From contig CP036272.1 of the NCBI GenBank assembly GCA_007745635.1, forward strand, positions 6,749,566 through 6,813,565: a DNA stretch of 64,000 nt, written 5' to 3'. Position 1 is the stretch's first letter. Each line of letters starts with the position of its first letter. Of this stretch, positions 1 to 64,000 are shown one piece after another. The position numbers were made by a program, and so were the translations under genes. Origin of the DNA: Stieleria bergensis. GTDB taxonomy: Bacteria; Planctomycetota; Planctomycetia; Pirellulales; Pirellulaceae. Under the pieces are notes generated by a model. That model had not been told where the DNA came from and made no database searches. It saw only the letters and a list, made by a program, of their open reading frames with translations.

Positions 1-1822
1 ACGGCTGGTCGCTGGCCTGCTCGGTGGGGATCGCTCGCGCCGGACGAACAGGCGTGTCTTTACCATGGTCGTCGAACATCCCAAGATGTGTCACCAGCTT
101 GTCACCACGACCACCAACCAACTGGAATTCGAACCCGACTTCTCCAGTGACATCGTTTCGCAAGTTGTGCCACCCAGGGTCCGCGAACAACTCGGCTCCG
201 TCGGCGACTGCCAACTCTCTGGCATGTCCTCGGTTATGAATCTTCAAAAGCGTGGCCGCCAGTTCACTGGCGATCGGATCGGCACTCTGGCTGGAAATGT
301 CTCCGTCTTCATAGAGGTTCTTCGTCAGGTCATACAACACCGTCGGCCTGGCATCGCCACGCGATCCCTGTGACGACCACCGCCCCCAAGGCATGACAAG
401 ACCGCCATCGACAATCAGCTTGTGTGATCCCTGTCGGATCGCCAACGCATCATTCAGATAAGGCGGCCCAAGGTGACAAAAGAAGACACGCGGGCGATCG
501 TCGGCTGTTTTCAGCGAACCCGTCCAATAGTCGAAAACGTCGTAGCTGTCTTGAGCTTCATCAGCCGCCAGCGAGTGACCCGCAAGACGGGCCAGCGTCG
601 CGTACAGATCCGTCAACGTGACGATCGACCGATTGACTTTTGCACCCTCTAGAACCGCCGGCCAAGAAACGATAAAGGGTACTCGGATGCCGCCTTCCCA
701 GAGCTTTGCTTTCTTGCCTCGCAAGCCGCCGCTTTCTTGATTGCGGCCAAGATTGTCGCCGGTGTTCGGCCCATTGTCACTGGTAAAGATGATCAGCGTG
801 TTCTCATCCAGCTTGTGTCCGGGCCAGCGAGGATCGTCGGTCGAGCGCAGCTTCTTGAGCAGCCTTCCAAACACGACGTCGTTCTCAAGTACCATGTCTT
901 CGCGGTCGCTTGCGATCCCGCCGTCACTGTAACGACTCTGGCCTTGAATGGCTTGACCACCGACATGATCGGGAACGGCATAGTCGCCCTGCGGGTTCCT
1001 CTGGAGGTGATTCGCATTGGGCACATAATAAAGAAAGAAGGGCTGGGCAGCCTGTGCGGCCTGGCGATCAAGGAACGATTCTGCCTCCTGTAGATAAAGG
1101 GGTCCAAGGTCGCGTTGATCCCAATCGGGAGCCGCCAGAATTCGTCCGGCTCGATTCTTCATGCCGATCAACTGCATGCGACTGCGATCGGTGAAGACAA
1201 AACGATCGTTGCGAATCAGAACACGCGGTTCGGTATCCAGCGGGTCCTCGGTGTTGCCAGGCACTCCAAAGTACTCATCAAAGCCGTGATGCGTCGGCCC
1301 ATCGAGCAACGGTTTTGTGAAGTCCACATCGTGAAAGTAGAAATCGTCCGCTGGCTGCCCGTCTCCATCATCAAAGGACATGCCAACGTGATACTTCCCG
1401 ATGCCGGCGGTGCGATATCCATTCTGTTGCAGCATTTCAGGCAGCGTCGTCAGAGCCCGTTGAATCAGGGGCTGATTCGGTCCGTGCGGCAGCCAACCCT
1501 GGTACTTCAGAGACGACCGATGAGCGAATCGGCCAGTCAACAAGGAATACCGTGTCGCACTGCACATCGACGCCGGCGCGTATCCATCGGTGAACAGGGT
1601 CGCTGAACGCGCGAATGATTCGAGATGCGGAGTCCGCAGCGTTCTCTCGATCGGCGGTCCACTGGGACTCAAACGCACGCCGAGATAGGCGCTCGTGTCC
1701 CCAATCCCCATATCGTCTGCCATCATGACGATCAGATTGGGCTTGGCGGGCCGTGGGTCTGCGGCCTGGCAGGTCGTCCCCAAGCCGATCAGGAGGACAA
1801 GGCACAGGAGCTTGTTCATCAT
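1..1822 (-). CDS. Secreted Cys-type sulfatase (partial, C-terminus outside window)
   Basis: Open reading frame that runs off the left edge, so the C-terminus is missing. Known family role: type I sulfatases hydrolyse sulfate esters, here probably on polysaccharides in the periplasm. Seen: a signal peptide (residues 1-20), the N-terminal metal-binding stretch MMADDMG near 33-39, the formylglycine motif C87-S-A-T-R (Cys-type, with Ala in place of the usual Pro), GIGKYHVG around the catalytic Lys/His, and TSDNGPNTG as the second metal-binding block. The start ATG at 1822 overlaps the stop of the upstream DUF1501 gene (ATGA), so translation is probably coupled. A second Met codon follows immediately. 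It is the last visible gene of the cluster headed by the sigma gene at 11878. The substrate cannot be told from sequence. Confidence 0.9.
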   Translation of the reverse strand, partial: MMNKLLCLVLLIGLGTTCQAADPRPAKPNLIVMMADDMGIGDTSAYLGVRLSPSGPPIERTLRTPHLESFARSATLFTDGYAPASMCSATRYSLLTGRFAHRSSLKYQGWLPHGPNQPLIQRALTTLPEMLQQNGYRTAGIGKYHVGMSFDDGDGQPADDFYFHDVDFTKPLLDGPTHHGFDEYFGVPGNTEDPLDTEPRVLIRNDRFVFTDRSRMQLIGMKNRAGRILAAPDWDQRDLGPLYLQEAESFLDRQAAQAAQPFFLYYVPNANHLQRNPQGDYAVPDHVGGQAIQGQSRYSDGGIASDREDMVLENDVVFGRLLKKLRSTDDPRWPGHKLDENTLIIFTSDNGPNTGDNLGRNQESGGLRGKKAKLWEGGIRVPFIVSWPAVLEGAKVNRSIVTLTDLYATLARLAGHSLAADEAQDSYDVFDYWTGSLKTADDRPRVFFCHLGPPYLNDALAIRQGSHKLIVDGGLVMPWGRWSSQGSRGDARPTVLYDLTKNLYEDGDISSQSADPIASELAATLLKIHNRGHARELAVADGAELFADPGWHNLRNDVTGEVGFEFQLVGGRGDKLVTHLGMFDDHGKDTPVRPARAIPTEQASDQP

Positions 1823-3114
1823 GCGAATAGATCCAATACGGGCTCGCCTTTGTGGGCAACAGTGAACGGCCGACCGGTCGGACTGATGAGCTCCTGGCCG
1901 ATCGGAATCCCCAGTGCGTAAGCAATGGTGGCGTTGAAGTCGGGAATCGTCACTGGGTTCTCCACCACTTCTTCGCCGCCCGGGGAGGTTTTTCCGTAGA
2001 CGTAACCACTTTTGAAGCCGCCTCCGGCCACGACGCTGGAAAACGCTTTGGGGTAATGGTCGCGGCCTCGGTTCTGATTCGTGACCGGAGTGCGCCCAAA
2101 TTCGGTGGTCAGAACCACAACGGTGTCGTCCAGTTTCCCGATCCGTTGCAGATCATCAAGTAAAGCGCCGACCGTGCGGTCCATCGTGTTACACAGCACA
2201 GGCATCGCGGTAAAATTGTCGGCGTGCGTGTCCCAGCCTGTGTAGCTGACTTCAACGGTGCGAACGTTGCTTTCGATCAAACGGCGAGCGAGCAGACATC
2301 CCTGGCCAAAGGGGTCGTCCCCGTATCGGTCTTTTGTCGCTTGGTTTTCGCGATGAATATTGAAGGCGGCCAGATCAGCGCTCTCCATCAAGCGGACGGC
2401 ATCTTCGTACATGTCACCGTAGGCTCGAATTGGCTTGGAACGGTAACGCTGAAGAAATTCGGCATCCAGATCACCGGCCAACCTGAGACGCCGATCGAAG
2501 CGTTCGGAGGGAACATTGCGATTAGCATGCTTCAAGCCAAAGCGTGGATCGCTGATCGCCAATGGCTCGAACTCGGGTTCAAAGAAACCGCCACTGCCGT
2601 GAAAGCGACTTTCTTTACCAATGAAGACCGAACCGGGCATGGTGGTGTTGAGCTTCCCGTGCGTTCGCTGCGCCCAGGCACCTAACCCCGGATGCCGAAT
2701 CGTCGCCCGCTGATCGTAACTGGTGTGCATGAAATAGTTGCCCTTCTCATGATCGCCCGCCGTCGAGGTGAGTGAGTTGACGACGCAAAGCTTGTCGGCA
2801 TGGCGAGCCAATTGAGGCAGATGGGTGGAAACGCGAAAGCCATCGACGCTGGTATTCATGGACTGCGTCGAGCCCTGGTTCTCATGATTTGGTTTCACGT
2901 CCAAGGTGTCGAGATGGCTCATGCCTCCTGCCATGAAGAGATAAATCAGTTGCTTGGCAGGCTTGCTACGCGGCGCAGGCCCCGGCGCGCCGGCTTCGGC
3001 GAATGACTCGCTGGCGCCAAAGCCGAGTGTGCTGCCCGCGCTAACACCCAGAAAGCTGCTGGCGGCAAGTTCAACAAATCGACGGCGATTGAAATGAGAT
3101 TGTTGGCTGATCAT
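1819..3114 (-). CDS. DUF1501 family secreted protein (Tat signal)
   Basis: Member of the DUF1501 family, a planctomycete/verrucomicrobial group with an alkaline-phosphatase-like fold and no settled function. The reading frame is open 44 codons further upstream, but ATG 3114 is chosen because it puts a Tat-type signal (NRRRFVELAASSFLG) at the N-terminus and starts 11 bases after the stop of the DUF1549/1553 gene. Family motifs seen are FMAGGMSHLDTLD near the N-terminus, SYTGWDTHADN in the middle and TTEFGRTP near the C-terminus. It sits between the DUF1549/1553 gene and a sulfatase whose start codon overlaps its stop. DUF1501 and DUF1549/1553 proteins are habitually paired and are presumed to act together outside the cytoplasm; that partnership is inference. 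Confidence 0.9.
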   Translation of the reverse strand: MISQQSHFNRRRFVELAASSFLGVSAGSTLGFGASESFAEAGAPGPAPRSKPAKQLIYLFMAGGMSHLDTLDVKPNHENQGSTQSMNTSVDGFRVSTHLPQLARHADKLCVVNSLTSTAGDHEKGNYFMHTSYDQRATIRHPGLGAWAQRTHGKLNTTMPGSVFIGKESRFHGSGGFFEPEFEPLAISDPRFGLKHANRNVPSERFDRRLRLAGDLDAEFLQRYRSKPIRAYGDMYEDAVRLMESADLAAFNIHRENQATKDRYGDDPFGQGCLLARRLIESNVRTVEVSYTGWDTHADNFTAMPVLCNTMDRTVGALLDDLQRIGKLDDTVVVLTTEFGRTPVTNQNRGRDHYPKAFSSVVAGGGFKSGYVYGKTSPGGEEVVENPVTIPDFNATIAYALGIPIGQELISPTGRPFTVAHKGEPVLDLFA

Positions 3115-3124
3115 GGTGAGCACA

Positions 3125-5449
3125 CTATTGAATGAAGAGGAATTGGCGGGAGTTAAGCAATGCCCAGACGAGATCTTCAAAGGTCTCGTCACCATGTTGT
3201 TCGTAGTCGGCAAGGATGCGCTTCGTTTCGCGTTCGGTTGGTTCACGAGTCAGCATGGCGCGATAGACCACGGCAATCTTTTCTTCGGGGCTAGTTGCCG
3301 CTTGCATTTGTGAACCCAGAACGGAGTTTCGATTGTGCACCGCAACCGCCAGCGGACTGTTCAGCAAATAAAGTGACTGAGGCACCGACGCGTGCGATGA
3401 CGCATTCTCGATCACGTCTCGATCCGATTGGCCGAAGTCGCGGAGAAAGTGACCGCGCCGAGCGGGTGAAGGCAGATCAACAGCACGAGCCATTTCACGA
3501 GCCACATCACGAAAGCCTTTCAACTGGCGTTGTTCTCGTTCCAGCCAGCGTTTGCGTTCCTGTTCGTCTAACTCTTCGGGAGGCTTGGGAACCCTGGCTG
3601 CCTTGATGAAATCAAGCGTTGCGGCCGAGCCCACGACGGGCTGGTTCCCGGTCATGGTCATCATCATTCCTTGGGGCCCCGCGTCGCCCTCGGTTAGATC
3701 AACGAAAACCGTCGCTCGATTCAGTTGATCGATCTCGCGTGTCCTCTGCTTCAACTCACTGGTCAGCCGCCGTGCTTCCTGTTCCTTTCCGGCTTTGTAG
3801 GCGGCAAGAATAAGCGACTGGTACTTTTCTTGCTCCTGACTGAACTCACGATTGCGTGCTCCGGCAACTTTCATTCGCTCCAAGACTTCTTCCATCGGCC
3901 GGACTTCCAAGCTGTGATGCTTTGCCCGAGTCTCGGCAATCCGCCGAAGCAGTTTGGGGCGATTGGGTGTGTGCGTGTCGATCTCGGGAAGAACCAGCGT
4001 TGCGATTGAATCCCAAAGTTGCTCGGCACTCATTCGCTTCATGAACGGGCCGGTAAAATCAAAGGGCGTTCCCAGCGGATGATCGGTGCCTTCCATCTGG
4101 CGGCGGAAGAGATCGGTGTGAAGCAGGACGCTTTGGAATTTGCGAATGTCATAATCTAACTCGCGCATTAGGTCTTCCAGATAAGCGAGCAGCTCGGGCA
4201 TTTCGATCTCGGTCGCATCACTGAGATCATCCACCGGCTCGAAGATTCCATGACCGAATGTGCGTTTCCAAATCCGATTGACAATGACGGTGGTGAAACG
4301 CGGGTTGTCCGGTGAAGTCAGCCACTTCGCGTAGGCGTTTTTGCGAGTGATTTGATCGGCTTGCGGCGGAACGTCGGCGCCGAACATCGTCTTGGGCAAC
4401 ACCACGTCTAACGGCTTGGCATCGTCGTATTGGTAGTCGTGGGGAAGCGTGAGAGGTCGATCGAGGTGCCTGACTTGAGTGTAGGTGATACTGTTTCCGA
4501 GCTGGGAAATGTTGCCTCGAATCGGCTCATTGAACTCCGCCAGCTTTCTGTCGGCGGCCATTCCAGCATCGACGTGTTGGCGAAATTGTGCTTCGGTCAG
4601 ATTGTGTTCCGCTAAGAACTTTGCCGCATGAGGCTTGGCAAGGAAGTCTGCAACTTTTTCTTCACTGCGAAAGTACGGAAAGCCTTGAATGGGAATCGCG
4701 TCAGAGTAAGCCTGCTTCTCTTCGCGTGTCAGCGCAACGAGCATCTTGCTACGGTTCACGCCACCACCACGATGGTCAAAATCGTAGGTAAAGGCGGCCA
4801 TCCTGAAAAAGTCCATTTGCGTCCACTCGTCGAACGGGTGGTCGTGGCACTGGGCGCATTCCAGTCGCGTGCCCAGAAAGACGCGCGCGGTGTTCGACAT
4901 ATTGTCCAGGGGCATGCCGGTGTCTCGAATGTAATACGCCGCGGCCGGGTCATCGAAGACCAGTCCGTGGCCGCTGACCAGACGGCGAGCGAATTCATCG
5001 TACGGCGTGTTCGCATGAATCTGCTGACGGATCCACTCGCGGTACACCAGCGACCAGTGCTGTCCCGAGGGAACACGCAAAAGGTCAGCCCAGAATTGAA
5101 AGTGATGCGCGGTGTACGCCGCGTCATTGGCCAGCAGGTTCTGGATCAGATCCGAGTGTTTGTCGGCGCTGTTGGAATTCAGAAAGTCAGCGGATTCAGA
5201 CGTGGTTGGAATCCGGCCAACGATGGTCAGGAACGCTCTGCGAACAAATTGCTGATCGTTAATCGTGGCGTTGGGCTTGAGCTGCTTGTCGGCCAAGTGC
5301 GCCAACACCAGCTGATCGATTTTTCTGGCGGCACGCTGACGGTCGAATCCCTCCGCTGTTGCGGAAAGGGAACCGAACGCAACGAGACAGATTGTGCAAA
5401 GCGTCAGCCGGAACAATGGCTGCCTGGTTTTTATCAAGAGCTGGAACAT
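3125..5449 (-). CDS. DUF1549/DUF1553 planctomycete cytochrome-type secreted protein
   Basis: 774 residues with an N-terminal signal segment (about 10-32). A DUF1549 (PSCyt2) region spans about 40-250 with C198-A-Q-C201-H202 followed by DHPFDEW, which fits a c-type heme site. A DUF1553 (PSD1) region spans about 380-770, with typical stretches TVIVNRIWKRTFGHGIFEPVDD and LLNSRQFLFIQ. Unlike the related gene at 37090-39372 it lacks an additional N-terminal cytochrome domain and Ig-like domain. A basic, charged helical insert occupies about 530-600. Function is unproven; the family is thought to be extracytoplasmic and redox-linked. A promoter-like element (5493-5523) precedes it, so it may be transcribed separately from the fusion gene upstream. 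DUF1501 follows after 11 bases. Confidence 0.92.
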   Translation of the reverse strand: MFQLLIKTRQPLFRLTLCTICLVAFGSLSATAEGFDRQRAARKIDQLVLAHLADKQLKPNATINDQQFVRRAFLTIVGRIPTTSESADFLNSNSADKHSDLIQNLLANDAAYTAHHFQFWADLLRVPSGQHWSLVYREWIRQQIHANTPYDEFARRLVSGHGLVFDDPAAAYYIRDTGMPLDNMSNTARVFLGTRLECAQCHDHPFDEWTQMDFFRMAAFTYDFDHRGGGVNRSKMLVALTREEKQAYSDAIPIQGFPYFRSEEKVADFLAKPHAAKFLAEHNLTEAQFRQHVDAGMAADRKLAEFNEPIRGNISQLGNSITYTQVRHLDRPLTLPHDYQYDDAKPLDVVLPKTMFGADVPPQADQITRKNAYAKWLTSPDNPRFTTVIVNRIWKRTFGHGIFEPVDDLSDATEIEMPELLAYLEDLMRELDYDIRKFQSVLLHTDLFRRQMEGTDHPLGTPFDFTGPFMKRMSAEQLWDSIATLVLPEIDTHTPNRPKLLRRIAETRAKHHSLEVRPMEEVLERMKVAGARNREFSQEQEKYQSLILAAYKAGKEQEARRLTSELKQRTREIDQLNRATVFVDLTEGDAGPQGMMMTMTGNQPVVGSAATLDFIKAARVPKPPEELDEQERKRWLEREQRQLKGFRDVAREMARAVDLPSPARRGHFLRDFGQSDRDVIENASSHASVPQSLYLLNSPLAVAVHNRNSVLGSQMQAATSPEEKIAVVYRAMLTREPTERETKRILADYEQHGDETFEDLVWALLNSRQFLFIQ

Positions 5450-5492
5450 CGTTTACGGCTTGCGAATGTCGGAAGGTGTTTCCTATCGATAA

Positions 5493-5523
5493 CAACTAAT
5501 ACCACTGACGACTGTCAGGTAAC
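5493..5523 (-). promoter_or_regulatory. Candidate ECF-type promoter, second copy
   Basis: Read on the minus strand this starts GTTACCTGA and continues, after 7 bases, with CAGTGGTATT and a final TTG. An equal-length element at 11907-11937 matches at about 23 of 31 positions with the same spacing. The two conserved blocks are about 15-16 bases apart, which suits the -35/-10 geometry of ECF sigma promoters. It ends 43 bases before the DUF1549/1553 start codon. Recognition by the sigma factor of this cluster is inferred. Confidence 0.55.
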
Positions 5524-5550
5524 ATGCGTCCCCAAACTTTACAACCATTT

Positions 5551-8500
5551 TCAAGGCAACCTCACTTCCAACGGTGCCGTCAGATCATCGCTTTCGGCGA
5601 CCCGCTGGTTGTCCACCCAGACATAGAGCTTGCTCTGGTCTCCGGGCTGGTTGCTGTCCCAGTCCTTTCTCCACAGGATCTCGACGTCGTGGCCGTGGTA
5701 GCGTAGGTCTCCTAGATACAGGTATTCCCAAGCATTCGGCGGAACCAGTGGATGGATCGTGAAGCGATTCTCATGACTGGCTTGAAAACCGATGAGATCC
5801 TCGATCAGCATGTCGGGGAAGGTGGAATGGAAGTAATCCTGAACATCTCCAAAGCCCTTGCCCATCGCGGGATGGCTCTGGACAACATCGCCACCACCGG
5901 GCATTCGGTAGCCGCCAGTGCGAGGCAGATACCACTCACCGATTGTTCGGCGACGACCGTGAAGTTCAACATACTGCGTCATGTGATCGTAAAGCAGTTG
6001 CCGATCCGCGTCACTGATCTCCCCTCGCGTCGCTTTGTAATTCCGCAGGTAGTTGGCATAGGCCTTGTAGACGATCGAGTTCTGAAAGGGCCAACCGCGT
6101 CCATTCCAACCGTAGGACATTTCATTGAAGAAGTCGTGGCGATACTCGGCGGTCGACATCCCGAAAGGTTGCTTGAAGCCCAGTTCATCATCGAACTGTT
6201 TCCAGGCAACATCGAACTGGCTATCGGCCGAAGGCAACAGATTGAAATACCAAGGCGTGTAGCCAACGGTTTCGCGAATGATGCTAAGTTGATCGCCCAC
6301 GCCGCCTGCATGCAGGTTGTCACCGGCAAGGCGAGAATAAAAGAAGGGATCGTCGCTGGCACCTCGCTGGCTGTAGAACAGATACTTGTCGTCCTTCGTT
6401 GGACGATGCCACAGGGACTTGATGATTTGCTGTTGAAGCTGCCTGGCGCGTTGGGTGTATTGCTGGGCTTTGGCACCAGCCTGTGCGTCCGGAGTCGCTT
6501 CGGCCTGTTGCGCATACAACCTGCTGAGGGAAGCGTAGTTCCCATACATGTAACAATTGAGCGACGGTCGAACGGTAAAGCAGTTGGGATAGCTGTTTGG
6601 CCGTTTGGACTTTCGCTCGCCGTCCCTGTCGACATACCAGTCGTGATTGCCACCGAATGGCTGGGGCTTGGCGCTGTAGTTGTCCAGATCAAAGGGCTGA
6701 GGATAAATCAGCGGGTCATTCTTTAGGCCTTCCTGAAAGGCCGCCTGCCAGCCTTTGCCATCGGTGAAGTAGCGCCGCCAGAGTTCCTGTCCCTTATACG
6801 GTTCTTCCTGGTTGATTTCAGCGGTGTAACGAGAGAAAGCGCCCTGTGCGGCGATCAGCCCCAACGTGGTCGAGATCGTGAACTCGTTGGCGTCGTACAT
6901 GTCCAGACACTTGTACAGTCCATCGGTCGTTTGCCCCGGAGCTTTGACCTGGAAAATCAGATCCCAGATCGCCTGGTGACGCTCCATCGCCGGCAGCAGT
7001 CGGTCGCGCCACTGAGCATCGGGATGAATCTTCAGCATGGCCTCCGAAGCGTCGACCATCCAGCTGGTGTAGTGATGGCTTTGCGGCCGCGGCAGCGTCG
7101 ACAACCAGGTGTTGTTCTGGTGCTGCATTTTGCGAGCGGGAGGCCCGGCCAGCCAATACTCTGCATACGATTTCAAGTACCTTGGATCACGCATCCAGCG
7201 GAGATCATAAAACTGGTGTCCAGCAGGCGCCGGGATGGCACCGCTGTTGGAAGCCCAACCGGGAAAGCCGGGGAACTCGGTGAACACATAGAATTGATCG
7301 CCGTCTTCCTCCCATTGTTTGAGATGCTTGCTGATCATCCACCAGCGATAGTTGAAGACTTCGGTGTAGTCTTCGTTGGAACAGAGAAATTTGGGGACGT
7401 TCTGTTGCAAGAACTCTTCGTTGTTGTGCTTTTCCAGCCAGCCGTCAAACTCGGGTCGATTGCCGTTCAGGTGAGAGTAACCGTTGAACTCGTCCACATC
7501 CTCGGTCAGTGTCCGCTGGGCTTCCTTCCGGATCCGCTTTAATTCTTTATCTGGGTCACTCAAGGGCAGCGATGGACTGGGGGCATCGTCGGCATGAAAG
7601 CGACAGGCCAGCATGCCGCCGGAAAGCCGTGGGTGAAGCTCGACCTCGATGCGAATCTTCGACGTCGTGACGGGCTGGGCAAACGTCACTTGGTTGAACT
7701 GATCTCGCTGAACACCGGGACTGGTTTCGTTCAGAGCAACTTGTTTCCAGCCGCCGTCATTCCAGGCGAGCACCTTCCAGGACTTGGGAAGGTTTTCCTG
7801 GCGCTCGTTGCGAAACGAGGCCGCAGCCTGAGCTTCATCAAACCAGTACACGCCCACATTCTCAAAGGTTCCAGGTTCTGAAAACTGAAACTGGACCCAC
7901 TCGGTGCTGCCACGATTTGGATGAAAGCTGAGGCGTGGAATGCGGTAGTCGGACGAGGACGCGGGCTCGTCCTCGTCGATCAATGCGGTGACATTGGCGC
8001 CGCGAACCGACGACGAGACCCGAGGGGCATGCCGTGTTTCGGGAAACGGTTTGACATTCGCTCGAACAGCAAAGCGACTCCAGTGGCCAGACAGTTTGGC
8101 GACAAGTTCAGGGTGCTCGTCGGCGACGTTATTGGTCTCACTGCGATCGTGTGTGAGGTCATAAAGTTCCCAAACGATCGGTTCACTGCGATCATTATCG
8201 GTGACCAGTTTCCACCGCCCCAGACGAACTGCGGCGTGCGTCTCATGCTGCCAAAAGATCGGTCGATCCTCCATTTCCCGATCCGGTTGCCGCAAGTAGG
8301 GCAGCATGCTGACACCTTCGAGTGGCAGCCGAGACTTGCCACCGTAGCTTGCCGGGTACGCTGCGCCGGCGGCATCCAGCAAGGTGGGCATGATGTCAAT
8401 GAAGTGAAAGTAGGGCTGATTGGACACCGTGTCCTTGGCTGAGAAACCGTCCGGCCAGTGGACGATCAGAGGAGAGGCAATGCCTCCCTCATGGGCGAAC

Positions 8501-9870
8501 TTTTTGAACTTACGAAACGGCGAATTCGAATAGGAAGCCCATCCCTGTCCCTGCGAAGTGGCCCAGCCGCTGAGTTTCTTCCATTGATCGTAATTGGATT
8601 TTTGATAGCCAGTCCCCCCCAGCTTGTCCTTGTGCGACCAGGCACCTTCCTCCCGCGATCCCCGGCGAGTGAACTCGCCATTGCGAAACTCGCCCTCGGG
8701 GTAATCATATTTCCCGCCCGCGAAGTGAGTGCCGAAAACGCTCATCTCACCCGAGCATCCATTGTCCGAAACGAACAGGATCAGTGTGTTGTCGTAGACG
8801 CCTTCTGCCTTCAACTTGTCGACAACGCGTCCAATGTTCTGGTCCATGCTGTCGATCTGAGCGTTGTAGATAGCGCGTCGAAACCGAGCCTCCGCCGTGA
8901 CGTCTGCGGGCAGATCTTTCCACTTCGGTAGCGGGTTGCGATTGGTTCCGGTCTGCATGCCGGGCATGATTCGAACGTTATTGAAATAACGCACTTCAGG
9001 CAATCGTTGCCCCTTCGGGACCACTCCCGATGCTTTCTGTCGCGCGAGTTTTTTCTCCCGCATCTCATCCCAACCGTCCCCGTATTCGGCAATCCAGTTC
9101 GGGTCATTGAGCTTCGCCTCGTATTTGGCGATCGTTTCATCGGGTGCTTCAAGAGGGAAGTGCGGTGCGTTGTAAGTCAAGTAGAGAAAAAACGGCTTGT
9201 CGTCATCCTTGACCGCATCGTCGATGTATTCCAAAGCCACATCAGTGAAGTATTCAGTGGTATAGAAATCCTGATCGGGCTGATAAGGGTTCTTCAGCGT
9301 CGTGTTCTCGTTGTCTCCGGGAATCAACAGTTTCCCGTCCCGGTAGATGTCACAACCTTGGAGCACTTTCCAATAGCTGTCGATATGGGTACGAACCACC
9401 GTGGATCGATCAAAGCCACGGTGTTCGGGAAGCGAGTGGGGTGGAGGATCGCGATGCGCTGCGGCATGCCATTTACCGCTGGTAAACGTGTTGTAACCAG
9501 CTTGCTTCAATGCTTCGCCCAGTGTGACCCCGTTTTCATTCAGCGACCCTTCATAGCCGGTGCCCCAGTCGCCATAGACCATGAAGCCGACTCCGGCCTG
9601 ATGCTGATAGAGGCCGGTCAGCAAACTGGCGCGCGATGGGCAACAACGCGCGGCGTTGTACATCTGCGTAAAACGCACACCTTTCTCCGCCAGAGCGTCC
9701 AGTCGAGGCGTTTCGATCTCGCTGCCATAGCAACCAAGGTCCGAATAGCCCAAGTCGTCAGCCAGAATAACGATGATATTCGGTTTCGAATCCGCGGCCA
9801 CCCATCGTGAACATGGAAACAGGCAAACCAAAAGGAGCGCAGCGGAAACGTGACAGAAGGGAAGTTTCAT
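5551..9870 (-). CDS. Sulfatase fused to discoidin-like module and six-hairpin glycosidase
   Basis: About 1439 residues, roughly three times a normal sulfatase. ATG 9870 is chosen because it starts a clean signal peptide (residues 1-26); the frame is open 25 codons further upstream. Module 1 (about 28-590) is a type I sulfatase with [12 protein letters not shown]76-C-P-S-R (Cys-type), TSGKWHAA and FVSDNGCSG. Module 2 (about 620-790) resembles an F5/8-type C (discoidin) beta-sandwich, with STEWVQFQFSEPG and FENVGVYWFDE, and probably binds carbohydrate. Module 3 (about 800-1410) looks like an (alpha/alpha)6 glycoside hydrolase of the GH63/MGH1 kind: GWNGRGWPFQNSIV corresponds to the clan's W-x-G-P-x-W-P-x-x-N block, and EWYLPRTGG to its C-terminal E-x-Y-x-P-x-T-G block. 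Inferred role: desulfation and glycoside cleavage by one secreted polypeptide. The exact GH family is uncertain. Confidence 0.85.
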   Translation of the reverse strand: MKLPFCHVSAALLLVCLFPCSRWVAADSKPNIIVILADDLGYSDLGCYGSEIETPRLDALAEKGVRFTQMYNAARCCPSRASLLTGLYQHQAGVGFMVYGDWGTGYEGSLNENGVTLGEALKQAGYNTFTSGKWHAAAHRDPPPHSLPEHRGFDRSTVVRTHIDSYWKVLQGCDIYRDGKLLIPGDNENTTLKNPYQPDQDFYTTEYFTDVALEYIDDAVKDDDKPFFLYLTYNAPHFPLEAPDETIAKYEAKLNDPNWIAEYGDGWDEMREKKLARQKASGVVPKGQRLPEVRYFNNVRIMPGMQTGTNRNPLPKWKDLPADVTAEARFRRAIYNAQIDSMDQNIGRVVDKLKAEGVYDNTLILFVSDNGCSGEMSVFGTHFAGGKYDYPEGEFRNGEFTRRGSREEGAWSHKDKLGGTGYQKSNYDQWKKLSGWATSQGQGWASYSNSPFRKFKKFAHEGGIASPLIVHWPDGFSAKDTVSNQPYFHFIDIMPTLLDAAGAAYPASYGGKSRLPLEGVSMLPYLRQPDREMEDRPIFWQHETHAAVRLGRWKLVTDNDRSEPIVWELYDLTHDRSETNNVADEHPELVAKLSGHWSRFAVRANVKPFPETRHAPRVSSSVRGANVTALIDEDEPASSSDYRIPRLSFHPNRGSTEWVQFQFSEPGTFENVGVYWFDEAQAAASFRNERQENLPKSWKVLAWNDGGWKQVALNETSPGVQRDQFNQVTFAQPVTTSKIRIEVELHPRLSGGMLACRFHADDAPSPSLPLSDPDKELKRIRKEAQRTLTEDVDEFNGYSHLNGNRPEFDGWLEKHNNEEFLQQNVPKFLCSNEDYTEVFNYRWWMISKHLKQWEEDGDQFYVFTEFPGFPGWASNSGAIPAPAGHQFYDLRWMRDPRYLKSYAEYWLAGPPARKMQHQNNTWLSTLPRPQSHHYTSWMVDASEAMLKIHPDAQWRDRLLPAMERHQAIWDLIFQVKAPGQTTDGLYKCLDMYDANEFTISTTLGLIAAQGAFSRYTAEINQEEPYKGQELWRRYFTDGKGWQAAFQEGLKNDPLIYPQPFDLDNYSAKPQPFGGNHDWYVDRDGERKSKRPNSYPNCFTVRPSLNCYMYGNYASLSRLYAQQAEATPDAQAGAKAQQYTQRARQLQQQIIKSLWHRPTKDDKYLFYSQRGASDDPFFYSRLAGDNLHAGGVGDQLSIIRETVGYTPWYFNLLPSADSQFDVAWKQFDDELGFKQPFGMSTAEYRHDFFNEMSYGWNGRGWPFQNSIVYKAYANYLRNYKATRGEISDADRQLLYDHMTQYVELHGRRRTIGEWYLPRTGGYRMPGGGDVVQSHPAMGKGFGDVQDYFHSTFPDMLIEDLIGFQASHENRFTIHPLVPPNAWEYLYLGDLRYHGHDVEILWRKDWDSNQPGDQSKLYVWVDNQRVAESDDLTAPLEVRLP

Positions 9871-9968
9871 GATCAAACTGAAAGCGGGGAAGAAGAATTG
9901 TGAGACTGGCGCGAGTGATCGCGAAACAAGAAGATCTCTTTTCATGTGGTGTTTCCATTCATCGTTCG

Positions 9969-11366
9969 TTACTCCGCCTCCACGAGCACGCGAAACTGAT
10001 CCAGATTGCCTGGATTTTCCTGCAATTCGATGATCAGCGTTCGCCGGTCGGCCGCCAGAATCACGGTATCGAATCCTGGACGCTGATCTCCCTGGGGGCG
10101 AGGCTCAATCATCCGAGGCCCTGGGTATTCGACACCGGGAAGTCCAAAGACGACCTCTGATTGTTTCAGCAAGCGATTGGCTATGATCACTCCGACGATC
10201 GGTTTGGCAAACGTGATCTGGCCGCGAACGCTCCGCCTTCGATTGGGATTTTTGCCTTCCGGATGAGCATTCAGCTGAAGCAGATAGCTCGTCAATTTCT
10301 GCTTCGTCAGCAAGACTGGCTTCTCGCCAGAGCTCGTCTTGGCGAATTGACCGGGATCGACCATGTCCACGCGAATCGTTTCGTTGGAAACAAATCCACG
10401 GCGTTCCGGGAACACGACGATATGATCATTGTCCTCGTAGTTCCCCGGATGAAAATCGGGGCCAGGAGAGACAAATCGCATTGAACCGGTGGTTTGCAGA
10501 ACACCGGAATTGACCGGCCAGGCCTTTTCAAACGCAGAGGTGTCATAGACGATGGAGTCGATCGCGCTGGGTCCCGCACCAGCTCGGACGGCTTCGCCTT
10601 CCCTTAGCAAATGAGGCCTCTCTCCGAGCTGCTTCTTCTCGGGCGAGCTGACTTCGACCTCGCCCTCAAAGACGCAGACATCGGTTGTTCCGTCGTCTCC
10701 AACGGAGACACCGAATGAGGTTCCCAGATCGACCACATGCGCCGTGTCCGTGTCCACGACAAAGCCGATGGCGGACTCTGGAATCGTCGCCGTGATGACG
10801 CCGCTCATCAGGCTCACTCGCATTTCATCAACGACTTCAATCTTGGCGGGCCCTTCGATGGTCAGCCGTGCTCGGTTGACAAAGTCCAGCCGAACCACGC
10901 CGCGATCAACAATCAGCTCGCCTGGTTGAACCCTCTGACCGGACAGCAATGCGACGCCTTCGCGATCGTATGCACCCACCGCTTGCGTAATGATCGCTGG
11001 CGGGCGCGTGCCCTTCGACTGACCAATGCCGGGGTTTCGTGTTGCCAGCCAAGCGATGCTACCGAACAGCACCAGAAATGTGGCCGCGACAGAGGCAACG
11101 AAGGCAAACACCTTCCTTCTGGACCGATCAGCAACCATTGATTTCGGTTCAACCTCCACGGCATTTGCCGAGTCCGCTGGAGGCGGAAGACAGTCGGCCA
11201 GCACAGCCCGCAGCGCCGAGTGCGCGGCGATCTGGTCAAAATAGAGCTTTCGAACCGCCTCGTCTGATTCGACGCGTTTCAACAGGTCTTCGCGCCCGTC
11301 ATCATCCAACACTCCGTCGAGCATTTCCTGGATCAGCGAAGCTGCAGAACGTTCATCAACACTCAT
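9969..11366 (-). CDS. FecR-like single-pass membrane regulator (putative anti-sigma)
   Basis: 465 residues. The cytoplasmic N-terminus (about 1-60, LIQEMLDGVLDDDGREDLL...) resembles the sigma-binding region of planctomycete FecR-like proteins. A basic linker and one membrane segment (about 85-107) follow, then a periplasmic FecR domain (about 120-260) with VRLDFVNRARLTIEGPAKIEV, VVDLGTSFGVSV and CVFEGEVEV. A further C-terminal domain (about 300-465) ends in the conserved block DTVILAADRRTLIIEL. That block recurs in the damaged FecR gene at 14352, showing the two are related. The start ATG overlaps the stop of the sigma gene (ATGA). Inferred role: membrane-held control of the sigma factor in response to an outside signal. 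Confidence 0.88.
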   Translation of the reverse strand: MSVDERSAASLIQEMLDGVLDDDGREDLLKRVESDEAVRKLYFDQIAAHSALRAVLADCLPPPADSANAVEVEPKSMVADRSRRKVFAFVASVAATFLVLFGSIAWLATRNPGIGQSKGTRPPAIITQAVGAYDREGVALLSGQRVQPGELIVDRGVVRLDFVNRARLTIEGPAKIEVVDEMRVSLMSGVITATIPESAIGFVVDTDTAHVVDLGTSFGVSVGDDGTTDVCVFEGEVEVSSPEKKQLGERPHLLREGEAVRAGAGPSAIDSIVYDTSAFEKAWPVNSGVLQTTGSMRFVSPGPDFHPGNYEDNDHIVVFPERRGFVSNETIRVDMVDPGQFAKTSSGEKPVLLTKQKLTSYLLQLNAHPEGKNPNRRRSVRGQITFAKPIVGVIIANRLLKQSEVVFGLPGVEYPGPRMIEPRPQGDQRPGFDTVILAADRRTLIIELQENPGNLDQFRVLVEAE

Positions 11367-11878
11367 TCGGTTGCCCCCTTTTGAAGACGTTCTTCAACAC
11401 ATGCGGCCAATAAATTTCGCATCCGATAAAGCAACTGCTTGATGGCCGAAGTTGTTTTGCCATGGTCTGCGGCCAGCGTCGCAATCGCAACCTCCTTGCC
11501 GTAACGACTGTGCAGCAAAGCTTTATGGTCGTCCGAGAGTCGCTCGACGCATCCGCCCAACAACTGAATCCGCCGCTCGGTATCCTCTGCCATGACCTCT
11601 GCGACGGGAGCCAGTTTCTCGGCAATGGCTTCATGAACGACCAAGCGATCGCGTTTTCGATCTCGCAGATAGGCTAGCACTTGAAAGCGGGCCGTGCTGT
11701 AAGCCCAGGACTCGAACTTCGCGTCACTGCGAAAATCGTCAGCCTTACGAATCAGAACCAAATTGGTCTCTTGCAACACGTCCTGTGCCGCTGCTGAATC
11801 AGCCAGCAACGACAAAATAAAGGCATGCAATCGGTTCTGAATCGCCGTCACGGCAAGGAAATACTGATCGGATGTCAT
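11363..11878 (-). CDS. ECF-type RNA polymerase sigma factor (planctomycete type)
   Basis: 172 residues from ATG 11878, chosen over an upstream in-frame Met because everything before it lacks sigma similarity and because the promoter-like element at 11907-11937 would otherwise fall inside the gene. Region 2 is seen in DVLQETNLVLIRKADDF and FESWAYSTARFQVLAYLRD. Region 4 (helix-turn-helix) is seen in LHSRYGKEVAIATLAADHGKTTSAIKQLLYRMR. There is no extra domain. The last four bases overlap the FecR-like gene. It heads the cluster running to the left edge and probably directs transcription of that cluster and of itself (inference from the repeated motif). Confidence 0.92.
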   Translation of the reverse strand: MTSDQYFLAVTAIQNRLHAFILSLLADSAAAQDVLQETNLVLIRKADDFRSDAKFESWAYSTARFQVLAYLRDRKRDRLVVHEAIAEKLAPVAEVMAEDTERRIQLLGGCVERLSDDHKALLHSRYGKEVAIATLAADHGKTTSAIKQLLYRMRNLLAACVEERLQKGATE

Positions 11879-11906
11879 ACTCAACACGCATTTAGGGCCC
11901 CAACGA

Positions 11907-11937
11907 CAATAAATACCACTGTCAGGCATCAGGTAAC
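11907..11937 (-). promoter_or_regulatory. Candidate autoregulated ECF-type promoter, first copy
   Basis: On the minus strand: GTTACCTGA, 7 variable bases, then CAGTGGTATT, then TTG after two bases. It ends 28 bases before the sigma start codon, a suitable distance for a transcription start just downstream. It matches the element at 5493-5523 in both blocks and in spacing. Self-activation of an ECF sigma operon is a common arrangement; here it is inferred from the repetition. Confidence 0.6.
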
Positions 11938-12114
11938 GCCGCACACCGGTTTTTCATTGAAAAGCCCGTGCTGGCGATTGAAAGCCCCCTCACGGACGCA
12001 GGGCCGGCACTTCGCTGCGTTCACCCAAGCCGGCACCGTTTCCTTCCGAAGCGGTCACAACATGAAGTTCCAGCTGCACATTTTGATTCCGATCGCCAGC
12101 GTTTGAGCAAGAAC

Positions 12115-13527
12115 TCATCTGTCGTCGCTGACTGTCACGCGTGTGTACGGACTTGAGAGGTAGGTTCGCAGTTTTTGATCTTGGTAGTCGATGATTTTCC
12201 GATGGTTCGTGAAGACGTCGAGATGCTTAGCCCCCGATGCGATTGGGATTTCCGCCACCCACGCGGTTCCTTCGCGCTTCATCTCCATGCTGTTTTCGTT
12301 TGGAATCAGCTCTTTCAAGTAACTGGGGCTTCCGTCGGGCCCACGATCACTGATCCACCAAATCCTTCCGGACTCTTCGCCAGAGTTGTCTGCGAAACGG
12401 ACGGTGACTTTCAATCGCTTGCCATCCACACGGGTTTCAATGCGGGGCGGTGTAAGAAGTGGCTGCTTGACGGACTCCGGGAAAAAGTGACGCAACAGGA
12501 ATGCAGATTTATTCTGCTGATCGCGTTCGGTCCTTGGATGGCCTTTGCCGCCGTGGCCGGTGTTGGCCCCAAGGTACACGGGGATGGTCGGATGATGACT
12601 GCCACCCCAAACCAGATCGTAGGCAACCATGTCGTGAGTGCCTGGATGAAACAGCATCTCGACGCCACGCTCACGCAAAGCGTTGAGGTTGCGGGAGATA
12701 AACACTTGATCGGAGATCCCGGCAGCGAAGGCCTGCAGATCTTTCCACGACTGTCCGGCATCGAGAGCTCGTTGGTTGAAGTTAGGACCGTAATGCCCGC
12801 CGGAAAAGCCTCGCTGCGAGCCGCCTTGGGCAAGGTGTCGATCCCAAGTTTCCCGATCACAGAGGCGCAGAGGCGAATCCCAGATTGGCGACACCGTGGC
12901 GTGAATCGCGGTCATGCGATCATCGTGCAGGATCGCCATTGACGGAGAGGCCCCATTTTTGGACCCTCCGCTGGCTGCGATTTTGCCTTTTTCAAAATGA
13001 TCGACTTCAGCGTAGGCCGTCGTGATGGCGCGCATTAAAGTGGCTGGCCATGCCCAATACTGAATTTTGAACCTGGGATTCAAAGTCTGCGCAAAACGCT
13101 TTTCCGATTCCGAAGACAACTCACGCTGACCGTAGGTGCCTGGCTCTTGGACGACGGTGTACACCAATCCCACACCACCTTCGATCAACTGCTGAAACAC
13201 AGCGTTGGGCCTGGCATCTTGCTTCAATCGGTCCGGCGTACTGGAACCGGTCAGGTGAAACCCCTTGGCCTTTCGATCGACGGGCACGACCATGCGAACG
13301 GGGACGCGATATGCCTGCCCTTTCCAAAGGTCGCCGACATTGATGGTGACTAGTTTTTGCCGTGTCGCAACTCGGCCTTGGACAACGTGCCAATCCTGCA
13401 AGACTTCGATTTCCAAAGTGCTTGCGTCACGAATCGCCTCCATGTCAAAAACATCCATCGCTGGAGATTCGGAAGCAATGAATAGAATGGCGATTGCAGC
13501 TGATAAAAATGACTTGGTCAATGGCAT
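12115..13527 (-). CDS. Secreted alpha/beta hydrolase, PhoPQ-activated pathogenicity-related (PqaA) type
   Basis: 470 residues with a signal peptide (about 1-23, cut after ESPA or nearby). The core resembles the PhoPQ-activated pathogenicity-related family, a group of alpha/beta-hydrolase-like proteins of unknown substrate. SGGSKNG (186-192) fits the nucleophile elbow with S189. HPGTHDMVAYDL and ANTGHGGKGHP are candidate sites for the acid and His of a triad. The tryptophan-rich region YWAWPATLMRAITTAY precedes the elbow as in that family. The C-terminal 110 residues look like a beta-rich add-on. It stands alone between two sigma-headed clusters and points the same way as the left one, with 236 bases before that cluster's sigma gene. 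Family assignment is fairly likely; enzymatic activity is not shown. Confidence 0.7.
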   Translation of the reverse strand: MPLTKSFLSAAIAILFIASESPAMDVFDMEAIRDASTLEIEVLQDWHVVQGRVATRQKLVTINVGDLWKGQAYRVPVRMVVPVDRKAKGFHLTGSSTPDRLKQDARPNAVFQQLIEGGVGLVYTVVQEPGTYGQRELSSESEKRFAQTLNPRFKIQYWAWPATLMRAITTAYAEVDHFEKGKIAASGGSKNGASPSMAILHDDRMTAIHATVSPIWDSPLRLCDRETWDRHLAQGGSQRGFSGGHYGPNFNQRALDAGQSWKDLQAFAAGISDQVFISRNLNALRERGVEMLFHPGTHDMVAYDLVWGGSHHPTIPVYLGANTGHGGKGHPRTERDQQNKSAFLLRHFFPESVKQPLLTPPRIETRVDGKRLKVTVRFADNSGEESGRIWWISDRGPDGSPSYLKELIPNENSMEMKREGTAWVAEIPIASGAKHLDVFTNHRKIIDYQDQKLRTYLSSPYTRVTVSDDR

Positions 13528-13827
13528 GACAGATTGCTAATGCAGCGGTTACTTGGTGAGAGACTTCAAATCAACGTGCTGATTGAAAGGGAAGTGGATT
13601 GAACCAGAAATCCAACGGGCCTCTTGCCGTTGATCCGCTAGCCTCACACGTCACTCAATCCTGGCAAAACAATGACTGGACGACACGTCCGTCTGCCGGT
13701 GAAATGAGACGCAGTGCTGCGGCCCGTCTTGGGGATTCAGTTCGTTTGGCCCACAGCGGACCATGATAAACCACTTTTCTTAAAATTTCTGTAATGCCTT
13801 GCTGCTTCACGACAATACTTGGTTGTG
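13528..13827. other. Divergent intergenic region
   Basis: 300 bases between the outward-facing hydrolase and sigma genes, so promoters of both should lie here. Seen: a short palindrome GGACG-ACA-CGTCC at 13678-13690, and TGATAAA (13764-13770) followed by a T/A-rich stretch about 60 bases before the sigma start. The GTTACCTGA/CAGTGGTATT element of the neighbouring cluster is absent. No gene seen. Confidence 0.5.
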
Positions 13828-14355
13828 ATGGAAAATTCAGACACCGTACAACGAATGACGATCGAGTGGACGCGGGCTCAGCCTGCGGTGCGGCGGTTTA
13901 TCGGCACCTTCCTGCGTGATCGCGTGGATTGCGAAGATGTGCTGCAGGATGTCGCTCTGGTCGTTGTTGAGAAATTTGAAGATTGGGACCCCCAACGCCC
14001 TTTCATTCGCTGGGCTCTGGGGATCGCAAGACGGGTAGTACTGGCCCACCTGCGAAAAAAACACCGCGACAAACAGGTCAAGTTTTCCCAGGCGATTGAC
14101 CAAGTTGCTCTGGCGATCAAAAAACTGGAACCCCAGGCGGAGGAAAGGAAGGCATCACTTGCCGATTGCCTTGGGCAAGTCCGTGGACAGAGTCGCGAGC
14201 TTCTTGCCCTGCGGTACTCCGAGGGACGTGAACTGAAGGAAATCGCTCAGCGGCTTGGCATGACAGCCAGCAATGTGGGTGTCATGTTGCATCGCGTGTG
14301 TGCGTCCTTGCGAAAATGTTTCGACGGAAAACTAAAAGCGGAGGGAATGACGTGA
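13828..14355 (+). CDS. ECF-type RNA polymerase sigma factor
   Basis: 175 residues from ATG 13828 (in-frame TTG and GTG codons lie just upstream). Region 2 is seen in DVLQDVALVVVEKFEDWDP and RPFIRWALGIARRVVLAHLRKKHRDK, and region 4 in LLALRYSEGRELKEIAQRLGMTASNVGVMLHRVCASLRKCF. It belongs to the same planctomycete sigma type as the gene at 52296, sharing the pattern of a -W-P/-E-RPF-x-W-A motif in region 2. The reading frame is intact although the following genes are damaged. Its stop TGA overlaps the GTG start of the FecR remnant (GTGA). Confidence 0.92.
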   Translation: MENSDTVQRMTIEWTRAQPAVRRFIGTFLRDRVDCEDVLQDVALVVVEKFEDWDPQRPFIRWALGIARRVVLAHLRKKHRDKQVKFSQAIDQVALAIKKLEPQAEERKASLADCLGQVRGQSRELLALRYSEGRELKEIAQRLGMTASNVGVMLHRVCASLRKCFDGKLKAEGMT

Positions 14356-15041
14356 GCGACATGATCCGCCAGACGGACCGCTATCTTGACGATGAACTCA
14401 GCGACGAGGAATTGGCCGAACTGTTTCAATGGGTCGGAGAAAACACAGCGAATGCGGACCAATTTGCTCGCCAAACCATGATTGATCAGCACACCAGTGA
14501 GTTGCTCTGCGGTGGTGATTTCCTAAGCACTACTCGGCGATCAAACACTAATCAGCAGGCGTCCCCGATTCAGGCCAATCCTTGGCGAGCCCACTTACGT
14601 CCACCACGACGGATCGCTTGGGTGGCAGCGTTCGCGACGACGGCTTTGCTGCTCATTGCATTGTTTCCGCTCAGGGATGCCCCCAAGCCGACTCGCCCAG
14701 CAGACGCGATTGCTGAAATCACTTACGCGTCAAACGCCTTCGTGGCTGACCGCGTTTGCTCTGTCGGAGACTTTATCGGCCGCGGATTGCTGGGCAATCC
14801 GCTTGGCAATTACTCAAAGATGCCACGCGGTATCGAGCCGTTGCGCACCAGCGACACCGCAAATAATGGCCGGGACGTTGTGATCCTAAGCGAAGACCGG
14901 CGAACGTTATCCTTGGACCTTTCCGCAGGCTCAGCGGTCGATCAGATTCGCGTGATCCTTGATGCCTCACCCAAGCAATCTCGGATCGATTGCAGTGTCC
15001 GGCAAAGACCCGCCGGATGTGAACGGTGTTTCGCTGGGTGA
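14352..15041 (+). pseudogene. FecR-like regulator remnant with large internal deletion
   Basis: Open frame of 229 codons beginning with GTG 14352, which overlaps the sigma stop. The N-terminal cytoplasmic part (RYLDDELSDEELAELFQWV) and the membrane segment (about 88-106) are present. The start of a FecR domain (AEITYASNAFVADRVCSVGDFI, about 121-142) jumps directly to LLGNPLGNYSKMPRGIEP and DVVILSEDRRTLSLDL. Those last blocks match the far C-terminus of the FecR-like protein at 9969-11366. The 200 or more residues that should lie between, which are most of the FecR domain, are missing. The junction is near base 14784. The tail after VILDAS also looks scrambled. It is either a pseudogene or a truncated protein that keeps only the sigma-binding and membrane parts; the decayed genes downstream favour a pseudogene. 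Confidence 0.65.
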
Positions 15042-15086
15042 CAACCGCATGACTTTGAATCCAACAACGAGAAAAAGGTGAATGGA

Positions 15087-16376
15087 ATGCACCGCTTTTC
15101 ATAATGCAAGCAACCTGATCGACGAGTCTTCTTGCGAGGCGTCGGCGTCAGTCTCGCACTGCCGATGCTGGAGTCGCTGCAACCGGCAGCCGTCGCTGAT
15201 GAGCAGGGGCCCGCCGCAACCGCGAAACACTTTGTCTGTGTCGCACCGGACTACGGCATCTATCCGCAAGCGTTCTTCCCTCGTGAAACGGGACGCAACT
15301 ACAAAATGCCCGATACGCTGAAGATGATGGAGCGGCATCGCGAGGACATGACCTTGTTTTCGCACCTGGATCATCCCGGAGTCGGCGGTGGGCACGCTTG
15401 CACACGGACCTTTATGAACGGAATGAAGGCCAGCGATGCAGGCGGCGATCGGAGTCGACTGCTGTCGCTCGATCAGCTGATCGCTCGCAATGTCGGCATG
15501 AACAACCGCTTCCCAGCATTGGTGACTGGCAATGGAGCTCCGATTTCATACACCGAAGCGGGGATTCCTGTGCCGTCGGTTCCGACGGTCGATCGGTTCT
15601 TCAACCTGCTGTTCGTTGATGAAGACGCAAACACCAAAAACCGCCAGCGGAAAGCTCTTGACGATAACGCCAGCATCCTCGATGTGCTGCTTGAGGATTC
15701 GCGTTCACTTCAGCCACAACTGGCATCACAGGATCGCGACAAGTTGGAGGAGTATCTGACCGCCGTCCGAGAAACAGAGCGCAAGCTTGTTCGACGAAAA
15801 GACTGGATCGAGATCCCGAAACCCAATGCGAAACCGCCGAAGCAGGATGAAGACGAACCCGAGCAGTCTGGGTATCCGCACGACATGTCAATGTTTTTTT
15901 GAAATCATGGTACTGGCCTTGCAAACGGAATCAACGCGTGTGCTGACGTATCAGATGCCGGGCGGCAACCGAATGTTCCCGTTCGACGGTGTCACGATGG
16001 GATACCACACGTTGACGCACCACGGCAAAGATCCCGAGAAAGCCAGCCAAATTCAAGTGATCGACCGTTACTACCTCACACAACTCGCTGGATTCGTCGA
16101 TCGGCTGAAAAAGACCAAGAGGGCTGATCGATGCTGGAGAGCACGATCGTGTTGTTCGGCAGCGGCATGGGCAATGCAAGCGCACACAGCAGTCGCGATG
16201 TACCGGTACTTGTCGCCGGTGGCGGACTGAGACACGGCAATCATCATTCGTTCCCGAAAGACGCTGGAAAGGAAACGCCGCTCTCCGATCTTTATGTCAC
16301 GCTTCTGAAGCAGTTAGGCATCGAAACGGACCGCTTCTCCAGCAGCAGCGGTGACCTGGATCATTTGCTGTCCTGA
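15087..16376 (+). pseudogene. Decayed DUF1552 secreted protein gene
   Basis: A DUF1552 gene readable only by changing frame. ATG 15087 gives five residues (MHRFS) and then an in-frame TAA at 15102-15104. Beyond it comes the expected signal-like start PDRRVFLRGVGVSLALP and a long DUF1552 stretch to 15899. A run of seven T (15894-15900), one more than the protein needs, shifts the frame and gives TGA. The next frame continues FEIMVLALQTESTRVLTYQMPGG. Between about 16110 and 16131 a second shift is needed to reach ESTIVLFGSGMGNASAH and the C-terminus SSGDLDHLLS. The intact relative at 42578-43936 shows the expected order. No single product can be made, although a late restart could yield fragments. 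It lies between the FecR remnant and the broken DUF1592 gene. Confidence 0.88.
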
Positions 16377-16460
16377 ATGACTTTTCCGCAACTTGGCAAC
16401 CGAGTCACCCGGCGCCTTCTGCTACCGGTTCAATGAGTCATCATCGAGTTAGAAACTTCA

Positions 16461-18699
16461 ATGAATCGCCACATCACCCTACTGCTATGCCTTTTTCTGT
16501 CGCTGGTCGCTTCACCACTGCTCGCCAGCGAGGCTCACAAGTCGATCAAGGACTTCCTGCACGAACACTGCATCGAGTGCCATGGTTACGGTGATCAGAG
16601 CGGCGATCGTCGATTTGATCAGTTGCAGTTTGACTTCACCCAACCGCAGGAAGGCGAACTGCTTCAGGAGGTTCTTGACCAACTGAACCTGGGACAGATG
16701 CCGCCCGAGGACGAAGCGCAGCCTTCGCCAGACGAACTTCAGAACATTGTCTCGGTCCTCACTCAAACACTCGCCCAAGCGCGCGAGCAGGCGCGCGAGC
16801 AGGCGCGCAGCCATTCGACCGGGCGCGTCGTCCTGAGGCGACTCAATCGCACCGAATACCTCAAGACGGTGCGAGACCTGTTTCGCTTGAACATGACCGA
16901 CTTTGATCCAACTGTCGCGTTCCCTGCCGACGATTCTGTTGAAGGCTTTGACAATATCGGCGAAGACTTACTGACATCAGACTTCTTACTGTCCCAGTAT
17001 CTGAACGCGGCGGAAGAGATCGTCGACAAAGCCATTCGCCCCGGTCCGCAGCCAAAGATCGATCACATCATTTCGGAAGGCGACGCGATTCACGGCGGTG
17101 GGCATTCGGATCAACGCGGGTTCAAACGAGCCCTGGTACGTGATCAGTTCACACGAGCCTATGTCAAACGCAAGTACGCCGGCGCGCCGGCCGATGGCGC
17201 GTACATTCTTCGCATCCGCGCCAACACCGTTCGCTGGAAAGAACATCGTTTCGATTTGGATGGCCTTGGCTACGATCCGTCCGAGTCACCGCGGATTCAT
17301 GTTCTGGTGACCAATCGGCGTCTCGGCATCGTTTCAACGCGAACCTTTGGCGAATATGAAATCCGTGACGGAACACCAGCGGACATCGCTTGGAACTTGA
17401 AGGTCCGCTGTACGATCAATGGCCACTTCCCGGATTCGCTCGCTTCTTCAGCGATGTCCCAGAGCAGCCCACGGAAGCGGATCTGCGACGTTGCCTCACC
17501 CGGTTTGCTGCGAAAGCGTGACGTGGTCAAGTCGACTCGCAGCGTTAGAAAAGTACATCCAACTGGGAACGGATCGACTTGAACAGACGGGCGATTTCTG
17601 GGAATCATCCAAACTGGCGATGCGTGCCATCCTGGCTTCCCTGGGATCCCTTTACCTCGTCGAACCCGACAAGGATCGCTCCCACCGAGCGCTCAACGAC
17701 TTTGAACTGGCCACGCGTCTGTCGTACTTCCTGTGGAGTTCCATGCCGGACGATGAATTGCTGGCCCTGGCTGCAAACGGCTCCCTCGCGTCATCGGAAC
17801 AACTTGTCCAGCAAGTGGATCGCATGTTGAACGATTCAAAAGCGAATGCATTTACCGAAAATTTCCCAGGCCAATGGCTGGGGCTTCGGCAGCTTGGCGA
17901 GATGCCCCCCGATCCAGCAAACAACACCTCTTACTATGCCGACAATCTTGAATCGGCCATGCGGCAGGAGACACTGCGACTGTTCAATCACTTGCTAATC
18001 GAGAACGAAAGTGTGCTGCGATTTGTCGACGCCGATTACACATTCGTCAACGGTGCGTTGGCTCGGCACTACGGCATCGAAGCCGTCGACACAGACGAGT
18101 TCCAAAGGGTAGCGTTAAAACCTCAGGACGGTCGCGGCGGACTGCTTGGCCACGGCAGCATCTTGACACTGACATCCAACGGTGTGGAAACGCAGCCCGT
18201 TCGACGCGGTATCTGGGTGCTGGAGAATTTGCTTGGCACACCACCGAATCCACCGCCGCCGGATGTTCAACCAGTTGAACCCGACACCCGCGGCGTGAAA
18301 ACCATCCGTGAACTGATGGCAAAACACCGGACGATTCAAACTTGTAACGAATGCCATCGCAAGATCGATCCGATCGGCCTAGCCATGGAGAATTTTGACC
18401 ACGTGGGTCGATTCCGAACACGTTACTCCAAGCTCTCACCCATCGATCCCTCCGGAGAAATGCCAGACGGTTCCCGGTTCAACGGTGTCAACGGCATCCG
18501 TTCCTACCTACTGGATCGCCCCGACCAGTTCACGCGATGCCTGACGGAAAAACTCATGACCTATGCCCTGGGCCGGCGACTGGCGTTCGTTGATCGCGGC
18601 GACATTGATCGCATCGTGTCACAGTCCGCCGAGAGTGGCTACGGCTTTAGAGACGTGATCAAACGGGTGGTCACCAGTGAAGCGTTTCGATCCAGATAA
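16461..18699 (+). pseudogene. Decayed DUF1592/DUF1588/DUF1585 cytochrome-type gene
   Basis: The N-terminal part is open from ATG 16461, with a signal peptide, a C-I-E-C-H heme site and a GRVVLRRLNRTEYLKTVRDLF block of DUF1587. A short 12-bp repeat encodes AREQAREQAR. Around 17370-17390 the meaningful frame changes to one reading RLELEGPLYDQWPLPGFARFF and LRRCLTRFAAKA, and the segment before it is some 50 residues shorter than in the intact relative at 40123. That frame stops at TGA 17519-17521, where a Trp codon would be expected. Near 17540 the frame shifts again to LEKYIQLGTDRLEQ, and it then stays open through DUF1592 (LATRLSYFLWSSMPDDELLALA), DUF1588 (CNECHRKIDPIGLAMENFD) and DUF1585 to 18699. 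Several independent lesions make sequencing error an unlikely sole cause. Confidence 0.88.
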
Positions 18700-18742
18700 C
18701 TTCGGTCCTATGTTGCTACCCCTTTCGACTGCGAACAATACG

Positions 18743-20056
18743 ATGCGTTTCCTCCTTCTCACCTTGTCACTGTTTCTGCTTGCCACACCCTTGCGCGCAG
18801 ACAATCCTCCCAACATCATCCTCATCATGGTTGATGACATGGGACGCGACTGGGTTAGCTGCTACGGTGCAGAAAACCAAACACCCAACATCGACCGACT
18901 TGCCAAACAAGGCCTGCGGTACACGACAGCATGGTGCACGCCGATCTGCACACCCACTCGAGTCACGCTGTTAACTGGCCAGTATCCGTTTCGCCACGGC
19001 TGGGTACAGCACTACGATGTGCCTCGCTGGGGAGGTGATGGCCTGGACTGGAACAGATTCACGACCTTCGCCAGCGCCATTCGCGACGCCGGCTACGCGA
19101 CAGGTATCGGCGGCAAATGGCAGATCAACGACCTGCGATCACAGCCACAGGCCTTGAAACATCACGGCTTCGACGAACACTGCGTCTGGACGGGCGCCGA
19201 GAAGGGGCATCCAGAGACCGAAGAACGCTACTTTGGCGGCCACATCATGACCAACGGCAATCGCGAGACCGCCGCCTACGGACCGGACACCATCAATGAC
19301 TTTGCCTGCGACTTTGTTCGCCGCCACAAAAACGAACCGTTTCTGTTCTACTACCCGATGCTGCTGGCTCACGGTCCGTTCGGTGCAACGCCGCTGAACC
19401 GAGACAATCCTCCGACTGAAAAGACACAGCAATACGCTGGCTATGTGACCTACATGGACAAGCTGGTTGGCAATCTGATCGACGCTGTCGACGATGCAGG
19501 CGTTGCCCAGAACACGCTGATCCTGTTTGTCGGTGACAACGGTTCATCCGCCGCAGGGACACTTGGCGCGAAGCCTTACAATAAAGGAAAAGGGCAACGA
19601 GCGAGCTGGGGCGTGCATGTGCCGTTCATCGTTCGCGCTCCGTTTTTGATCCCGCAGGCGGGCCTGTACTCCACAGATCTCGTCGACTTCACCGACATCT
19701 ATCCGACACTTGTCGAACTGACCGGCGCCAAACTGCCCAGCGGCGTCACACTTGATGGCAAGTCACTCGTCCCGAGTCTTTCCGGCGACGAAGACCCGTT
19801 CAAAAAGCGGAACTGGATCTTCTCACAAATTGGAGACTTTCGAATGGTTCGCGACTGGCAGTATTTGCTCGACAATCAACAGGGTTGTTACCAGATTGAA
19901 GACGATCCGCAACAAACCAAGAACCTCTTCACGTCCAAAGAACGCATTGTTCCTGGCCGCCGCGCCCGTCTGCAAAAGATCCTCAATCGCTTGCCCCCCA
20001 ACGCCCCGGCACCGTTTCCAGAATTTCAGCACAAACACGACCCGACAGCGAAGTGA
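18743..20056 (+). CDS. Secreted sulfatase with GKWQ in place of GKWH
   Basis: 437 residues from ATG 18743, chosen because it begins a clean signal peptide (MRFLLLTLSLFLLATPLRA); the frame is open 22 codons further upstream. Sulfatase blocks seen: IIMVDDMGRD-like N-terminal metal site (MVDDMGRDW), C69-T-P-T-R (Cys-type), FVGDNGSS, and a C-terminal sub-domain with NWIFSQIGDFRMVRDWQYLL. At the second signature the sequence is GIGGKWQIND, with Gln127 where the catalytic His of arylsulfatases normally sits. This may be a subfamily trait or a sign of lost activity. It starts 43 bases after the decayed DUF1592 gene and is the last member of the decaying sigma-headed cluster; its own frame is intact. 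Confidence 0.88.
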   Translation: MRFLLLTLSLFLLATPLRADNPPNIILIMVDDMGRDWVSCYGAENQTPNIDRLAKQGLRYTTAWCTPICTPTRVTLLTGQYPFRHGWVQHYDVPRWGGDGLDWNRFTTFASAIRDAGYATGIGGKWQINDLRSQPQALKHHGFDEHCVWTGAEKGHPETEERYFGGHIMTNGNRETAAYGPDTINDFACDFVRRHKNEPFLFYYPMLLAHGPFGATPLNRDNPPTEKTQQYAGYVTYMDKLVGNLIDAVDDAGVAQNTLILFVGDNGSSAAGTLGAKPYNKGKGQRASWGVHVPFIVRAPFLIPQAGLYSTDLVDFTDIYPTLVELTGAKLPSGVTLDGKSLVPSLSGDEDPFKKRNWIFSQIGDFRMVRDWQYLLDNQQGCYQIEDDPQQTKNLFTSKERIVPGRRARLQKILNRLPPNAPAPFPEFQHKHDPTAK

Positions 20057-20299
20057 AACCACGAATCACTCAAGCGTTGATCTGAATGGTCGCTTCCTTC
20101 GGCGAGCGAGTTTGCAACACAGAGGAAGAGACCGAAAAAAACTCAGTGACCTCTGTGGCTCTGTGTTTAATTTGCCGCCCCATGCTTACGTCAAACAACT
20201 GGCTCACGCCAGTCACACAGTTCAGGCATTCATAGGGCTTGCTGATTGAGTCGAACACCTTGGTTTTTGCTTGGCTTGGCGGCTTGCTTGCTGTTTCGA

Positions 20300-20339
20300 G
20301 TGCAAGGCTTTTGGCGACTTTGGGCGAAAAGCCTTGCAC
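20300..20339. repeat. Long hairpin with perfect 13-bp stem
   Basis: GTGCAAGGCTTTT at 20300-20312 pairs perfectly with AAAAGCCTTGCAC at 20327-20339 around a 14-base loop. It lies 240 bases downstream of the sulfatase stop. It could end transcripts from the left or belong to a repeated palindromic element; it has no T-tract on the plus strand. Confidence 0.7.
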
Positions 20340-20374
20340 GTGATTGCGTTCCAAGCGACTATCCCGAACCAGTT

Positions 20375-20396
20375 GTAGAACACCTACGGCGTTCGG
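20375..20396 (+). repeat. 22-bp inverted repeat, left copy
   Basis: Exact reverse complement of bases 21072-21093. The core GTAGAACACCTACGGCGTTC also resembles the TAGAACACCTTCGGCGTTC block inside every unit of the tandem array, so the flank and the array share ancestry. Confidence 0.85.
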
Positions 20397-20426
20397 AGAC
20401 AATGTGTGTAGGGCCTGTGTGTGGGG

Positions 20427-20973
20427 CCTGTCCCCAGGGTGCGCTGCGCGACCCTGGGCTATGGAATAGAACACCTTCGGCGTTCAGGCATTCAAGACTG
20501 GGGACAGTCCCCGGAGGATGATTGTGATTCCCTCTTTCGTGCTCTTCGCGTCCTTCGTGGTTTATTCCCGGTTTTGCGACGATTGCCAGCCTGTCCCCAG
20601 GGTGCGCTGCGCGACCCTGGGCTATGGGGTAGAACACCTTCGGCGTTCAGGCATTCAAGACGGGGGACAGCCCCGGAGGATGATTGTGATTCCCTCCTTC
20701 GTGCTCTTCGCGTCCTTCGTGGTTTATTCCCGGTTTTGCGACGATTGCCAGCCTGTCCCCAGGGTCCGCTGCGCGACCCTGGGCTATGGAATAGAACACC
20801 TTCGGCGTTCAGGCATTCAAGACTGGGGACAGTCGCCGGAGGATGATTGCGATTCCCTCCTTCGTGCTCTTCGCGTCCTTCGTGGTTTATTCCCGGTTTT
20901 GCGACGATTGCCAGTCTGTCCCCAGGGTGCGCTGCGCACCTTGGGTTATGGAATAGAACACCTTCGGCGTTCG
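20427..20973. repeat. Tandem array of about 163-bp palindrome-rich units
   Basis: Units start at 20427, 20590, 20752 and 20915 (periods 163, 162, 163): three complete copies and a partial fourth of about 59 bases. Each complete unit holds three self-complementary blocks: CCCAGGGT...ACCCTGGG around GCGCTGCGCG, GAACACC...GGCGTTC, and GGGGACAGTCCCC. A non-palindromic spacer contains CTCTTCGCGTCCTTCGTGG. The copies differ at only a few positions, suggesting recent or homogenised duplication. The structure is like a REP/BIME-type extragenic element rather than CRISPR, since repeats and spacers are equally conserved. Confidence 0.88.
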
Positions 20974-21071
20974 GAAATGATGCGTGATGACAAACCGCTC
21001 GATGGAATCTCGCTGGCAACCGTGGTGTATTTCCCAGATTCTGTTGGCCGAAGAAAACTCAGCCTCGAGGC

Positions 21072-21093
21072 CCGAACGCCGTAGGTGTTCTAC
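21072..21093 (-). repeat. 22-bp inverted repeat, right copy
   Basis: Exact reverse complement of bases 20375-20396. Together the two copies enclose about 700 bases containing the whole tandem array, like the ends of a small element, but no transposase is encoded between them and no target-site duplication was recognised. Confidence 0.85.
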
Positions 21094-21374
21094 ACTTGCT
21101 ATTGGGCGTTGCGTCGAGAGAGCAAGTGCCACCTGCTGCATTGGAGTTAGCCAGAGGTGGCTCTACCATCCGAGCCAGCAGTGTTGATTAAATCAGCAAG
21201 CCCTTCATAGTTCCTCCATCAGAGAACGCGTGAATCCCAAAGCATCCCATCGCAGGAAATTTCCTTGCGATGGCTGTTTGCCGTCGTTCGCGTCGCCAGC
21301 TCAGACACTGCTGTGACTGAGCGTCGCCGATGGTGACATTGAACCAGTCGCTGGACCTGGACCGATGCGACGGG

Positions 21375-22478
21375 TTACTTGACTGGCCGTTCGCCGTAAC
21401 CATCCCAAACCCATTCAATGGCGTGCGGCAAGAACTGCTGCTTGGCGTTGCGGATCCCGTGCCCTGAGTTCCGGCAGAACAGGTACTGATACTCGTACCC
21501 CTTGGCCTTGAGCACTTTGGCCATGCGATGGTTGGCTTCCACCCAATCATGCATGTCATCACGCATCACATTGGGGTTCAACAGATCTCGGTCACCCACT
21601 GAGATGAACAAGCGGATCGGTTTCTTGGGCTGATTAGCAATCAATGTTTCATGAAATCCCCAGGCACCATCGGGGTACTGTGGATCAAACGGCCAAGCTT
21701 GATTGACGAAGGTCCCTGAAGTGGTCAGGACGCGGCGGTACAGATCGTTGCGGAACCAAGCCATAATCAAAGACGCTGAACCGCCGGAACTGGACCCCAT
21801 CACAGCTCGTCCGTCGGGATCTTTTGTCAACTTCACCTGGCACTTGTCTTCCACTCGTGGCAACACCTCGGTCTCGATGTATTCGGCGAACAGGCCTGAC
21901 ATGTTGTCGTATTCACGACCACGTTGATGCCCCTGAGCGTCGCCGCCACCATTGGCGATTTGAATCAAAATGATCGCTGGAATTCGTTTTTGTGCGATCA
22001 GATTATCCAGGATGCGAGGCAGCGTCCCCTTTGACTTGCCCTTTGGTCCATCGTGAACCACCATGAAAGGAGCCACAGATCCCGGCTTGTACTGGGCCGG
22101 GATGTAAACCGTGATTTGTCGCTCGTAATCGATCTCATGCGTGTCAACGATCAGCGTCTTTGGATTTTCAGGATCGACCTTTCCAAAGACTTTTCTTGCG
22201 ATTCCAGGATTGAAGATCTTAGTCTCCCGTGAATCGATTTTGAACTGTTGAATCGATCCACGAGGCACGCCATCGACCACGTTGTTTTCAGGAGCCGAGA
22301 CATACTCAGGCCCGATCACAAAATTATCATGAACGTCAATCTCGGGATCCTCGCCAGTCGGGAGCACGGTAAACGCGGGTGCTCCCGGCGCGTCGTATTG
22401 GCGAATCGGCGGTGCCGCAGTAACAGGACTGAGCATCGCTGACGCGACTAGCAAGGACAAAGAAAGTGGCTTCAACAT
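21375..22478 (-). CDS. Secreted esterase, enterochelin-esterase (Fes)-like alpha/beta hydrolase
   Basis: 367 residues from ATG 22478, chosen because it opens a signal peptide (MLKPLSLSLLVASAMLSPVTAA); the frame is open 27 codons further upstream. The alpha/beta-hydrolase core is of the Fes/esterase D type: ITVYIPAQYKPGSVAPFMVVHDG as first strand, the nucleophile elbow GSSSGG at 228-233 (S230), FISVGDRDLLNP for the acid region and FCRNSGHGIRNAK carrying the His. Such enzymes cleave ester-linked groups, in polysaccharide-degrading bacteria often acyl or feruloyl decorations. The substrate is not known here. It is the last gene of a same-strand run with a ThuA-like protein, a sulfatase and an oxidoreductase, which suggests sugar-related work. 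Confidence 0.85.
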   Translation of the reverse strand: MLKPLSLSLLVASAMLSPVTAAPPIRQYDAPGAPAFTVLPTGEDPEIDVHDNFVIGPEYVSAPENNVVDGVPRGSIQQFKIDSRETKIFNPGIARKVFGKVDPENPKTLIVDTHEIDYERQITVYIPAQYKPGSVAPFMVVHDGPKGKSKGTLPRILDNLIAQKRIPAIILIQIANGGGDAQGHQRGREYDNMSGLFAEYIETEVLPRVEDKCQVKLTKDPDGRAVMGSSSGGSASLIMAWFRNDLYRRVLTTSGTFVNQAWPFDPQYPDGAWGFHETLIANQPKKPIRLFISVGDRDLLNPNVMRDDMHDWVEANHRMAKVLKAKGYEYQYLFCRNSGHGIRNAKQQFLPHAIEWVWDGYGERPVK

Positions 22479-22695
22479 CAGTAATCTCGCAAGGTGTGTG
22501 ACTTCGAACCTAAACCGACAGCAGGTCCCGCGTGGCTCTGCGCTGCCGCTAGGCTGCAAAACTTTGGTCCGCCATCATAACTGAACAGAGGAATTGGCGT
22601 TTGAAGAGTGCGATAAAAAACAACACCGCTGTCACATTCTAGCGGTCGTTGGCGCGGAAACAGCACGAGACACTCAACCACAACAGGGCGTTTGA

Positions 22696-23649
22696 TTAGT
22701 CGCCCGATGGCGGGGCGCGACGTTTGCCTTTCCAGTCTCGCATGTCGTCGGTTGTTCCCACCCTGTTCTGCTGGTTGGTGATCCCTTCACAAACCAACGG
22801 CATTAGCGGATCGGCGGATTCCTTCATCGCCCAAGCCATGGCTCGAAACAAGACGATCCGCAACTCCGGATCATAATAGCTGAATGTATTGTGCCCTAAG
22901 GTTGTGCCGAACACTCGGCCAGCGCCTGATTCCAAGGTCCAGAACATTGGCGAGCGAGACTTGGACAGCATCGATTCAGGCACCCGCGCAGAGCTTCGTT
23001 TTGGTGGCCCTGTTCGTACTGTGCCCAGAACATTGACTCCATCCATCCGATGAAGGTCCCAGTAGAATTCGTCGACGATGGAGAGCTTGTTGGGGAATCC
23101 CTTGAAGATCGGATGCGCATTATCAATGGTGATGTCTTCAAAGATCGCTCCCCACTGCGAACGTCCTTCGTCCCAAGCCATGCCAAGACATTCGGCTAGT
23201 TTTTTGCCTTCCGACGAAGGCCGCATGATCGCCGTCTCATGGATCGCAACCACACCGCCGCCGCGTTGAAGATACGACCTGAACATCGAATACTGCCGTG
23301 TCGTTAGCTGTGGCAAATGCAAGTACATGACGACAAGATCCGCATTTTCAAATTGTTCCTGGGACGGAAACAGATACGCGTGCTCGATCGTGAACCGAGG
23401 GACTTTAGCAAGCAATCCGGTCATCAGATCCCGAACGCGAAGGTAATCGTGAGCGCCTGGCTGATGTGGTTTGTCATACCCCCAGACCCACACAATGCGT
23501 CGATCTTTGGACGGCTCAGATTGTTCAACTCGACCAATGATCTGTTCGACCTTCGACCGAGGGATCAACGGCTTCGGCTTCTGCCAGGTATGTTGTGCTT
23601 GGCAGATTGAAGAGCCAAGGATCAGAAACAGGAACACTCGAGTGAGCAT
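22696..23649 (-). CDS. Secreted ThuA-like (trehalose utilisation) domain protein
   Basis: 317 residues from ATG 23649, which begins a compact signal peptide (MLTRVFLFLILGSSICQA). ATG 23673, eight codons earlier, is equally possible. The body matches the ThuA-like class I glutamine-amidotransferase-related fold: RRIVWVWGYDKPHQPGAHDYLRV, then a strand-helix stretch ADLVVMYLHLP, the loop RGGGVVAIHETAI, HPIFKGFP, GRVFGTTLGHN near the C-terminus and a final helix LRIVLFRAMAWAM. ThuA-like proteins accompany Gfo/Idh oxidoreductases in sugar catabolic clusters, and one lies two genes upstream. Biochemical function is unknown. The C-terminus (GITNQQNRVGTTDDMRDWKGKRR) is a charged tail. Confidence 0.82.
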   Translation of the reverse strand: MLTRVFLFLILGSSICQAQHTWQKPKPLIPRSKVEQIIGRVEQSEPSKDRRIVWVWGYDKPHQPGAHDYLRVRDLMTGLLAKVPRFTIEHAYLFPSQEQFENADLVVMYLHLPQLTTRQYSMFRSYLQRGGGVVAIHETAIMRPSSEGKKLAECLGMAWDEGRSQWGAIFEDITIDNAHPIFKGFPNKLSIVDEFYWDLHRMDGVNVLGTVRTGPPKRSSARVPESMLSKSRSPMFWTLESGAGRVFGTTLGHNTFSYYDPELRIVLFRAMAWAMKESADPLMPLVCEGITNQQNRVGTTDDMRDWKGKRRAPPSGD

Positions 23650-23693
23650 GGTCAGTCTATGGGATGGAAGCATTGTGATTTGAATCGCAGGAT

Positions 23694-24005
23694 TTATAAA
23701 GCAACCCAACGTTGGCGTGGCCATGTCTTTCCGGCGATCACTGCATGTGGATTACTTCGGCTTGGAAGCCAACTGATGAACGGTGCTTGGGAATGTCCCA
23801 GTAAAGACTTCCCCTCGGGCACCACGAGTGAACGCGTTCCTGGACGAACTTCGATGGATTGCCTAACACGCGTGCTGGGTGAGTGATCTCTGCGGGGAAG
23901 CGTTACATCCAGCCTCCGCTGCGTTGCAACAGGCGACGCAGCGAAGCAGGCCGAAAAGACAACGATGGCAGAGAGAAAAGCAGATCGAAAAAGCATGGCT
24001 CGCAT
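23694..24005 (-). CDS. Doubtful small ORF with signal-peptide-like start
   Basis: 103 codons beginning 17 bases after the sulfatase stop, same strand. The first 23 residues (MRAMLFRSAFLSAIVVFSACFAA) look like a signal peptide. The remainder is rich in Arg, Ser and Pro, shows no recognisable domain and ends just before the ThuA-like gene. It might be the relic of a larger secreted-protein gene of which only the export signal is left, or a chance frame. No function is proposed. Confidence 0.25.
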   Translation of the reverse strand: MRAMLFRSAFLSAIVVFSACFAASPVATQRRLDVTLPRRDHSPSTRVRQSIEVRPGTRSLVVPEGKSLLGHSQAPFISWLPSRSNPHAVIAGKTWPRQRWVAL

Positions 24006-24022
24006 CTGGAAAGGAGAGCTGG

Positions 24023-25654
24023 TTACCGCAAGCGTTGGCGAACAACGGCGGGAAGGCGTGGATCCTTTAGATTGACCACCTTGACGTTCCTGTCGTTCTT
24101 CAATGGTCGACCGAGAGTGCTGCGACCGCTAGCGACTTGGCGTCTTAACTCCAACACCATTTGCTCGACCCGCTGTGGCTGTTCGGCGGCCAAGTTCTTG
24201 TCCTCATGAGGATCCTGAGAGAGATCGAACAACTGCACGAAGGGAGGCTTGAGTAGATCCAACTCCGTTGGCTTACCGGAGAAGTTCTGTAGCGCCTTGG
24301 CCCAGGCCACATCGGGCATCGGGTCACTGCCCAGAGCGTTCTCTGAATTGGCCTGGGTTCCGCTTCCTGGGCAAAGACAAAGTTTCCAATCACCGTCTCG
24401 AATCACAAATGAAGCCACAGACTGCAGGACCAGTGTTTTTCGAAGTCCCAGATCATCTGGGTGCCGCAGTAGATTGGCAAAGCTGATCGAGTCAGGACCT
24501 TCATCAGGCTTCATTTCCGTACCGGCCAGTTCAGCAAAGGTCGCGAATAAGTCGTTCAACCCGACCAATGCCTGGCAGGTTTCTCCCTGCGGCGTCTGGC
24601 CCGGCCAACTGGCGATCAATGGGACTCGCAAGCCTCCCTCGTACGCAGAGAACTTGTATCCTCGATGCGGACCACTTGGATAGTGTCCCGCTTTTTCAAG
24701 TTGATGAATCTGTGCAGGGGTGGATTTGAGCAGATTGCCAGCATAAGGCGCCGGCCCATGATCAGAGGAGAACAGGATCAGAGTGTTCTCGTAAAGATTC
24801 TTGTCTTTGAGCGATTTCACGACCCGCTGAACGGAGTGATCGACTTCCATGACAAAATCGCCATACACCCCGAGTTGACTTTTGCCTTGCCATTGTGTGC
24901 CAGGACTGGTGGGCGTGTGAGGTGCAGTGAGCGCAAGGAACAGAAAGAACGGCTTACCTGTTTGTTGCTGTTGGATGAATGACTCGGCTTCCTGATAAAA
25001 GGTCTCAAGCACTTCGTGATCTTGGAAATCCTTTTCAGCAGGCCCGACGCGATTGAAGGCACTCCATCCTTTTTGCGCGGTGATGTCGCCTTGCCAGACA
25101 TGATTCCGAGCAAACGCGTAGGGGTACATGTCCAGAGATCCCGGCAGAATAAAGCTCTCATCGAACCCAAACTGCACGGGGCCGTACTTCAACGGTTTTG
25201 TATAGTCGACATTGTCGGGACCCTGTTTTTTGCCGTCCAGGGTCGTCATCGTTGTCCCGAGATGCCACTTGCCGACATATCCGGTTTCGTATCCGGATCG
25301 TTGCAGGAGTTTGCCAAGCGTCGATTTTTCTGTACCGGGTTTTGGCCCCACGAACCCCCAGGGTCCACTGTTCACCGCCGCACCAAATCGCCACGGGTAG
25401 CGACCGGTCATCAATGCTCTGCGAGTGGGCCCGCAAACGGAGGCATTTGGATGCGCATCAGTAAAACGGACTCCGCTGCGAGCCAAGCGATCGATGTTAG
25501 GCGTCTCGATCAGACAACGTTCCCCGCCATAGCAGGCCACATCGCCAATCCCCAAGTCGTCTGCCAGGATAAAAACGACATTGGGCTGTTTCGCAGCGGA
25601 AACACTGTGAAACGTCAAGAGGCAAAGCAAGAGAGTGTTAAGAAGCGATTTCAT
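24023..25654 (-). CDS. Secreted Cys-type sulfatase
   Basis: 543 residues with a signal peptide (MKSLLNTLLLCLLTFHSVSA). Sulfatase blocks: VFILADDLGIGD, C74-G-P-T-R in SVCGPTRRALMTGRYPW, GYVGKWHLGTT, ALTAPHTP and LFSSDHGPAPY. The C-terminal sub-domain contains FVIRDGDWKLCLCPGSGT and a basic end. All catalytic blocks are present, so it should be active after formylglycine maturation. An insertion at about 150-220 with QFGFDESFILPGSLDMYPYAF is typical of arylsulfatase-A-like enzymes in this phylum. It lies 95 bases after the oxidoreductase and may share its transcript. The substrate is unknown. Confidence 0.93.
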   Translation of the reverse strand: MKSLLNTLLLCLLTFHSVSAAKQPNVVFILADDLGIGDVACYGGERCLIETPNIDRLARSGVRFTDAHPNASVCGPTRRALMTGRYPWRFGAAVNSGPWGFVGPKPGTEKSTLGKLLQRSGYETGYVGKWHLGTTMTTLDGKKQGPDNVDYTKPLKYGPVQFGFDESFILPGSLDMYPYAFARNHVWQGDITAQKGWSAFNRVGPAEKDFQDHEVLETFYQEAESFIQQQQTGKPFFLFLALTAPHTPTSPGTQWQGKSQLGVYGDFVMEVDHSVQRVVKSLKDKNLYENTLILFSSDHGPAPYAGNLLKSTPAQIHQLEKAGHYPSGPHRGYKFSAYEGGLRVPLIASWPGQTPQGETCQALVGLNDLFATFAELAGTEMKPDEGPDSISFANLLRHPDDLGLRKTLVLQSVASFVIRDGDWKLCLCPGSGTQANSENALGSDPMPDVAWAKALQNFSGKPTELDLLKPPFVQLFDLSQDPHEDKNLAAEQPQRVEQMVLELRRQVASGRSTLGRPLKNDRNVKVVNLKDPRLPAVVRQRLR

Positions 25655-25749
25655 TGATCATCAGTGCAGGAGGGCTGGTTTCATCGACCATCAGGTCGGG
25701 GATCAGAATCGTCAAGCGACAGGTCTCAGGGCAACGCGAACGGCCGTGG

Positions 25750-27036
25750 CTATTGCCAGTTTCGTTCGGGCCGTGCACAGAGTCGATTGGCTTCGTCGTC
25801 ATCCAGGAACTGCAGCGTCTTGGGGTCGAGTTTAACGGTCCGCCCCAGCATCCAAGCGATGGCGGCGGCATGACAGGCGATGTGCGACTGCCGCATGGCG
25901 TTTTGATTGGCGACCGGCAACTCACGGGACTTGATGCAATCAAAGAAGTTTCGGCTGTGCGCTTCGACATCCAAGCCGGAACCCTTTTGTGGCAATGGCT
26001 TGACCGCCGACATCAACTTCTCTGGGGACACCACAATCCCGCCGCTATCGCCGACTTCGACAATGCCTTTGCTGCCGACAAATCGCACCGGACAAGTCCC
26101 CAGTGACTGAATCCATCCCGGACGCTGGCCAAAGGGCGTTTGCAGGAAATCGATCCGCAGCGGCGTCCCATCGGCATAAGTCGCCGTGACACCTTTTTCA
26201 TCCGCAGCGTATTGAACAGGCACGGTATCATCCGCATGATGAGCCCACTGGCAAAGATCCACGGTGTGCGCTCCCCAGTCCAAGAGCCGCGCCCCGGAAT
26301 CAAAGTCATAGTAGCCTCGCCATCGACCGTTGACATAATCTTGATGATAAGGCCGCCAGGGAGCGGGCCCTAACCAGAGGTTCCAATCACATTGTTTTGC
26401 ATTGGGGGTTGGCTGTCCCGGCAGCCATTGTGTTTTGATCTCGGGAACGTAAACCGTCGCATGCAGTGACTTGAGATCGCCCAGCACGCCGTCATGCACC
26501 AACCGCACTGCCTCGACAAAGTTCGCAACGGAGCGACGCTGCGTACCGGCTTGAAAGACGCGTCCCGTTCGATCGATGGTTTCGGCAAGTTGCTTACACA
26601 GATCGATGGTGATGCCGCAGGGCTTTTCGCTGTAAACGTCCTTGCCCGCTTCGGCAGCCAACATCGATGCCGTGGCGTGCCAACGGTCGCCGGTGGCAAT
26701 GAACACCGCGTCAATGTCCTTGCGGTCGAGCAACTGACGAAAATCACCGAGCGTTTCGCAGGCAGCGTCACCGTACACGTTGTCGACAAGCTTCTTGCCG
26801 GCATCCCGTCTTGTTTGCTGAACATCAGCAATGGCAACGCATTGAACATCTTTGTGCTTCAGCATTCCGCCCAAGACGTATTTGGCTCGGGGGCCAATCC
26901 CAATCACACCCAGACGAATGCGTTCACTGGCAACAGCACTGGCGGCAAGCACCTGCTCCTGTTGCCCGTAGCCGCCAGCGACGACCCCCGATGCAACGCC
27001 GACACTTGTTTTCAAAAAGGCTCTTCGATCAGACAT
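25750..27036 (-). CDS. Gfo/Idh/MocA family oxidoreductase with Tat signal
   Basis: 428 residues. A Tat-type leader (DRRAFLKTSVGVASGVVAGG) indicates export to the periplasm already folded. The NAD(P)-binding Rossmann region starts IRLGVIGIGPRAKYVLGGML (GxGxR variant at 46-50). E137-K-P-C-G follows strand five as in the family (EKP motif). The C-terminal substrate-binding half has WNLWLGPAPWRPYHQDYVNGRWRGYYDFDSG and LLDWGAHTVDLCQWAHH, hallmarks of the planctomycete secreted subgroup. The reaction is presumed to be oxidation or reduction of a sugar or inositol derivative; cofactor and substrate are unknown. It is the first gene of the minus-strand run down to 21375, divergent from the SDR gene. 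Confidence 0.92.
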   Translation of the reverse strand: MSDRRAFLKTSVGVASGVVAGGYGQQEQVLAASAVASERIRLGVIGIGPRAKYVLGGMLKHKDVQCVAIADVQQTRRDAGKKLVDNVYGDAACETLGDFRQLLDRKDIDAVFIATGDRWHATASMLAAEAGKDVYSEKPCGITIDLCKQLAETIDRTGRVFQAGTQRRSVANFVEAVRLVHDGVLGDLKSLHATVYVPEIKTQWLPGQPTPNAKQCDWNLWLGPAPWRPYHQDYVNGRWRGYYDFDSGARLLDWGAHTVDLCQWAHHADDTVPVQYAADEKGVTATYADGTPLRIDFLQTPFGQRPGWIQSLGTCPVRFVGSKGIVEVGDSGGIVVSPEKLMSAVKPLPQKGSGLDVEAHSRNFFDCIKSRELPVANQNAMRQSHIACHAAAIAWMLGRTVKLDPKTLQFLDDDEANRLCARPERNWQ

Positions 27037-27231
27037 CGCAGTTTACGCTTAGAAAAGGAATGAATCTGAAGCGGGGTTTCTCATGACAGCAATCGAGACC
27101 TGCATTAAGATCAACAGCGCAGCCAGCGACGATGCGTTTCCCGCATCCTGAATTGTAATCGAATCTCGACTGCGCAGGTCGGTTGTCAGCCAGACCATCC
27201 AACGCAGCGTAGAGCCACAGTGGGATCCAAG

Positions 27232-28029
27232 ATGAAGAACGAAAAGGCGATGGTCCGATATGATTACTCTGATCGAGTGGTCATTGTCACCGGTGGAGGG
27301 AGCGGGATCGGCTTGGGGATCTGCCAAGCGTTTGCGGAGTCCAATGCGACCGTCATCTGTGTCGACATTGATCAACCGGACTCAACGGAACTGCCTGACC
27401 AGGTCGTCTTTTATCACTGCGATGTTTCCGACCAAGAACAATGCTCGTCGACCGTCAGGAAGGTCATCGATCGCTTTGGGCGCATCGATGCCTTGATCAA
27501 TAATGCCGGGATCCAGCCAGCGGATTCATACCACCCGATCGACGAATTGCCGGAGAATGTCTTTGACCGGATGGTTGGGATTAACTTCCGTGGCTACCAC
27601 CTGATGGCTAGAAACGTGATTCCACAGATGAAGCAACAACAGCGCGGCGTGATTTGCAATATCGCAAGCGGGCAAGCGCATCGCACGGCCAGACATGTTG
27701 GCGTTTACGGCCCCATCAAAGCAGCCAACATCATGCAAGCCAAGCAATGGGCCGTTGAATACGCTCGCATGGGCATCCGTGTGGTCTCGGTTTCTCCGGG
27801 TGCGATTGACACGCCAATGGTGCGTGCGAGCCTGGAAGCCCAAGGCGGTGGCGAAGCACTGGCAAATCGTCACCCGGTCGGAAGGATCGGCAGAGTGGAT
27901 GAAGTTGCCAATGCGGTGATGTGGCTGTGCAGCGATTCAGCCTCGTTCGTGACCGGGGCTGACCTGGAAGTGGACGGTGGACTGGGTGCGTTTGGCGCGT
28001 TTGCTGATCCGTACGAAGGGAAGACCTAA
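27232..28029 (+). CDS. Short-chain dehydrogenase/reductase (SDR)
   Basis: 265 residues from ATG 27232. A GTG four codons earlier and an ATG six codons later are alternatives; the Shine-Dalgarno signal is weak for all. Classical SDR features: T20-GGGSGIG for NAD(P) binding, N90-N-A-G, Ser146 in NIASGQ, Y159-x-x-x-K163 as the catalytic pair, and the C-terminal FVTGADLEVDGGLGAFG. Asp at the end of the second strand (CVDID) suggests a preference for NAD(H). It is cytoplasmic, with no signal peptide. The substrate is unknown. It precedes tdh-kbl by 500 bases that include a tandem repeat, so co-transcription is uncertain. Confidence 0.92.
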   Translation: MKNEKAMVRYDYSDRVVIVTGGGSGIGLGICQAFAESNATVICVDIDQPDSTELPDQVVFYHCDVSDQEQCSSTVRKVIDRFGRIDALINNAGIQPADSYHPIDELPENVFDRMVGINFRGYHLMARNVIPQMKQQQRGVICNIASGQAHRTARHVGVYGPIKAANIMQAKQWAVEYARMGIRVVSVSPGAIDTPMVRASLEAQGGGEALANRHPVGRIGRVDEVANAVMWLCSDSASFVTGADLEVDGGLGAFGAFADPYEGKT

Positions 28030-28030
28030 G

Positions 28031-28120
28031 CGGCACAGAGAGTGGCACAGAGAGTGGCACAGAGAGTGGCACACAGAGTGGTGCACAGAGTGGTGCACAG
28101 AGTGGTGCACAGAGTGGTGC
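28031..28120 (+). repeat. 12-bp minisatellite (two unit types)
   Basis: Directly after the SDR stop come about three units of GTGGCACAGAGA and then about four units of GTGGTGCACAGA, with one transitional unit. The second type contains the palindrome GTGCAC, so it can form small hairpins. The near-identity of the units suggests slippage and probable copy-number variation between strains. Confidence 0.88.
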
Positions 28121-28530
28121 GATTGCGCCGGAGAGGCATCGCCTGGGTTGTGGTGGAAGAGGGCTGTCGCTTAACCACATTGCGTGCCGAACTGGCCTGA
28201 ACGTTCTCGAATCATGCGCTTATAAAATGCGGTGTAGGCATCCGTTTGAACGTGGCTGTCGGTTAGCCGATCAACGGACCCTAGGCCTTGGGTTGGCGTG
28301 TTCCTGAGTATTCAATAACTTCACTGATTCGGCACTGCGAAGGCCAATGAATCGGGGATACACTGAATCAATCGTGACTAAGAAAGAACGGTCTTGGAGG
28401 AGAGCCGCCACACGACGCTGGTTGTGGATTGTTGCCCCTCTTCACCTGGGATCTCTTGTCACAAACAACGCGCCCCAGGCATCTCAACTGTCACAAGCTT
28501 CAACATTCATCTTCAGAGTGGGCCAACCAG
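28121..28530. other. Intergenic region before tdh
   Basis: About 410 bases between the minisatellite and the tdh start. No convincing gene; an open frame from 28347 encodes a short basic peptide without recognisable features. The promoter of tdh-kbl is expected here, but I could not pick a specific one. No riboswitch-like structure was recognised. Confidence 0.4.
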
Positions 28531-29556
28531 ATGAAAGCGTTAGTAAAACGGAATGCTCAGCCAGGACTGTCACTTGAGGACGTCCCAGAACCAGAAGTTG
28601 GCATCAACGACGTCTTGATACGAGTCGATCGCACAGGGATCTGTGGCACAGACCTGCATATCTACAAGTGGGACTCCTGGGCGCAGAAAACGATCCCCGT
28701 GCCCATGGTGGTCGGACATGAATTCGTCGGCGAAATCGTTGATGTAGGCAGTAACGTTTCCGACTTCAAGGCTGGCCAGATCGTCAGCGGCGAAGGCCAT
28801 GTGGTCTGCGGTCGCTGCCGTAACTGCTGGGCTGGACGTCGCCACCTGTGTGCAGACACCGCAGGGATCGGCGTCAATCGGCCTGGCGCTTTTGCGGAAT
28901 ACATCGCGCTGCCAATGACCAATGTCTGGCAACACGATGACTCGATCGATCGAGACATCGCGGCGATCTTTGATCCTTTGGGCAATGCGGTTCACACCGC
29001 AATATCATTCCCCACTCTGGGCGAAGACGTTTTGATCACAGGGGCTGGCCCCATTGGCTGCATGGCGGCAGCCGTCGCCAGACACGCCTCAGCGCGAAAC
29101 GTTGTGGTCACCGATGTGAATCCCTGGCGTCTGGAATTGGCCAAGCAACTCGGAGCCACCCGTGTCGTCGATGTTCGCACGGAATCACTCAGCGACGTTC
29201 AGCGTGAACTGGGCATGAAGGAAGGCTTTGATATCGGATTAGAAATGTCTGGCAACGCAGATGCGTTTCGCGATATGATCAGCCAAATGTGCCACGGCGG
29301 CAAAATCGCGATGCTGGGAATTCCCACCGAAGAGCTCGCCATCGATTGGAATGATGTGGTTTTCAACATGTTGACCATCAAGGGTATCTACGGTCGCGAA
29401 ATGTACGAAACTTGGTACATGATGTCCGTGATGCTGCAAAACGGCCTCGACATCTCACCCGTTGTGACACATCGCTATCATTACACTGAATTCCAAAAAG
29501 GGTTTGATGTGATGCTTAGCGGGCAGTCTGGAAAGGTGATCTTAAACTGGCAATGA
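28531..29556 (+). CDS. tdh: L-threonine 3-dehydrogenase
   Basis: 341 residues from ATG 28531, the same length as the E. coli enzyme; the frame is open 34 codons upstream but those residues do not belong to the family. It is a zinc medium-chain dehydrogenase that oxidises L-threonine with NAD+ to 2-amino-3-oxobutyrate in the cytoplasm. Seen: catalytic zinc ligands C38 ([14 protein letters not shown]) and H63-E64 ([11 protein letters not shown]), structural zinc cysteines C93, C96, C99 and C107, the NAD-binding [10 protein letters not shown], and [12 protein letters not shown], with Asp favouring NAD over NADP. The C-terminal [14 protein letters not shown] is typical of Tdh. kbl starts 85 bases downstream; the pair converts threonine to glycine and acetyl-CoA. 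Confidence 0.96.
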
Positions 29557-29641
29557 TGAAACCGAGAGTCAGCGGTGACGTCTCACCGGATTGACCTCGA
29601 TCAAGTCGATTGTCTTTTCTTCTTTGAATGAAAGCGAATCA

Positions 29642-30826
29642 ATGTACGGCGAATTTCAAAAACATCTTGAACAGCAACTCACTGAAATCCGTGACGGCGG
29701 ACTGTATAAATCCGAACGCGTGATTCAGTCGCCCCAGGAAATGCGGATTCAAGTTGGCGATGGCGAAACGGTCTTGAACCTGTGCGCGAACAACTACCTG
29801 GGACTCTCGGATGACCAGGGAGTCGTAAAGGCGGCTCAGGAAGGACTGGCCGATTGGGGCTACGGACTTTCCTCCGTTCGTTTCATCTGTGGTACGCAAC
29901 AGATTCACAAACAGCTTGAGCAAAAGATCAGTGAGTTCCTGGGAACGGAAGACACGATCCTTTATACCTCTTGCTTTGATGCCAATGGCGGTCTGTTCGA
30001 GACACTGCTGACCGCTGAAGACGCCATCATTTCAGATGAACTGAATCACGCATCGATCATTGATGGCGTGCGGTTGTGCAAAGCGCAACGGTTTCGTTAC
30101 AAAAACAACAACCTGAGCGACCTGGAAGCACAACTTGAAAAAGCAAGCGAGGCACGCTTTCGAATGATCGCCACCGACGGCGTGTTTTCAATGGATGGCG
30201 TCATCGCGGATCTTCCCGGAATCTGCGACCTGGCTGATAAACACAACGCATTGATGATGATTGATGATTCCCATGCAGTCGGCTTCCTCGGTAAGACCGG
30301 ACGCGGGACGCATGAACATCATGATGTGATGAACCGAGTGGATGTGATCACCGGAACGCTGGGCAAAGCCCTTGGCGGAGCCAGTGGTGGTTACACCAGC
30401 GGGCGACGTGAGATCATTGACCTGCTGCGTCAACGCAGTCGACCGTATCTGTTTTCAAACTCGGTCGCCCCACCGATTGTTGCGGCTTCCTTGCATGCCA
30501 TCGATCGGCTCACGCAATCCACCGAACTGCGTGATCGCCTGGAATCGAACACGACGTTCTTCCGCAGTGAACTCGGCAAACTGGGATTCGAAATCATCCC
30601 AGGCGAACACCCCATCGTTCCGATCATGCTCGGCGATGCCAGCCTGGCATCGGAAATGGCAAACCTGTTGCTAACCAAAGGTCTGTACGTGATTGGTTTC
30701 TCGTATCCAGTCGTTCCAAAGGGGAAAGCACGGATCCGAACGCAAATCTCCGCCGCACACACCGAAGAAGACTTGGCGTTTGCCGTTGAGAAATTTGCTG
30801 AAGCCAAAAAAGAACTAGGGATCTAG
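29642..30826 (+). CDS. kbl: 2-amino-3-ketobutyrate CoA ligase (glycine C-acetyltransferase)
   Basis: 394 residues from ATG 29642. The in-frame start 17 codons earlier adds nothing typical of the family. A PLP-dependent alpha-oxoamine synthase that splits 2-amino-3-oxobutyrate with CoA into glycine and acetyl-CoA, completing threonine degradation after Tdh. Seen: [12 protein letters not shown] at the N-terminus, [32 protein letters not shown], the PLP aspartate in [19 protein letters not shown], the PLP lysine K242 in [13 protein letters not shown], and [13 protein letters not shown]. The N-terminal specificity residues match Kbl rather than the KAS/ALA synthase or BioF relatives. It is cytoplasmic and in an operon with tdh. 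Confidence 0.96.
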
Positions 30827-30864
30827 CAACGCCGCTTGGGTCCACGTCTTCGCAAGGAGCGAAT

Positions 30865-30882
30865 CCCGTCAGGCTAGACGGG
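30865..30882. terminator. Possible hairpin after kbl
   Basis: CCCGTC (30865-30870) pairs with GACGGG (30877-30882) around AGGCTA, 39 bases after the kbl stop and in the 235-base space between converging genes. No T-tract follows, so terminator function is only possible. Confidence 0.3.
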
Positions 30883-31061
30883 CAATGGAGCTCGGCACTG
30901 GTGTTGAACCAGGCCGATGCACCAATGACACGGACCCGTTTTCTGACATCACAGCTTGGGTGGAGCGGACGAGACTGCCTGGCCAGAAGTGACTTGCCGA
31001 TGGGTTGATGCAAGGCGAAGCGACTGACAAAGCCAGTCGTGATCACGCGTTCCAGCAATCG

Positions 31062-34022
31062 TTACTCGCTGGCGTTCAGTCCCACGACTTGCTTGCCGCT
31101 CTGATCCACAACGACCGCCTGCCCGGACGATCCGCCGACGACGAAACGCGTGCCTTCCTGGTCACCGCCAAGTGTGTATAAGTATCCCCCAGGCAGCTTG
31201 ACATTGATCTCCCGCTTGGCATCGTCGGTACGATACACGCGAAACGATCCATCGCCACAGGCAATCGCGATCCGATCATCGCGACCGACATAACGGAGCT
31301 TGGTGACTTCGGATTTCAGACCACTGATCGTTCGTTCAGCCTTGCCGGTTTCAACGTCCCAGACCTTGACGGTCTCGTCTGCAGAACCGCTCGAAAGCTG
31401 GCGACGATTCACGTTCCAATCGATCGCTGTCACATGATGCGTGTGACCTTCAAGCGTCTTGATCAACGACCAATCGGCTGTATTCCATAACTTGATCATT
31501 CGGTCGGCGCCTCCCGAGGCAAGCGTTTTACCATCCGGCGAAAATCGCAGACTGACCACCGTGTCCGAATGTGGCTGGTCCATTCGCTGAACCAACTGAC
31601 CATCGGCAAGATCCCAAATCAACAACTCTCCGTTCCGCGAAGGCTGTCCACCTCCGGTCGCCAGGTAACGGCCACTGGGATCTCGGTCCAAGCAGAGCAC
31701 GCGGTCGACAAACGGACTCTCGCCAGCCACAGACCCGATGACACGAGCAAGCTGCCAACGCGTGGGATCGAATCGCACGACAGAATAAGTCCCGTCAGTT
31801 GCTTTGGCCAGTAAGTTCGATTCACCGCTTGCGACAATGGCTTGCTGAGCTGACAACTCGGGGACCTGGGCCAACCAATGACCTGAATCCGACCAAAGAC
31901 TCCAAGTCGACGAGGCTTCACTGTAGGTCAACAAACGCTTTGCACCGGCAAGCACAACCAGGCCGCGATCGGAGGCGTTCGATGGCTCTGCGATCGCCTT
32001 GGCCGCCGCCTCTGTTTTCATTCGCTCCGCTTGCAAGGCTTCCGAGGCTTGGACGACTTGCTTTTGCTGAGTGACTTTTTCGGTCAACTCAGAGAGCAAT
32101 TTTTCGCCACGTTTCTTTGTTTCCTCCGTGGCTTTAACAGCACTTTCAGCAGCAATTAACTCGGCCTGCTTTGCCTGCGAGTCTTTGCTAGCCTTCGCAG
32201 CCACATCGCTGGCCGACTTCACCGCTTCGGCCAACTGCTTGGCATCGGGGATCTCGCTGAGCTGCTTCTCCTGATCTGCTTTTTGCGTTTTCAGCGTGGC
32301 AAGCTCTTGTTGGATTGCGTCCAGCCTCTGGTCAAGCTTCTTGATTGAATTTGAAAGTTCAGTGCGTTTTAAATTTGCCTGCTCTTGGGCGGCCTTTGCC
32401 CGAGCGGCCTTTTCGGTTGCCGTTTCAGCGGCCAGCTTGGCGGCTTTGGCTGCTTGTTGTTTTTCTTCTCGCGCCTTGGTCTTAGCGTCAAGATCTTTGC
32501 CGAGGGCTTCCAAACTCTCCTGTTCGGCTTTCACGTCCGCCTCGGCTTGAGACAAATCTTTCTCGTCTGCCGCAACCAGCCGTTCTCCAACCAGTGACAT
32601 CCATCGCGTTTGCTGATAACGTTCAACGGAGACCGGATCCGACTTGGCAAGCTCAACCCACTTTGTTTCCGCAAAGCGATAAACACCAAGGCTTCCAGAC
32701 TCGTCCACCGCCCACAGCCCCTCTCCATCGGGAAACACTGCTACAGAACCCATCGGTGATGGCAACTTCCCAATCGCCTGAACGTTTCCGTCATCAAGAT
32801 CAAGCGTTGCGACATGCCCCGCATGATCGATGGCAACAACGCGCGTTGGCTTCGCCGCACCGATGCCAAAGTGAGTTAGCGATTCACCGAGCAGGGCATA
32901 CTCTTTCAAAGCCCATTGCTCTTGAACTCGGCTAGCGACCCATAATTGTCCTCCAGAGCCCGCCATCAAAAGACGTCCGTCAGGCGCCCAGATGATCTTT
33001 GTAAGGTCTGCTGACAATTGGATCGGTTCGACTTGCTGAGCATCGACACGCAGGATCCAGAGCTGTTTTTCTGATCCAACAGCGACCGCATCACCGAGAT
33101 CATTGACAGCCATCATGGCAACCGCCGCCCCTTCGCCAAGCCAACTCGATGGCCGGTCAAACCCCTTTGTCCAATCCCAGCGAGTCTTGCCGAGCTCGGC
33201 AACGCTCACTTGCCCCTGCGGTGCAAGGCTTGCCACATGAGTCCCCGTTCGATTCATTGCCATTGCAATCACCGCTGGCGCATCAACGGTGGGAATAGCC
33301 ACCGCCTCTGGCGATGACCTGGCCCAAATTTTGACGTTCCGATAGCCGCTGGAAATCAGCTGGCGTCCTTCAGCATCCAGCACCAGGTCACGAACAAAGT
33401 CTTGGTGCGCCGCCATCGCTTGCCCGCCGTTAACGGTCGTCAGTTCAGCGACGGCCGTGGCGTCATCGCCTGCAAAAACTTGAATGCGATTCCCAAAGCT
33501 CACCGCGGCAAGTCGAGCATCGGGAGTCATCGCGGAGCTGTAGTTCGATTTCAGTTGCCGAGGCAATGGCTGAAAAGCAATCGCTTGCACCGATGACTGC
33601 ATCGCATCGACTTTCGCGCCGGTTTCAATCCAGCGACGGAGCAGGGCGAGCTCGATCGGGCGAAGCGTTGACGCGGAAACTTCGTTGTCCTCTGGCGGCA
33701 TCACAGGATCATCGCGATGCGTGGCGAGCACAAACAAGCGACTGGCGTCAGGCTTGCCGGGAATCAGTACCTCATCAACATCCGATGCCCGCATTGTTTC
33801 AACGGTCTCTAGATTGACGCCAGCTTCGGCTTCCTGGTCATTGTGGCATGCGAGACAACTCCTCTTGATCACAGGGGCGATGTCACGGCTGTACGAAACC
33901 TGTCGATCAGCGGGAAGCTCGGCGACTTCCAAGTCAGCCGCAGACAGATTGCTCAAGCCTGCCAACCAAAGGCCGGTAAAAACCAACCCCTTCAATCGGC
34001 ACGGGAAGATTCGGATACTCAT
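31062..34022 (-). CDS. Secreted c-type cytochrome domain / coiled-coil / WD40 protein
   Basis: 986 residues with a signal peptide (about 1-29). A planctomycete cytochrome-c-like domain (PSCyt1) covers about 40-145 with C56-L-A-C59-H60 and the later VMPPEDNEVS, where the Met could be an axial ligand. A beta-propeller-like section without crisp repeats spans about 150-480. A long charged coiled coil of Lys, Glu, Ala and Gln follows (about 490-690, KAKEEK/AKAAKLAAETATEKAARAK type), then clear WD40 repeats at about 780-970 (SLRFSPDGKTLASGGADRMIKLWN, GHTHHVTAIDWNVNRRQLSSGSADETVKVWD). Its ATG overlaps the stop of the PPC-domain gene (ATGA). Fourth gene of the operon 39372-31062. Probably an extracytoplasmic scaffold; function unproven. 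Confidence 0.93.
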   Translation of the reverse strand: MSIRIFPCRLKGLVFTGLWLAGLSNLSAADLEVAELPADRQVSYSRDIAPVIKRSCLACHNDQEAEAGVNLETVETMRASDVDEVLIPGKPDASRLFVLATHRDDPVMPPEDNEVSASTLRPIELALLRRWIETGAKVDAMQSSVQAIAFQPLPRQLKSNYSSAMTPDARLAAVSFGNRIQVFAGDDATAVAELTTVNGGQAMAAHQDFVRDLVLDAEGRQLISSGYRNVKIWARSSPEAVAIPTVDAPAVIAMAMNRTGTHVASLAPQGQVSVAELGKTRWDWTKGFDRPSSWLGEGAAVAMMAVNDLGDAVAVGSEKQLWILRVDAQQVEPIQLSADLTKIIWAPDGRLLMAGSGGQLWVASRVQEQWALKEYALLGESLTHFGIGAAKPTRVVAIDHAGHVATLDLDDGNVQAIGKLPSPMGSVAVFPDGEGLWAVDESGSLGVYRFAETKWVELAKSDPVSVERYQQTRWMSLVGERLVAADEKDLSQAEADVKAEQESLEALGKDLDAKTKAREEKQQAAKAAKLAAETATEKAARAKAAQEQANLKRTELSNSIKKLDQRLDAIQQELATLKTQKADQEKQLSEIPDAKQLAEAVKSASDVAAKASKDSQAKQAELIAAESAVKATEETKKRGEKLLSELTEKVTQQKQVVQASEALQAERMKTEAAAKAIAEPSNASDRGLVVLAGAKRLLTYSEASSTWSLWSDSGHWLAQVPELSAQQAIVASGESNLLAKATDGTYSVVRFDPTRWQLARVIGSVAGESPFVDRVLCLDRDPSGRYLATGGGQPSRNGELLIWDLADGQLVQRMDQPHSDTVVSLRFSPDGKTLASGGADRMIKLWNTADWSLIKTLEGHTHHVTAIDWNVNRRQLSSGSADETVKVWDVETGKAERTISGLKSEVTKLRYVGRDDRIAIACGDGSFRVYRTDDAKREINVKLPGGYLYTLGGDQEGTRFVVGGSSGQAVVVDQSGKQVVGLNASE

Positions 34023-35698
34023 TGCTCTTTCGCCTTGTCAGTCGGCTTGAGTGTCAGCCAAAGATCATTGACTTCGATCGAGGGCCGCACTGAAAACGAA
34101 GCCGTGATCGCGGCTTCGCTGGGGTCGGCATCCTTGCTGTCAACTGGGACATCAAGCTGCTTTCCGATCACGCGGATCGAGTGGTGCCCCGATTCAATCT
34201 CACCGGATTTCAGAATCAGCTTGACAGACTTCGCGGTCTCGCCTTTTGATTCGGAGATCACGGGATTGCAGGTCACTCCAGCGGGCAAGCCTTGAAGTTT
34301 GATTTCAACTTTCCCGGCGAAGCCGAACTCTCGCTGGATTGAAACAGGGATCTCCAGCGGTTTGTCACTCGCAAGTACAAATCGATCGGATGCCACCGAA
34401 AGCTTGTAGGCAGGAACTGCCGGACGGATCGAAAGCCGGTAAAAGTGACGCGGACCGAAGGCCTCTAGCATTTCGGTAAGATTGAGATCCACCTGCCCAT
34501 CGGACTTCGGTGTGAATTCAATCGCGGCATCATAGCCACCGCGGGTCTGATCGTCGTTGCTGGCCAACACCGTCCCAGATTTCGCCTCCACGGCTTCCAG
34601 TTTCGAATCCAACAGAAAACCGTCTCCTTTGGAGCGTACTTCGGCACGATACTTGGTTCCAGATTGGGCTGCGAATGAAACCGTGTGTGATTCCTTGGGA
34701 CGCCGAATGTGCCCAAACACCTCCACCGGAAGCTTTGCCTCAAATGCCTCGCGGTAATAGGTCGACTCGCCGAACGTTTCGCCTGCCAGAAAGCACCATC
34801 CCAGCGTGTCGGGCATCGAAGCGATGGGTGGCGAGACTTGATCGCCCCTTTGGACTTGAACCGTCGAACCAGGATCGATGTGATAGCCAAACGGGATCGT
34901 TTCGGAGCCAGTCACAACGGCGTGATCCAAAAACGGCCCTTGGGTCACATTCAAGATGTACACGTATGCTGGTGAGCCTGCGAAACCAACGGTGCTATTC
35001 GGCGTTGACGGAAACGCAAAGAGACGAATCAGCAGCTCTTGATCTGCGGCAGGCGTAAAGACAAGTTGGGGGTCCAACCCGCGCTGATCATCCGATTGTG
35101 CGAGCACGTTCCCACGCAAATCCGTGATCTGCAACACAGCATCCATTGGTGAGCGAAGCAGTTGGTTGGCGGTGGCCGAAAGAATCAGTGGCCTTCCTTG
35201 ACTGACGCTGATGCGGTAGCAGTCACTATCACCACCCGCTTGAAGTCGCCCCGCAACAACGGCTGGTAAGTGAAGCGAATTGGCCTGCTGCCGTTCGTTG
35301 TTTGGTTCTTTTTCTTCAGTGACTGCAAACCGCGAGACAAGAATCGGAATCAACTGTGAAGCCGATTCAGCATCAAAAAACCGAATCCATGCGACTCCGG
35401 GAGCAGCGTCCTTGGGAACCGTGAACTCTAGCTTGCCAGAATCTTTGCCGATGGCAATCTGGATGTCCTGGCGACTGGATTCAACCGTGGGCGGCCACGT
35501 CGGAAACTTCCCCTCAGCCACCGCAGCGGATTGCACACCGGTGGTGATGACGGGAGGAAAAAAACGATCCAGCTGGACCTGTGCGAATGCACTCCCCGTG
35601 CCCGTGGCCAACAGCCACAGCTGCACGAAGCTGAAAAGAATCCATTGCCTGCCGATCTGTCCAAACTCCGCCCGGACCAAGACTTTTTCAACCACCAT
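34019..35698 (-). CDS. Secreted PPC-domain protein
   Basis: 559 residues. The N-terminus includes a hydrophobic export segment (about 20-40, WILFSFVQLWLLATGTGSAFA). A pre-peptidase C-terminal (PPC) beta-sandwich covers about 130-255: EKEPNNERQQANSLHLPAVV and GRLQAGGDSDCYRI are the diagnostic motifs, and YVYILNVTQGPF closes it. A second similar sandwich spans about 310-415 (HIRRPKESHTVSFAAQSGTKY). An Ig-like C-terminal section follows. No catalytic domain is seen. The start codon overlaps the DUF1501 stop by one base (TAATG), and the last four bases overlap the WD40 gene. In related planctomycete operons such proteins travel with DUF1501 and DUF1549/1553 partners; the role may be ligand binding or assembly. 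Confidence 0.85.
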   Translation of the reverse strand: MVVEKVLVRAEFGQIGRQWILFSFVQLWLLATGTGSAFAQVQLDRFFPPVITTGVQSAAVAEGKFPTWPPTVESSRQDIQIAIGKDSGKLEFTVPKDAAPGVAWIRFFDAESASQLIPILVSRFAVTEEKEPNNERQQANSLHLPAVVAGRLQAGGDSDCYRISVSQGRPLILSATANQLLRSPMDAVLQITDLRGNVLAQSDDQRGLDPQLVFTPAADQELLIRLFAFPSTPNSTVGFAGSPAYVYILNVTQGPFLDHAVVTGSETIPFGYHIDPGSTVQVQRGDQVSPPIASMPDTLGWCFLAGETFGESTYYREAFEAKLPVEVFGHIRRPKESHTVSFAAQSGTKYRAEVRSKGDGFLLDSKLEAVEAKSGTVLASNDDQTRGGYDAAIEFTPKSDGQVDLNLTEMLEAFGPRHFYRLSIRPAVPAYKLSVASDRFVLASDKPLEIPVSIQREFGFAGKVEIKLQGLPAGVTCNPVISESKGETAKSVKLILKSGEIESGHHSIRVIGKQLDVPVDSKDADPSEAAITASFSVRPSIEVNDLWLTLKPTDKAKEQ

Positions 35699-37056
35699 TA
35701 ACCCATTAACTCTTCAATCGGATTGGCATCACTGACCAAGTGTGTCGGTCGACCTTCCGGCGTATACATCACTTGCCCTGGATCGATGCCTAACTTGCGA
35801 TAGATCGTCGACACAAAATTCTCTGGCGACAGAACGCGTTCAATCGCGGTATAACCTTGACGATCCGTTGCGCCGATGACTTGGCCACCGGGTGTTTTGC
35901 CGCCTGCGAAGAGAACGCTCATGGCATTGGACCAGTGATCGCGTCCACCTCGATCATTGATCTTGGGCGTTCGACCAAATTCGCCTAGCACAACGACCAA
36001 GGTCCGTTCCAGCATGCCTTGTTGCTTCAAATCGGAGATCAGCGCCGCGACGGTTGCCTCAAACGGGGGCAACTTCTCATCCAGACGCGGAAAGATGTCG
36101 ACGTGATGGTCCCAACCACCATGGTAGAGCGTCACGAACGGCACGCCTGCACCGACCAGCCGCCGGGCGAGCAATGCCTGCTGACCAAATGTATTGCGGC
36201 CATACGCGTTGCGAATCTCACCCGGTTCTTGATGAATATCGAATGCAGCCTGGGCTTCAGGGCTGCTGATGATCTGCATGCTCTGATCGTAGAACTCGTC
36301 AACCGCCAGTGCGGGATCGCCGACTTGCGCGTGATGAAAACGGAGCATCTTGTCGATGTTCTCGCGAATCGCCTGGCGCGACTGAAATCGACCGTCAGTC
36401 AAACCGGACGGGATCGTGACATCACGAACTCGAAAACTGGAACTGTTGGGACTGTCTGGAACAATGAAGGGTGCATACTTGCTGCCCAGGAAATTGGGCC
36501 CACCAGATCGCGACATCCGTGGCAACGAAAAGTACGCAGGGATTCCATGCGGCGCGCCAATTTCTTTGGAAACCACACTTCCAAGACTTGGGTGAAAGCT
36601 CACAAACGCTCCGCAGCCAACCGGAATTCGAGGCGGGGCCCCGGTCATCATGTAATGATTTCCCGCGCCGTGGTTGCCCTGATTGTGTCGAATCGAGCGA
36701 ACAATCGCCAAATCGTCCGTCAGTGCGGCCAGTTTTTCCATCCGCTCGGAAAACAGGATTCCGGGAGTCTGGGTTGCGATCGGATTGTAAGCCCCGCGAA
36801 TCTCAACAGGCGCTTCGGGCTTGGGATCAAAGGTTTCGTAGTGACTGGGACCACCGTCAAGCCATACCAGAATGCAAGCATCGGCATCGGTTTCCGACCG
36901 TTTGGCATTGGCTGGCTTTAATGGGCCAGTGCGATCGGATCCAAGTGCGCGTGCTCCAAGTGCGCCGGACAGGCCACCGGCAACCAAGCCGCCCAGGCCG
37001 AGTTTTAAGCCATCCCGCCTGGAGATGCCTTCACAGTTTTTCCAACTCATTGCCAT
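35698..37056 (-). CDS. DUF1501 family secreted protein (Tat signal)
   Basis: 452 residues from ATG 37056. A GTG at 37089 directly abuts the upstream stop, but ATG 37056 has an AGAGGA ribosome-binding sequence about 10 bases ahead and gives a normal leader. The leader is Tat-like: ISRRDGLKLGLGGLVAGG. DUF1501 blocks: CILVWLDGGPSHYETFDPKP, SIRHNQGNHGAGNHYMMTGAPP, TLYHGGWDHHVDIFP, VVLGEFGRTPKINDRGGRDHW and FAGGKTPGGQVIGATD. It is a closer match to the standard DUF1501 pattern than the gene at 1819. Third from last in a four-gene operon with DUF1549/1553 upstream and PPC and WD40 proteins downstream. Function unknown. Confidence 0.93.
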   Translation of the reverse strand: MAMSWKNCEGISRRDGLKLGLGGLVAGGLSGALGARALGSDRTGPLKPANAKRSETDADACILVWLDGGPSHYETFDPKPEAPVEIRGAYNPIATQTPGILFSERMEKLAALTDDLAIVRSIRHNQGNHGAGNHYMMTGAPPRIPVGCGAFVSFHPSLGSVVSKEIGAPHGIPAYFSLPRMSRSGGPNFLGSKYAPFIVPDSPNSSSFRVRDVTIPSGLTDGRFQSRQAIRENIDKMLRFHHAQVGDPALAVDEFYDQSMQIISSPEAQAAFDIHQEPGEIRNAYGRNTFGQQALLARRLVGAGVPFVTLYHGGWDHHVDIFPRLDEKLPPFEATVAALISDLKQQGMLERTLVVVLGEFGRTPKINDRGGRDHWSNAMSVLFAGGKTPGGQVIGATDRQGYTAIERVLSPENFVSTIYRKLGIDPGQVMYTPEGRPTHLVSDANPIEELMG

Positions 37057-37089
37057 CGATTCGAATTCCTCTTTGCGAGTCAGTCGCAC

Positions 37090-39372
37090 TCAATTCTGAA
37101 TAATGAATTCTGGGGAGTTAATCATCGCCCACATCAAGTCTTCGATCACTGCACGCCGGTTGTCGCCAGCAGCGTTCAGCAATTGTTCGGCGTAAACGTT
37201 TTCTTCAGCCGTCGGTCGTCGCGAGAACATGGCCAAATAAAGCTCCTGGACGACTTCCGCTGAAGTCTTGTCACTTTTGGCCAGTCTTGCCGCTCGACCC
37301 GCGTCACTTCGAACACGATTGTCTAATTGCCGCGAGTTCATCAAATGCAAAGTCTGCGTCACCGAAGAGTCACTCACGCGTTCGCAAGGCGGATCCTTAT
37401 TTTCGTCGGGACGGCCAAAGGTATCCAAAAAGACTGAATCAATCCGATGCGTCCAAACTTGATTCGCACGTGAACCCGGAGCCAGTGCCGAAAAAGAGTC
37501 AGCCGTTTCAGTCACCAACGCCACCGAATCCAGCAACACCTCCGCTCGCAGTCGATGCCGATAGTGCCGAGAATAGTTCAGCCGGTCACCCTGATTGGTT
37601 TCGTTCGGGACCGAACTCAGCCCGTAGACTTGCGACAACGCAATCGTCTTGATCAATGCCTTTTGGTCATAATGGGTTTCCTGAAAATGCTTGGCCAATT
37701 CACCGAGCAACTTGGCATTACTAGGCGGATTGGTACTGCGCAAATCATCCACAGGATCGACGATCCCACGTCCCATCAACTGAGCCCACACTCGATTCAC
37801 TTGCACCTGGGCGAAGTATTCGTTGTCTGGCGAAGTCATCCACTCCGCCAAGGCTTCGCGAGGGTCGGTTCGGTCGGCAACCTCGGCGCTTCCAAACAAA
37901 GGTTGCGGCGCTAACACTTCATCGGTGACCGGATGTCGAACTTCACCTTTGTTCGAAACGAACATGATCTCTTCACTGCCCGAGATCGGAGGCGACAGCC
38001 CCGTTCCCTTGCGACCGATTTTGCCAAAGTAGGCAGCGAAGGAATAAAAGTCGTGCTGACTCCATTTTTCAAACGGATGGTGATGGCACTTTGCACACTC
38101 CAATCGCACACCCAAGAACAACTGACTCATCAGCGTTGCAATCTCGTCAGGACTACGGCGATCACGATAAAGCGTTGCCGCCCCATTGTGCCAAGTGCTT
38201 CCCTTCGCCGTGATCAAACGCCTGGCAAATTCGTCGTACGAAACGTTGTCGCGGAATTGCTGACGAATCCAATTGTCATAATTCAGGACAGCTTTGATGC
38301 CCACGCGATAGGGGTTGGGACGCAAGAGGTCAGCCCACTGGTTAGCCCAGTGGTCCACGTACTCTGGCTGCTGCAATAAGCGGTCGATCAACTGGGCCTT
38401 CTTGTCCGCAGCATCAGAATCAAGAAACTGGCGTGCTTCTTCAGGTGATGGTAGGCGACCGATAATGTCCGTGTAAGCTCGCCGCATGAAGACATGCTCG
38501 GGGGCCGGCTGGGAAACCTGCACCTGAATCTGTGCCAGCTTTTCATAAACCAAGGCATCGACGAAGTTGCGGCGTGGTTGCTGAGCATAGAAATCGCTGG
38601 GCAACTTCTCTGTTCGAGGGATCGAGACATTGGCCACACAGATCACATTCATGTAACGAGCCATGACCGCAGTCTCACCCGGAATCGGTCCCGCTTTCAA
38701 TCGCCCTTGCTCGTCGACTGCGACAACCGTTGCATCATTGGACAGATAGCCAGTCAGCTCCGTCACCTCTCGCTCGGTTCCGTCACTGTAATGTGCAGTC
38801 ACCGACAACTGAGCCTCAGCGGAAGGCGACAAAGAGAATTCTGTTTCGGCAAGTTTCACTGACTCCAGCCGAGGCTCATCATTCAGACGCCGCGGCGCAC
38901 CTTGCCGAATCCAACTGGCAAGCTTGGTAAAGGACTTGGAATGGGGTTCGATCTTGCGTCCACCGCCGTGCGGCAATTCCGCTGTCGCTTTCTGGATCAA
39001 CAAACTTGATTCCGGAGCCAACACCGACAGCCGACGACCACGCGATTGATGCACCAGTGCGTTGTAGTCAAAATCAGAATCAAATCCGAGCAGCGATAAC
39101 TGAAACCCGTTCTGCCCACGCTGCTTCCCATGACAGGCTCCGGCATTGCATCCGTGAGCAGCTAAGATTGGCTGGATGTCCAGCTCGAAACTGACCGGAA
39201 CGTCGACCGCCGAGTCCGATCCTGACCAGCCCGATCCTGACGAGTCCGCGGCGACGGAATCAACGGGATCTGGATCCACAGCCATTGCATTTTGGGGACA
39301 CATCCATCCCGATAACATCGCCACTGAAATGACGAACGCGAACGACAACCTTGTAAGCAGGCGATCTGACAT
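37090..39372 (-). CDS. Cytochrome-type DUF1549/DUF1553 protein with Ig-like domain
   Basis: 760 residues with a signal peptide (about 1-31). Asp/Ser/Gly repeats at about 38-57 are encoded by a small internal DNA repeat near 39220-39260. An N-terminal cytochrome-like region has C75-N-A-G-A-C80-H81, a CX4CH heme-type site. A bacterial Ig-like (Big_2) domain covers about 165-250 (LSVTAHYSDGTEREVTEL). DUF1549 spans about 265-470 with CAKCHHHPFEKW, and DUF1553 runs to the C-terminus (VNRVWAQLMGRGIVDPVDDLR, MINSPEFIIQN). It is the first gene of the minus-strand four-gene operon; the next start follows within 33 bases. Presumed extracytoplasmic and redox-linked, with no proven reaction. Confidence 0.94.
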   Translation of the reverse strand: MSDRLLTRLSFAFVISVAMLSGWMCPQNAMAVDPDPVDSVAADSSGSGWSGSDSAVDVPVSFELDIQPILAAHGCNAGACHGKQRGQNGFQLSLLGFDSDFDYNALVHQSRGRRLSVLAPESSLLIQKATAELPHGGGRKIEPHSKSFTKLASWIRQGAPRRLNDEPRLESVKLAETEFSLSPSAEAQLSVTAHYSDGTEREVTELTGYLSNDATVVAVDEQGRLKAGPIPGETAVMARYMNVICVANVSIPRTEKLPSDFYAQQPRRNFVDALVYEKLAQIQVQVSQPAPEHVFMRRAYTDIIGRLPSPEEARQFLDSDAADKKAQLIDRLLQQPEYVDHWANQWADLLRPNPYRVGIKAVLNYDNWIRQQFRDNVSYDEFARRLITAKGSTWHNGAATLYRDRRSPDEIATLMSQLFLGVRLECAKCHHHPFEKWSQHDFYSFAAYFGKIGRKGTGLSPPISGSEEIMFVSNKGEVRHPVTDEVLAPQPLFGSAEVADRTDPREALAEWMTSPDNEYFAQVQVNRVWAQLMGRGIVDPVDDLRSTNPPSNAKLLGELAKHFQETHYDQKALIKTIALSQVYGLSSVPNETNQGDRLNYSRHYRHRLRAEVLLDSVALVTETADSFSALAPGSRANQVWTHRIDSVFLDTFGRPDENKDPPCERVSDSSVTQTLHLMNSRQLDNRVRSDAGRAARLAKSDKTSAEVVQELYLAMFSRRPTAEENVYAEQLLNAAGDNRRAVIEDLMWAMINSPEFIIQN

Positions 39373-39725
39373 CGGTAAATGCGAAAGAGGTGGGATTGGA
39401 GGCGGGATCCCCTAGTATAGCCAGTGGCGAAGTCCCCGGGCGGCGAAAAACCGCAGAGCCACTGTTGGCTTGGCTATTCAACGCATCAAGCTGAAAGAGT
39501 TTGCCTAACCCATCGCCCAAGCGAGTGTGGATGGCCGTGAAATGAAGCACAGCAAGACGTTGCGGATGCCGCTACTGCCTCGCGACGGCGCCGCGCGGTG
39601 GGCAGCTCGCAGCCCAAAGCTGAACTCTGGAGATTCTCAATGCAGGCTTGATTGAAGATTGTTCATCGCTACGATCGCTAGTCGTAGAGCTCGTGTCAGT
39701 GAATTTGGTGAGAAAGGGTTGATCG
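39373..39725. other. Divergent intergenic region
   Basis: 353 bases between the outward-facing cytochrome operon and the small zinc-ribbon gene. Promoters for both must lie here. I see no strong inverted repeat and no copy of the GTTACCTGA/CAGTGGTATT element. No gene seen. Confidence 0.4.
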
Positions 39726-39920
39726 ATGAACGACGAAGCCAGTTACATCTGCAATCACTGCGGCGAAGAGATCATCGTGCCCGTCGACCCATCGGCGGGA
39801 TCGCGTCAGGAGTACGTTGAAGACTGCCCGGTGTGCTGCAATTCCAATGTGATTCATGTGGAAATTGATGAGGACGGCGATGTGAGTTCCTGGGGCGAAG
39901 GCGAACAAGACCTGTATTGA
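39726..39920 (+). CDS. CPXCG-motif cysteine-rich zinc-ribbon protein
   Basis: 64 residues, cytoplasmic, acidic. Two knuckles are visible: C9-x-x-C12-G (ICNHCGEEI) and C34-P-V-C37-C (DCPVCCNSN). Together they form a small zinc ribbon of the CPXCG family, in which the second knuckle is C-P-x-C. The C-terminal half is very acidic (EIDEDGDVSSWGEGEQD). The size agrees with family members, which are 55-75 residues. Function unknown. It is monocistronic as far as can be seen, with 202 bases to the next gene. Confidence 0.85.
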   Translation: MNDEASYICNHCGEEIIVPVDPSAGSRQEYVEDCPVCCNSNVIHVEIDEDGDVSSWGEGEQDLY

Positions 39921-40122
39921 TGTTGCTGGTCTGAAGCCGCAAAGCCGCTGTGATAAGAAGAGATTCAACCCGCTTCCTGTTTTAAACAGCCCAATTTGAA
40001 GCTGAGAAGCGGCAGAAAACTATTTTTTCAGGCACAGCAGCCATCGTTACGGGTAAACTGAACGTCCCGCCTCACGGTCCCCGTGGAACCGACCCGCCAT
40101 CCAACCTGCCGTTTCAGATCGC

Positions 40123-42507
40123 ATGAATTATCGCATTCTGCATCTGCTGTTTCTTTTGCATGCTGTCATCCCGGCTAGCGCTGCGCTTGCCGACAGCGAT
40201 TCAGCAGTCTTCAAGAAAGACATTCTGCCGATCTTGCAGGCAAAGTGTGTTCAATGCCATGGCTCGGAGAACCAGGAATCCATGGTCCGTCTGGACACCC
40301 TGTCCACGGATCTGATGAAGAACCGGGCGGCGGCCGAAACATGGCACGAAGTCCTGAACGCTCTCGATTCTGCCGAGATGCCACCGGAAGACGAGGATCA
40401 ACTGACCGACGAAGAACTCGCGTCACTGACTGGCTGGATCCGAAAAACACTCGATGACTATGTCAAAGCCACAAGCCGACGAAGCGGCCGAGTGGTGCAT
40501 CGGCGATTGAATCGTGTGGAATACCAAAACACCCTGTTGGACCTGCTGGGTCTGGACATGGATTATGCCCTAGACCTTCCACCGGACTCGCCTTCCGAAG
40601 ATGGCTTTCAAAACAACGGCCAGGCGTTGCAGATGTCTGCGTTTCAGCTGGAGTACGCCCTGGCCACCGCACGCCGCGCCCTCGATCGCGTGATTGTCAG
40701 CGGACCGGCTCCGCAACAATACGACCACGAATTCACGGAGTCCAATGTACGCAACTGGCGCGGCAACGTAGAACGCAGCAATCGCCTGCAACGTTCACAG
40801 GTGTTCCTAGGCACGATGGTCAAGGACTATCCGGAAGCAGGCGAGTTTCGGATTCGAGTGACATTCAGTGCTGAACTGCGCCCCAACAAAGGCTATCCGA
40901 TTCTTGAGCTCTCGGTAGGCTACCGCCCCGACACTCAAATCCTGTTCCGTAACGTGGACTCGGTGGAGATCAAGTCGGAAGCACAACAGACGCTGGAGTT
41001 CCGCGGGCGATTGGAAAATCATCCACTGCCAGTTCGTGGACAAGGAAAATACCCCGGCCTTGTCGTTCGTGTTCGCAACGCCTACGACGATGGCTCCCAG
41101 CGTCCCAAGGCTCAAAAGGGCAAATTTCCGGACGAGCCCAACCTGCCCGTGATCAATATTCACTCCGTCCAGTTCGAAGCACCCTTCTTTGAACAATGGC
41201 CACCACAGCTTCATCGGCAGATCATCGGCGCCCCGGCGGAGCAACAGAACGACGAAACAAGCTGGGCTAATAAATCCCTGACACAGTTTTTGCCTCGCGC
41301 TTTTCGACGCCCCGTCACTGAACAAGAGATTAAGCGGTTTGTGGACTTCTTTCAGACCGTTCGCCCCGAGTTCCCCACCGTTGAAGAGGCGATGCGAGAA
41401 ACGCTGGCCATGGCGCTCATCAGCCCCGACTTCCTGTACTTGGTCGAACCGGCAGGCGATGAAAAGCGACCGGTGACGAGCTCGGAACTCGCCTCGCGAC
41501 TGTCGTACTTTCTGTGGAGCACGATGCCGGATGATCAACTTGCTGCCCGAGCCGCCGATGATTCGTTGCTGAACCAAACAGTGCTGGCAAGTGAAGTAGA
41601 ACGCCTTCTTGCCGACAAACGGTCCCAGCGATTCGTCGATCAGTTCACGCGCCAATGGTTGAATCTGGATGTCGTCGACCGAGTGGCGATCAGCAAAAGC
41701 TATTATCCAAAATTCCCCGAAGGCCTGAAGCAAGACATGATTGGCGAAACGCAACAGTTCTTTGCGTTTCTGTTACAAGAGAATGACAGTGCGCTAAAAC
41801 TGCTCCAGTCAGACTTCACGATGATGAATGAGCCTCTGGCCAAACACTACGGTTATCCAGATGTCTGGGGCCGAGACTTTCGGCCAGTCAAGCTTAACCG
41901 TGACGATCATCGTGGGGGACTTTTGGGGCACGCCAGCGTGTTGCTAAGCAATTCGACGGGCGCTGATTCTCATGCCGTTCGTCGCGCGGTCTGGATTCGT
42001 GATCGGCTGCTTGACGACCCGCCAGCACCTCCACCGCCGGATGCCCCGACTCTGGATGAAGCCGATCCGGAATTCCTAACGCTCTCCATTCGAGAACAAC
42101 TGGAAGTGCACCGAGAGCGAGCCGCCTGCGCGAGTTGCCACAAAGACATCGACCCCTGGGGCATTGCTTTAGAAAACTTCGATGCGGTTGGACTCTGGCG
42201 AGACGAAGTCCGTCGGCAAAAAGGCAAGCGGTTCGATAAGCTGCCCGTCAACGCAGTCGATACGTTGCCCGACGGACAGGAACTCAATGGCGTTGATGGC
42301 CTTCGCAGGTATTTGCTAAACAACCGCAAGCAGCAGTTCGCTCGGGCGCTGGTCACGCGTTTATTGACCTATGCACTCGGCCGAAAACTGGAATTAACGG
42401 ATGAATCGGCAATTGACGATCTAACCAATAAGTTTGTCAAGAATGACTATCGGCTGGGTGACCTTGTGACACAAATTGTGACAAGCGAATCCTTTCAGAC
42501 CAAATAA
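40123..42507 (+). CDS. PSCyt1/DUF1587/DUF1595/DUF1592/DUF1588/DUF1585 secreted protein
   Basis: 794 residues with a signal peptide (about 1-23). A cytochrome-like domain has C42-V-Q-C45-H46 and later EMPPEDEDQLT. DUF1587 lies at about 125-190 (GRVVHRRLNRVEYQNTLLDLL), followed by a variable beta-rich segment. DUF1595 and DUF1592 cover about 385-610 (FLPRAFRRPVTEQE, ELASRLSYFLWSTMPDDQLAARA, FTRQWLNLDVVD). DUF1588 has CASCHKDIDPWGIALENFDAVG (about 670-690), a second CxxCH, and DUF1585 ends the protein. It is the full-length, undamaged counterpart of the pseudogene at 16461-18699. A DUF1552 gene follows after 70 bases, the usual pairing. Function unproven; probably an extracytoplasmic redox-linked step in polymer degradation. 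Confidence 0.94.
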   Translation: MNYRILHLLFLLHAVIPASAALADSDSAVFKKDILPILQAKCVQCHGSENQESMVRLDTLSTDLMKNRAAAETWHEVLNALDSAEMPPEDEDQLTDEELASLTGWIRKTLDDYVKATSRRSGRVVHRRLNRVEYQNTLLDLLGLDMDYALDLPPDSPSEDGFQNNGQALQMSAFQLEYALATARRALDRVIVSGPAPQQYDHEFTESNVRNWRGNVERSNRLQRSQVFLGTMVKDYPEAGEFRIRVTFSAELRPNKGYPILELSVGYRPDTQILFRNVDSVEIKSEAQQTLEFRGRLENHPLPVRGQGKYPGLVVRVRNAYDDGSQRPKAQKGKFPDEPNLPVINIHSVQFEAPFFEQWPPQLHRQIIGAPAEQQNDETSWANKSLTQFLPRAFRRPVTEQEIKRFVDFFQTVRPEFPTVEEAMRETLAMALISPDFLYLVEPAGDEKRPVTSSELASRLSYFLWSTMPDDQLAARAADDSLLNQTVLASEVERLLADKRSQRFVDQFTRQWLNLDVVDRVAISKSYYPKFPEGLKQDMIGETQQFFAFLLQENDSALKLLQSDFTMMNEPLAKHYGYPDVWGRDFRPVKLNRDDHRGGLLGHASVLLSNSTGADSHAVRRAVWIRDRLLDDPPAPPPPDAPTLDEADPEFLTLSIREQLEVHRERAACASCHKDIDPWGIALENFDAVGLWRDEVRRQKGKRFDKLPVNAVDTLPDGQELNGVDGLRRYLLNNRKQQFARALVTRLLTYALGRKLELTDESAIDDLTNKFVKNDYRLGDLVTQIVTSESFQTK

Positions 42508-42577
42508 CGGCGGATCAATTCTGCTGTCACAGCAGAGTAACACTGAAGATCAACCTCGATCGAGTTGGGAACAAACG

Positions 42578-43936
42578 ATGGCAAGAAAATCGTGGCACCT
42601 TAACCGCCGTACCTTTTTAATGGGAACCGGTGGCGTTTCTCTAGCGTTGCCGTGGATGGAGTGCATGGCAGACGCGGCTCCGGCAACCGCTTCGGCGACT
42701 GATTCTCCACGCCGCCTGTGTGCAATGTACTGGGGATTCGGCATCGGCTTGCCCAAAGAAGACAGCGAACATGCCAACTGGAGATGGTTCCCCAAAGGTG
42801 AAGGGCGTGACTTTGAATTCACTGATTCACTGCGGCCACTCGAATGTTTCCGCGACGACTTGACCGTGCTTGGAGGCCTTTCGCACCCCAACGGTCGTAA
42901 AATGGGCGGCCACGACACGGGTGACACCTTTTTAACCGGCGCCTTCCTCAACAATCAGTATCTCGAAAACACGATTTCCGTTGATCAGGTCGCCGCCGCT
43001 TCGGTAAGCGATCAAACGCGTTTCTCATCACTCGTGCTTTCCACCGATGGTGGAGTCGGTGAGCCAACGCGATCGAGCACCTTGTCCTATAACGACAAGG
43101 GCCGACCGATGCCAGCGATGCATCAACCGCAACAGATCTTTGATCGCTTCTTCGGCGCGGGAGATGCAGACTCGATCGCACAGCGCCGCCGACTAAAAAG
43201 CGCTTCCAAAATGCTGGACCGTGTTTTGGAAGATTCACGGTCACTCAATCGACGATTAGGAAAACAAGACCAAGAGAAATTTGCCGAATACCTCGCCTCC
43301 GTACGCCAGATCGAACAACGAGTCGAACGTTCACAGCGCTGGCTGGAAATCCCACGCCCCGAGCTGCGTGATGAAGAACGCGACATGCTGAGCCTGGAAT
43401 CAGATGACAAGGCGCCTCGACTGTTCATGCGAACAATGTACGACCTGATGTATTTGGCGTTCCGAACCGACTCCACACGAGTCGCCACTTACCAGATCAC
43501 CAACATGGCGGACGCATCGTCGAATGCCGGCAAGTTCCCGCAACTCGAAGGGTTCAAAAGCAACCTGCATGGCCTGGCGCATGGCTGGAACAAGCCCGAG
43601 GGAGCCGTCAAACTGGGACAATGGGATCAGTTCATGGCCGAACAGTTCAGCTATTTTCTAAGGCGATTGGCATCGGCACAGGAGGGAAATGGTTCCGTTC
43701 TCGATCACTCGCTAATCCTGTATGGCAGCAGCAATTCAACGACCCACCACAACCATAACTACCCGCTGATTCTGGCGGGTGGATCAAACCTGGGACTTCA
43801 GCACGGTCGTTACTTAAAGCTTGGCAGCGATGTTCCGATGGCCAATCTATTCGTCACCTTGCTCAACTGCTTTGGCAAAGAAACCGAAGCATTCGCCGAC
43901 AGCACCGGCGAACTCTCCGAACTCACCCACGCCTGA
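42578..43936 (+). CDS. DUF1552 family secreted protein
   Basis: 452 residues. A Tat-like leader NRRTFLMGTGGVSLALP (9-25) leads to mature DUF1552 sequence: MYWGFGIGLPKED, LTVLGGLSHPNGRKMGGHDTGDTFLTG, the helical middle RRLKSASKMLDRVLEDSRSLNRRLGKQDQEKFAEYL, LMYLAFRTDSTRVATYQI, and the C-terminal LILYGSSNSTTHHNHNYPLILAGG. Conserved His residues (GHDTGD, TTHHNHNYP) recall the alkaline-phosphatase superfamily. It is co-oriented with the DUF1592-type gene upstream (70-base gap) and the isomerase-like gene downstream. It is the intact relative of the pseudogene at 15087-16376. Confidence 0.94.
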   Translation: MARKSWHLNRRTFLMGTGGVSLALPWMECMADAAPATASATDSPRRLCAMYWGFGIGLPKEDSEHANWRWFPKGEGRDFEFTDSLRPLECFRDDLTVLGGLSHPNGRKMGGHDTGDTFLTGAFLNNQYLENTISVDQVAAASVSDQTRFSSLVLSTDGGVGEPTRSSTLSYNDKGRPMPAMHQPQQIFDRFFGAGDADSIAQRRRLKSASKMLDRVLEDSRSLNRRLGKQDQEKFAEYLASVRQIEQRVERSQRWLEIPRPELRDEERDMLSLESDDKAPRLFMRTMYDLMYLAFRTDSTRVATYQITNMADASSNAGKFPQLEGFKSNLHGLAHGWNKPEGAVKLGQWDQFMAEQFSYFLRRLASAQEGNGSVLDHSLILYGSSNSTTHHNHNYPLILAGGSNLGLQHGRYLKLGSDVPMANLFVTLLNCFGKETEAFADSTGELSELTHA

Positions 43937-44044
43937 TCTAACGAAGCACAGGCGACTTGACTGGCTAAACTTAATCATTGCCCCTATCCTGCGCGACCAA
44001 CCTGCAACCGAGGCTCCATGGACAAACACAACGAGGACGATCAA

Positions 44045-44968
44045 ATGCCCCGCCACCAAATTCAACGCCGCCACTTCTGCGCAGCAACAACGGCGACACT
44101 GGCCGGCAGCCTGCTAATGCAATCAGCATTTGCCCAACACGCCAAGGCATTGAAATTCAAATACATGCTTGGTTCCTGCATGTATGGCGAAGGCAGCCTG
44201 GAAGAGATTCTTCCCGAAGTCCGCAAAGCTGGAGCAACTGCAATCGACATTTGGCCGCGGGTTCATGGCAATCAGCGTGAACAGGTCGATGCGATGGGCG
44301 AGGAACGTTTCCGAGGGCTACTGCATCAGCATCAGGTCACCCTCGGCTGCATCACGCAGTACAAACTCGGCCCCTTCGGACTGCAGGACGAGATGCGTCT
44401 GGCACAACGGTTCGCCTGCCACACCATCGTCACCGGAGGCAAAGGCCCCAAGGGATTAAAGGGGGCGGAGCTAAAAAGCGCGGTGGGTAAATTTGTCGAG
44501 CAGATGAAGCCTCACCTGGAAATCGCCGAAGCCACCGGCGTGACCATCGCAATCGAGAACCATGGCAACAATCTGATCGAATCACCTGACTCTCTCAAAT
44601 GGCTGGCGGAACTGCGACCTTCGAAGCATTTGGCCATCGCGTTTGCCCCCTACCACCTGCCACAGGATGCGGACTCACTTGGGCAATTGATCAAGACGCT
44701 CGGCGATTCGATTGCTGTGTTTTATGCCTGGCAACATGGCATGGGCTGCATGAACAAACTGCCAAAGGAACAAGAATTGCTTCAAATGCCAGGCCGCGGC
44801 GACCTGGATTTCACGCCGCTGATCAAGGCACTCACCGAGATAGACTACCAAGGCTGGACGGAGATTTTCATGCATCCAGTTCCCCGTGGCGTGCCGATCT
44901 TGGAAACGACCGACCAGGTCACTGCGGAAATCAATCGAGCACGAGATTACCTTGAAGCGCTTCGCTAA
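44045..44968 (+). CDS. Secreted sugar phosphate isomerase/epimerase-like TIM barrel
   Basis: 307 residues from ATG 44045, chosen over ATG 44018 because GAGGA at 44033-44037 sits seven bases before it. The leader QRRHFCAATTATLAGSLLMQSAFA is Tat-like. The AP-endonuclease-2-type TIM barrel is seen in order: LPEVRKAGATAIDIWPR, GCITQYKLGPF, VTGGKGPKGLKG, MKPHLEIAEATGVTIAIENHGNNLIES with E and H as likely metal ligands, IAFAPYHLP, and the final YQGWTEIFMHP. Members act as isomerases or epimerases on sugars; the exported planctomycete group has no assigned substrate. It lies about 110 bases after the DUF1552 gene, possibly co-transcribed. Confidence 0.88.
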   Translation: MPRHQIQRRHFCAATTATLAGSLLMQSAFAQHAKALKFKYMLGSCMYGEGSLEEILPEVRKAGATAIDIWPRVHGNQREQVDAMGEERFRGLLHQHQVTLGCITQYKLGPFGLQDEMRLAQRFACHTIVTGGKGPKGLKGAELKSAVGKFVEQMKPHLEIAEATGVTIAIENHGNNLIESPDSLKWLAELRPSKHLAIAFAPYHLPQDADSLGQLIKTLGDSIAVFYAWQHGMGCMNKLPKEQELLQMPGRGDLDFTPLIKALTEIDYQGWTEIFMHPVPRGVPILETTDQVTAEINRARDYLEALR

Positions 44969-44995
44969 TCGGGTTTCACCCCACTGCGCTGCGTC

Positions 44996-46948
44996 TCACT
45001 TCTTGCTGGTGTGTTCATCAACGAGCTGCCTGACGATCGAGGGTGTGACGGCATAACTTCGCACTCGACTGTTCCTGGCAATGTTCACGCCCAAGAAGTT
45101 TCCATCGAGGTCAAAGAGCGGTCCGCCACAGTCCGTCGGCTCCAAGACGGCATCATGCGAAACGACCTTTGCGAACCCATCTCGACGCCCACTCTTTTCC
45201 ATCTGGTCGGCGGCATGCCTGGAGGAGGATGGAAACACGCCCAAACGGATCGTCTTTTTCAACTCTTCTTCGCCGCGCAGAATCACTGCGACAATCGTAT
45301 CGTTGGGGTCGACGGTGCCCAAGAAATTCCGCATCTCCATGTGAGTTCGAATCCGTTGATCGTTCATCTTGGTCACCACGTCCCCGACCTCTAGGCCAGC
45401 TTTCTCAGCGGCACCGTCTTTGGTGACCTGACGCAAGATCGCACCCGCTTTGTCTTTGTAGTCCTCGGGCATCACACCGAGGTAGCCGCGACTCTGTTGT
45501 TTCTGGGACTGGAATGTTTTGCGACTGACAATACTCACCACTCCCTGACCGGCTGGATCGGGGGTCAACAGAAACAAGCCGGCCCGGTAGCCCTTGGCAG
45601 ATGAATCGCTGTCAGATGAGTCGTTGTCAGATGAGTCCGTGAGTTCAACCCCTGTCTGATGCGGCTTGGGCGCTTGCAACAGGACCAAATCGTTCTTGCT
45701 ATCGCGAGCAACAATCTTGAGCTTCACCTGTTTGCCGGACAGCTTTGTCGTCGGATCTTGATGCACCATCGAGCTCTTGCTGACCATGAAATCAGTGTCT
45801 TGAATCAGGGTCGCCAAGATGGTCACGTCCTCGTTGTCGCTCAACTTGCTAACGACTTGGACACATCCATCATCAAGCTTTGATTCCAAGTCTTGAAATT
45901 GCTTGGGCAGGCTGGCAAGTTCGCCGATCGGCGTCGGCTTTGCGAACGCTTTCTTGCTGTAAACAGGCAATTCGACTTTGGGCGCCGCTTCACGCTCGAC
46001 CTCAAAGGGCATGCTCAGATCCAGTTTCTTCTCCTCGCGCAAGACCGTGACAACGATCGTATCAGCCCCCTCATCCCGAGCCGCAATGAGTGCTTTGCGC
46101 AGTGCGTCAATCGACACGGTCTTCTTGTCATAGACCGATAGAATCACGTCTTTGGCTTTCATGCCGTGCTTCGCAGCCAAGGTGTCATCAAAAACCTTGA
46201 ACACCTCGACGCCAGCCCCATCCGCGAGCCCCGAGCCGTTGAAACCAAGCTTTGGCACGGGCGGCCCAATTTCCGTGAACGTTTTCTCACGGTTCAATTC
46301 GTTCCAATACTTCTTGAACGAATCAACCGGCACCTCATAGTTCCGCTCCATGCTTCTGCCGATGCGCGAGTGAATTCCAATCACTCGTCCTTGCAAATCG
46401 AACAGTGCACCACCAGAATCGCCGGGCTCCATCAAGGCTGATGATTGAAACATGCCGTCGCCTCTGCTGGTGCCGACAATTCGGCCAAAGCGAACAAAGG
46501 GGACGCCACGCGTCCCCTGACCACCGGGAAAGCTAATACTAAGGCAGGGCTGATTGCGAACCAACGACTTGGACTCGCCCATCTCAACAAACGGCAAATC
46601 ATCAACATCACCCGTTATCTTCAACAGGGCACAGTCGACTCGTGGATTGGAACCTTTCCCAACCGCCGTCAGTTGGCGACCATCTGGCAACGTCACTTGA
46701 TAACGACTGCCGGGCCGCACCGCGTGACCGGCCGAGAGCACATGCCCTTCCTTGCTAACGATGACACCACTAAAGCTACCGCCACGTTGCCCCAGGGAGA
46801 CAACCGCAGGTTGAACCAATTCGATGGTCGAGAAAATTCTGCTCTGCAGATTTTGGGCGTCTAAATCTGCAAAGACCGTTGAATCAGGCAGTGTCGCAAA
46901 CGCAGCAAGCAAGACAAAACAATGGCGGACCCAGTGTAAAAAATGCAT
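44996..46948 (-). CDS. HtrA-like S1C protease with second, degenerate protease domain enclosing a PDZ
   Basis: 650 residues with a signal peptide (about 1-27). Protease domain 1 (about 35-220) has a full triad: H75 (SAGHAV), D105 (VDCALL) and S178 (GDSGGALF). PDZ 1 lies at about 235-315. A second trypsin-like half domain begins near 350; D420 (NDLVLLQ) aligns with the catalytic Asp, but the His position reads VSKSSMV. A low-complexity Asp/Ser run (438-450) is encoded by repeated TCAGATGAGTC units. A PDZ (about 488-572, GYLGVMPED, AGLEVGDVV) interrupts this domain. The domain resumes with PTDCGGPLFDLDGNFLGVNIA, where C607 replaces the nucleophile Ser. Domain 1 is expected to be an active periplasmic quality-control protease; domain 2 is probably structural or regulatory. 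Confidence 0.92.
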   Translation of the reverse strand: MHFLHWVRHCFVLLAAFATLPDSTVFADLDAQNLQSRIFSTIELVQPAVVSLGQRGGSFSGVIVSKEGHVLSAGHAVRPGSRYQVTLPDGRQLTAVGKGSNPRVDCALLKITGDVDDLPFVEMGESKSLVRNQPCLSISFPGGQGTRGVPFVRFGRIVGTSRGDGMFQSSALMEPGDSGGALFDLQGRVIGIHSRIGRSMERNYEVPVDSFKKYWNELNREKTFTEIGPPVPKLGFNGSGLADGAGVEVFKVFDDTLAAKHGMKAKDVILSVYDKKTVSIDALRKALIAARDEGADTIVVTVLREEKKLDLSMPFEVEREAAPKVELPVYSKKAFAKPTPIGELASLPKQFQDLESKLDDGCVQVVSKLSDNEDVTILATLIQDTDFMVSKSSMVHQDPTTKLSGKQVKLKIVARDSKNDLVLLQAPKPHQTGVELTDSSDNDSSDSDSSAKGYRAGLFLLTPDPAGQGVVSIVSRKTFQSQKQQSRGYLGVMPEDYKDKAGAILRQVTKDGAAEKAGLEVGDVVTKMNDQRIRTHMEMRNFLGTVDPNDTIVAVILRGEEELKKTIRLGVFPSSSRHAADQMEKSGRRDGFAKVVSHDAVLEPTDCGGPLFDLDGNFLGVNIARNSRVRSYAVTPSIVRQLVDEHTSKK

Positions 46949-47469
46949 AACAACTTCAATCGGCTGGATAATAAAATTGCGAATGATCCTCCCCGATTAC
47001 AGCCACCAATTGGAAGCACAACGCGCAGAGAGAATGCGTAACAGCGGAGGAGAGACTGCTTGACTCATAGCCGCAGTGCGGCAGAGACCGCCAGCAAGAC
47101 GTCGCTCGTCTTATGAAATTCTAACCGAGCGTCAAACAGAGGAGGGCAGAGAGTTTGCGTTTTCACCAGCAATTCGCCGTCGAAATCGAATTGTCACAGA
47201 TGGGCAAAACGGTCCGCCTGGCGTTTCCCTGCCTGCTAACCGGTCAGGTCGCCGCAAGTCTTGACACGGCAATGACCCGGAAAAACACCGCAATCGGATC
47301 TGCCTAGCAAGGGGCAATGCGCCGTACGGGCCGCGCCGTACAGGCCGCGCTGGATGGGCCGCGTTACGACTGAGCGGGTCCATCTCGGCCGATTGAATCT
47401 CGGCGAGGCTCGCACCGTTGCTGAACATGACGCACCCAACACGGGCGCGTTCGGCCTGCAGCCAGGTCG
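46949..47469. other. Gene-poor intergenic region
   Basis: 521 bases between the protease start and the globin stop, both on the minus strand. It holds short GC-rich direct repeats (GCGCCGTACGGGCCGC / GCGCCGTACAGGCCGC, about 47318-47360). A minus-strand frame from GTG 47473 overlaps the globin stop, but its translation is Arg/Pro-rich with no family features, and I do not accept it as a gene. The promoter of the protease gene should be at the left end. Confidence 0.5.
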
Positions 47470-47856
47470 TCACTCCGAGCGGTTTCGCATGTGGTCGGCT
47501 GTGCGAAAGAAATTTTGCTTAAGCTGTGTCGCCAACAGAGAATCGGTGACGCGTTCATCGATTGCCCGATTCATACACAACAACCATTGGTCACGCTCAT
47601 CTTCGCCGATCGGAAACGGCAGATGGCGAGCTCGCAACATCGGGTGACCGTATTCTTCAATGTACAACGAAGGCCCACCGAAGAACCCCGACAGGAACTT
47701 GAAGAACTTGTTTCTGGACTCGGTCAAGTCGTCTGGATGAAGCGCCAGAATCGCCTGAGTCTCAGGCAGTTCGGCCATCAAGTCATAGAACCGATCGACA
47801 AGTCCTCGCACACCCTCTTCACCACCAAGCTGTTCGTACGTTGTCACGCCATTCAT
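47470..47856 (-). CDS. Group II truncated hemoglobin
   Basis: 128 residues from ATG 47856, chosen because it directly precedes TYEQLGGEEGVRGLVDRFYDLM, the family start; ten more codons upstream are open. Truncated (2/2) hemoglobins bind O2 or NO at a heme in the cytoplasm. Seen: the B-helix FYDLM, the CD region FFKFLSGFFGGPSLY-IEEYGHPMLRARHLPF with the proximal His in RARHLPF, and W in DQWLLCM at the G8 position typical of group II. The length suits the family. It is apparently monocistronic. The role is likely oxygen or NO handling. Confidence 0.93.
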   Translation of the reverse strand: MNGVTTYEQLGGEEGVRGLVDRFYDLMAELPETQAILALHPDDLTESRNKFFKFLSGFFGGPSLYIEEYGHPMLRARHLPFPIGEDERDQWLLCMNRAIDERVTDSLLATQLKQNFFRTADHMRNRSE

Positions 47857-48325
47857 GGATTTGTTCGCAGACAAAAGACAATTCAATTCAACGGCCAGCC
47901 ATTCGCTTTACCAACGACCGTGCTAGCGTCACCGCTAGAATGACTCCAGCGTCACGCAGGTGCCTTCACCCAGCAACCACCGAAGACTCCCTCGCCGGCT
48001 CAATCGTATCCTAGAGCGTGGCCGGCGACGACCTCAATTCTCATCCACCGCCGACGGCTGAGGCAATGAAATGGCTGGCATCCCTCAACATGCAGTGAAA
48101 CAGCATTCCGCCTTGCAGATTCCTGAAAGCCACAACTCACGCGTCATTGGACATGAGAGAAGAGATCCAGGTCCCTTGCTGAGACATACAATCTCTTTGA
48201 TCCTTGATCACCTAGCCTTCTGACGCACAAAGCCACCGGGCACGAAGCATCGCTGGATACAGCGAACCGGTAAGCTCGACCTTGTCACTTTGTCTCTTCA
48301 GTCAAACTGCTGTTAGCCGCGACCC
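47857..48325. other. Intergenic region with a hairpin upstream of the globin gene
   Basis: 469 bases between two minus-strand genes. A perfect 6-bp stem, CTAGCG-TCAC-CGCTAG (47923-47938), lies about 70 bases upstream of the globin start and could be an operator or the terminator of the membrane-protein gene. Otherwise I see nothing; no gene. Confidence 0.45.
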
Positions 48326-49000
48326 TTAAGAGACCAACACGGCCGACTTGCCAGGCTCGGCGATCGACCTGCGGGCCGCCAGTCGAGACAAAAGGAAGTG
48401 GGTGGGCAAGTAAATCAACAGTGGCAGACCCACCATCATCATCGTCAGCCAAGCTGCTTGCGGCATCATTGTTTGTGGGGCATCACCGCTCATCCCAAAG
48501 ACATAATTCACATTGCAGGGCTGGTTGGTAAAGTCCAGTGGATCGCCAGGCGCAGGCAACCAAAGGTAACCGACTGCCATTGCCGCCCAAGCCGTCAGCG
48601 TCCAGAACGCCAACGCTCGGCGATCGTAGCCAAGCCTGACGACGAGTGCGATCAAGAGAATTGGCAGCCAAAAGTGGAAGAATGAAAGCCCCCGAGCCAG
48701 CAAAGAGATGTCGCTGTCAAACATGTAGCTCGTCATCCCCGTCACCGGCAAGCCTGCCAATTGCCCGACAAAATCAACCTGCCAAAGCACTTGTGGCAGC
48801 ATGATTCCGACCGCTGCCATGGATGCATACAAGGGCTTTCCCGTCCAAACCGCGGCCAAGGTTAAAAACAGTGCGATGTCACAAAAGTAGATGAAGTTGG
48901 TGGGGCCGTACTCCATCCAGTAATAAGGAACCAAGACGCACATGAAGACCGTGAAACCAAGCTTGACCCACATTGGGATCGAGGCGGAAGGAGATTGCAT
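48326..49000 (-). CDS. Multi-span integral membrane protein of unknown function
   Basis: 224 residues from ATG 49000. GTG 49069 (23 codons earlier) and ATG 48973 are alternatives, and none has a clear ribosome-binding site. About six hydrophobic segments are visible, including VKLGFTVFMCVLVPYYW, FIYFCDIALFLTLAAVW, MAAVGIMLPQVLWQVDFV, LSFFHFWLPILLIALVV, LAFWTLTAWAAMAVGYLWL and AWLTMMMVGLPLLIYL. The aromatic and Trp-rich loops (YYWMEYGPTNFIYF, WLPAPGDPLDFTNQPCNVNYVFG) recall conserved hypothetical membrane proteins of Planctomycetes. No catalytic motif is seen. It is divergent from a sulfatase gene. Confidence 0.8.
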   Translation of the reverse strand: MQSPSASIPMWVKLGFTVFMCVLVPYYWMEYGPTNFIYFCDIALFLTLAAVWTGKPLYASMAAVGIMLPQVLWQVDFVGQLAGLPVTGMTSYMFDSDISLLARGLSFFHFWLPILLIALVVRLGYDRRALAFWTLTAWAAMAVGYLWLPAPGDPLDFTNQPCNVNYVFGMSGDAPQTMMPQAAWLTMMMVGLPLLIYLPTHFLLSRLAARRSIAEPGKSAVLVS

Positions 49001-49355
49001 GAAGTCGACCTGCTGAGCGGAATGCGAACGAGAAGGGAGCGGTGGAACGCCCACCAACTGATTCGACACGCTCTGGGCAACACGCGTCTAGTTTCCAGTG
49101 CCCATCGCGATCAAAACGCCGCGCACGTTCTTCCCTTTCCGGGCCAATTTCCTCAAAAAGCTTCGCCACTTGACGGCCCAAGGCATCGCAGACGCGAAGC
49201 GCAGTTCAACGGCGTAGGTAAAAAACATTCCAGCGGCGCCGATCAAATCGACTAGCTTCCGGGGGCAACCTTGGCGACATGGCTCTGGAAGCGACCAATG
49301 AGTACACTGTCTGCTCAAGATGCTTGTACCACACCCATGATGAGGCGAACTGAAG
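49001..49355. other. Divergent intergenic region
   Basis: 355 bases between the membrane-protein gene and a sulfatase gene reading outward. If GTG 49069 is the true start of the membrane protein, 69 of these bases are coding. No strong repeat, ECF-type element or gene was recognised. Confidence 0.4.
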
Positions 49356-50855
49356 ATGCGATGCCTGTTTCTTGTGCTCTTGATGGCCGCTGCGTCGGTC
49401 GGCACCGCCGCTGAGCGACCGAACATTCTTTTCTTCCTGGTCGACGACATGGGCACCGGCGACACCTCCGTCCCCTTTTTCTATCAAGACGATCAGCCTC
49501 AGAAGATCCCACTGAATGATCTTTACCGAACCCCGAACATGGCGAAACTGGCAGCAAATGGCCGACTGTTCACCAACGCATACTCCTATTCGGTCTGCTC
49601 GCCGACGCGCATCAGCCTGATAACAGGACAGTCTGCTCCGCGACATCGAGTCACGACCTGGACGCACCCCAAAGAATCCTCCGTCGACACCGGGTTGGTC
49701 AAGACAGCAAACGTGAAGAGCCCTCCTGGCTGGCGCATCACCGGTGTCGATCGCTCTCTGCCTTTGCTGCCCCGATTGATGAAGCAGGCCGGGTACCGAA
49801 CGCTGTTTGCTGGCAAAGCTCACTTTGGCCCCGATGACACACCGTCCGGGGATCCTCGCAACCTGGGTTTTGATCTCAATATCGCAGGCTTCGGTGGCGG
49901 CGGCCCAGGGAGCTACTGGGGAAAGTACAACTATTCGGCGAATCATCGCACAGGTGCTCATGTTTGGGACGTGCCTGGTCTGGGAAAGTACCATGGCAGT
50001 GACACGTTTTTAACCGAAGCGATCACTTTGGAGATGAATCAGGCAATCGAAGACTCGGTCACAGCGAACGAACCGTTCTTTGCCTACATGAGCCACTATG
50101 CGGTCCATGCCCCCTGGCAGTATCCCGATGCTCGTTTTAGCGCCAACTATCCGCAGCTCAAAGGGCAGGGACTTGCCTTCGCAACACTTGTTGAAGGCAT
50201 GGATCAATCCTTGGGTGACATGCTGGCCAGGCTGAATGAACTTGGCGTTGCCGAGGACACGCTTGTGATCTTCTTTTCAGACAACGGCAGTGCATGGTCG
50301 GCAAACGGACCGTATCGAGACAAGAAAGGCTCGCGTTATGAGGGCGGAGTGCGAGTGCCGCTGATCGTGGCCTGGGCCAAGCCAAATCCTCAGAATCCCT
50401 TGCAACAACGGCTTGCAATTCCCGTCAACTCGGTCGAGCACGACATCGTCACTTGCGTGGACATGATGCCGACCCTCTTAAAAATCGGAGGTGCCAAGTT
50501 GCCTGAAGATGCCGTCATTGATGGCCATGACATCACACCATCGTTCACCGGTACACCTGGACCACATCGGCCACAGGAGTTCCTGGTCCATTTCCCGCAT
50601 CGCCATCGCAACACGCTGTTCTCAAGCTATCGAGCCGACGCCTGGAAAATCATTTACAGCTACGCTTCGCAACAGTGGGAGCTGTACAACTTAGAAGACG
50701 ATCCGTTTGAACGAGCGAACCTGGTCAAACAACGCCCCGAACTCGCTTTATCATTGGCGAAGAAACTGATCCAGCGTCTGGATTCACAACAAGCGATGTA
50801 CCCTGTCGATGTCCGTGACGCCAAAGCCGTCAAGCCTAATCTGAAAACGCTGTAA
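49356..50855 (+). CDS. Secreted Cys-type sulfatase
   Basis: 499 residues with a signal peptide (MRCLFLVLLMAAASVGTAA). Blocks: ILFFLVDDMGTGD, C81-S-P-T-R in YSVCSPTRISLITGQ, FAGKAHFGPDD (GK-x-H with Ala instead of the usual Trp), SHYAVHAPWQYP, and IFFSDNGSAWS. A Gly-rich insert at about 180-190 (AGFGGGGPGSYWGKY) lies near the active site. The C-terminus carries PHRHRNTLFSSYRADAWKIIYSY. All catalytic positions are present. It stands alone, without sigma/FecR partners, between a membrane protein and a zinc-ribbon membrane protein on the other strand, and ends 98 bases before that converging gene. Confidence 0.93.
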   Translation: MRCLFLVLLMAAASVGTAAERPNILFFLVDDMGTGDTSVPFFYQDDQPQKIPLNDLYRTPNMAKLAANGRLFTNAYSYSVCSPTRISLITGQSAPRHRVTTWTHPKESSVDTGLVKTANVKSPPGWRITGVDRSLPLLPRLMKQAGYRTLFAGKAHFGPDDTPSGDPRNLGFDLNIAGFGGGGPGSYWGKYNYSANHRTGAHVWDVPGLGKYHGSDTFLTEAITLEMNQAIEDSVTANEPFFAYMSHYAVHAPWQYPDARFSANYPQLKGQGLAFATLVEGMDQSLGDMLARLNELGVAEDTLVIFFSDNGSAWSANGPYRDKKGSRYEGGVRVPLIVAWAKPNPQNPLQQRLAIPVNSVEHDIVTCVDMMPTLLKIGGAKLPEDAVIDGHDITPSFTGTPGPHRPQEFLVHFPHRHRNTLFSSYRADAWKIIYSYASQQWELYNLEDDPFERANLVKQRPELALSLAKKLIQRLDSQQAMYPVDVRDAKAVKPNLKTL

Positions 50856-50953
50856 ACCAGCTTGCTCGGCACCAGGCATCGGTCATCACGAAGCGATCTT
50901 TCAGTTTCTGCAAACAGCCTGACCGGCGTGCCGCAACCCTTACAACGGATGCA

Positions 50954-51850
50954 TCAGTTCGGGGCAAAGACTAAGGCCCCCAAAAAGCCGGCCGCAAACA
51001 CAGAAATCGCAAGGCCGAGCAAAGCAAAGGTCAAAGCATTAATGATGTAGGGGACCGAACCGTCCCAGGTTTTGATCAAGTAATAGAAGAAATAGAACGG
51101 AACAAACAGCACGAGTAGACCTTCGGTCGTGTCGTCTTCAAAGGCCACAATCAACATCCAGATGCTCCCCACTGTCGAAAGACAAGAGGCGCCGATGAAA
51201 ATAAGGAATCCAAGAATCAATCCCAGTGGTGGCAGAATGAAGCTAAGCACCGAGGCGACAACACAAACCACCAATCCTACAATGATCACGACGCCGGGGC
51301 TGATCCCGCCGCCACCTCGTGACCTCGGAGCCCTGCCACCCATCGCTGCGCCAGAAGCCGGCATCGGCATGCCTGGCGAATTATAATAGCCTCCAGCCCC
51401 TGCCGGTGCGGCCGCGCCGCTTGCCGGCATGTTCCCGAATGGGGCGGCCGAGGCCATCGGCTGAGGCCCGGGGACGTTGTCAAACATCCCACCGCCTTGG
51501 CTTGGAAAGCCTGTCGGACTAGCAGGTGCCGCTGCAGGCCTGGGGACGGCTTGTGCCGCCGGTGCTCCGGGGACTTGTAAGAGCTTCTGACAGTAGGGGC
51601 ACTTCACCTGTTTGCCGGCCATCGATGCCTTGACTCCAAGGATCTGACCGCAGGGACACTTTAGCTTTTGTTTCTGCTCGGCGACTGCTCCACTGGAACC
51701 TGGACTCGCAACCGCACTGGCTGTCACAACGGCCGGCGCCGCCCCAGGCACCGTCAGCACCTGCTGACACTTGGGACAACGGACGCTTTTTCCAGCCGCG
51801 ATGCCACCTACATTTAGAGCTACACCGCAACTGCAAGTCAAAGTCGACAT
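50954..51850 (-). CDS. Zinc-ribbon protein with membrane-spanning C-terminus
   Basis: 298 residues from ATG 51850, which places the first cysteines at C6-x-C8; an open extension of 39 codons upstream looks unrelated. Two similar zinc ribbons are seen: C6-S-C8 with C25-PK-C28, and C65-P-C67 with C84-PY-C87. A Pro/Ala/Gly/Met-rich low-complexity linker follows (about 93-195). The C-terminal part has four to five membrane segments (about 200-295: VVIIVGLVVCVVASVLSFIL, LGLILGFLIFIGASC, and others). A cytosolic metal-binding head on a membrane anchor is the likely topology. Function unknown. Confidence 0.82.
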   Translation of the reverse strand: MSTLTCSCGVALNVGGIAAGKSVRCPKCQQVLTVPGAAPAVVTASAVASPGSSGAVAEQKQKLKCPCGQILGVKASMAGKQVKCPYCQKLLQVPGAPAAQAVPRPAAAPASPTGFPSQGGGMFDNVPGPQPMASAAPFGNMPASGAAAPAGAGGYYNSPGMPMPASGAAMGGRAPRSRGGGGISPGVVIIVGLVVCVVASVLSFILPPLGLILGFLIFIGASCLSTVGSIWMLIVAFEDDTTEGLLVLFVPFYFFYYLIKTWDGSVPYIINALTFALLGLAISVFAAGFLGALVFAPN

Positions 51851-52295
51851 CGGAAACCGTTTGATAAAAATTTGGATGGAAATGTCGTCTGGCAGCCCAG
51901 ACGATCCCTTTGACCTCCCATCGCAACGCTTGGCAGGCATTCCCCGCTGATACACGACCGCTAACAATCGAACACACCTAACGGTGGATCATGAAACACC
52001 GGCTGGGGCCGACCACATTCTAATCGACGTGATTTCCCCAGTCCAGCATGGCCTAGACATTCCCAGCGAGATCCAGAATCGTCTGACCACCGATCTCGGC
52101 AATAAACGGTGACAAGCCCCCTGCGTTTCAGGGCACTTTCTTTGGCCAGCTCAAGCCAGCATTTTGCGGCCTATTGTCAAACGACGAACCGCTCTGTGAT
52201 AAAAAACGTTTGTGATTCTTTTAGAATCTTGTTAACAATCTCAGCTCGCCTTCGGCAGACACTAGCCTGACCTGTGATCCACAACTTGCATAGAT
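51851..52295. other. Divergent intergenic region upstream of the third sigma gene
   Basis: 445 bases. The right end is A/T-rich, unlike the rest of the window. It contains GATTCT-TTT-AGAATC (52214-52228), a perfect 6-bp inverted repeat about 70 bases before the sigma start. TGATAAA precedes it at 52197, as it does at 13764 upstream of the other plus-strand sigma gene. GTTAAC at 52231 is a further palindrome. No gene seen. Confidence 0.5.
52214..52228. promoter_or_regulatory. Possible operator inverted repeat
   Basis: GATTCT (52214-52219) and AGAATC (52223-52228) form a perfect dyad around TTT in the A/T-rich leader of the sigma/FecR/sulfatase cluster. A regulator-binding site is possible; no binding protein can be named. 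Confidence 0.35.
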
Positions 52296-52820
52296 ATGAG
52301 AGAAGAAGACAAACGAGAGCACTTCACCGAATGCTGGCTCAAAGCAGAGCCAGCCGTGTCGGCGTATGTCTTTGCATCGGTTTCTCTGTTTCATGACGCC
52401 GAAGATGTTATTCAGCGGATTGCCCAGGAATTAGCGCGTCGGTTTGACGAGTATGACTCGGAACGGCCATTTGTTGCCTGGGCGTTGTGGGTCGCCAAGT
52501 CACGAGTCATTGATCACTACCGCGCACGCGGGAGCAATCAGGTTGTGCTGCCCAACGATTTGCTGGGTAAACTGGCTGAGACGATGGCACAGCAAGCTGA
52601 CGGCCGGAACCAGCGTCGTGAAGCACTCGAGGCCTGTCTTGAAGCATTAACGCCAAAATCGCGACAAGTCCTGGACTTGCGGTACGTTGAAGAACTGTCC
52701 GCAGAGGAAGCAGCCCAACGGGTCGGTTCCACCAGCGGTTCCGTACGTGTCCTGCTTACCCGCATACGGACATCACTGGCCGGTTGCATTGAGCGACGGC
52801 TAGGCATGGAGCATTTGTAA
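52296..52820 (+). CDS. ECF-type RNA polymerase sigma factor
   Basis: 174 residues. Region 2: FHDAEDVIQRIAQELARRFDEYDSERPFVAWALWVAKSRVIDHYRA. Region 4: VLDLRYVEELSAEEAAQRVGSTSGSVRVLLTRIRTSLAGCIERRL. It shares the ERPF-x-W-A-L segment with the sigma factor at 13828 and belongs to the same planctomycete type. The TAA stop overlaps the ATG of the FecR-LamG gene (TAATG), so the two products are probably made in fixed proportion. It heads a plus-strand cluster with four sulfatases, of which it is the likely activator (inference). Confidence 0.93.
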   Translation: MREEDKREHFTECWLKAEPAVSAYVFASVSLFHDAEDVIQRIAQELARRFDEYDSERPFVAWALWVAKSRVIDHYRARGSNQVVLPNDLLGKLAETMAQQADGRNQRREALEACLEALTPKSRQVLDLRYVEELSAEEAAQRVGSTSGSVRVLLTRIRTSLAGCIERRLGMEHL

Positions 52821-54376
52821 TGTCCATCGATGATGCATTCATTGATCGTGTCCTTGACGGCACAGTCTCCGAATCGGAAGTCGCAGACTTCCAACGGTGG
52901 TTGCAAGATCCGGACAATCTGGAACGGTTTGCCCATCGCTCGGAGTTACACGTCGATTTGCGTCGCTCGCTGCGGCGACGCCAGTTACAAGAACAAGCGT
53001 TGCACGCCAGCGTTGATTCCACGTCTGCAAGCCCAACAGAATCTCGGCAAGATCATTCACCGCTTACTTTCCGCTCGCGAAGAATCCTGGCGCCTGCCGT
53101 CACCACGCTGGTCACTGCTGCATGCCTTTTCATCGGATTCATGTTGCTGGAGACAAAGCCGTACGGCAACGATGAAGACACTGCATCAGTTGTCAGTACA
53201 GTCAATGGCCTCTTGATCAAGAAGGGCTCAGCGTGGAATGATGACACACTTCCAGTCGGAACGTACGAACTGCGACAAGGCCTGCTGAACTTACAGTTTG
53301 GTGGAGGCGTGATGGTCTACGTTGAAGCACCTGCTCACTTTGACACCGTCAGCAATAAACGCATCGTGTTGCATAGCGGGCGTCTCTCAGCCACAGTCCC
53401 TCCCGCCGGGATTGGCTTCACCGTCGAAACCCCCGAAGCGGAAGTGGTTGACTTTGGAACGGAATTCTCGATCGATGTCGAGGGTGGCACCAGCGAAGTG
53501 CATGTCTTTGATGGGCTGGTCCGAGTTTCTCCCGGCGAGTCAAAGCAGCGAGACGTCTCCCGGTCCGTTGAGCTGCATGCCTCTCAAGCGGTGCGAATCA
53601 CAGACGGTGCAACGGAACTACAGGACATCTCGCTTGCAACGAATCGATTCATTCGCAACTTTGATGAACCGAAACGAAGCTACGCTCGCGCACTGAAGAG
53701 CCTGTCACATTTGGTGTTCTATCGCATGCCGATCCGTGACCAGGGCTTGGTGTCTCAGCCGCCTGAATACTCGGGTGTTGTATTGACCGGTCAAGGGAAA
53801 CGTCCGCCGCATGCGCGCGGAGTCTTCGTCGGCGGTTCGCTGCGCGTGGGTGCTGATTCCACGGGCCGTGGAGGACGTGTCGATGCACCACCACCGCTAA
53901 ACACAGGACAATTCTCGCTGACACTGTTTGTTTACTGGGAACCAGCCACACACGAACCCTTCATCGCTGAACACCAATCAGCGATCGCCACAAACTTACA
54001 CCATGGCCAAGGTAACTTTAGTCTGAACCTTGACCAGCACGGCATGTTGCAGGCAACCATCAAGAGCAGCACCGGACAGATGACCTCGGTCACCGGCGAC
54101 TCCGCATTGACGCCCGAGTCGTGGCGACAGATCGTTGTCACAGCAGATGGCCAGCAATTACGACTCTACGAAGACGGCAACTTGGTTGCAGCCCAGTCCT
54201 GTACCGAACTCGCAGTCAGCGGCGCCCAGACCATTTGGTTCGGAACAACTCCCCAGGCAACGCGAATGTGGAATGGCAGAATCGACGAAGTCGGGTTGTT
54301 CGATCGACCACTTTCCGCAAAAGAAGTCGCCGCGCTGTATCGGACCGCCCAAGAGGAGATCGCCCGATCAAAATGA
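52820..54376 (+). CDS. FecR-like membrane regulator with C-terminal LamG/concanavalin-like domain
   Basis: 518 residues. The cytoplasmic N-terminus has FIDRVLDGTVSESEVADFQRWLQDP, a planctomycete anti-sigma-like pattern. One membrane segment lies at about 92-110. The periplasmic FecR domain covers about 125-265 (GLLNLQFGGGVMVYVEAPAHF, ATVPPAGIGFTVETPEAEVVDFGTEFSIDV, VHVFDGLVRV). After a linker, a LamG-like jelly-roll spans about 335-510, with FSLTLFVYWEP, NFSLNLDQHGMLQATIK, SWRQIVVTADGQQLRLYEDGNLV and the closing MWNGRIDEVGLFDRPLSAKEV. LamG domains often bind glycans, so this may sense a polysaccharide outside and release or engage the sigma factor. It is coupled to the sigma gene and 146 bases before the first sulfatase. 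Confidence 0.92.
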   Translation: MSIDDAFIDRVLDGTVSESEVADFQRWLQDPDNLERFAHRSELHVDLRRSLRRRQLQEQALHASVDSTSASPTESRQDHSPLTFRSRRILAPAVTTLVTAACLFIGFMLLETKPYGNDEDTASVVSTVNGLLIKKGSAWNDDTLPVGTYELRQGLLNLQFGGGVMVYVEAPAHFDTVSNKRIVLHSGRLSATVPPAGIGFTVETPEAEVVDFGTEFSIDVEGGTSEVHVFDGLVRVSPGESKQRDVSRSVELHASQAVRITDGATELQDISLATNRFIRNFDEPKRSYARALKSLSHLVFYRMPIRDQGLVSQPPEYSGVVLTGQGKRPPHARGVFVGGSLRVGADSTGRGGRVDAPPPLNTGQFSLTLFVYWEPATHEPFIAEHQSAIATNLHHGQGNFSLNLDQHGMLQATIKSSTGQMTSVTGDSALTPESWRQIVVTADGQQLRLYEDGNLVAAQSCTELAVSGAQTIWFGTTPQATRMWNGRIDEVGLFDRPLSAKEVAALYRTAQEEIARSK

Positions 54377-54522
54377 TGACGACAGAAGATTCCCTTCCCC
54401 GATCCGCACACCACCCAAACTCATTCAACCGTTAGGCATACGCATCATCTATCATCGATGATTCTGGCTCCGTTACGGTCATGCTTTTCCATCCCGCCCG
54501 ATGCTCTCCCAGTGGAACACCT

Positions 54523-56088
54523 ATGAACCCCTCGCGATTTCTATTCAGCGTCACGCTTTTCGTTCTTGCATCAATGGGAAGCTTGTTTGCGACTGCCCCC
54601 CGACCCAACGTATTGTTTCTCGCGGTCGATGATATGAACGACTTTGTCGGCTGCCTTCCGTCGCGCCCCAATGCAATCACGCCCAACATCAATCGACTCG
54701 CCGCTCGTGGCGTGTGCTTTACCAATGCTCACACGGCGGGAGTGTTTTGCGCGCCCAGCCGTGCAGCGATCTTTTCTGGGCAATACGCATCGACCACCGG
54801 GTGTTACACAACGCCAAATTATTTTGTACACCATCCGAAGATTGAATCGCTGCAAACAAGTTTTTCAAAGGCAGGTTACACAACGCTCGGTGCGGGCAAG
54901 CTGTTTCACCATCCGGCCGGAGCGATTGACCAGCGTGATTGGACCACGTTCTTTCTACGCAATCAGTTTCAACGTGATGGCGGTTGGGCTCTGGAATCAT
55001 GGAGCAGTGACACCCCCGTCCCGCAGCCTTTTCCTAACAGTGTTTACAACAAAGGAAAGCAGATCACCGGCGGTCTGTTCTTGGAATGGGGTGCGATCCC
55101 CAACGATCGAGAGGAAGAGCTGGCGGACACGATCCGAGCCAACTGGGCCGTTGAACAACTGAGCCGCAAACATGACAAACCCTTCTTCCTCGCATGCGGA
55201 TTCTATGCGCCTCACTACCCGAATTACTGCCCTCAGAAGTACTTTGACATGTACTCTCGGGACGCGATCGAGACCCCGGCCTTCAAAGAGGACGACTTAG
55301 CTGACCTGCCGGACAAGGTTCGCAAGCAGCGTCAGAATCGCAAGGCCTTTCACTATGACAAACTGGTTGCGATGGACGCTTGGAAAGACGCCTTGCACGG
55401 CTACCTGGCCTGCACCAGCTATGCCGACGCCATGGTGGGACGAATCCTGAACGCACTGGAATCAAGCCCCTACGCCGACAACACCATCGTCGTGCTGTGG
55501 AGTGATCACGGGTATCACCTGGGCGAAAAAGGCCAGTGGGGCAAACACACCTTGTGGGAACGAACATCGAATGTGCCGTTCGTATGGGCCGGTCCCGGCG
55601 TAGCGAAAGGTGCCAAGACCGACGTCACCGTTAGCTTGATTGATCTCTACCCAACGCTGGTTGAACAATGCCAACTTCCATCGCCGCAGCAAACGCTCGA
55701 AGGCGTTTCGTTGGCGTCGACATTAAGAGATCCTGCCAATGCGAGAGACCGCAATGTCTATCTGCCGTACATGAATCCCGGTGAGTACGCCATCATGAAT
55801 CGCGACTGGCGTTTCATCCACTATGACGACAAGAACCAAGAGTTGTATCACGTCAAAGAAGATCCACACGAGTGGAACAACCTTGCGTCCGAATCACAGT
55901 CTGCGGAGATCATCAAAGAGCTCCAACAATCAGCACCGACCACGTTCGCCGATCCCGAACCAAAGTTGAACGCCAGACGGGATCTCGTTGTCGAAGCTGG
56001 AAAATTCCGTTGGCAGAAGGGCAAGGGCAACTATGTCCCACATCCAAAGTACCTGCCTTATTCTGACGCAACTGCCCAGAAGAAGTGA
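54523..56088 (+). CDS. Secreted sulfatase, iduronate-2-sulfatase-like
   Basis: 521 residues from ATG 54523, which opens the signal peptide ([23 protein letters not shown]); an ATG 14 codons upstream gives an unlikely leader. Blocks: [16 protein letters not shown]76-A-P-S-R (Cys-type), [30 protein letters not shown] and [24 protein letters not shown]. The GK-x-FH form and the DHGYHLGEK block are typical of iduronate-2-sulfatase-like enzymes, as in the gene at 58965. The likely site is the periplasm and the substrate a sulfated glycan, not further defined. A 12-bp palindrome (ATCATCGATGAT, 54451-54462) lies in the gap before it. First of four consecutive sulfatases. Confidence 0.93.
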
Positions 56089-56190
56089 TCGCCCAAGAGC
56101 CGCGAAGCCGTCTCCAAGCCCGTCTGGCAGCGAACGCTTACCCACATTCACAACAAAGCATTTCCACGTTAGCGAAACACCCCGTCAGAA

Positions 56191-57594
56191 ATGAATCGAT
56201 CCCTTCTTGCTGTGCTCGTCCTTTGTTTGTCCGCCGCGCAGCTAATCGCCGAATCGGACGTTACAAAACCCAATGTCATCGTGATCCTAGCCGACGACCT
56301 CGGCTACGGCGATCTCTCCTGCTACGGGGCGAAGGATCTTGCAACACCCAACATTGACCGAATGGCCACAAAGGGCGTAAAGTTCAACAGCTGTTATGTG
56401 TCTCCCGTTTGTTCTCCGACACGCGCGGCATTGATGACCGGCAGCCATTCAACTCGAGTTGGCATCGGCGGCGTCCTGTTTCCTCGGAACAACCATGGAT
56501 TGAATCCCAGCGAAATCACCTTACCCGAACTGCTGAAAAATCAGGGCTACGCAACGGCGATCATTGGCAAGTGGCACCTGGGGAACGAAGAGATGTTCCA
56601 GCCGCTGAACCATGGGTTCGATTACTGGTACGGGACACCCTCTTCCAACAGCCAGCCCTATTATCCAGCGTTAAAAACCTATGCCGATGACTGTGTCTTT
56701 CGTGAAGGCTACACGCGTGATGGAATCCAAAAGCGAGAGACGGCAGCGTGCCCACTGGTTCGCAACAACGTCGTGATCGAAGTCCCTGCGGACCAAACAC
56801 AGTTCACTCAGCGGTACACCCGAGAAACGATTCGTTTCATCACTGAAAACAAAGACCGTCCGTTCTTCGTGTACCTGGCGCATAACATGCCGCACATTCC
56901 ATTGCACGCCTCCGAGCAGTTCATTGGCACGAGCAAACGCGGCCTCTACGGAGACACGATCCAAGAACTGGATTGGAGCACAGGAGAAATCCTACGATCC
57001 TTGAAAGAACTGAAGATCGATCAAAACACTCTGGTGATCTTTACGTCAGATAACGGCCCCAACACCGGCAAAGGCGGCAGCGCTGGACCGTTGAACGGTG
57101 GCAAAGGTTCCACCTTGGAAGGCGGTGTGCGGGTTCCGTTCGTTGCTTGCTGGCCCGGCAAAATACCCGCCGGCAGAGAAAATGATGAAGCGATTACCGG
57201 CATGGACCTGCTGCCGACGGTTTCCAAATTGGCCGGCGGCAAGGTGCCCAGCGATCGTGTGATCGACGGGAAAGACATCTGGCCGTTGCTGGCTGGCCAG
57301 CCAGATGCAACGTCTCCACATCAAGCCATCTACTACTTGCGCGGCCGAGGCGTCCAGGCAATCCGTGTTGGCAACTGGAAATACCGAACCGCGACCGAGA
57401 AACCCGCACAGAAGAAACAATCCAAGAAAGTTGCGATCGAGACACTTCACGATCTGAGCCAGGACCTTGGCGAGCAGACCAACCTGCTCGACCAACATCC
57501 CGACATTGCTCGTCGTCTCAAGCAACAAATGGCTCGCTTTGAGTCGAACCTGCGTGAGAACCTTCGTCCACAAGGAGTGGCCAACGAACGATGA
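56191..57594 (+). CDS. Secreted Cys-type arylsulfatase-like sulfatase
   Basis: 467 residues with a signal peptide ([20 protein letters not shown]). Blocks: [23 protein letters not shown]74-S-P-T-R in [70 protein letters not shown] and a short C-terminal sub-domain. It is a textbook arylsulfatase-A-like protein with every catalytic block. The last four bases overlap the start of the next sulfatase gene (ATGA), so the two are made together. Second of four in the cluster. Confidence 0.95.
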
Positions 57595-58961
57595 TCCGTC
57601 CAACTGCGAAAACCATTGCGATCCTGTGCGCGTTTCTCTCGTTTGCCGCTGGAAACCTTCAGGCATCCGACAAACCAAATATCGTTGTTTTTCTGACCGA
57701 CGACCAAGGCTATGGGGACCTCGGTTGCTATGGATCACAGACCCTAAAAACGCCTAACATTGACCAACTGCGTGAACAGGGCATGAAGTTCACGGACTTT
57801 TATGTGCATCAGCGTTGCTCACCGACTCGACTGGCTTTGATGACCGGTTCGCACGCCCATCGTGCCGGTTGCACCAAAGTCATTTACAACCGGGATCGTA
57901 TCGGAATCCATACCGATGAAGTCACCACACCGGAGCTTCTCAAGAAGGCTGGCTACACGACAGGGATTGTCGGCAAGTGGCATCTAGGTGAATGGGATGC
58001 ATTCAATCCGACCCGCCATGGGTTTGATGAGTTTTACGGCTTCATGGTCGACCTTGATCAAGGCACGGGAATTTACCACAACCGAGAACGTGTCGAATCG
58101 ATCAAACGCAAAACGGACGGAGCCCACTCGCCGAAACTGCTTGACGCCGCGATTCAGTTCATCGAGCAAAACAAGCAGCGTCCCTTTTTTCTCTACTACG
58201 CTTCACCGCTGCCACACACGCCCTGGATCCCCAACGAGCGTTTTATCGGCACTTCACAACGAGGCACGTATGGCGATGTGATTCGCGAGATCGATTGGCA
58301 AGTCGGGGAAATCATGAAGGCCCTCGATGCCAGCGGCATCGCTGACAACACACTTTTCATTTTCGCCTCCGATAACGGCCCTGTGCTCGGCATTGATGGT
58401 GGCGACGCTGGTCCGTTTCGTGACGGCAAATGGACCGACTTTGAAGGCGGCATTCGCGTCCCCTGCATCATGCGTTGGCCAGCGACGATTCAGCCGGGGT
58501 CTACCAACCGCCAGATCACTGGGATCATCGATTGGCTGCCGACTTTTAGTGCGATCGCAGGAGTGAAGCCACCGGACGGCCGCGTGATCGATGGTCGAAA
58601 CATTCTGCCGTACTTAAACGGCGATCCGGTGGAACAACCGATCCATGATTCATTCGTTGTGCCGGGCTCGGTCATTCGCCACGGGGCGTGGAAGTTGCTC
58701 GTACGAGAACTAAAACCCGGTGGCAAGAGTGGCCGAGAAGGAAAGCGTCCCTCCGCACCGGCTGGCTCGCTTTTTCACTTGGAAACCGATCCTGGCGAGA
58801 CCACCGACGTTTCAGCCCAACATCCACAAATCGTCTCCGACCTGCGACGCCGGATGGATGCGATGGTCAGTGAACTGGAAACCAATCGCCGCCCCATCGG
58901 CAAACTGCCGGAAACATCGACCGCAGGCACCAAGACAATCCTCAAGAAAAGGAGCAAGTAA
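57591..58961 (+). CDS. Secreted Cys-type arylsulfatase-like sulfatase
   Basis: 456 residues with a signal peptide (about 1-25). Blocks: [19 protein letters not shown], with TDD instead of ADD, C76-S-P-T-R in [40 protein letters not shown], and [24 protein letters not shown]. The C-terminal tail is basic ([10 protein letters not shown]). Its start overlaps the stop of the preceding sulfatase, and the next one starts four bases after its stop. It is similar in layout to its upstream neighbour but differs throughout in sequence, so it is an old rather than a recent duplicate. Third of four. Confidence 0.95.
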
Positions 58962-58964
58962 TTC

Positions 58965-60449
58965 ATGCGTTTCACATTCCTGCTATCACTGGTTGCTGGC
59001 TCATTCCTCTTGGCCAGCGGCTTCATCGCCCCGTCCCCGAATCTGGCATCTGCGGCACCACCGTCTGGGCAAACGTCAGAGCCGCCGATGAATGTGTTGC
59101 TGCTGATCGTTGACGACCTGAACACTTGGCTGCTGGAAGATCCAACGCGTTACGCGGGAAAAGTCATCGCCCCGAACATTCAACAGCTGTCAAAACAGGG
59201 TGTTTTGTTTCACAACGCCTACACGGCCAGTCCCGTTTGCTGTCCTTCGCGAACGGCGTTCCTGTCGGGCGTTGCACCCTGGAAGTCCGGTGTGTCGCGC
59301 AATGGAGTAAAGGTCGGTGACAGCGAAATCTTGCACGACGTGGATTCGCTGTTTAAGACGTTCAGTGATGAAGACTATTGGATCGCCAAGTTCGGCAAAG
59401 TGTCGCATGGCTATGACACTGGTGTGAAGTACGACGCGTCGCTGAACCACAAACGAACGCCTCCGCCGCCAGGAGCGCCGCTCAATGGCATTGCAAGAAA
59501 CGCCAGTGGCGGCATCACGGAACGCGACTGGGGAGCCACGCATTTGGAGGAAGACCAAATGAGTGACAAGCTGCTGGCCGATGCCACCATCGATGCACTC
59601 AAGCAAAAACACGACCGTCCGTTCTTCATTTCATGTGGTCTTTTTCATCCACACTACCCTTGGTACGTCCCACAGAAGTACCTCGACCTGTATCCGCTGG
59701 ACGAGATCCAATCACCACCGGTCAAGGACCAAGACCTGAACGATGTCCCCGAGTACGGGCAGCGATTAGTGAATCTTAGCTGGAACGAAAAGGTGGTCGA
59801 AAACGGCTTGGCCAAGGAAGCGATTCGCGGCTACCTGGCTAGCGTTTCGTTTTCTGACTTTCACATCGGCCGCATCCTTAACGCTCTCGACGAAAGCCCA
59901 CACCGTGACAACACCATCGTTGTACTGATCAGCGATCATGGTTTTCACCTGGGCGAAAAACAGCAATGGACCAAGGCGACGCTTTGGGAAGAAGCCACTG
60001 ACAGCGTGATGATGTGGCGCGTGCCGGGCGTGACCCAACCGGACCAGATCTGCCAGCGCCCCGTCTCCTTGCTGGACCTCTACCCAACGCTTGTCGATCT
60101 GATCGGGCTGGAGAGGCCCAAGCACCTTGATGGTCACTCCTTGCTACCACTGCTGAAGGACGTACGGTCACCGAGGCAGCAGCCCGCGATCACCGTCTAC
60201 GACGGACACATGTCAGTGCGCACGCAAGACGCTCGCTTCATTCGCTACTGGGATGGGACAACAGAACTCTACGACCGAACCACGGACCCGCATGAATGGA
60301 CCAACCAGACCAATCATCCTCAGTTCGCTGCGATCAAGACAAAGCTCGCCAGCCTGCTGCCTGCGAAAGATGAAGTCGCCCAGCCGCTTCCCAGTCGCCA
60401 AGCCGGGGCCGTGAACTCTGTGCCTCGAAAACAAAAGCCACCTCAGTAG
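58965..60449 (+). CDS. Secreted sulfatase, iduronate-2-sulfatase-like
   Basis: 494 residues. An AAGGAG ribosome-binding site lies at the very end of the preceding gene, about 10 bases before ATG 58965. The signal peptide covers about 1-30. Blocks: LLLIVDDLNTWLLEDP, C92-C-P-S-R in SPVCCPSRTAFLSG, KFGKVSHGYD, CGLFHPHYPWYVPQKYLDLY and VVLISDHGFHLGEKQQWTKATLWEE. It belongs with the gene at 54523 in the iduronate-2-sulfatase-like group; the cluster thus contains two enzymes of this kind and two arylsulfatase-A-like ones. The C-terminus is Pro/Lys rich. Last of the four sulfatases. Confidence 0.95.
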   Translation: MRFTFLLSLVAGSFLLASGFIAPSPNLASAAPPSGQTSEPPMNVLLLIVDDLNTWLLEDPTRYAGKVIAPNIQQLSKQGVLFHNAYTASPVCCPSRTAFLSGVAPWKSGVSRNGVKVGDSEILHDVDSLFKTFSDEDYWIAKFGKVSHGYDTGVKYDASLNHKRTPPPPGAPLNGIARNASGGITERDWGATHLEEDQMSDKLLADATIDALKQKHDRPFFISCGLFHPHYPWYVPQKYLDLYPLDEIQSPPVKDQDLNDVPEYGQRLVNLSWNEKVVENGLAKEAIRGYLASVSFSDFHIGRILNALDESPHRDNTIVVLISDHGFHLGEKQQWTKATLWEEATDSVMMWRVPGVTQPDQICQRPVSLLDLYPTLVDLIGLERPKHLDGHSLLPLLKDVRSPRQQPAITVYDGHMSVRTQDARFIRYWDGTTELYDRTTDPHEWTNQTNHPQFAAIKTKLASLLPAKDEVAQPLPSRQAGAVNSVPRKQKPPQ

Positions 60450-60606
60450 AACCCATAGCGACAACCAATCAATCCAACTCTTCACACCGAGCGGCGATCA
60501 ACGCGATATGATAGAGCCCTGCACGTTGCCCGTCATGAAGCGAGTGATTGACTCGCCGATCACAGCTCCATCGCTTTGACTCTCTTCCAACACGGTTTTA
60601 GGTCCA

Positions 60607-61230
60607 ATGAACCTTCGATTGACGATATGCCTGCTGGTTTCGCTGACAGGTTTAATGACCATTCCTGTTGGCGATGCGGTTGGCCAAAACAGCGGTGAAG
60701 CAGCATCGACAAAGGTCGATGCATCAGCTCTGCTTGCCGCACCCCGACCGGTCCCCGAACATCTCAGCGAATGGTTTGATCGCATGGAAGCTGCGAACCG
60801 ACGATCCCAAGAGGTGTTCCGAAACCTGTCTGCCAAGCAGATGAGCTTCAAGCCATCCAATGGGACACACACGCCCAGGTGGAATGCCGAACACATGGCT
60901 GGTCGCCAGTTACTGTTCTTCTCTCAGATCTACCACGCTCTTGATCCGAGCATCCCAGTGGTCAACTTGAACCCTCGCCAGATGCCGAAGGACTACGAAC
61001 CTCGGCATCCAGATTGGGATGGAAAACAAGAAGCCCGATTCATGCAACGAGTCGACGACTTCTGTCGCCGCTATGCGTACCTTTTAGAGGACATGCCGCT
61101 GGATCGCAAACCGCCAGCCACTCCCTGGCCTTCGCTGAAAGCTCTGTTGCTGCAGATGGAACGCCATTACGACGAACACACGGCCAATGTCGAAAAGAAG
61201 TTTGAGCTAGCCGATTGGCCGCAAGAATGA
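60607..61230 (+). CDS. Secreted DinB-like four-helix protein
   Basis: 207 residues with a signal peptide (about 1-27). The body fits the DinB/YfiT four-helix bundle: helix 1 LSEWFDRMEAANRRSQEVFRNL, the first metal-ligand site WNAEH96-MAGRQLLFF, and the paired site H187-YDEH191 in LLQMERHYDEHTANVEKKF. The His triad suggests a divalent-metal site. Most DinB-like proteins are cytoplasmic thiol or metal-dependent enzymes; an exported version is less common. It lies 157 bases after the sulfatase cluster on the same strand, and a strong hairpin follows its stop. The activity is unknown. Confidence 0.75.
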   Translation: MNLRLTICLLVSLTGLMTIPVGDAVGQNSGEAASTKVDASALLAAPRPVPEHLSEWFDRMEAANRRSQEVFRNLSAKQMSFKPSNGTHTPRWNAEHMAGRQLLFFSQIYHALDPSIPVVNLNPRQMPKDYEPRHPDWDGKQEARFMQRVDDFCRRYAYLLEDMPLDRKPPATPWPSLKALLLQMERHYDEHTANVEKKFELADWPQE

Positions 61231-61241
61231 CAGCGAGTCAT

Positions 61242-61308
61242 CACTGAGCAAGCTCGCTTGCTTGCTCAGTGCTTCACCGAACAGATCGCTCGGCAATGAC
61301 TGCCGAGC
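61242..61308. terminator. Tandem hairpins between converging genes
   Basis: Hairpin 1: CACTGAGCAAGC (61242-61253) pairs perfectly with GCTTGCTCAGTG (61260-61271) around a six-base loop. Hairpin 2: GCTCGGCA (61288-61295) pairs with TGCCGAGC (61301-61308) around ATGAC. They begin 12 bases after the stop of the DinB-like gene and face the converging gene. They lack U-tracts but should act as bidirectional terminators or transcript-end stabilisers. Confidence 0.7.
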
Positions 61309-61330
61309 CACTGAATGACCGGTAGAGCCG

Positions 61331-61360
61331 GTCTCTAACCAGCCAGTCTCTAACCAGCCA
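61331..61360. repeat. 15-bp perfect tandem duplication
   Basis: GTCTCTAACCAGCCA occurs at 61331-61345 and again at 61346-61360. The second copy carries the stop codon and last codons of the minus-strand cupin-like gene, so the duplication copied the gene's end into the spacer. Confidence 0.85.
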
Positions 61361-62678
61361 GTGCAGCACCGGGTGTCGTGGAGTGCGCGTTCTGCGGGAA
61401 GTCGAAGGTGAGTACCAGCGGCTCTGATCCGGTGTTTTCGATCTCCACACCGCCGCTGTTCAGTGCAGCTTGGGTGATGAAACCGATTTCGGAATAGAGC
61501 TGACCGAGCACCATGTCTTGGTTGTACTGCACGCTCAGCTTCCCAACTCGACCGCTGCCACCATTGGTGTGGAACAGGGTTGGAGTCTCGGGGCAAAACT
61601 GAGTCTTTCCACCGGGCTGCACCGTCAACCGCAGGATCGAACACTTCTGGTCGCCCAGGAAGTCACCGTAGATAATCCATTTGGCATCCACGCCTTCGCC
61701 GGAAAACTCTTCGGAGGTGATCGCCGGACGTTTGTTATTCAGGACAAAGTCGGGATCTTGGTTGGCTTCGAAGTCAAACTTTTCCACCAAGTATTCCCAG
61801 TCTTCGTGCCGGTCTTTGGGAAAGTCTTCTTCACGGCAGGCATAGAACGCATCGGCTGCCCCGATCCGTCCGTCGAGCGTCAAGTCCTCGGCGAGGAAGT
61901 GCTCGTCCATGGTCACGTGCAATTCGTGCGTGCACAGGTCGGTTGGCGAGTGCAAAACACCGTTGGGCATCACGAAGCCATTATCGAGCTGCATCATGAC
62001 GTGCGGCGACAAATGCCGAACGCCGTTGTATTCGCCCTTCCCAAAACTCTGCATGCATTCAAGAAACTGATCCTTGCTGACAAAGGGATACAGTCCCATC
62101 GCGGTGGTGTGATAGTGCGACGGACTGACTCCGGGATTGTCGAACGAGTTGATGTCATAGACTTCCCACTTTGACCAGTGAAGGTGGTGTGGAATTGGGT
62201 TCAGGTTATCAAACTTCTTCGAGACAATCGGCCAAGTGATGTGACCAAAGAGTTCTTTCGCGAACGCGGTGACCTTCTGACCCATCACTGCTTCCGGATT
62301 GGCGGTGATCAAATCTTGCAGCGAGATGACTTGGCCGCTGGGAGTCAGAACGTGTGATTCACCTTCACGAAACGGAGCTTTGTTGGTTCGCGTATCAACC
62401 ACACCGGTGACAATCGGAACCGTGCAGCACATCCACAGCTCATCCAGTCCTGTCCCGTTCATGTAGTCCGGGTAATACGATTTCGCATCCAGTCGAAGGC
62501 GTTTTCCTGGCGTGCAAAAGGTACGGCCAGCGTAGCGGTGCAGCAACTGAAACACACCGTCATTCTGATTCAGGCAGTCGTCAAGAATCGAATCTGATCC
62601 TCCACTCGCTCCATCGATCACATCTTGTTGTGGGTACTCGTGCAGTTTATCCGCGAGAATTGACTGGGAAGAAGCCAT
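61350..62678 (-). CDS. Cupin-like protein resembling sugar-phosphate isomerases
   Basis: 442 residues from ATG 62678; a TTG two codons earlier is possible, and GAGG lies about 10 bases upstream. No signal peptide. The middle contains a His/Glu-rich metal-site pattern, PHHLHWSKWEVYDINSF, followed by SPSHYHTTAMGLYPFVSKDQFLECMQSFGKGEYNG and the candidate third ligand HSPTDLCTHELHVTMDEHF. The C-terminal third is a beta-rich second barrel (SILRLTVQPGGKTQF, VGKLSVQYNQD, GVEIENTGSEPLVLTFDFP). The layout of two barrels with a H-x-H...E site recalls type I mannose-6-phosphate isomerase-like cupins, but I cannot fix the family. The function is probably sugar-related and cytoplasmic. Confidence 0.6.
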   Translation of the reverse strand: MASSQSILADKLHEYPQQDVIDGASGGSDSILDDCLNQNDGVFQLLHRYAGRTFCTPGKRLRLDAKSYYPDYMNGTGLDELWMCCTVPIVTGVVDTRTNKAPFREGESHVLTPSGQVISLQDLITANPEAVMGQKVTAFAKELFGHITWPIVSKKFDNLNPIPHHLHWSKWEVYDINSFDNPGVSPSHYHTTAMGLYPFVSKDQFLECMQSFGKGEYNGVRHLSPHVMMQLDNGFVMPNGVLHSPTDLCTHELHVTMDEHFLAEDLTLDGRIGAADAFYACREEDFPKDRHEDWEYLVEKFDFEANQDPDFVLNNKRPAITSEEFSGEGVDAKWIIYGDFLGDQKCSILRLTVQPGGKTQFCPETPTLFHTNGGSGRVGKLSVQYNQDMVLGQLYSEIGFITQAALNSGGVEIENTGSEPLVLTFDFPQNAHSTTPGAALAG

Positions 62679-63028
62679 GTGCAATGCGCCTCAAGGGGTC
62701 CAAGTGAGTGTGTCAAATCCAAAATTTGGACAGGTTCGGTCTTTTGATTTTGCTCAATCACGCCAAAGATGGAAAAACGGGGTCATCCGGCGTGATTGTG
62801 AGTCGTGAATTGTAGAAGAAACCTTGCTCAGAGGGAATGGAACGTCGAGTCGCAGCGGCGAATCAATTTCGTTTGTTTGGCGGGAAAATGTTCGTTCCCC
62901 GCACTGCAGTCAACTGGCGACCAATCCGGGGCGATCGGTTGTAGTAGAATAGCACCCCCTGCATCCCCATTCTCCCACCACGCTCGAGCGTCCCTGCTCC
63001 CGCCGCGTTTGCATTCAAAGGCTCATCG
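62679..63028. other. Divergent intergenic region
   Basis: 350 bases between the cupin-like gene and the carbohydrate-esterase gene. Promoters in both directions are expected. No repeat, ECF-type element or gene was recognised. Confidence 0.4.
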
Positions 63029-64000
63029 ATGGTTTATCGCTTGATTCAGCTCTTGCTGCCTGTGCTCCTGATCAACTGCCCCACGTTGCTGGAAGCTAAA
63101 ACCGTCAAGGTCTTCATCCTGTCGGGACAGTCCAACATGGAAGGCAAAGGCAACCCGGCTCACCTCGACACCTACAAAAATGACCCGCTGATCCAGCCAT
63201 CCTACGCTTCGCTGAAGGACGGCCAGGGGTGGAAGCAGCGTGACGATGTTTGGATCACTTATCCCTCCAAGAGCTCTGGCGCCAAACATGGGCCGCTGAG
63301 CGTAGGCTATGGCACCAAAGGCGAAGACTCCATTGGGCCTGAATTCGGTTTTGGTCATGCGATCGGTGACGCGATTGATGAACCGATCCTGATCATCAAA
63401 GTCGCCTGGGGCGGCAGAAGCATTCACAAACCCTTTCGTCCGCCAAGCGCTTTGCCATCGGATGATGAACTCAAACAGATGGCGATCGATGCGAAACTAA
63501 AGTTTGATGCGCAAATGGAAAGCTACCAAGCCAAGCAGAAGGAGGGCAAGAAGGCCAGAAAACCGAAACCAGCTCCGACCTTTGCAGAACTTAAACAACA
63601 GTTTGGAGAGAGCTATCGACAACTGATCCAGCACACCAAGGAAGAGCTTGCGACCATCGACGAGAAGTTCCCGGCGCTGAAAGGTTACGAACCTGAAATC
63701 GCTGGATTTGTCTGGCACCAAGGCTTTAACGACAAGATTCGTGCCGAATACCGCGAGACCCAATACGCCGACTACACGAAATGGTTGGCAGCATTCATTC
63801 GCGATGTCCGCAAGGATCTTGAGGCACCACAGATGCCCTTCATCATTGGTGAACTCAGCACTGGCGGAATCCCAAGTCGCGGCGATTTTCAACTCGCGCA
63901 AGCCAACACCGCCAAGCTACCAGAATTCAAAGGCCGAGTGGTCTTTGTCCCAACGGCCGAGTACTACGACACCCGCGCTGACGAACTGTATCAACAGGGA
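63029..64000 (+). CDS. Secreted SASA-type carbohydrate esterase (partial, C-terminus outside window)
   Basis: 324 codons from ATG 63029 to the right edge, still open. A hydrophobic leader (VYRLIQLLLPVLLINCPTLLEA) indicates export. The domain is the sialate-O-acetylesterase/SASA type, an SGNH hydrolase: block I VFILSGQSNMEGKG with the nucleophile Ser, IGPEFGFGHAI, IKVAWGGRSIH as the Gly block, and FVWHQGFND carrying the Asn/His-type block. A Lys/Gln-rich insert (about 165-205, KQKEGKKARKPKP) interrupts the domain. Family members remove acetyl groups from polysaccharides such as xylan or from sialic acids. The catalytic His is expected beyond the window. The neighbouring sulfatases support a polysaccharide role. 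Confidence 0.88.
   Translation, partial: MVYRLIQLLLPVLLINCPTLLEAKTVKVFILSGQSNMEGKGNPAHLDTYKNDPLIQPSYASLKDGQGWKQRDDVWITYPSKSSGAKHGPLSVGYGTKGEDSIGPEFGFGHAIGDAIDEPILIIKVAWGGRSIHKPFRPPSALPSDDELKQMAIDAKLKFDAQMESYQAKQKEGKKARKPKPAPTFAELKQQFGESYRQLIQHTKEELATIDEKFPALKGYEPEIAGFVWHQGFNDKIRAEYRETQYADYTKWLAAFIRDVRKDLEAPQMPFIIGELSTGGIPSRGDFQLAQANTAKLPEFKGRVVFVPTAEYYDTRADELYQQG

Follow-up and report, generated by a model that had tools for sequence, protein, structure and literature searches.

Analysis of a 64,000-nucleotide stretch of Stieleria bergensis DNA (hereafter the window) suggests, with a probability that we put at roughly 85%, that two similar elements on its minus strand, P1 and P2, are promoters read by the ECF sigma factor of the gene cluster in which they lie, P1 providing autoregulation and P2 a second promoter local to the cluster. 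P1 occupies positions 11912–11939 (GCGTTACC-N14-GGTATT) and is taken to be the -35/-10 promoter from which the sigma gene is transcribed; P2, the presumed second promoter, is located at 5498–5523 (GTTACC-N14-GGTATT). Planctomycetes possess many ECF sigma factors, the targets of which are mostly unknown. The existence of the elements was observed directly, as were their rarity and conservation, the constancy of their spacing and the strand on which they lie. Analysis of these leads us to regard the autoregulatory promoter as real and well supported and its second copy as probable; regulation of this kind is known.

The cluster genes described here are all on the minus strand. The sigma factor (11363–11878, 171 aa) belongs to the TIGR02989 family (141.6 bits, cut-off 124.55); Pfam matches its region 2 only, and the match to the TIGR02989 model extends to residue 161 and that to TIGR02937 to residue 157. 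Its gene shares a 4-base overlap with that of a FecR-domain protein (9969–11366; PF04773, 28.3 bits, cut-off 24), in which some 80 residues at the N-terminus are followed by a single hydrophobic stretch (judged by eye) and then the FecR domain. This is the layout of a membrane anti-sigma factor, and such a role is presumed for the protein. The remaining genes encode a protein of 1464 aa that combines a sulfatase with an MGH1-like glycosidase domain in a single frame (5551–9945; PF00884 and PF22422), the DUF1549/DUF1553 protein whose gene lies behind P2 (3125–5449; PF07583 and PF07587), a DUF1501 protein (1819–3246 as the longest frame; PF07394 at frame residues 97–474), the true start of which is probably later, and another sulfatase (2–1822; PF00884) that continues past the low end of the window. 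The G+C content of the cluster is 0.548–0.579 in 2 kb steps against 0.528–0.565 in the rest of the window, and this comparison across the window gives no sign of a foreign composition. Upstream of the sigma gene there is a 470-residue open frame (12115–13527, minus strand) without a Pfam or NCBIfam match at E≤0.001. Two further TIGR02989 sigma genes above the cut-off are present in the window, at 13861–14319 and 52320–52790 of the plus strand, and the whole genome has 45 TIGR02989 matches, of which 12 are above the cut-off.

In the form in which the earlier note had drawn them, the two elements occupy positions 11937–11907 and 5523–5493 of the minus strand and both follow the plan GTTACCTGA-7-CAGTGGTATT-5. 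We confirm that they are equal in length and have the same 7-base gap, with 23 of their 31 positions identical; the blocks of 9 and 10 bases are exact in both, P2 agreeing with P1 at 19/19 block positions. The ATG of the sigma gene (11878) is located 28 bases past the first element and the ATG of the DUF1549/1553 gene (5449) 43 bases past the second, as had been claimed. P2 sits on the sigma strand within the 101-base gap preceding the DUF1549/1553 gene, which is the sole large gap behind the FecR gene.

With a tolerance of 3 mismatches, a search of the genome (7,107,266 bases) for the two-block pattern returns two matches, both exact, namely P1 and P2; the reversed control returns one in the same genome. 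The 13 other genomes of the genus give 6 matches, none with fewer than 3 mismatches, while the control gives 11, and these 6 are background. Within the window, GTTACC-N14-GGTATT is matched 4 times if up to 2 mismatches are allowed (twice exactly), whereas shuffled windows have 1.42 matches on average and reach 4 in 2 of 100 cases. When the 160 bases before the sigma gene are compared with their own neighbourhood, a 19-base two-block match is obtained, which none of 40 shuffles reaches. A chance origin of the paired elements is unlikely, because the pattern is found at only two places genome-wide and a model built from relatives alone returns exactly these two. Random scatter over the genome, which the earlier note had named as the outcome that would speak against its proposal, did not occur.

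Conservation of the element was followed in nine orthologous loci, namely the window, seven others with 71–86% protein identity and L110 (72%, genome G159). Sites were called with GTTACC-N15-GTATT allowing at most one mismatch, and all 15 sites in the nine loci are on the sigma strand. Nine of these precede sigma genes, four are second sites and two are counted as chance; the latter carry one mismatch each and are located at 1860–1835 of the window (before the next sulfatase, outside the 8 best minus-strand matrix scores) and at 9584 of L111, in sigma orientation. The element is present before the sigma gene in 9/9 loci with equal spacing (8 exact, L069 with one mismatch), at a distance of 33–68 bases from the sigma start. 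The motif conserved across the orthologs is GCGTTACC-N14-GGTATT, in which GCGTTACC and GGTAT are invariant in all nine promoters, and the last T, as well as the GT directly before the second block, is kept in eight. The two conserved blocks described earlier are real but were drawn too wide; TGA is present in the window only, and CA in 5/9 promoters. Mean information amounts to 1.76 and 1.68 bits in the blocks, 0.54 in the spacer and 0.33 and 0.37 in the flanks, which is the picture expected of candidate -35 and -10 boxes with a free spacer.

Spacing controls in 8 loci gave 9 exact matches for the true spacing and none for N13, N14, N16 or N17. With one mismatch the numbers are 14 against 0, 1, 2 and 0, and with two mismatches 34 against 12–25, where the true spacing is no longer far above the others. 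This footprint before nine out of nine sigma genes with weakly conserved spacer and flanks, the common strand of the 15 sites and the absence of exact matches at other spacings count for the promoter reading. The spacing of GTTAC-N15-GGTA is one that we take to resemble that of ECF promoters.

At E≤1e-45, with 14 candidates scored per genome, orthologs of the sigma factor are found among the matches listed in 6/241 genomes of the family (own genome included) and 5/68 genera. The other 13 genomes of the genus contain none at this threshold, and the best relatives there are about 39% identical. This patchy spread suggests that the cluster and its promoter were transferred, or repeatedly lost, as a unit. 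The contig of L069 is labelled as Gammaproteobacteria and carries a planctomycete-type cluster with a sigma identity of 86%; the label may be a binning error.

A sequence-only model was built from 11 sites of the 8 other loci, with the window left out, and run on 13 genomes; 150 of about 2800–5900 candidates per genome were fully scored, and weak sites may be missed. At E≤10 it returns exactly two places in the own genome, P1 (E 0.0048) and P2 (E 1.07). Among seven genomes of the same genus without an ortholog, six are empty and one (G001) has a single match at E 1.12, which lies within open frames of both strands and is presumably false. Taken alone, this score does not make P2 significant, because the match in G001 has a comparable E. 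In five genomes of the family that have the sigma gene, the model recovers 7 of its own training sites, by construction. One new site is found in G198, at locus L141, where it precedes by 44 bases the remains of a second copy of the focal sigma gene; FecR-protein sequence continues in the same frame, and the tblastn matches amount to 70% over 60 residues and to 45% over 351. The sigma and FecR genes of L141 are decayed, but their promoter element is retained. The held-out matrix ranks P1 first (33.7) and P2 second (19.2) in the window, followed by 12.2, and on both strands of 13 further stretches (253 kb) of the own genome it scores 15.5 at best. The autoregulated sigma factor proposed in the earlier note is thus supported by both the held-out model and the footprint in all nine orthologous loci.

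The same proposal expected the element to serve as a search pattern for the rest of the regulon, and no wider regulon was found in the genome. GTTACC-N14-GGTATT with up to one mismatch has 7 genomic matches (P1, P2 and 5 with one mismatch) against 32 for the reversed control. Four of the five extra matches fall inside open frames of at least 200 codons on either strand, and the fifth (L099) is located 27 bases before a 256-aa frame. A wider regulon was rejected on these numbers, and the regulon in the own genome seems to consist of two promoters only, as judged from such matches and from the held-out model.

Second sites were searched in 8 testable loci that extend 4.9–18.5 kb past P1; L072, which ends 1.5 kb after P1, was set aside. 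Four of the eight have a second site before a payload gene. This gene encodes the DUF1549/1553 protein in the window, a sulfatase 2.1 kb on in L069, a GH127 enzyme 10.4 kb on in L107 and a GFO/IDH/MocA protein (oxidoreductase) 2.6 kb on in L111, a contig of Rhodopirellula europaea 6C. The same scan gives none in L071, L108, L109 and L110. Outside the core, the second site of L069 is identical to P1 of its own locus at 52/74 positions and to P1 of L071 at 57/74, and that of L107 is identical to P1 of L072 at 42/74, where about 18/74 is expected at random. In these two cases the second site is likely to be a copied sigma promoter, as far as flank identity can indicate. The best flank matches of P2 in the window (31 of 74) and of the second site in L111 (28 of 74) do not make them clear copies.

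It is possible, though unlikely, that P1 alone is autoregulatory and that P2 is a functionless remnant or a chance likeness. P2 is without the GC that precedes GTTACC in 9/9 P1 copies, and its E of 1.07, close to the 1.12 of G001, together with the 4/8 loci that have no second site, also counts against the promoter reading. However, the held-out model returns no site of the genome besides P1 and P2, P2 has all 19 block positions of P1, and it is on the correct strand in the one large gap behind the FecR gene. A second promoter, as claimed in the earlier note, gains support from the second-best held-out site of the genome, although at E 1.07 only, the second matrix rank and the second copies in three other orthologous clusters.

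A test for repeated elements was applied to 23 sigma clusters (16 of the own genome and 7 of other genomes). The focal cluster scores 19 (0/40 shuffles), followed by L115 and L122 with 17 (0/40 each) and L119 with 16 (1/40); the rest score 15 or less, and a repeated element is absent in most of the 23 clusters tested. The match in L115 is on the opposite strand with no frame behind it, that in L122 is in apparent sulfatase coding sequence, and both were judged coincidental by eye. L119 was chosen for its promoter-box-like blocks, and genus-wide matches bore this choice out. In this locus of the own genome, GTTAACGAT-N12-TCGGCAT is present before a paralogous sigma gene (at genome position 6646386) and again 9.7 kb on before a sulfatase, the motif at both places being GTTAAC-N17-GGCAT. 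Exact GTTAAC-N15-TCGGCAT has 14 matches in the 14 genomes of the genus, spread over 7 of them, against one for the reversed control. Seven of the 14 precede orthologs of the L119 sigma gene (55–100% identity), one of which (L145) is decayed. Those in L153 and L152 precede sulfatase-like genes in clusters of the L119 type, L152 being located 4.9 kb behind L145. The match in L143 precedes a sulfatase-like frame and that in L151 the broken pieces of one, with no sigma sequence found beside either; the remaining three (L142, L146 and L150) are without explanation.

Upstream regions of 77 sigma genes were also compared, 30 from the own genome (the best 30 of its 45 TIGR02989 matches), 27 from other genomes of the genus and 20 from more distant ones. 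The last are the distant relatives among 28 loci on named contigs, of which 7 are orthologs and one (L096, a partial match in Pseudomonas) was dropped. A single motif for all TIGR02989 sigma factors was rejected, GTTAC-N16-GTATT being found before the focal gene only among the 77 regions. Other elements are present at the same place, namely GTTAAC-N15-GGCAT in 8 regions and its N17 form in 2, and GTGAGAT followed by GTAT after N13, N14 or N16 in 8. Because of L119 and these elements of other clades, the idea of autoregulation with a second copy holds beyond the focal cluster, with a motif that differs by sigma clade.

The elements of other clades also bear on the second rival explanation, in which TACC-N14-GGTA is an operator, an inverted repeat bound by a separate dimeric regulator of the sigma and payload genes. 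The repeat is exact in 9/9 P1 copies and counts against the promoter reading, as do boxes unlike AAC/CGT and the lack of a repeated element in most of the 23 clusters. However, GTTAAC-N15/17-GGCAT and GTGAGAT-N13..16-GTAT keep the two-block plan without the symmetry, and a separation of 18 bases is unusual for half-sites. To the extent inspected, the cluster contains no conserved gene for a separate regulator, whereas the sigma gene itself is conserved, and we consider an operator improbable. An RNA leader structure or a dispersed DNA repeat is hardly credible. The ends of the element could form 4 base pairs, but the consensus fold of the 9 leaders has -0.99 kcal/mol, with compensatory change in 0/4 pairs, and an RNA structure was rejected; the element is not dispersed, having two sites in the genome. 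The promoter reading is supported by the held-out sites in the own genome and before the decayed sigma copy, by the second sites in three other loci and by the same plan at the paralogous sigma gene.

From the above we infer that the elements act as promoters, that the sigma factor reads them, that it is kept under restraint and that a signal frees it. RNA polymerase with the ECF sigma factor (11363–11878) would read P1 and P2 as -35/-10 promoters once the FecR-type membrane protein has released the sigma factor, perhaps in response to a sulfated glycan or its breakdown product, as might be guessed from the payload. Transcription from P1 by the free sigma factor would then cover three genes, those of the sigma factor itself, the FecR protein and the sulfatase-glycosidase, which would amount to positive autoregulation. 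From P2, 6.4 kb further on, the sigma factor would also transcribe the genes of the DUF1549/1553 and DUF1501 proteins and of the next sulfatase. These distal genes could already be within the range of read-through from P1, and P2 might offset losses over the 6.4 kb.

Overlapping sigma and anti-sigma-like genes with an ECF-like two-block element before the sigma gene are reminiscent of an autoregulated ECF sigma factor with a membrane anti-sigma factor. About 55% of the ECF factors with predictable targets are autoregulated, according to the relevant section of PMC8103513. The same section gives AAC (-35) and CGT (-10) as the classical boxes, which later classifications have abandoned as a defining feature (PMC8103513); the focal boxes differ from these (GTTACC and GGTATT). 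The focal case is also different in having a second copy within the same cluster, with no wider regulon found. An ECF sigma gene adjoining that of a FecR-domain protein with one hydrophobic stretch resembles the FecI/FecR systems of iron uptake, in which a TonB-dependent receptor is the target. However, that part of PMC8103513 singles out FecI-like factors as not being autoregulated, whereas the focal sigma factor appears to be autoregulated. Control of a DUF1549/DUF1553 gene by an ECF sigma factor is an idea already in print, as Studholme et al. proposed the ECF factor RB10049 as regulator of the DUF1549/DUF1553 protein RB10051 in Rhodopirellula baltica (cited in PMC2754498). The passage of PMC2754498 in question names no promoter sequence, and the focal case, which concerns another sigma factor, adds a conserved motif and a second site for it.

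In polysaccharide utilization loci of Bacteroidota, local ECF sigma/anti-sigma pairs are linked to sulfatases and glycosidases, as in the focal cluster, which differs in its TIGR02989 sigma factor and its DUF1549/1553/1501 payload. No paper naming the focal motif was recognised among the matches listed from the open-access literature on planctomycete ECF/TIGR02989 control; it may already have been predicted in the 2021 ECF reclassification.

The present analysis provides two concrete candidate sigma-promoter pairs that are directly testable, GCGTTACC-N14-GGTATT and GTTAAC-N17-GGCAT, and points to a specific candidate regulator for DUF1549/1553 and DUF1501 genes. A simple way to find more such pairs is to compare the region upstream of a sigma gene both with the orthologous regions and with the gaps in the surrounding cluster. 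As a tentative generalization, to which we give somewhat less than even odds, planctomycete sulfatase clusters might have private sigma factors with clade-specific promoter codes and might grow by copying the sigma promoter before added payload genes. Sigma factor and promoter would then move jointly between genera, and a genome would hold many independent pairs.

Two further features of the L119-type clusters were observed. In L145 (genome G008), the start of the sigma gene continues in one frame into an apparent sulfatase, its follower elsewhere, and the promoter element is intact. In the cluster of the second sigma factor, a frame at L119:16712-18994 joins a sulfatase and an alginate lyase domain.
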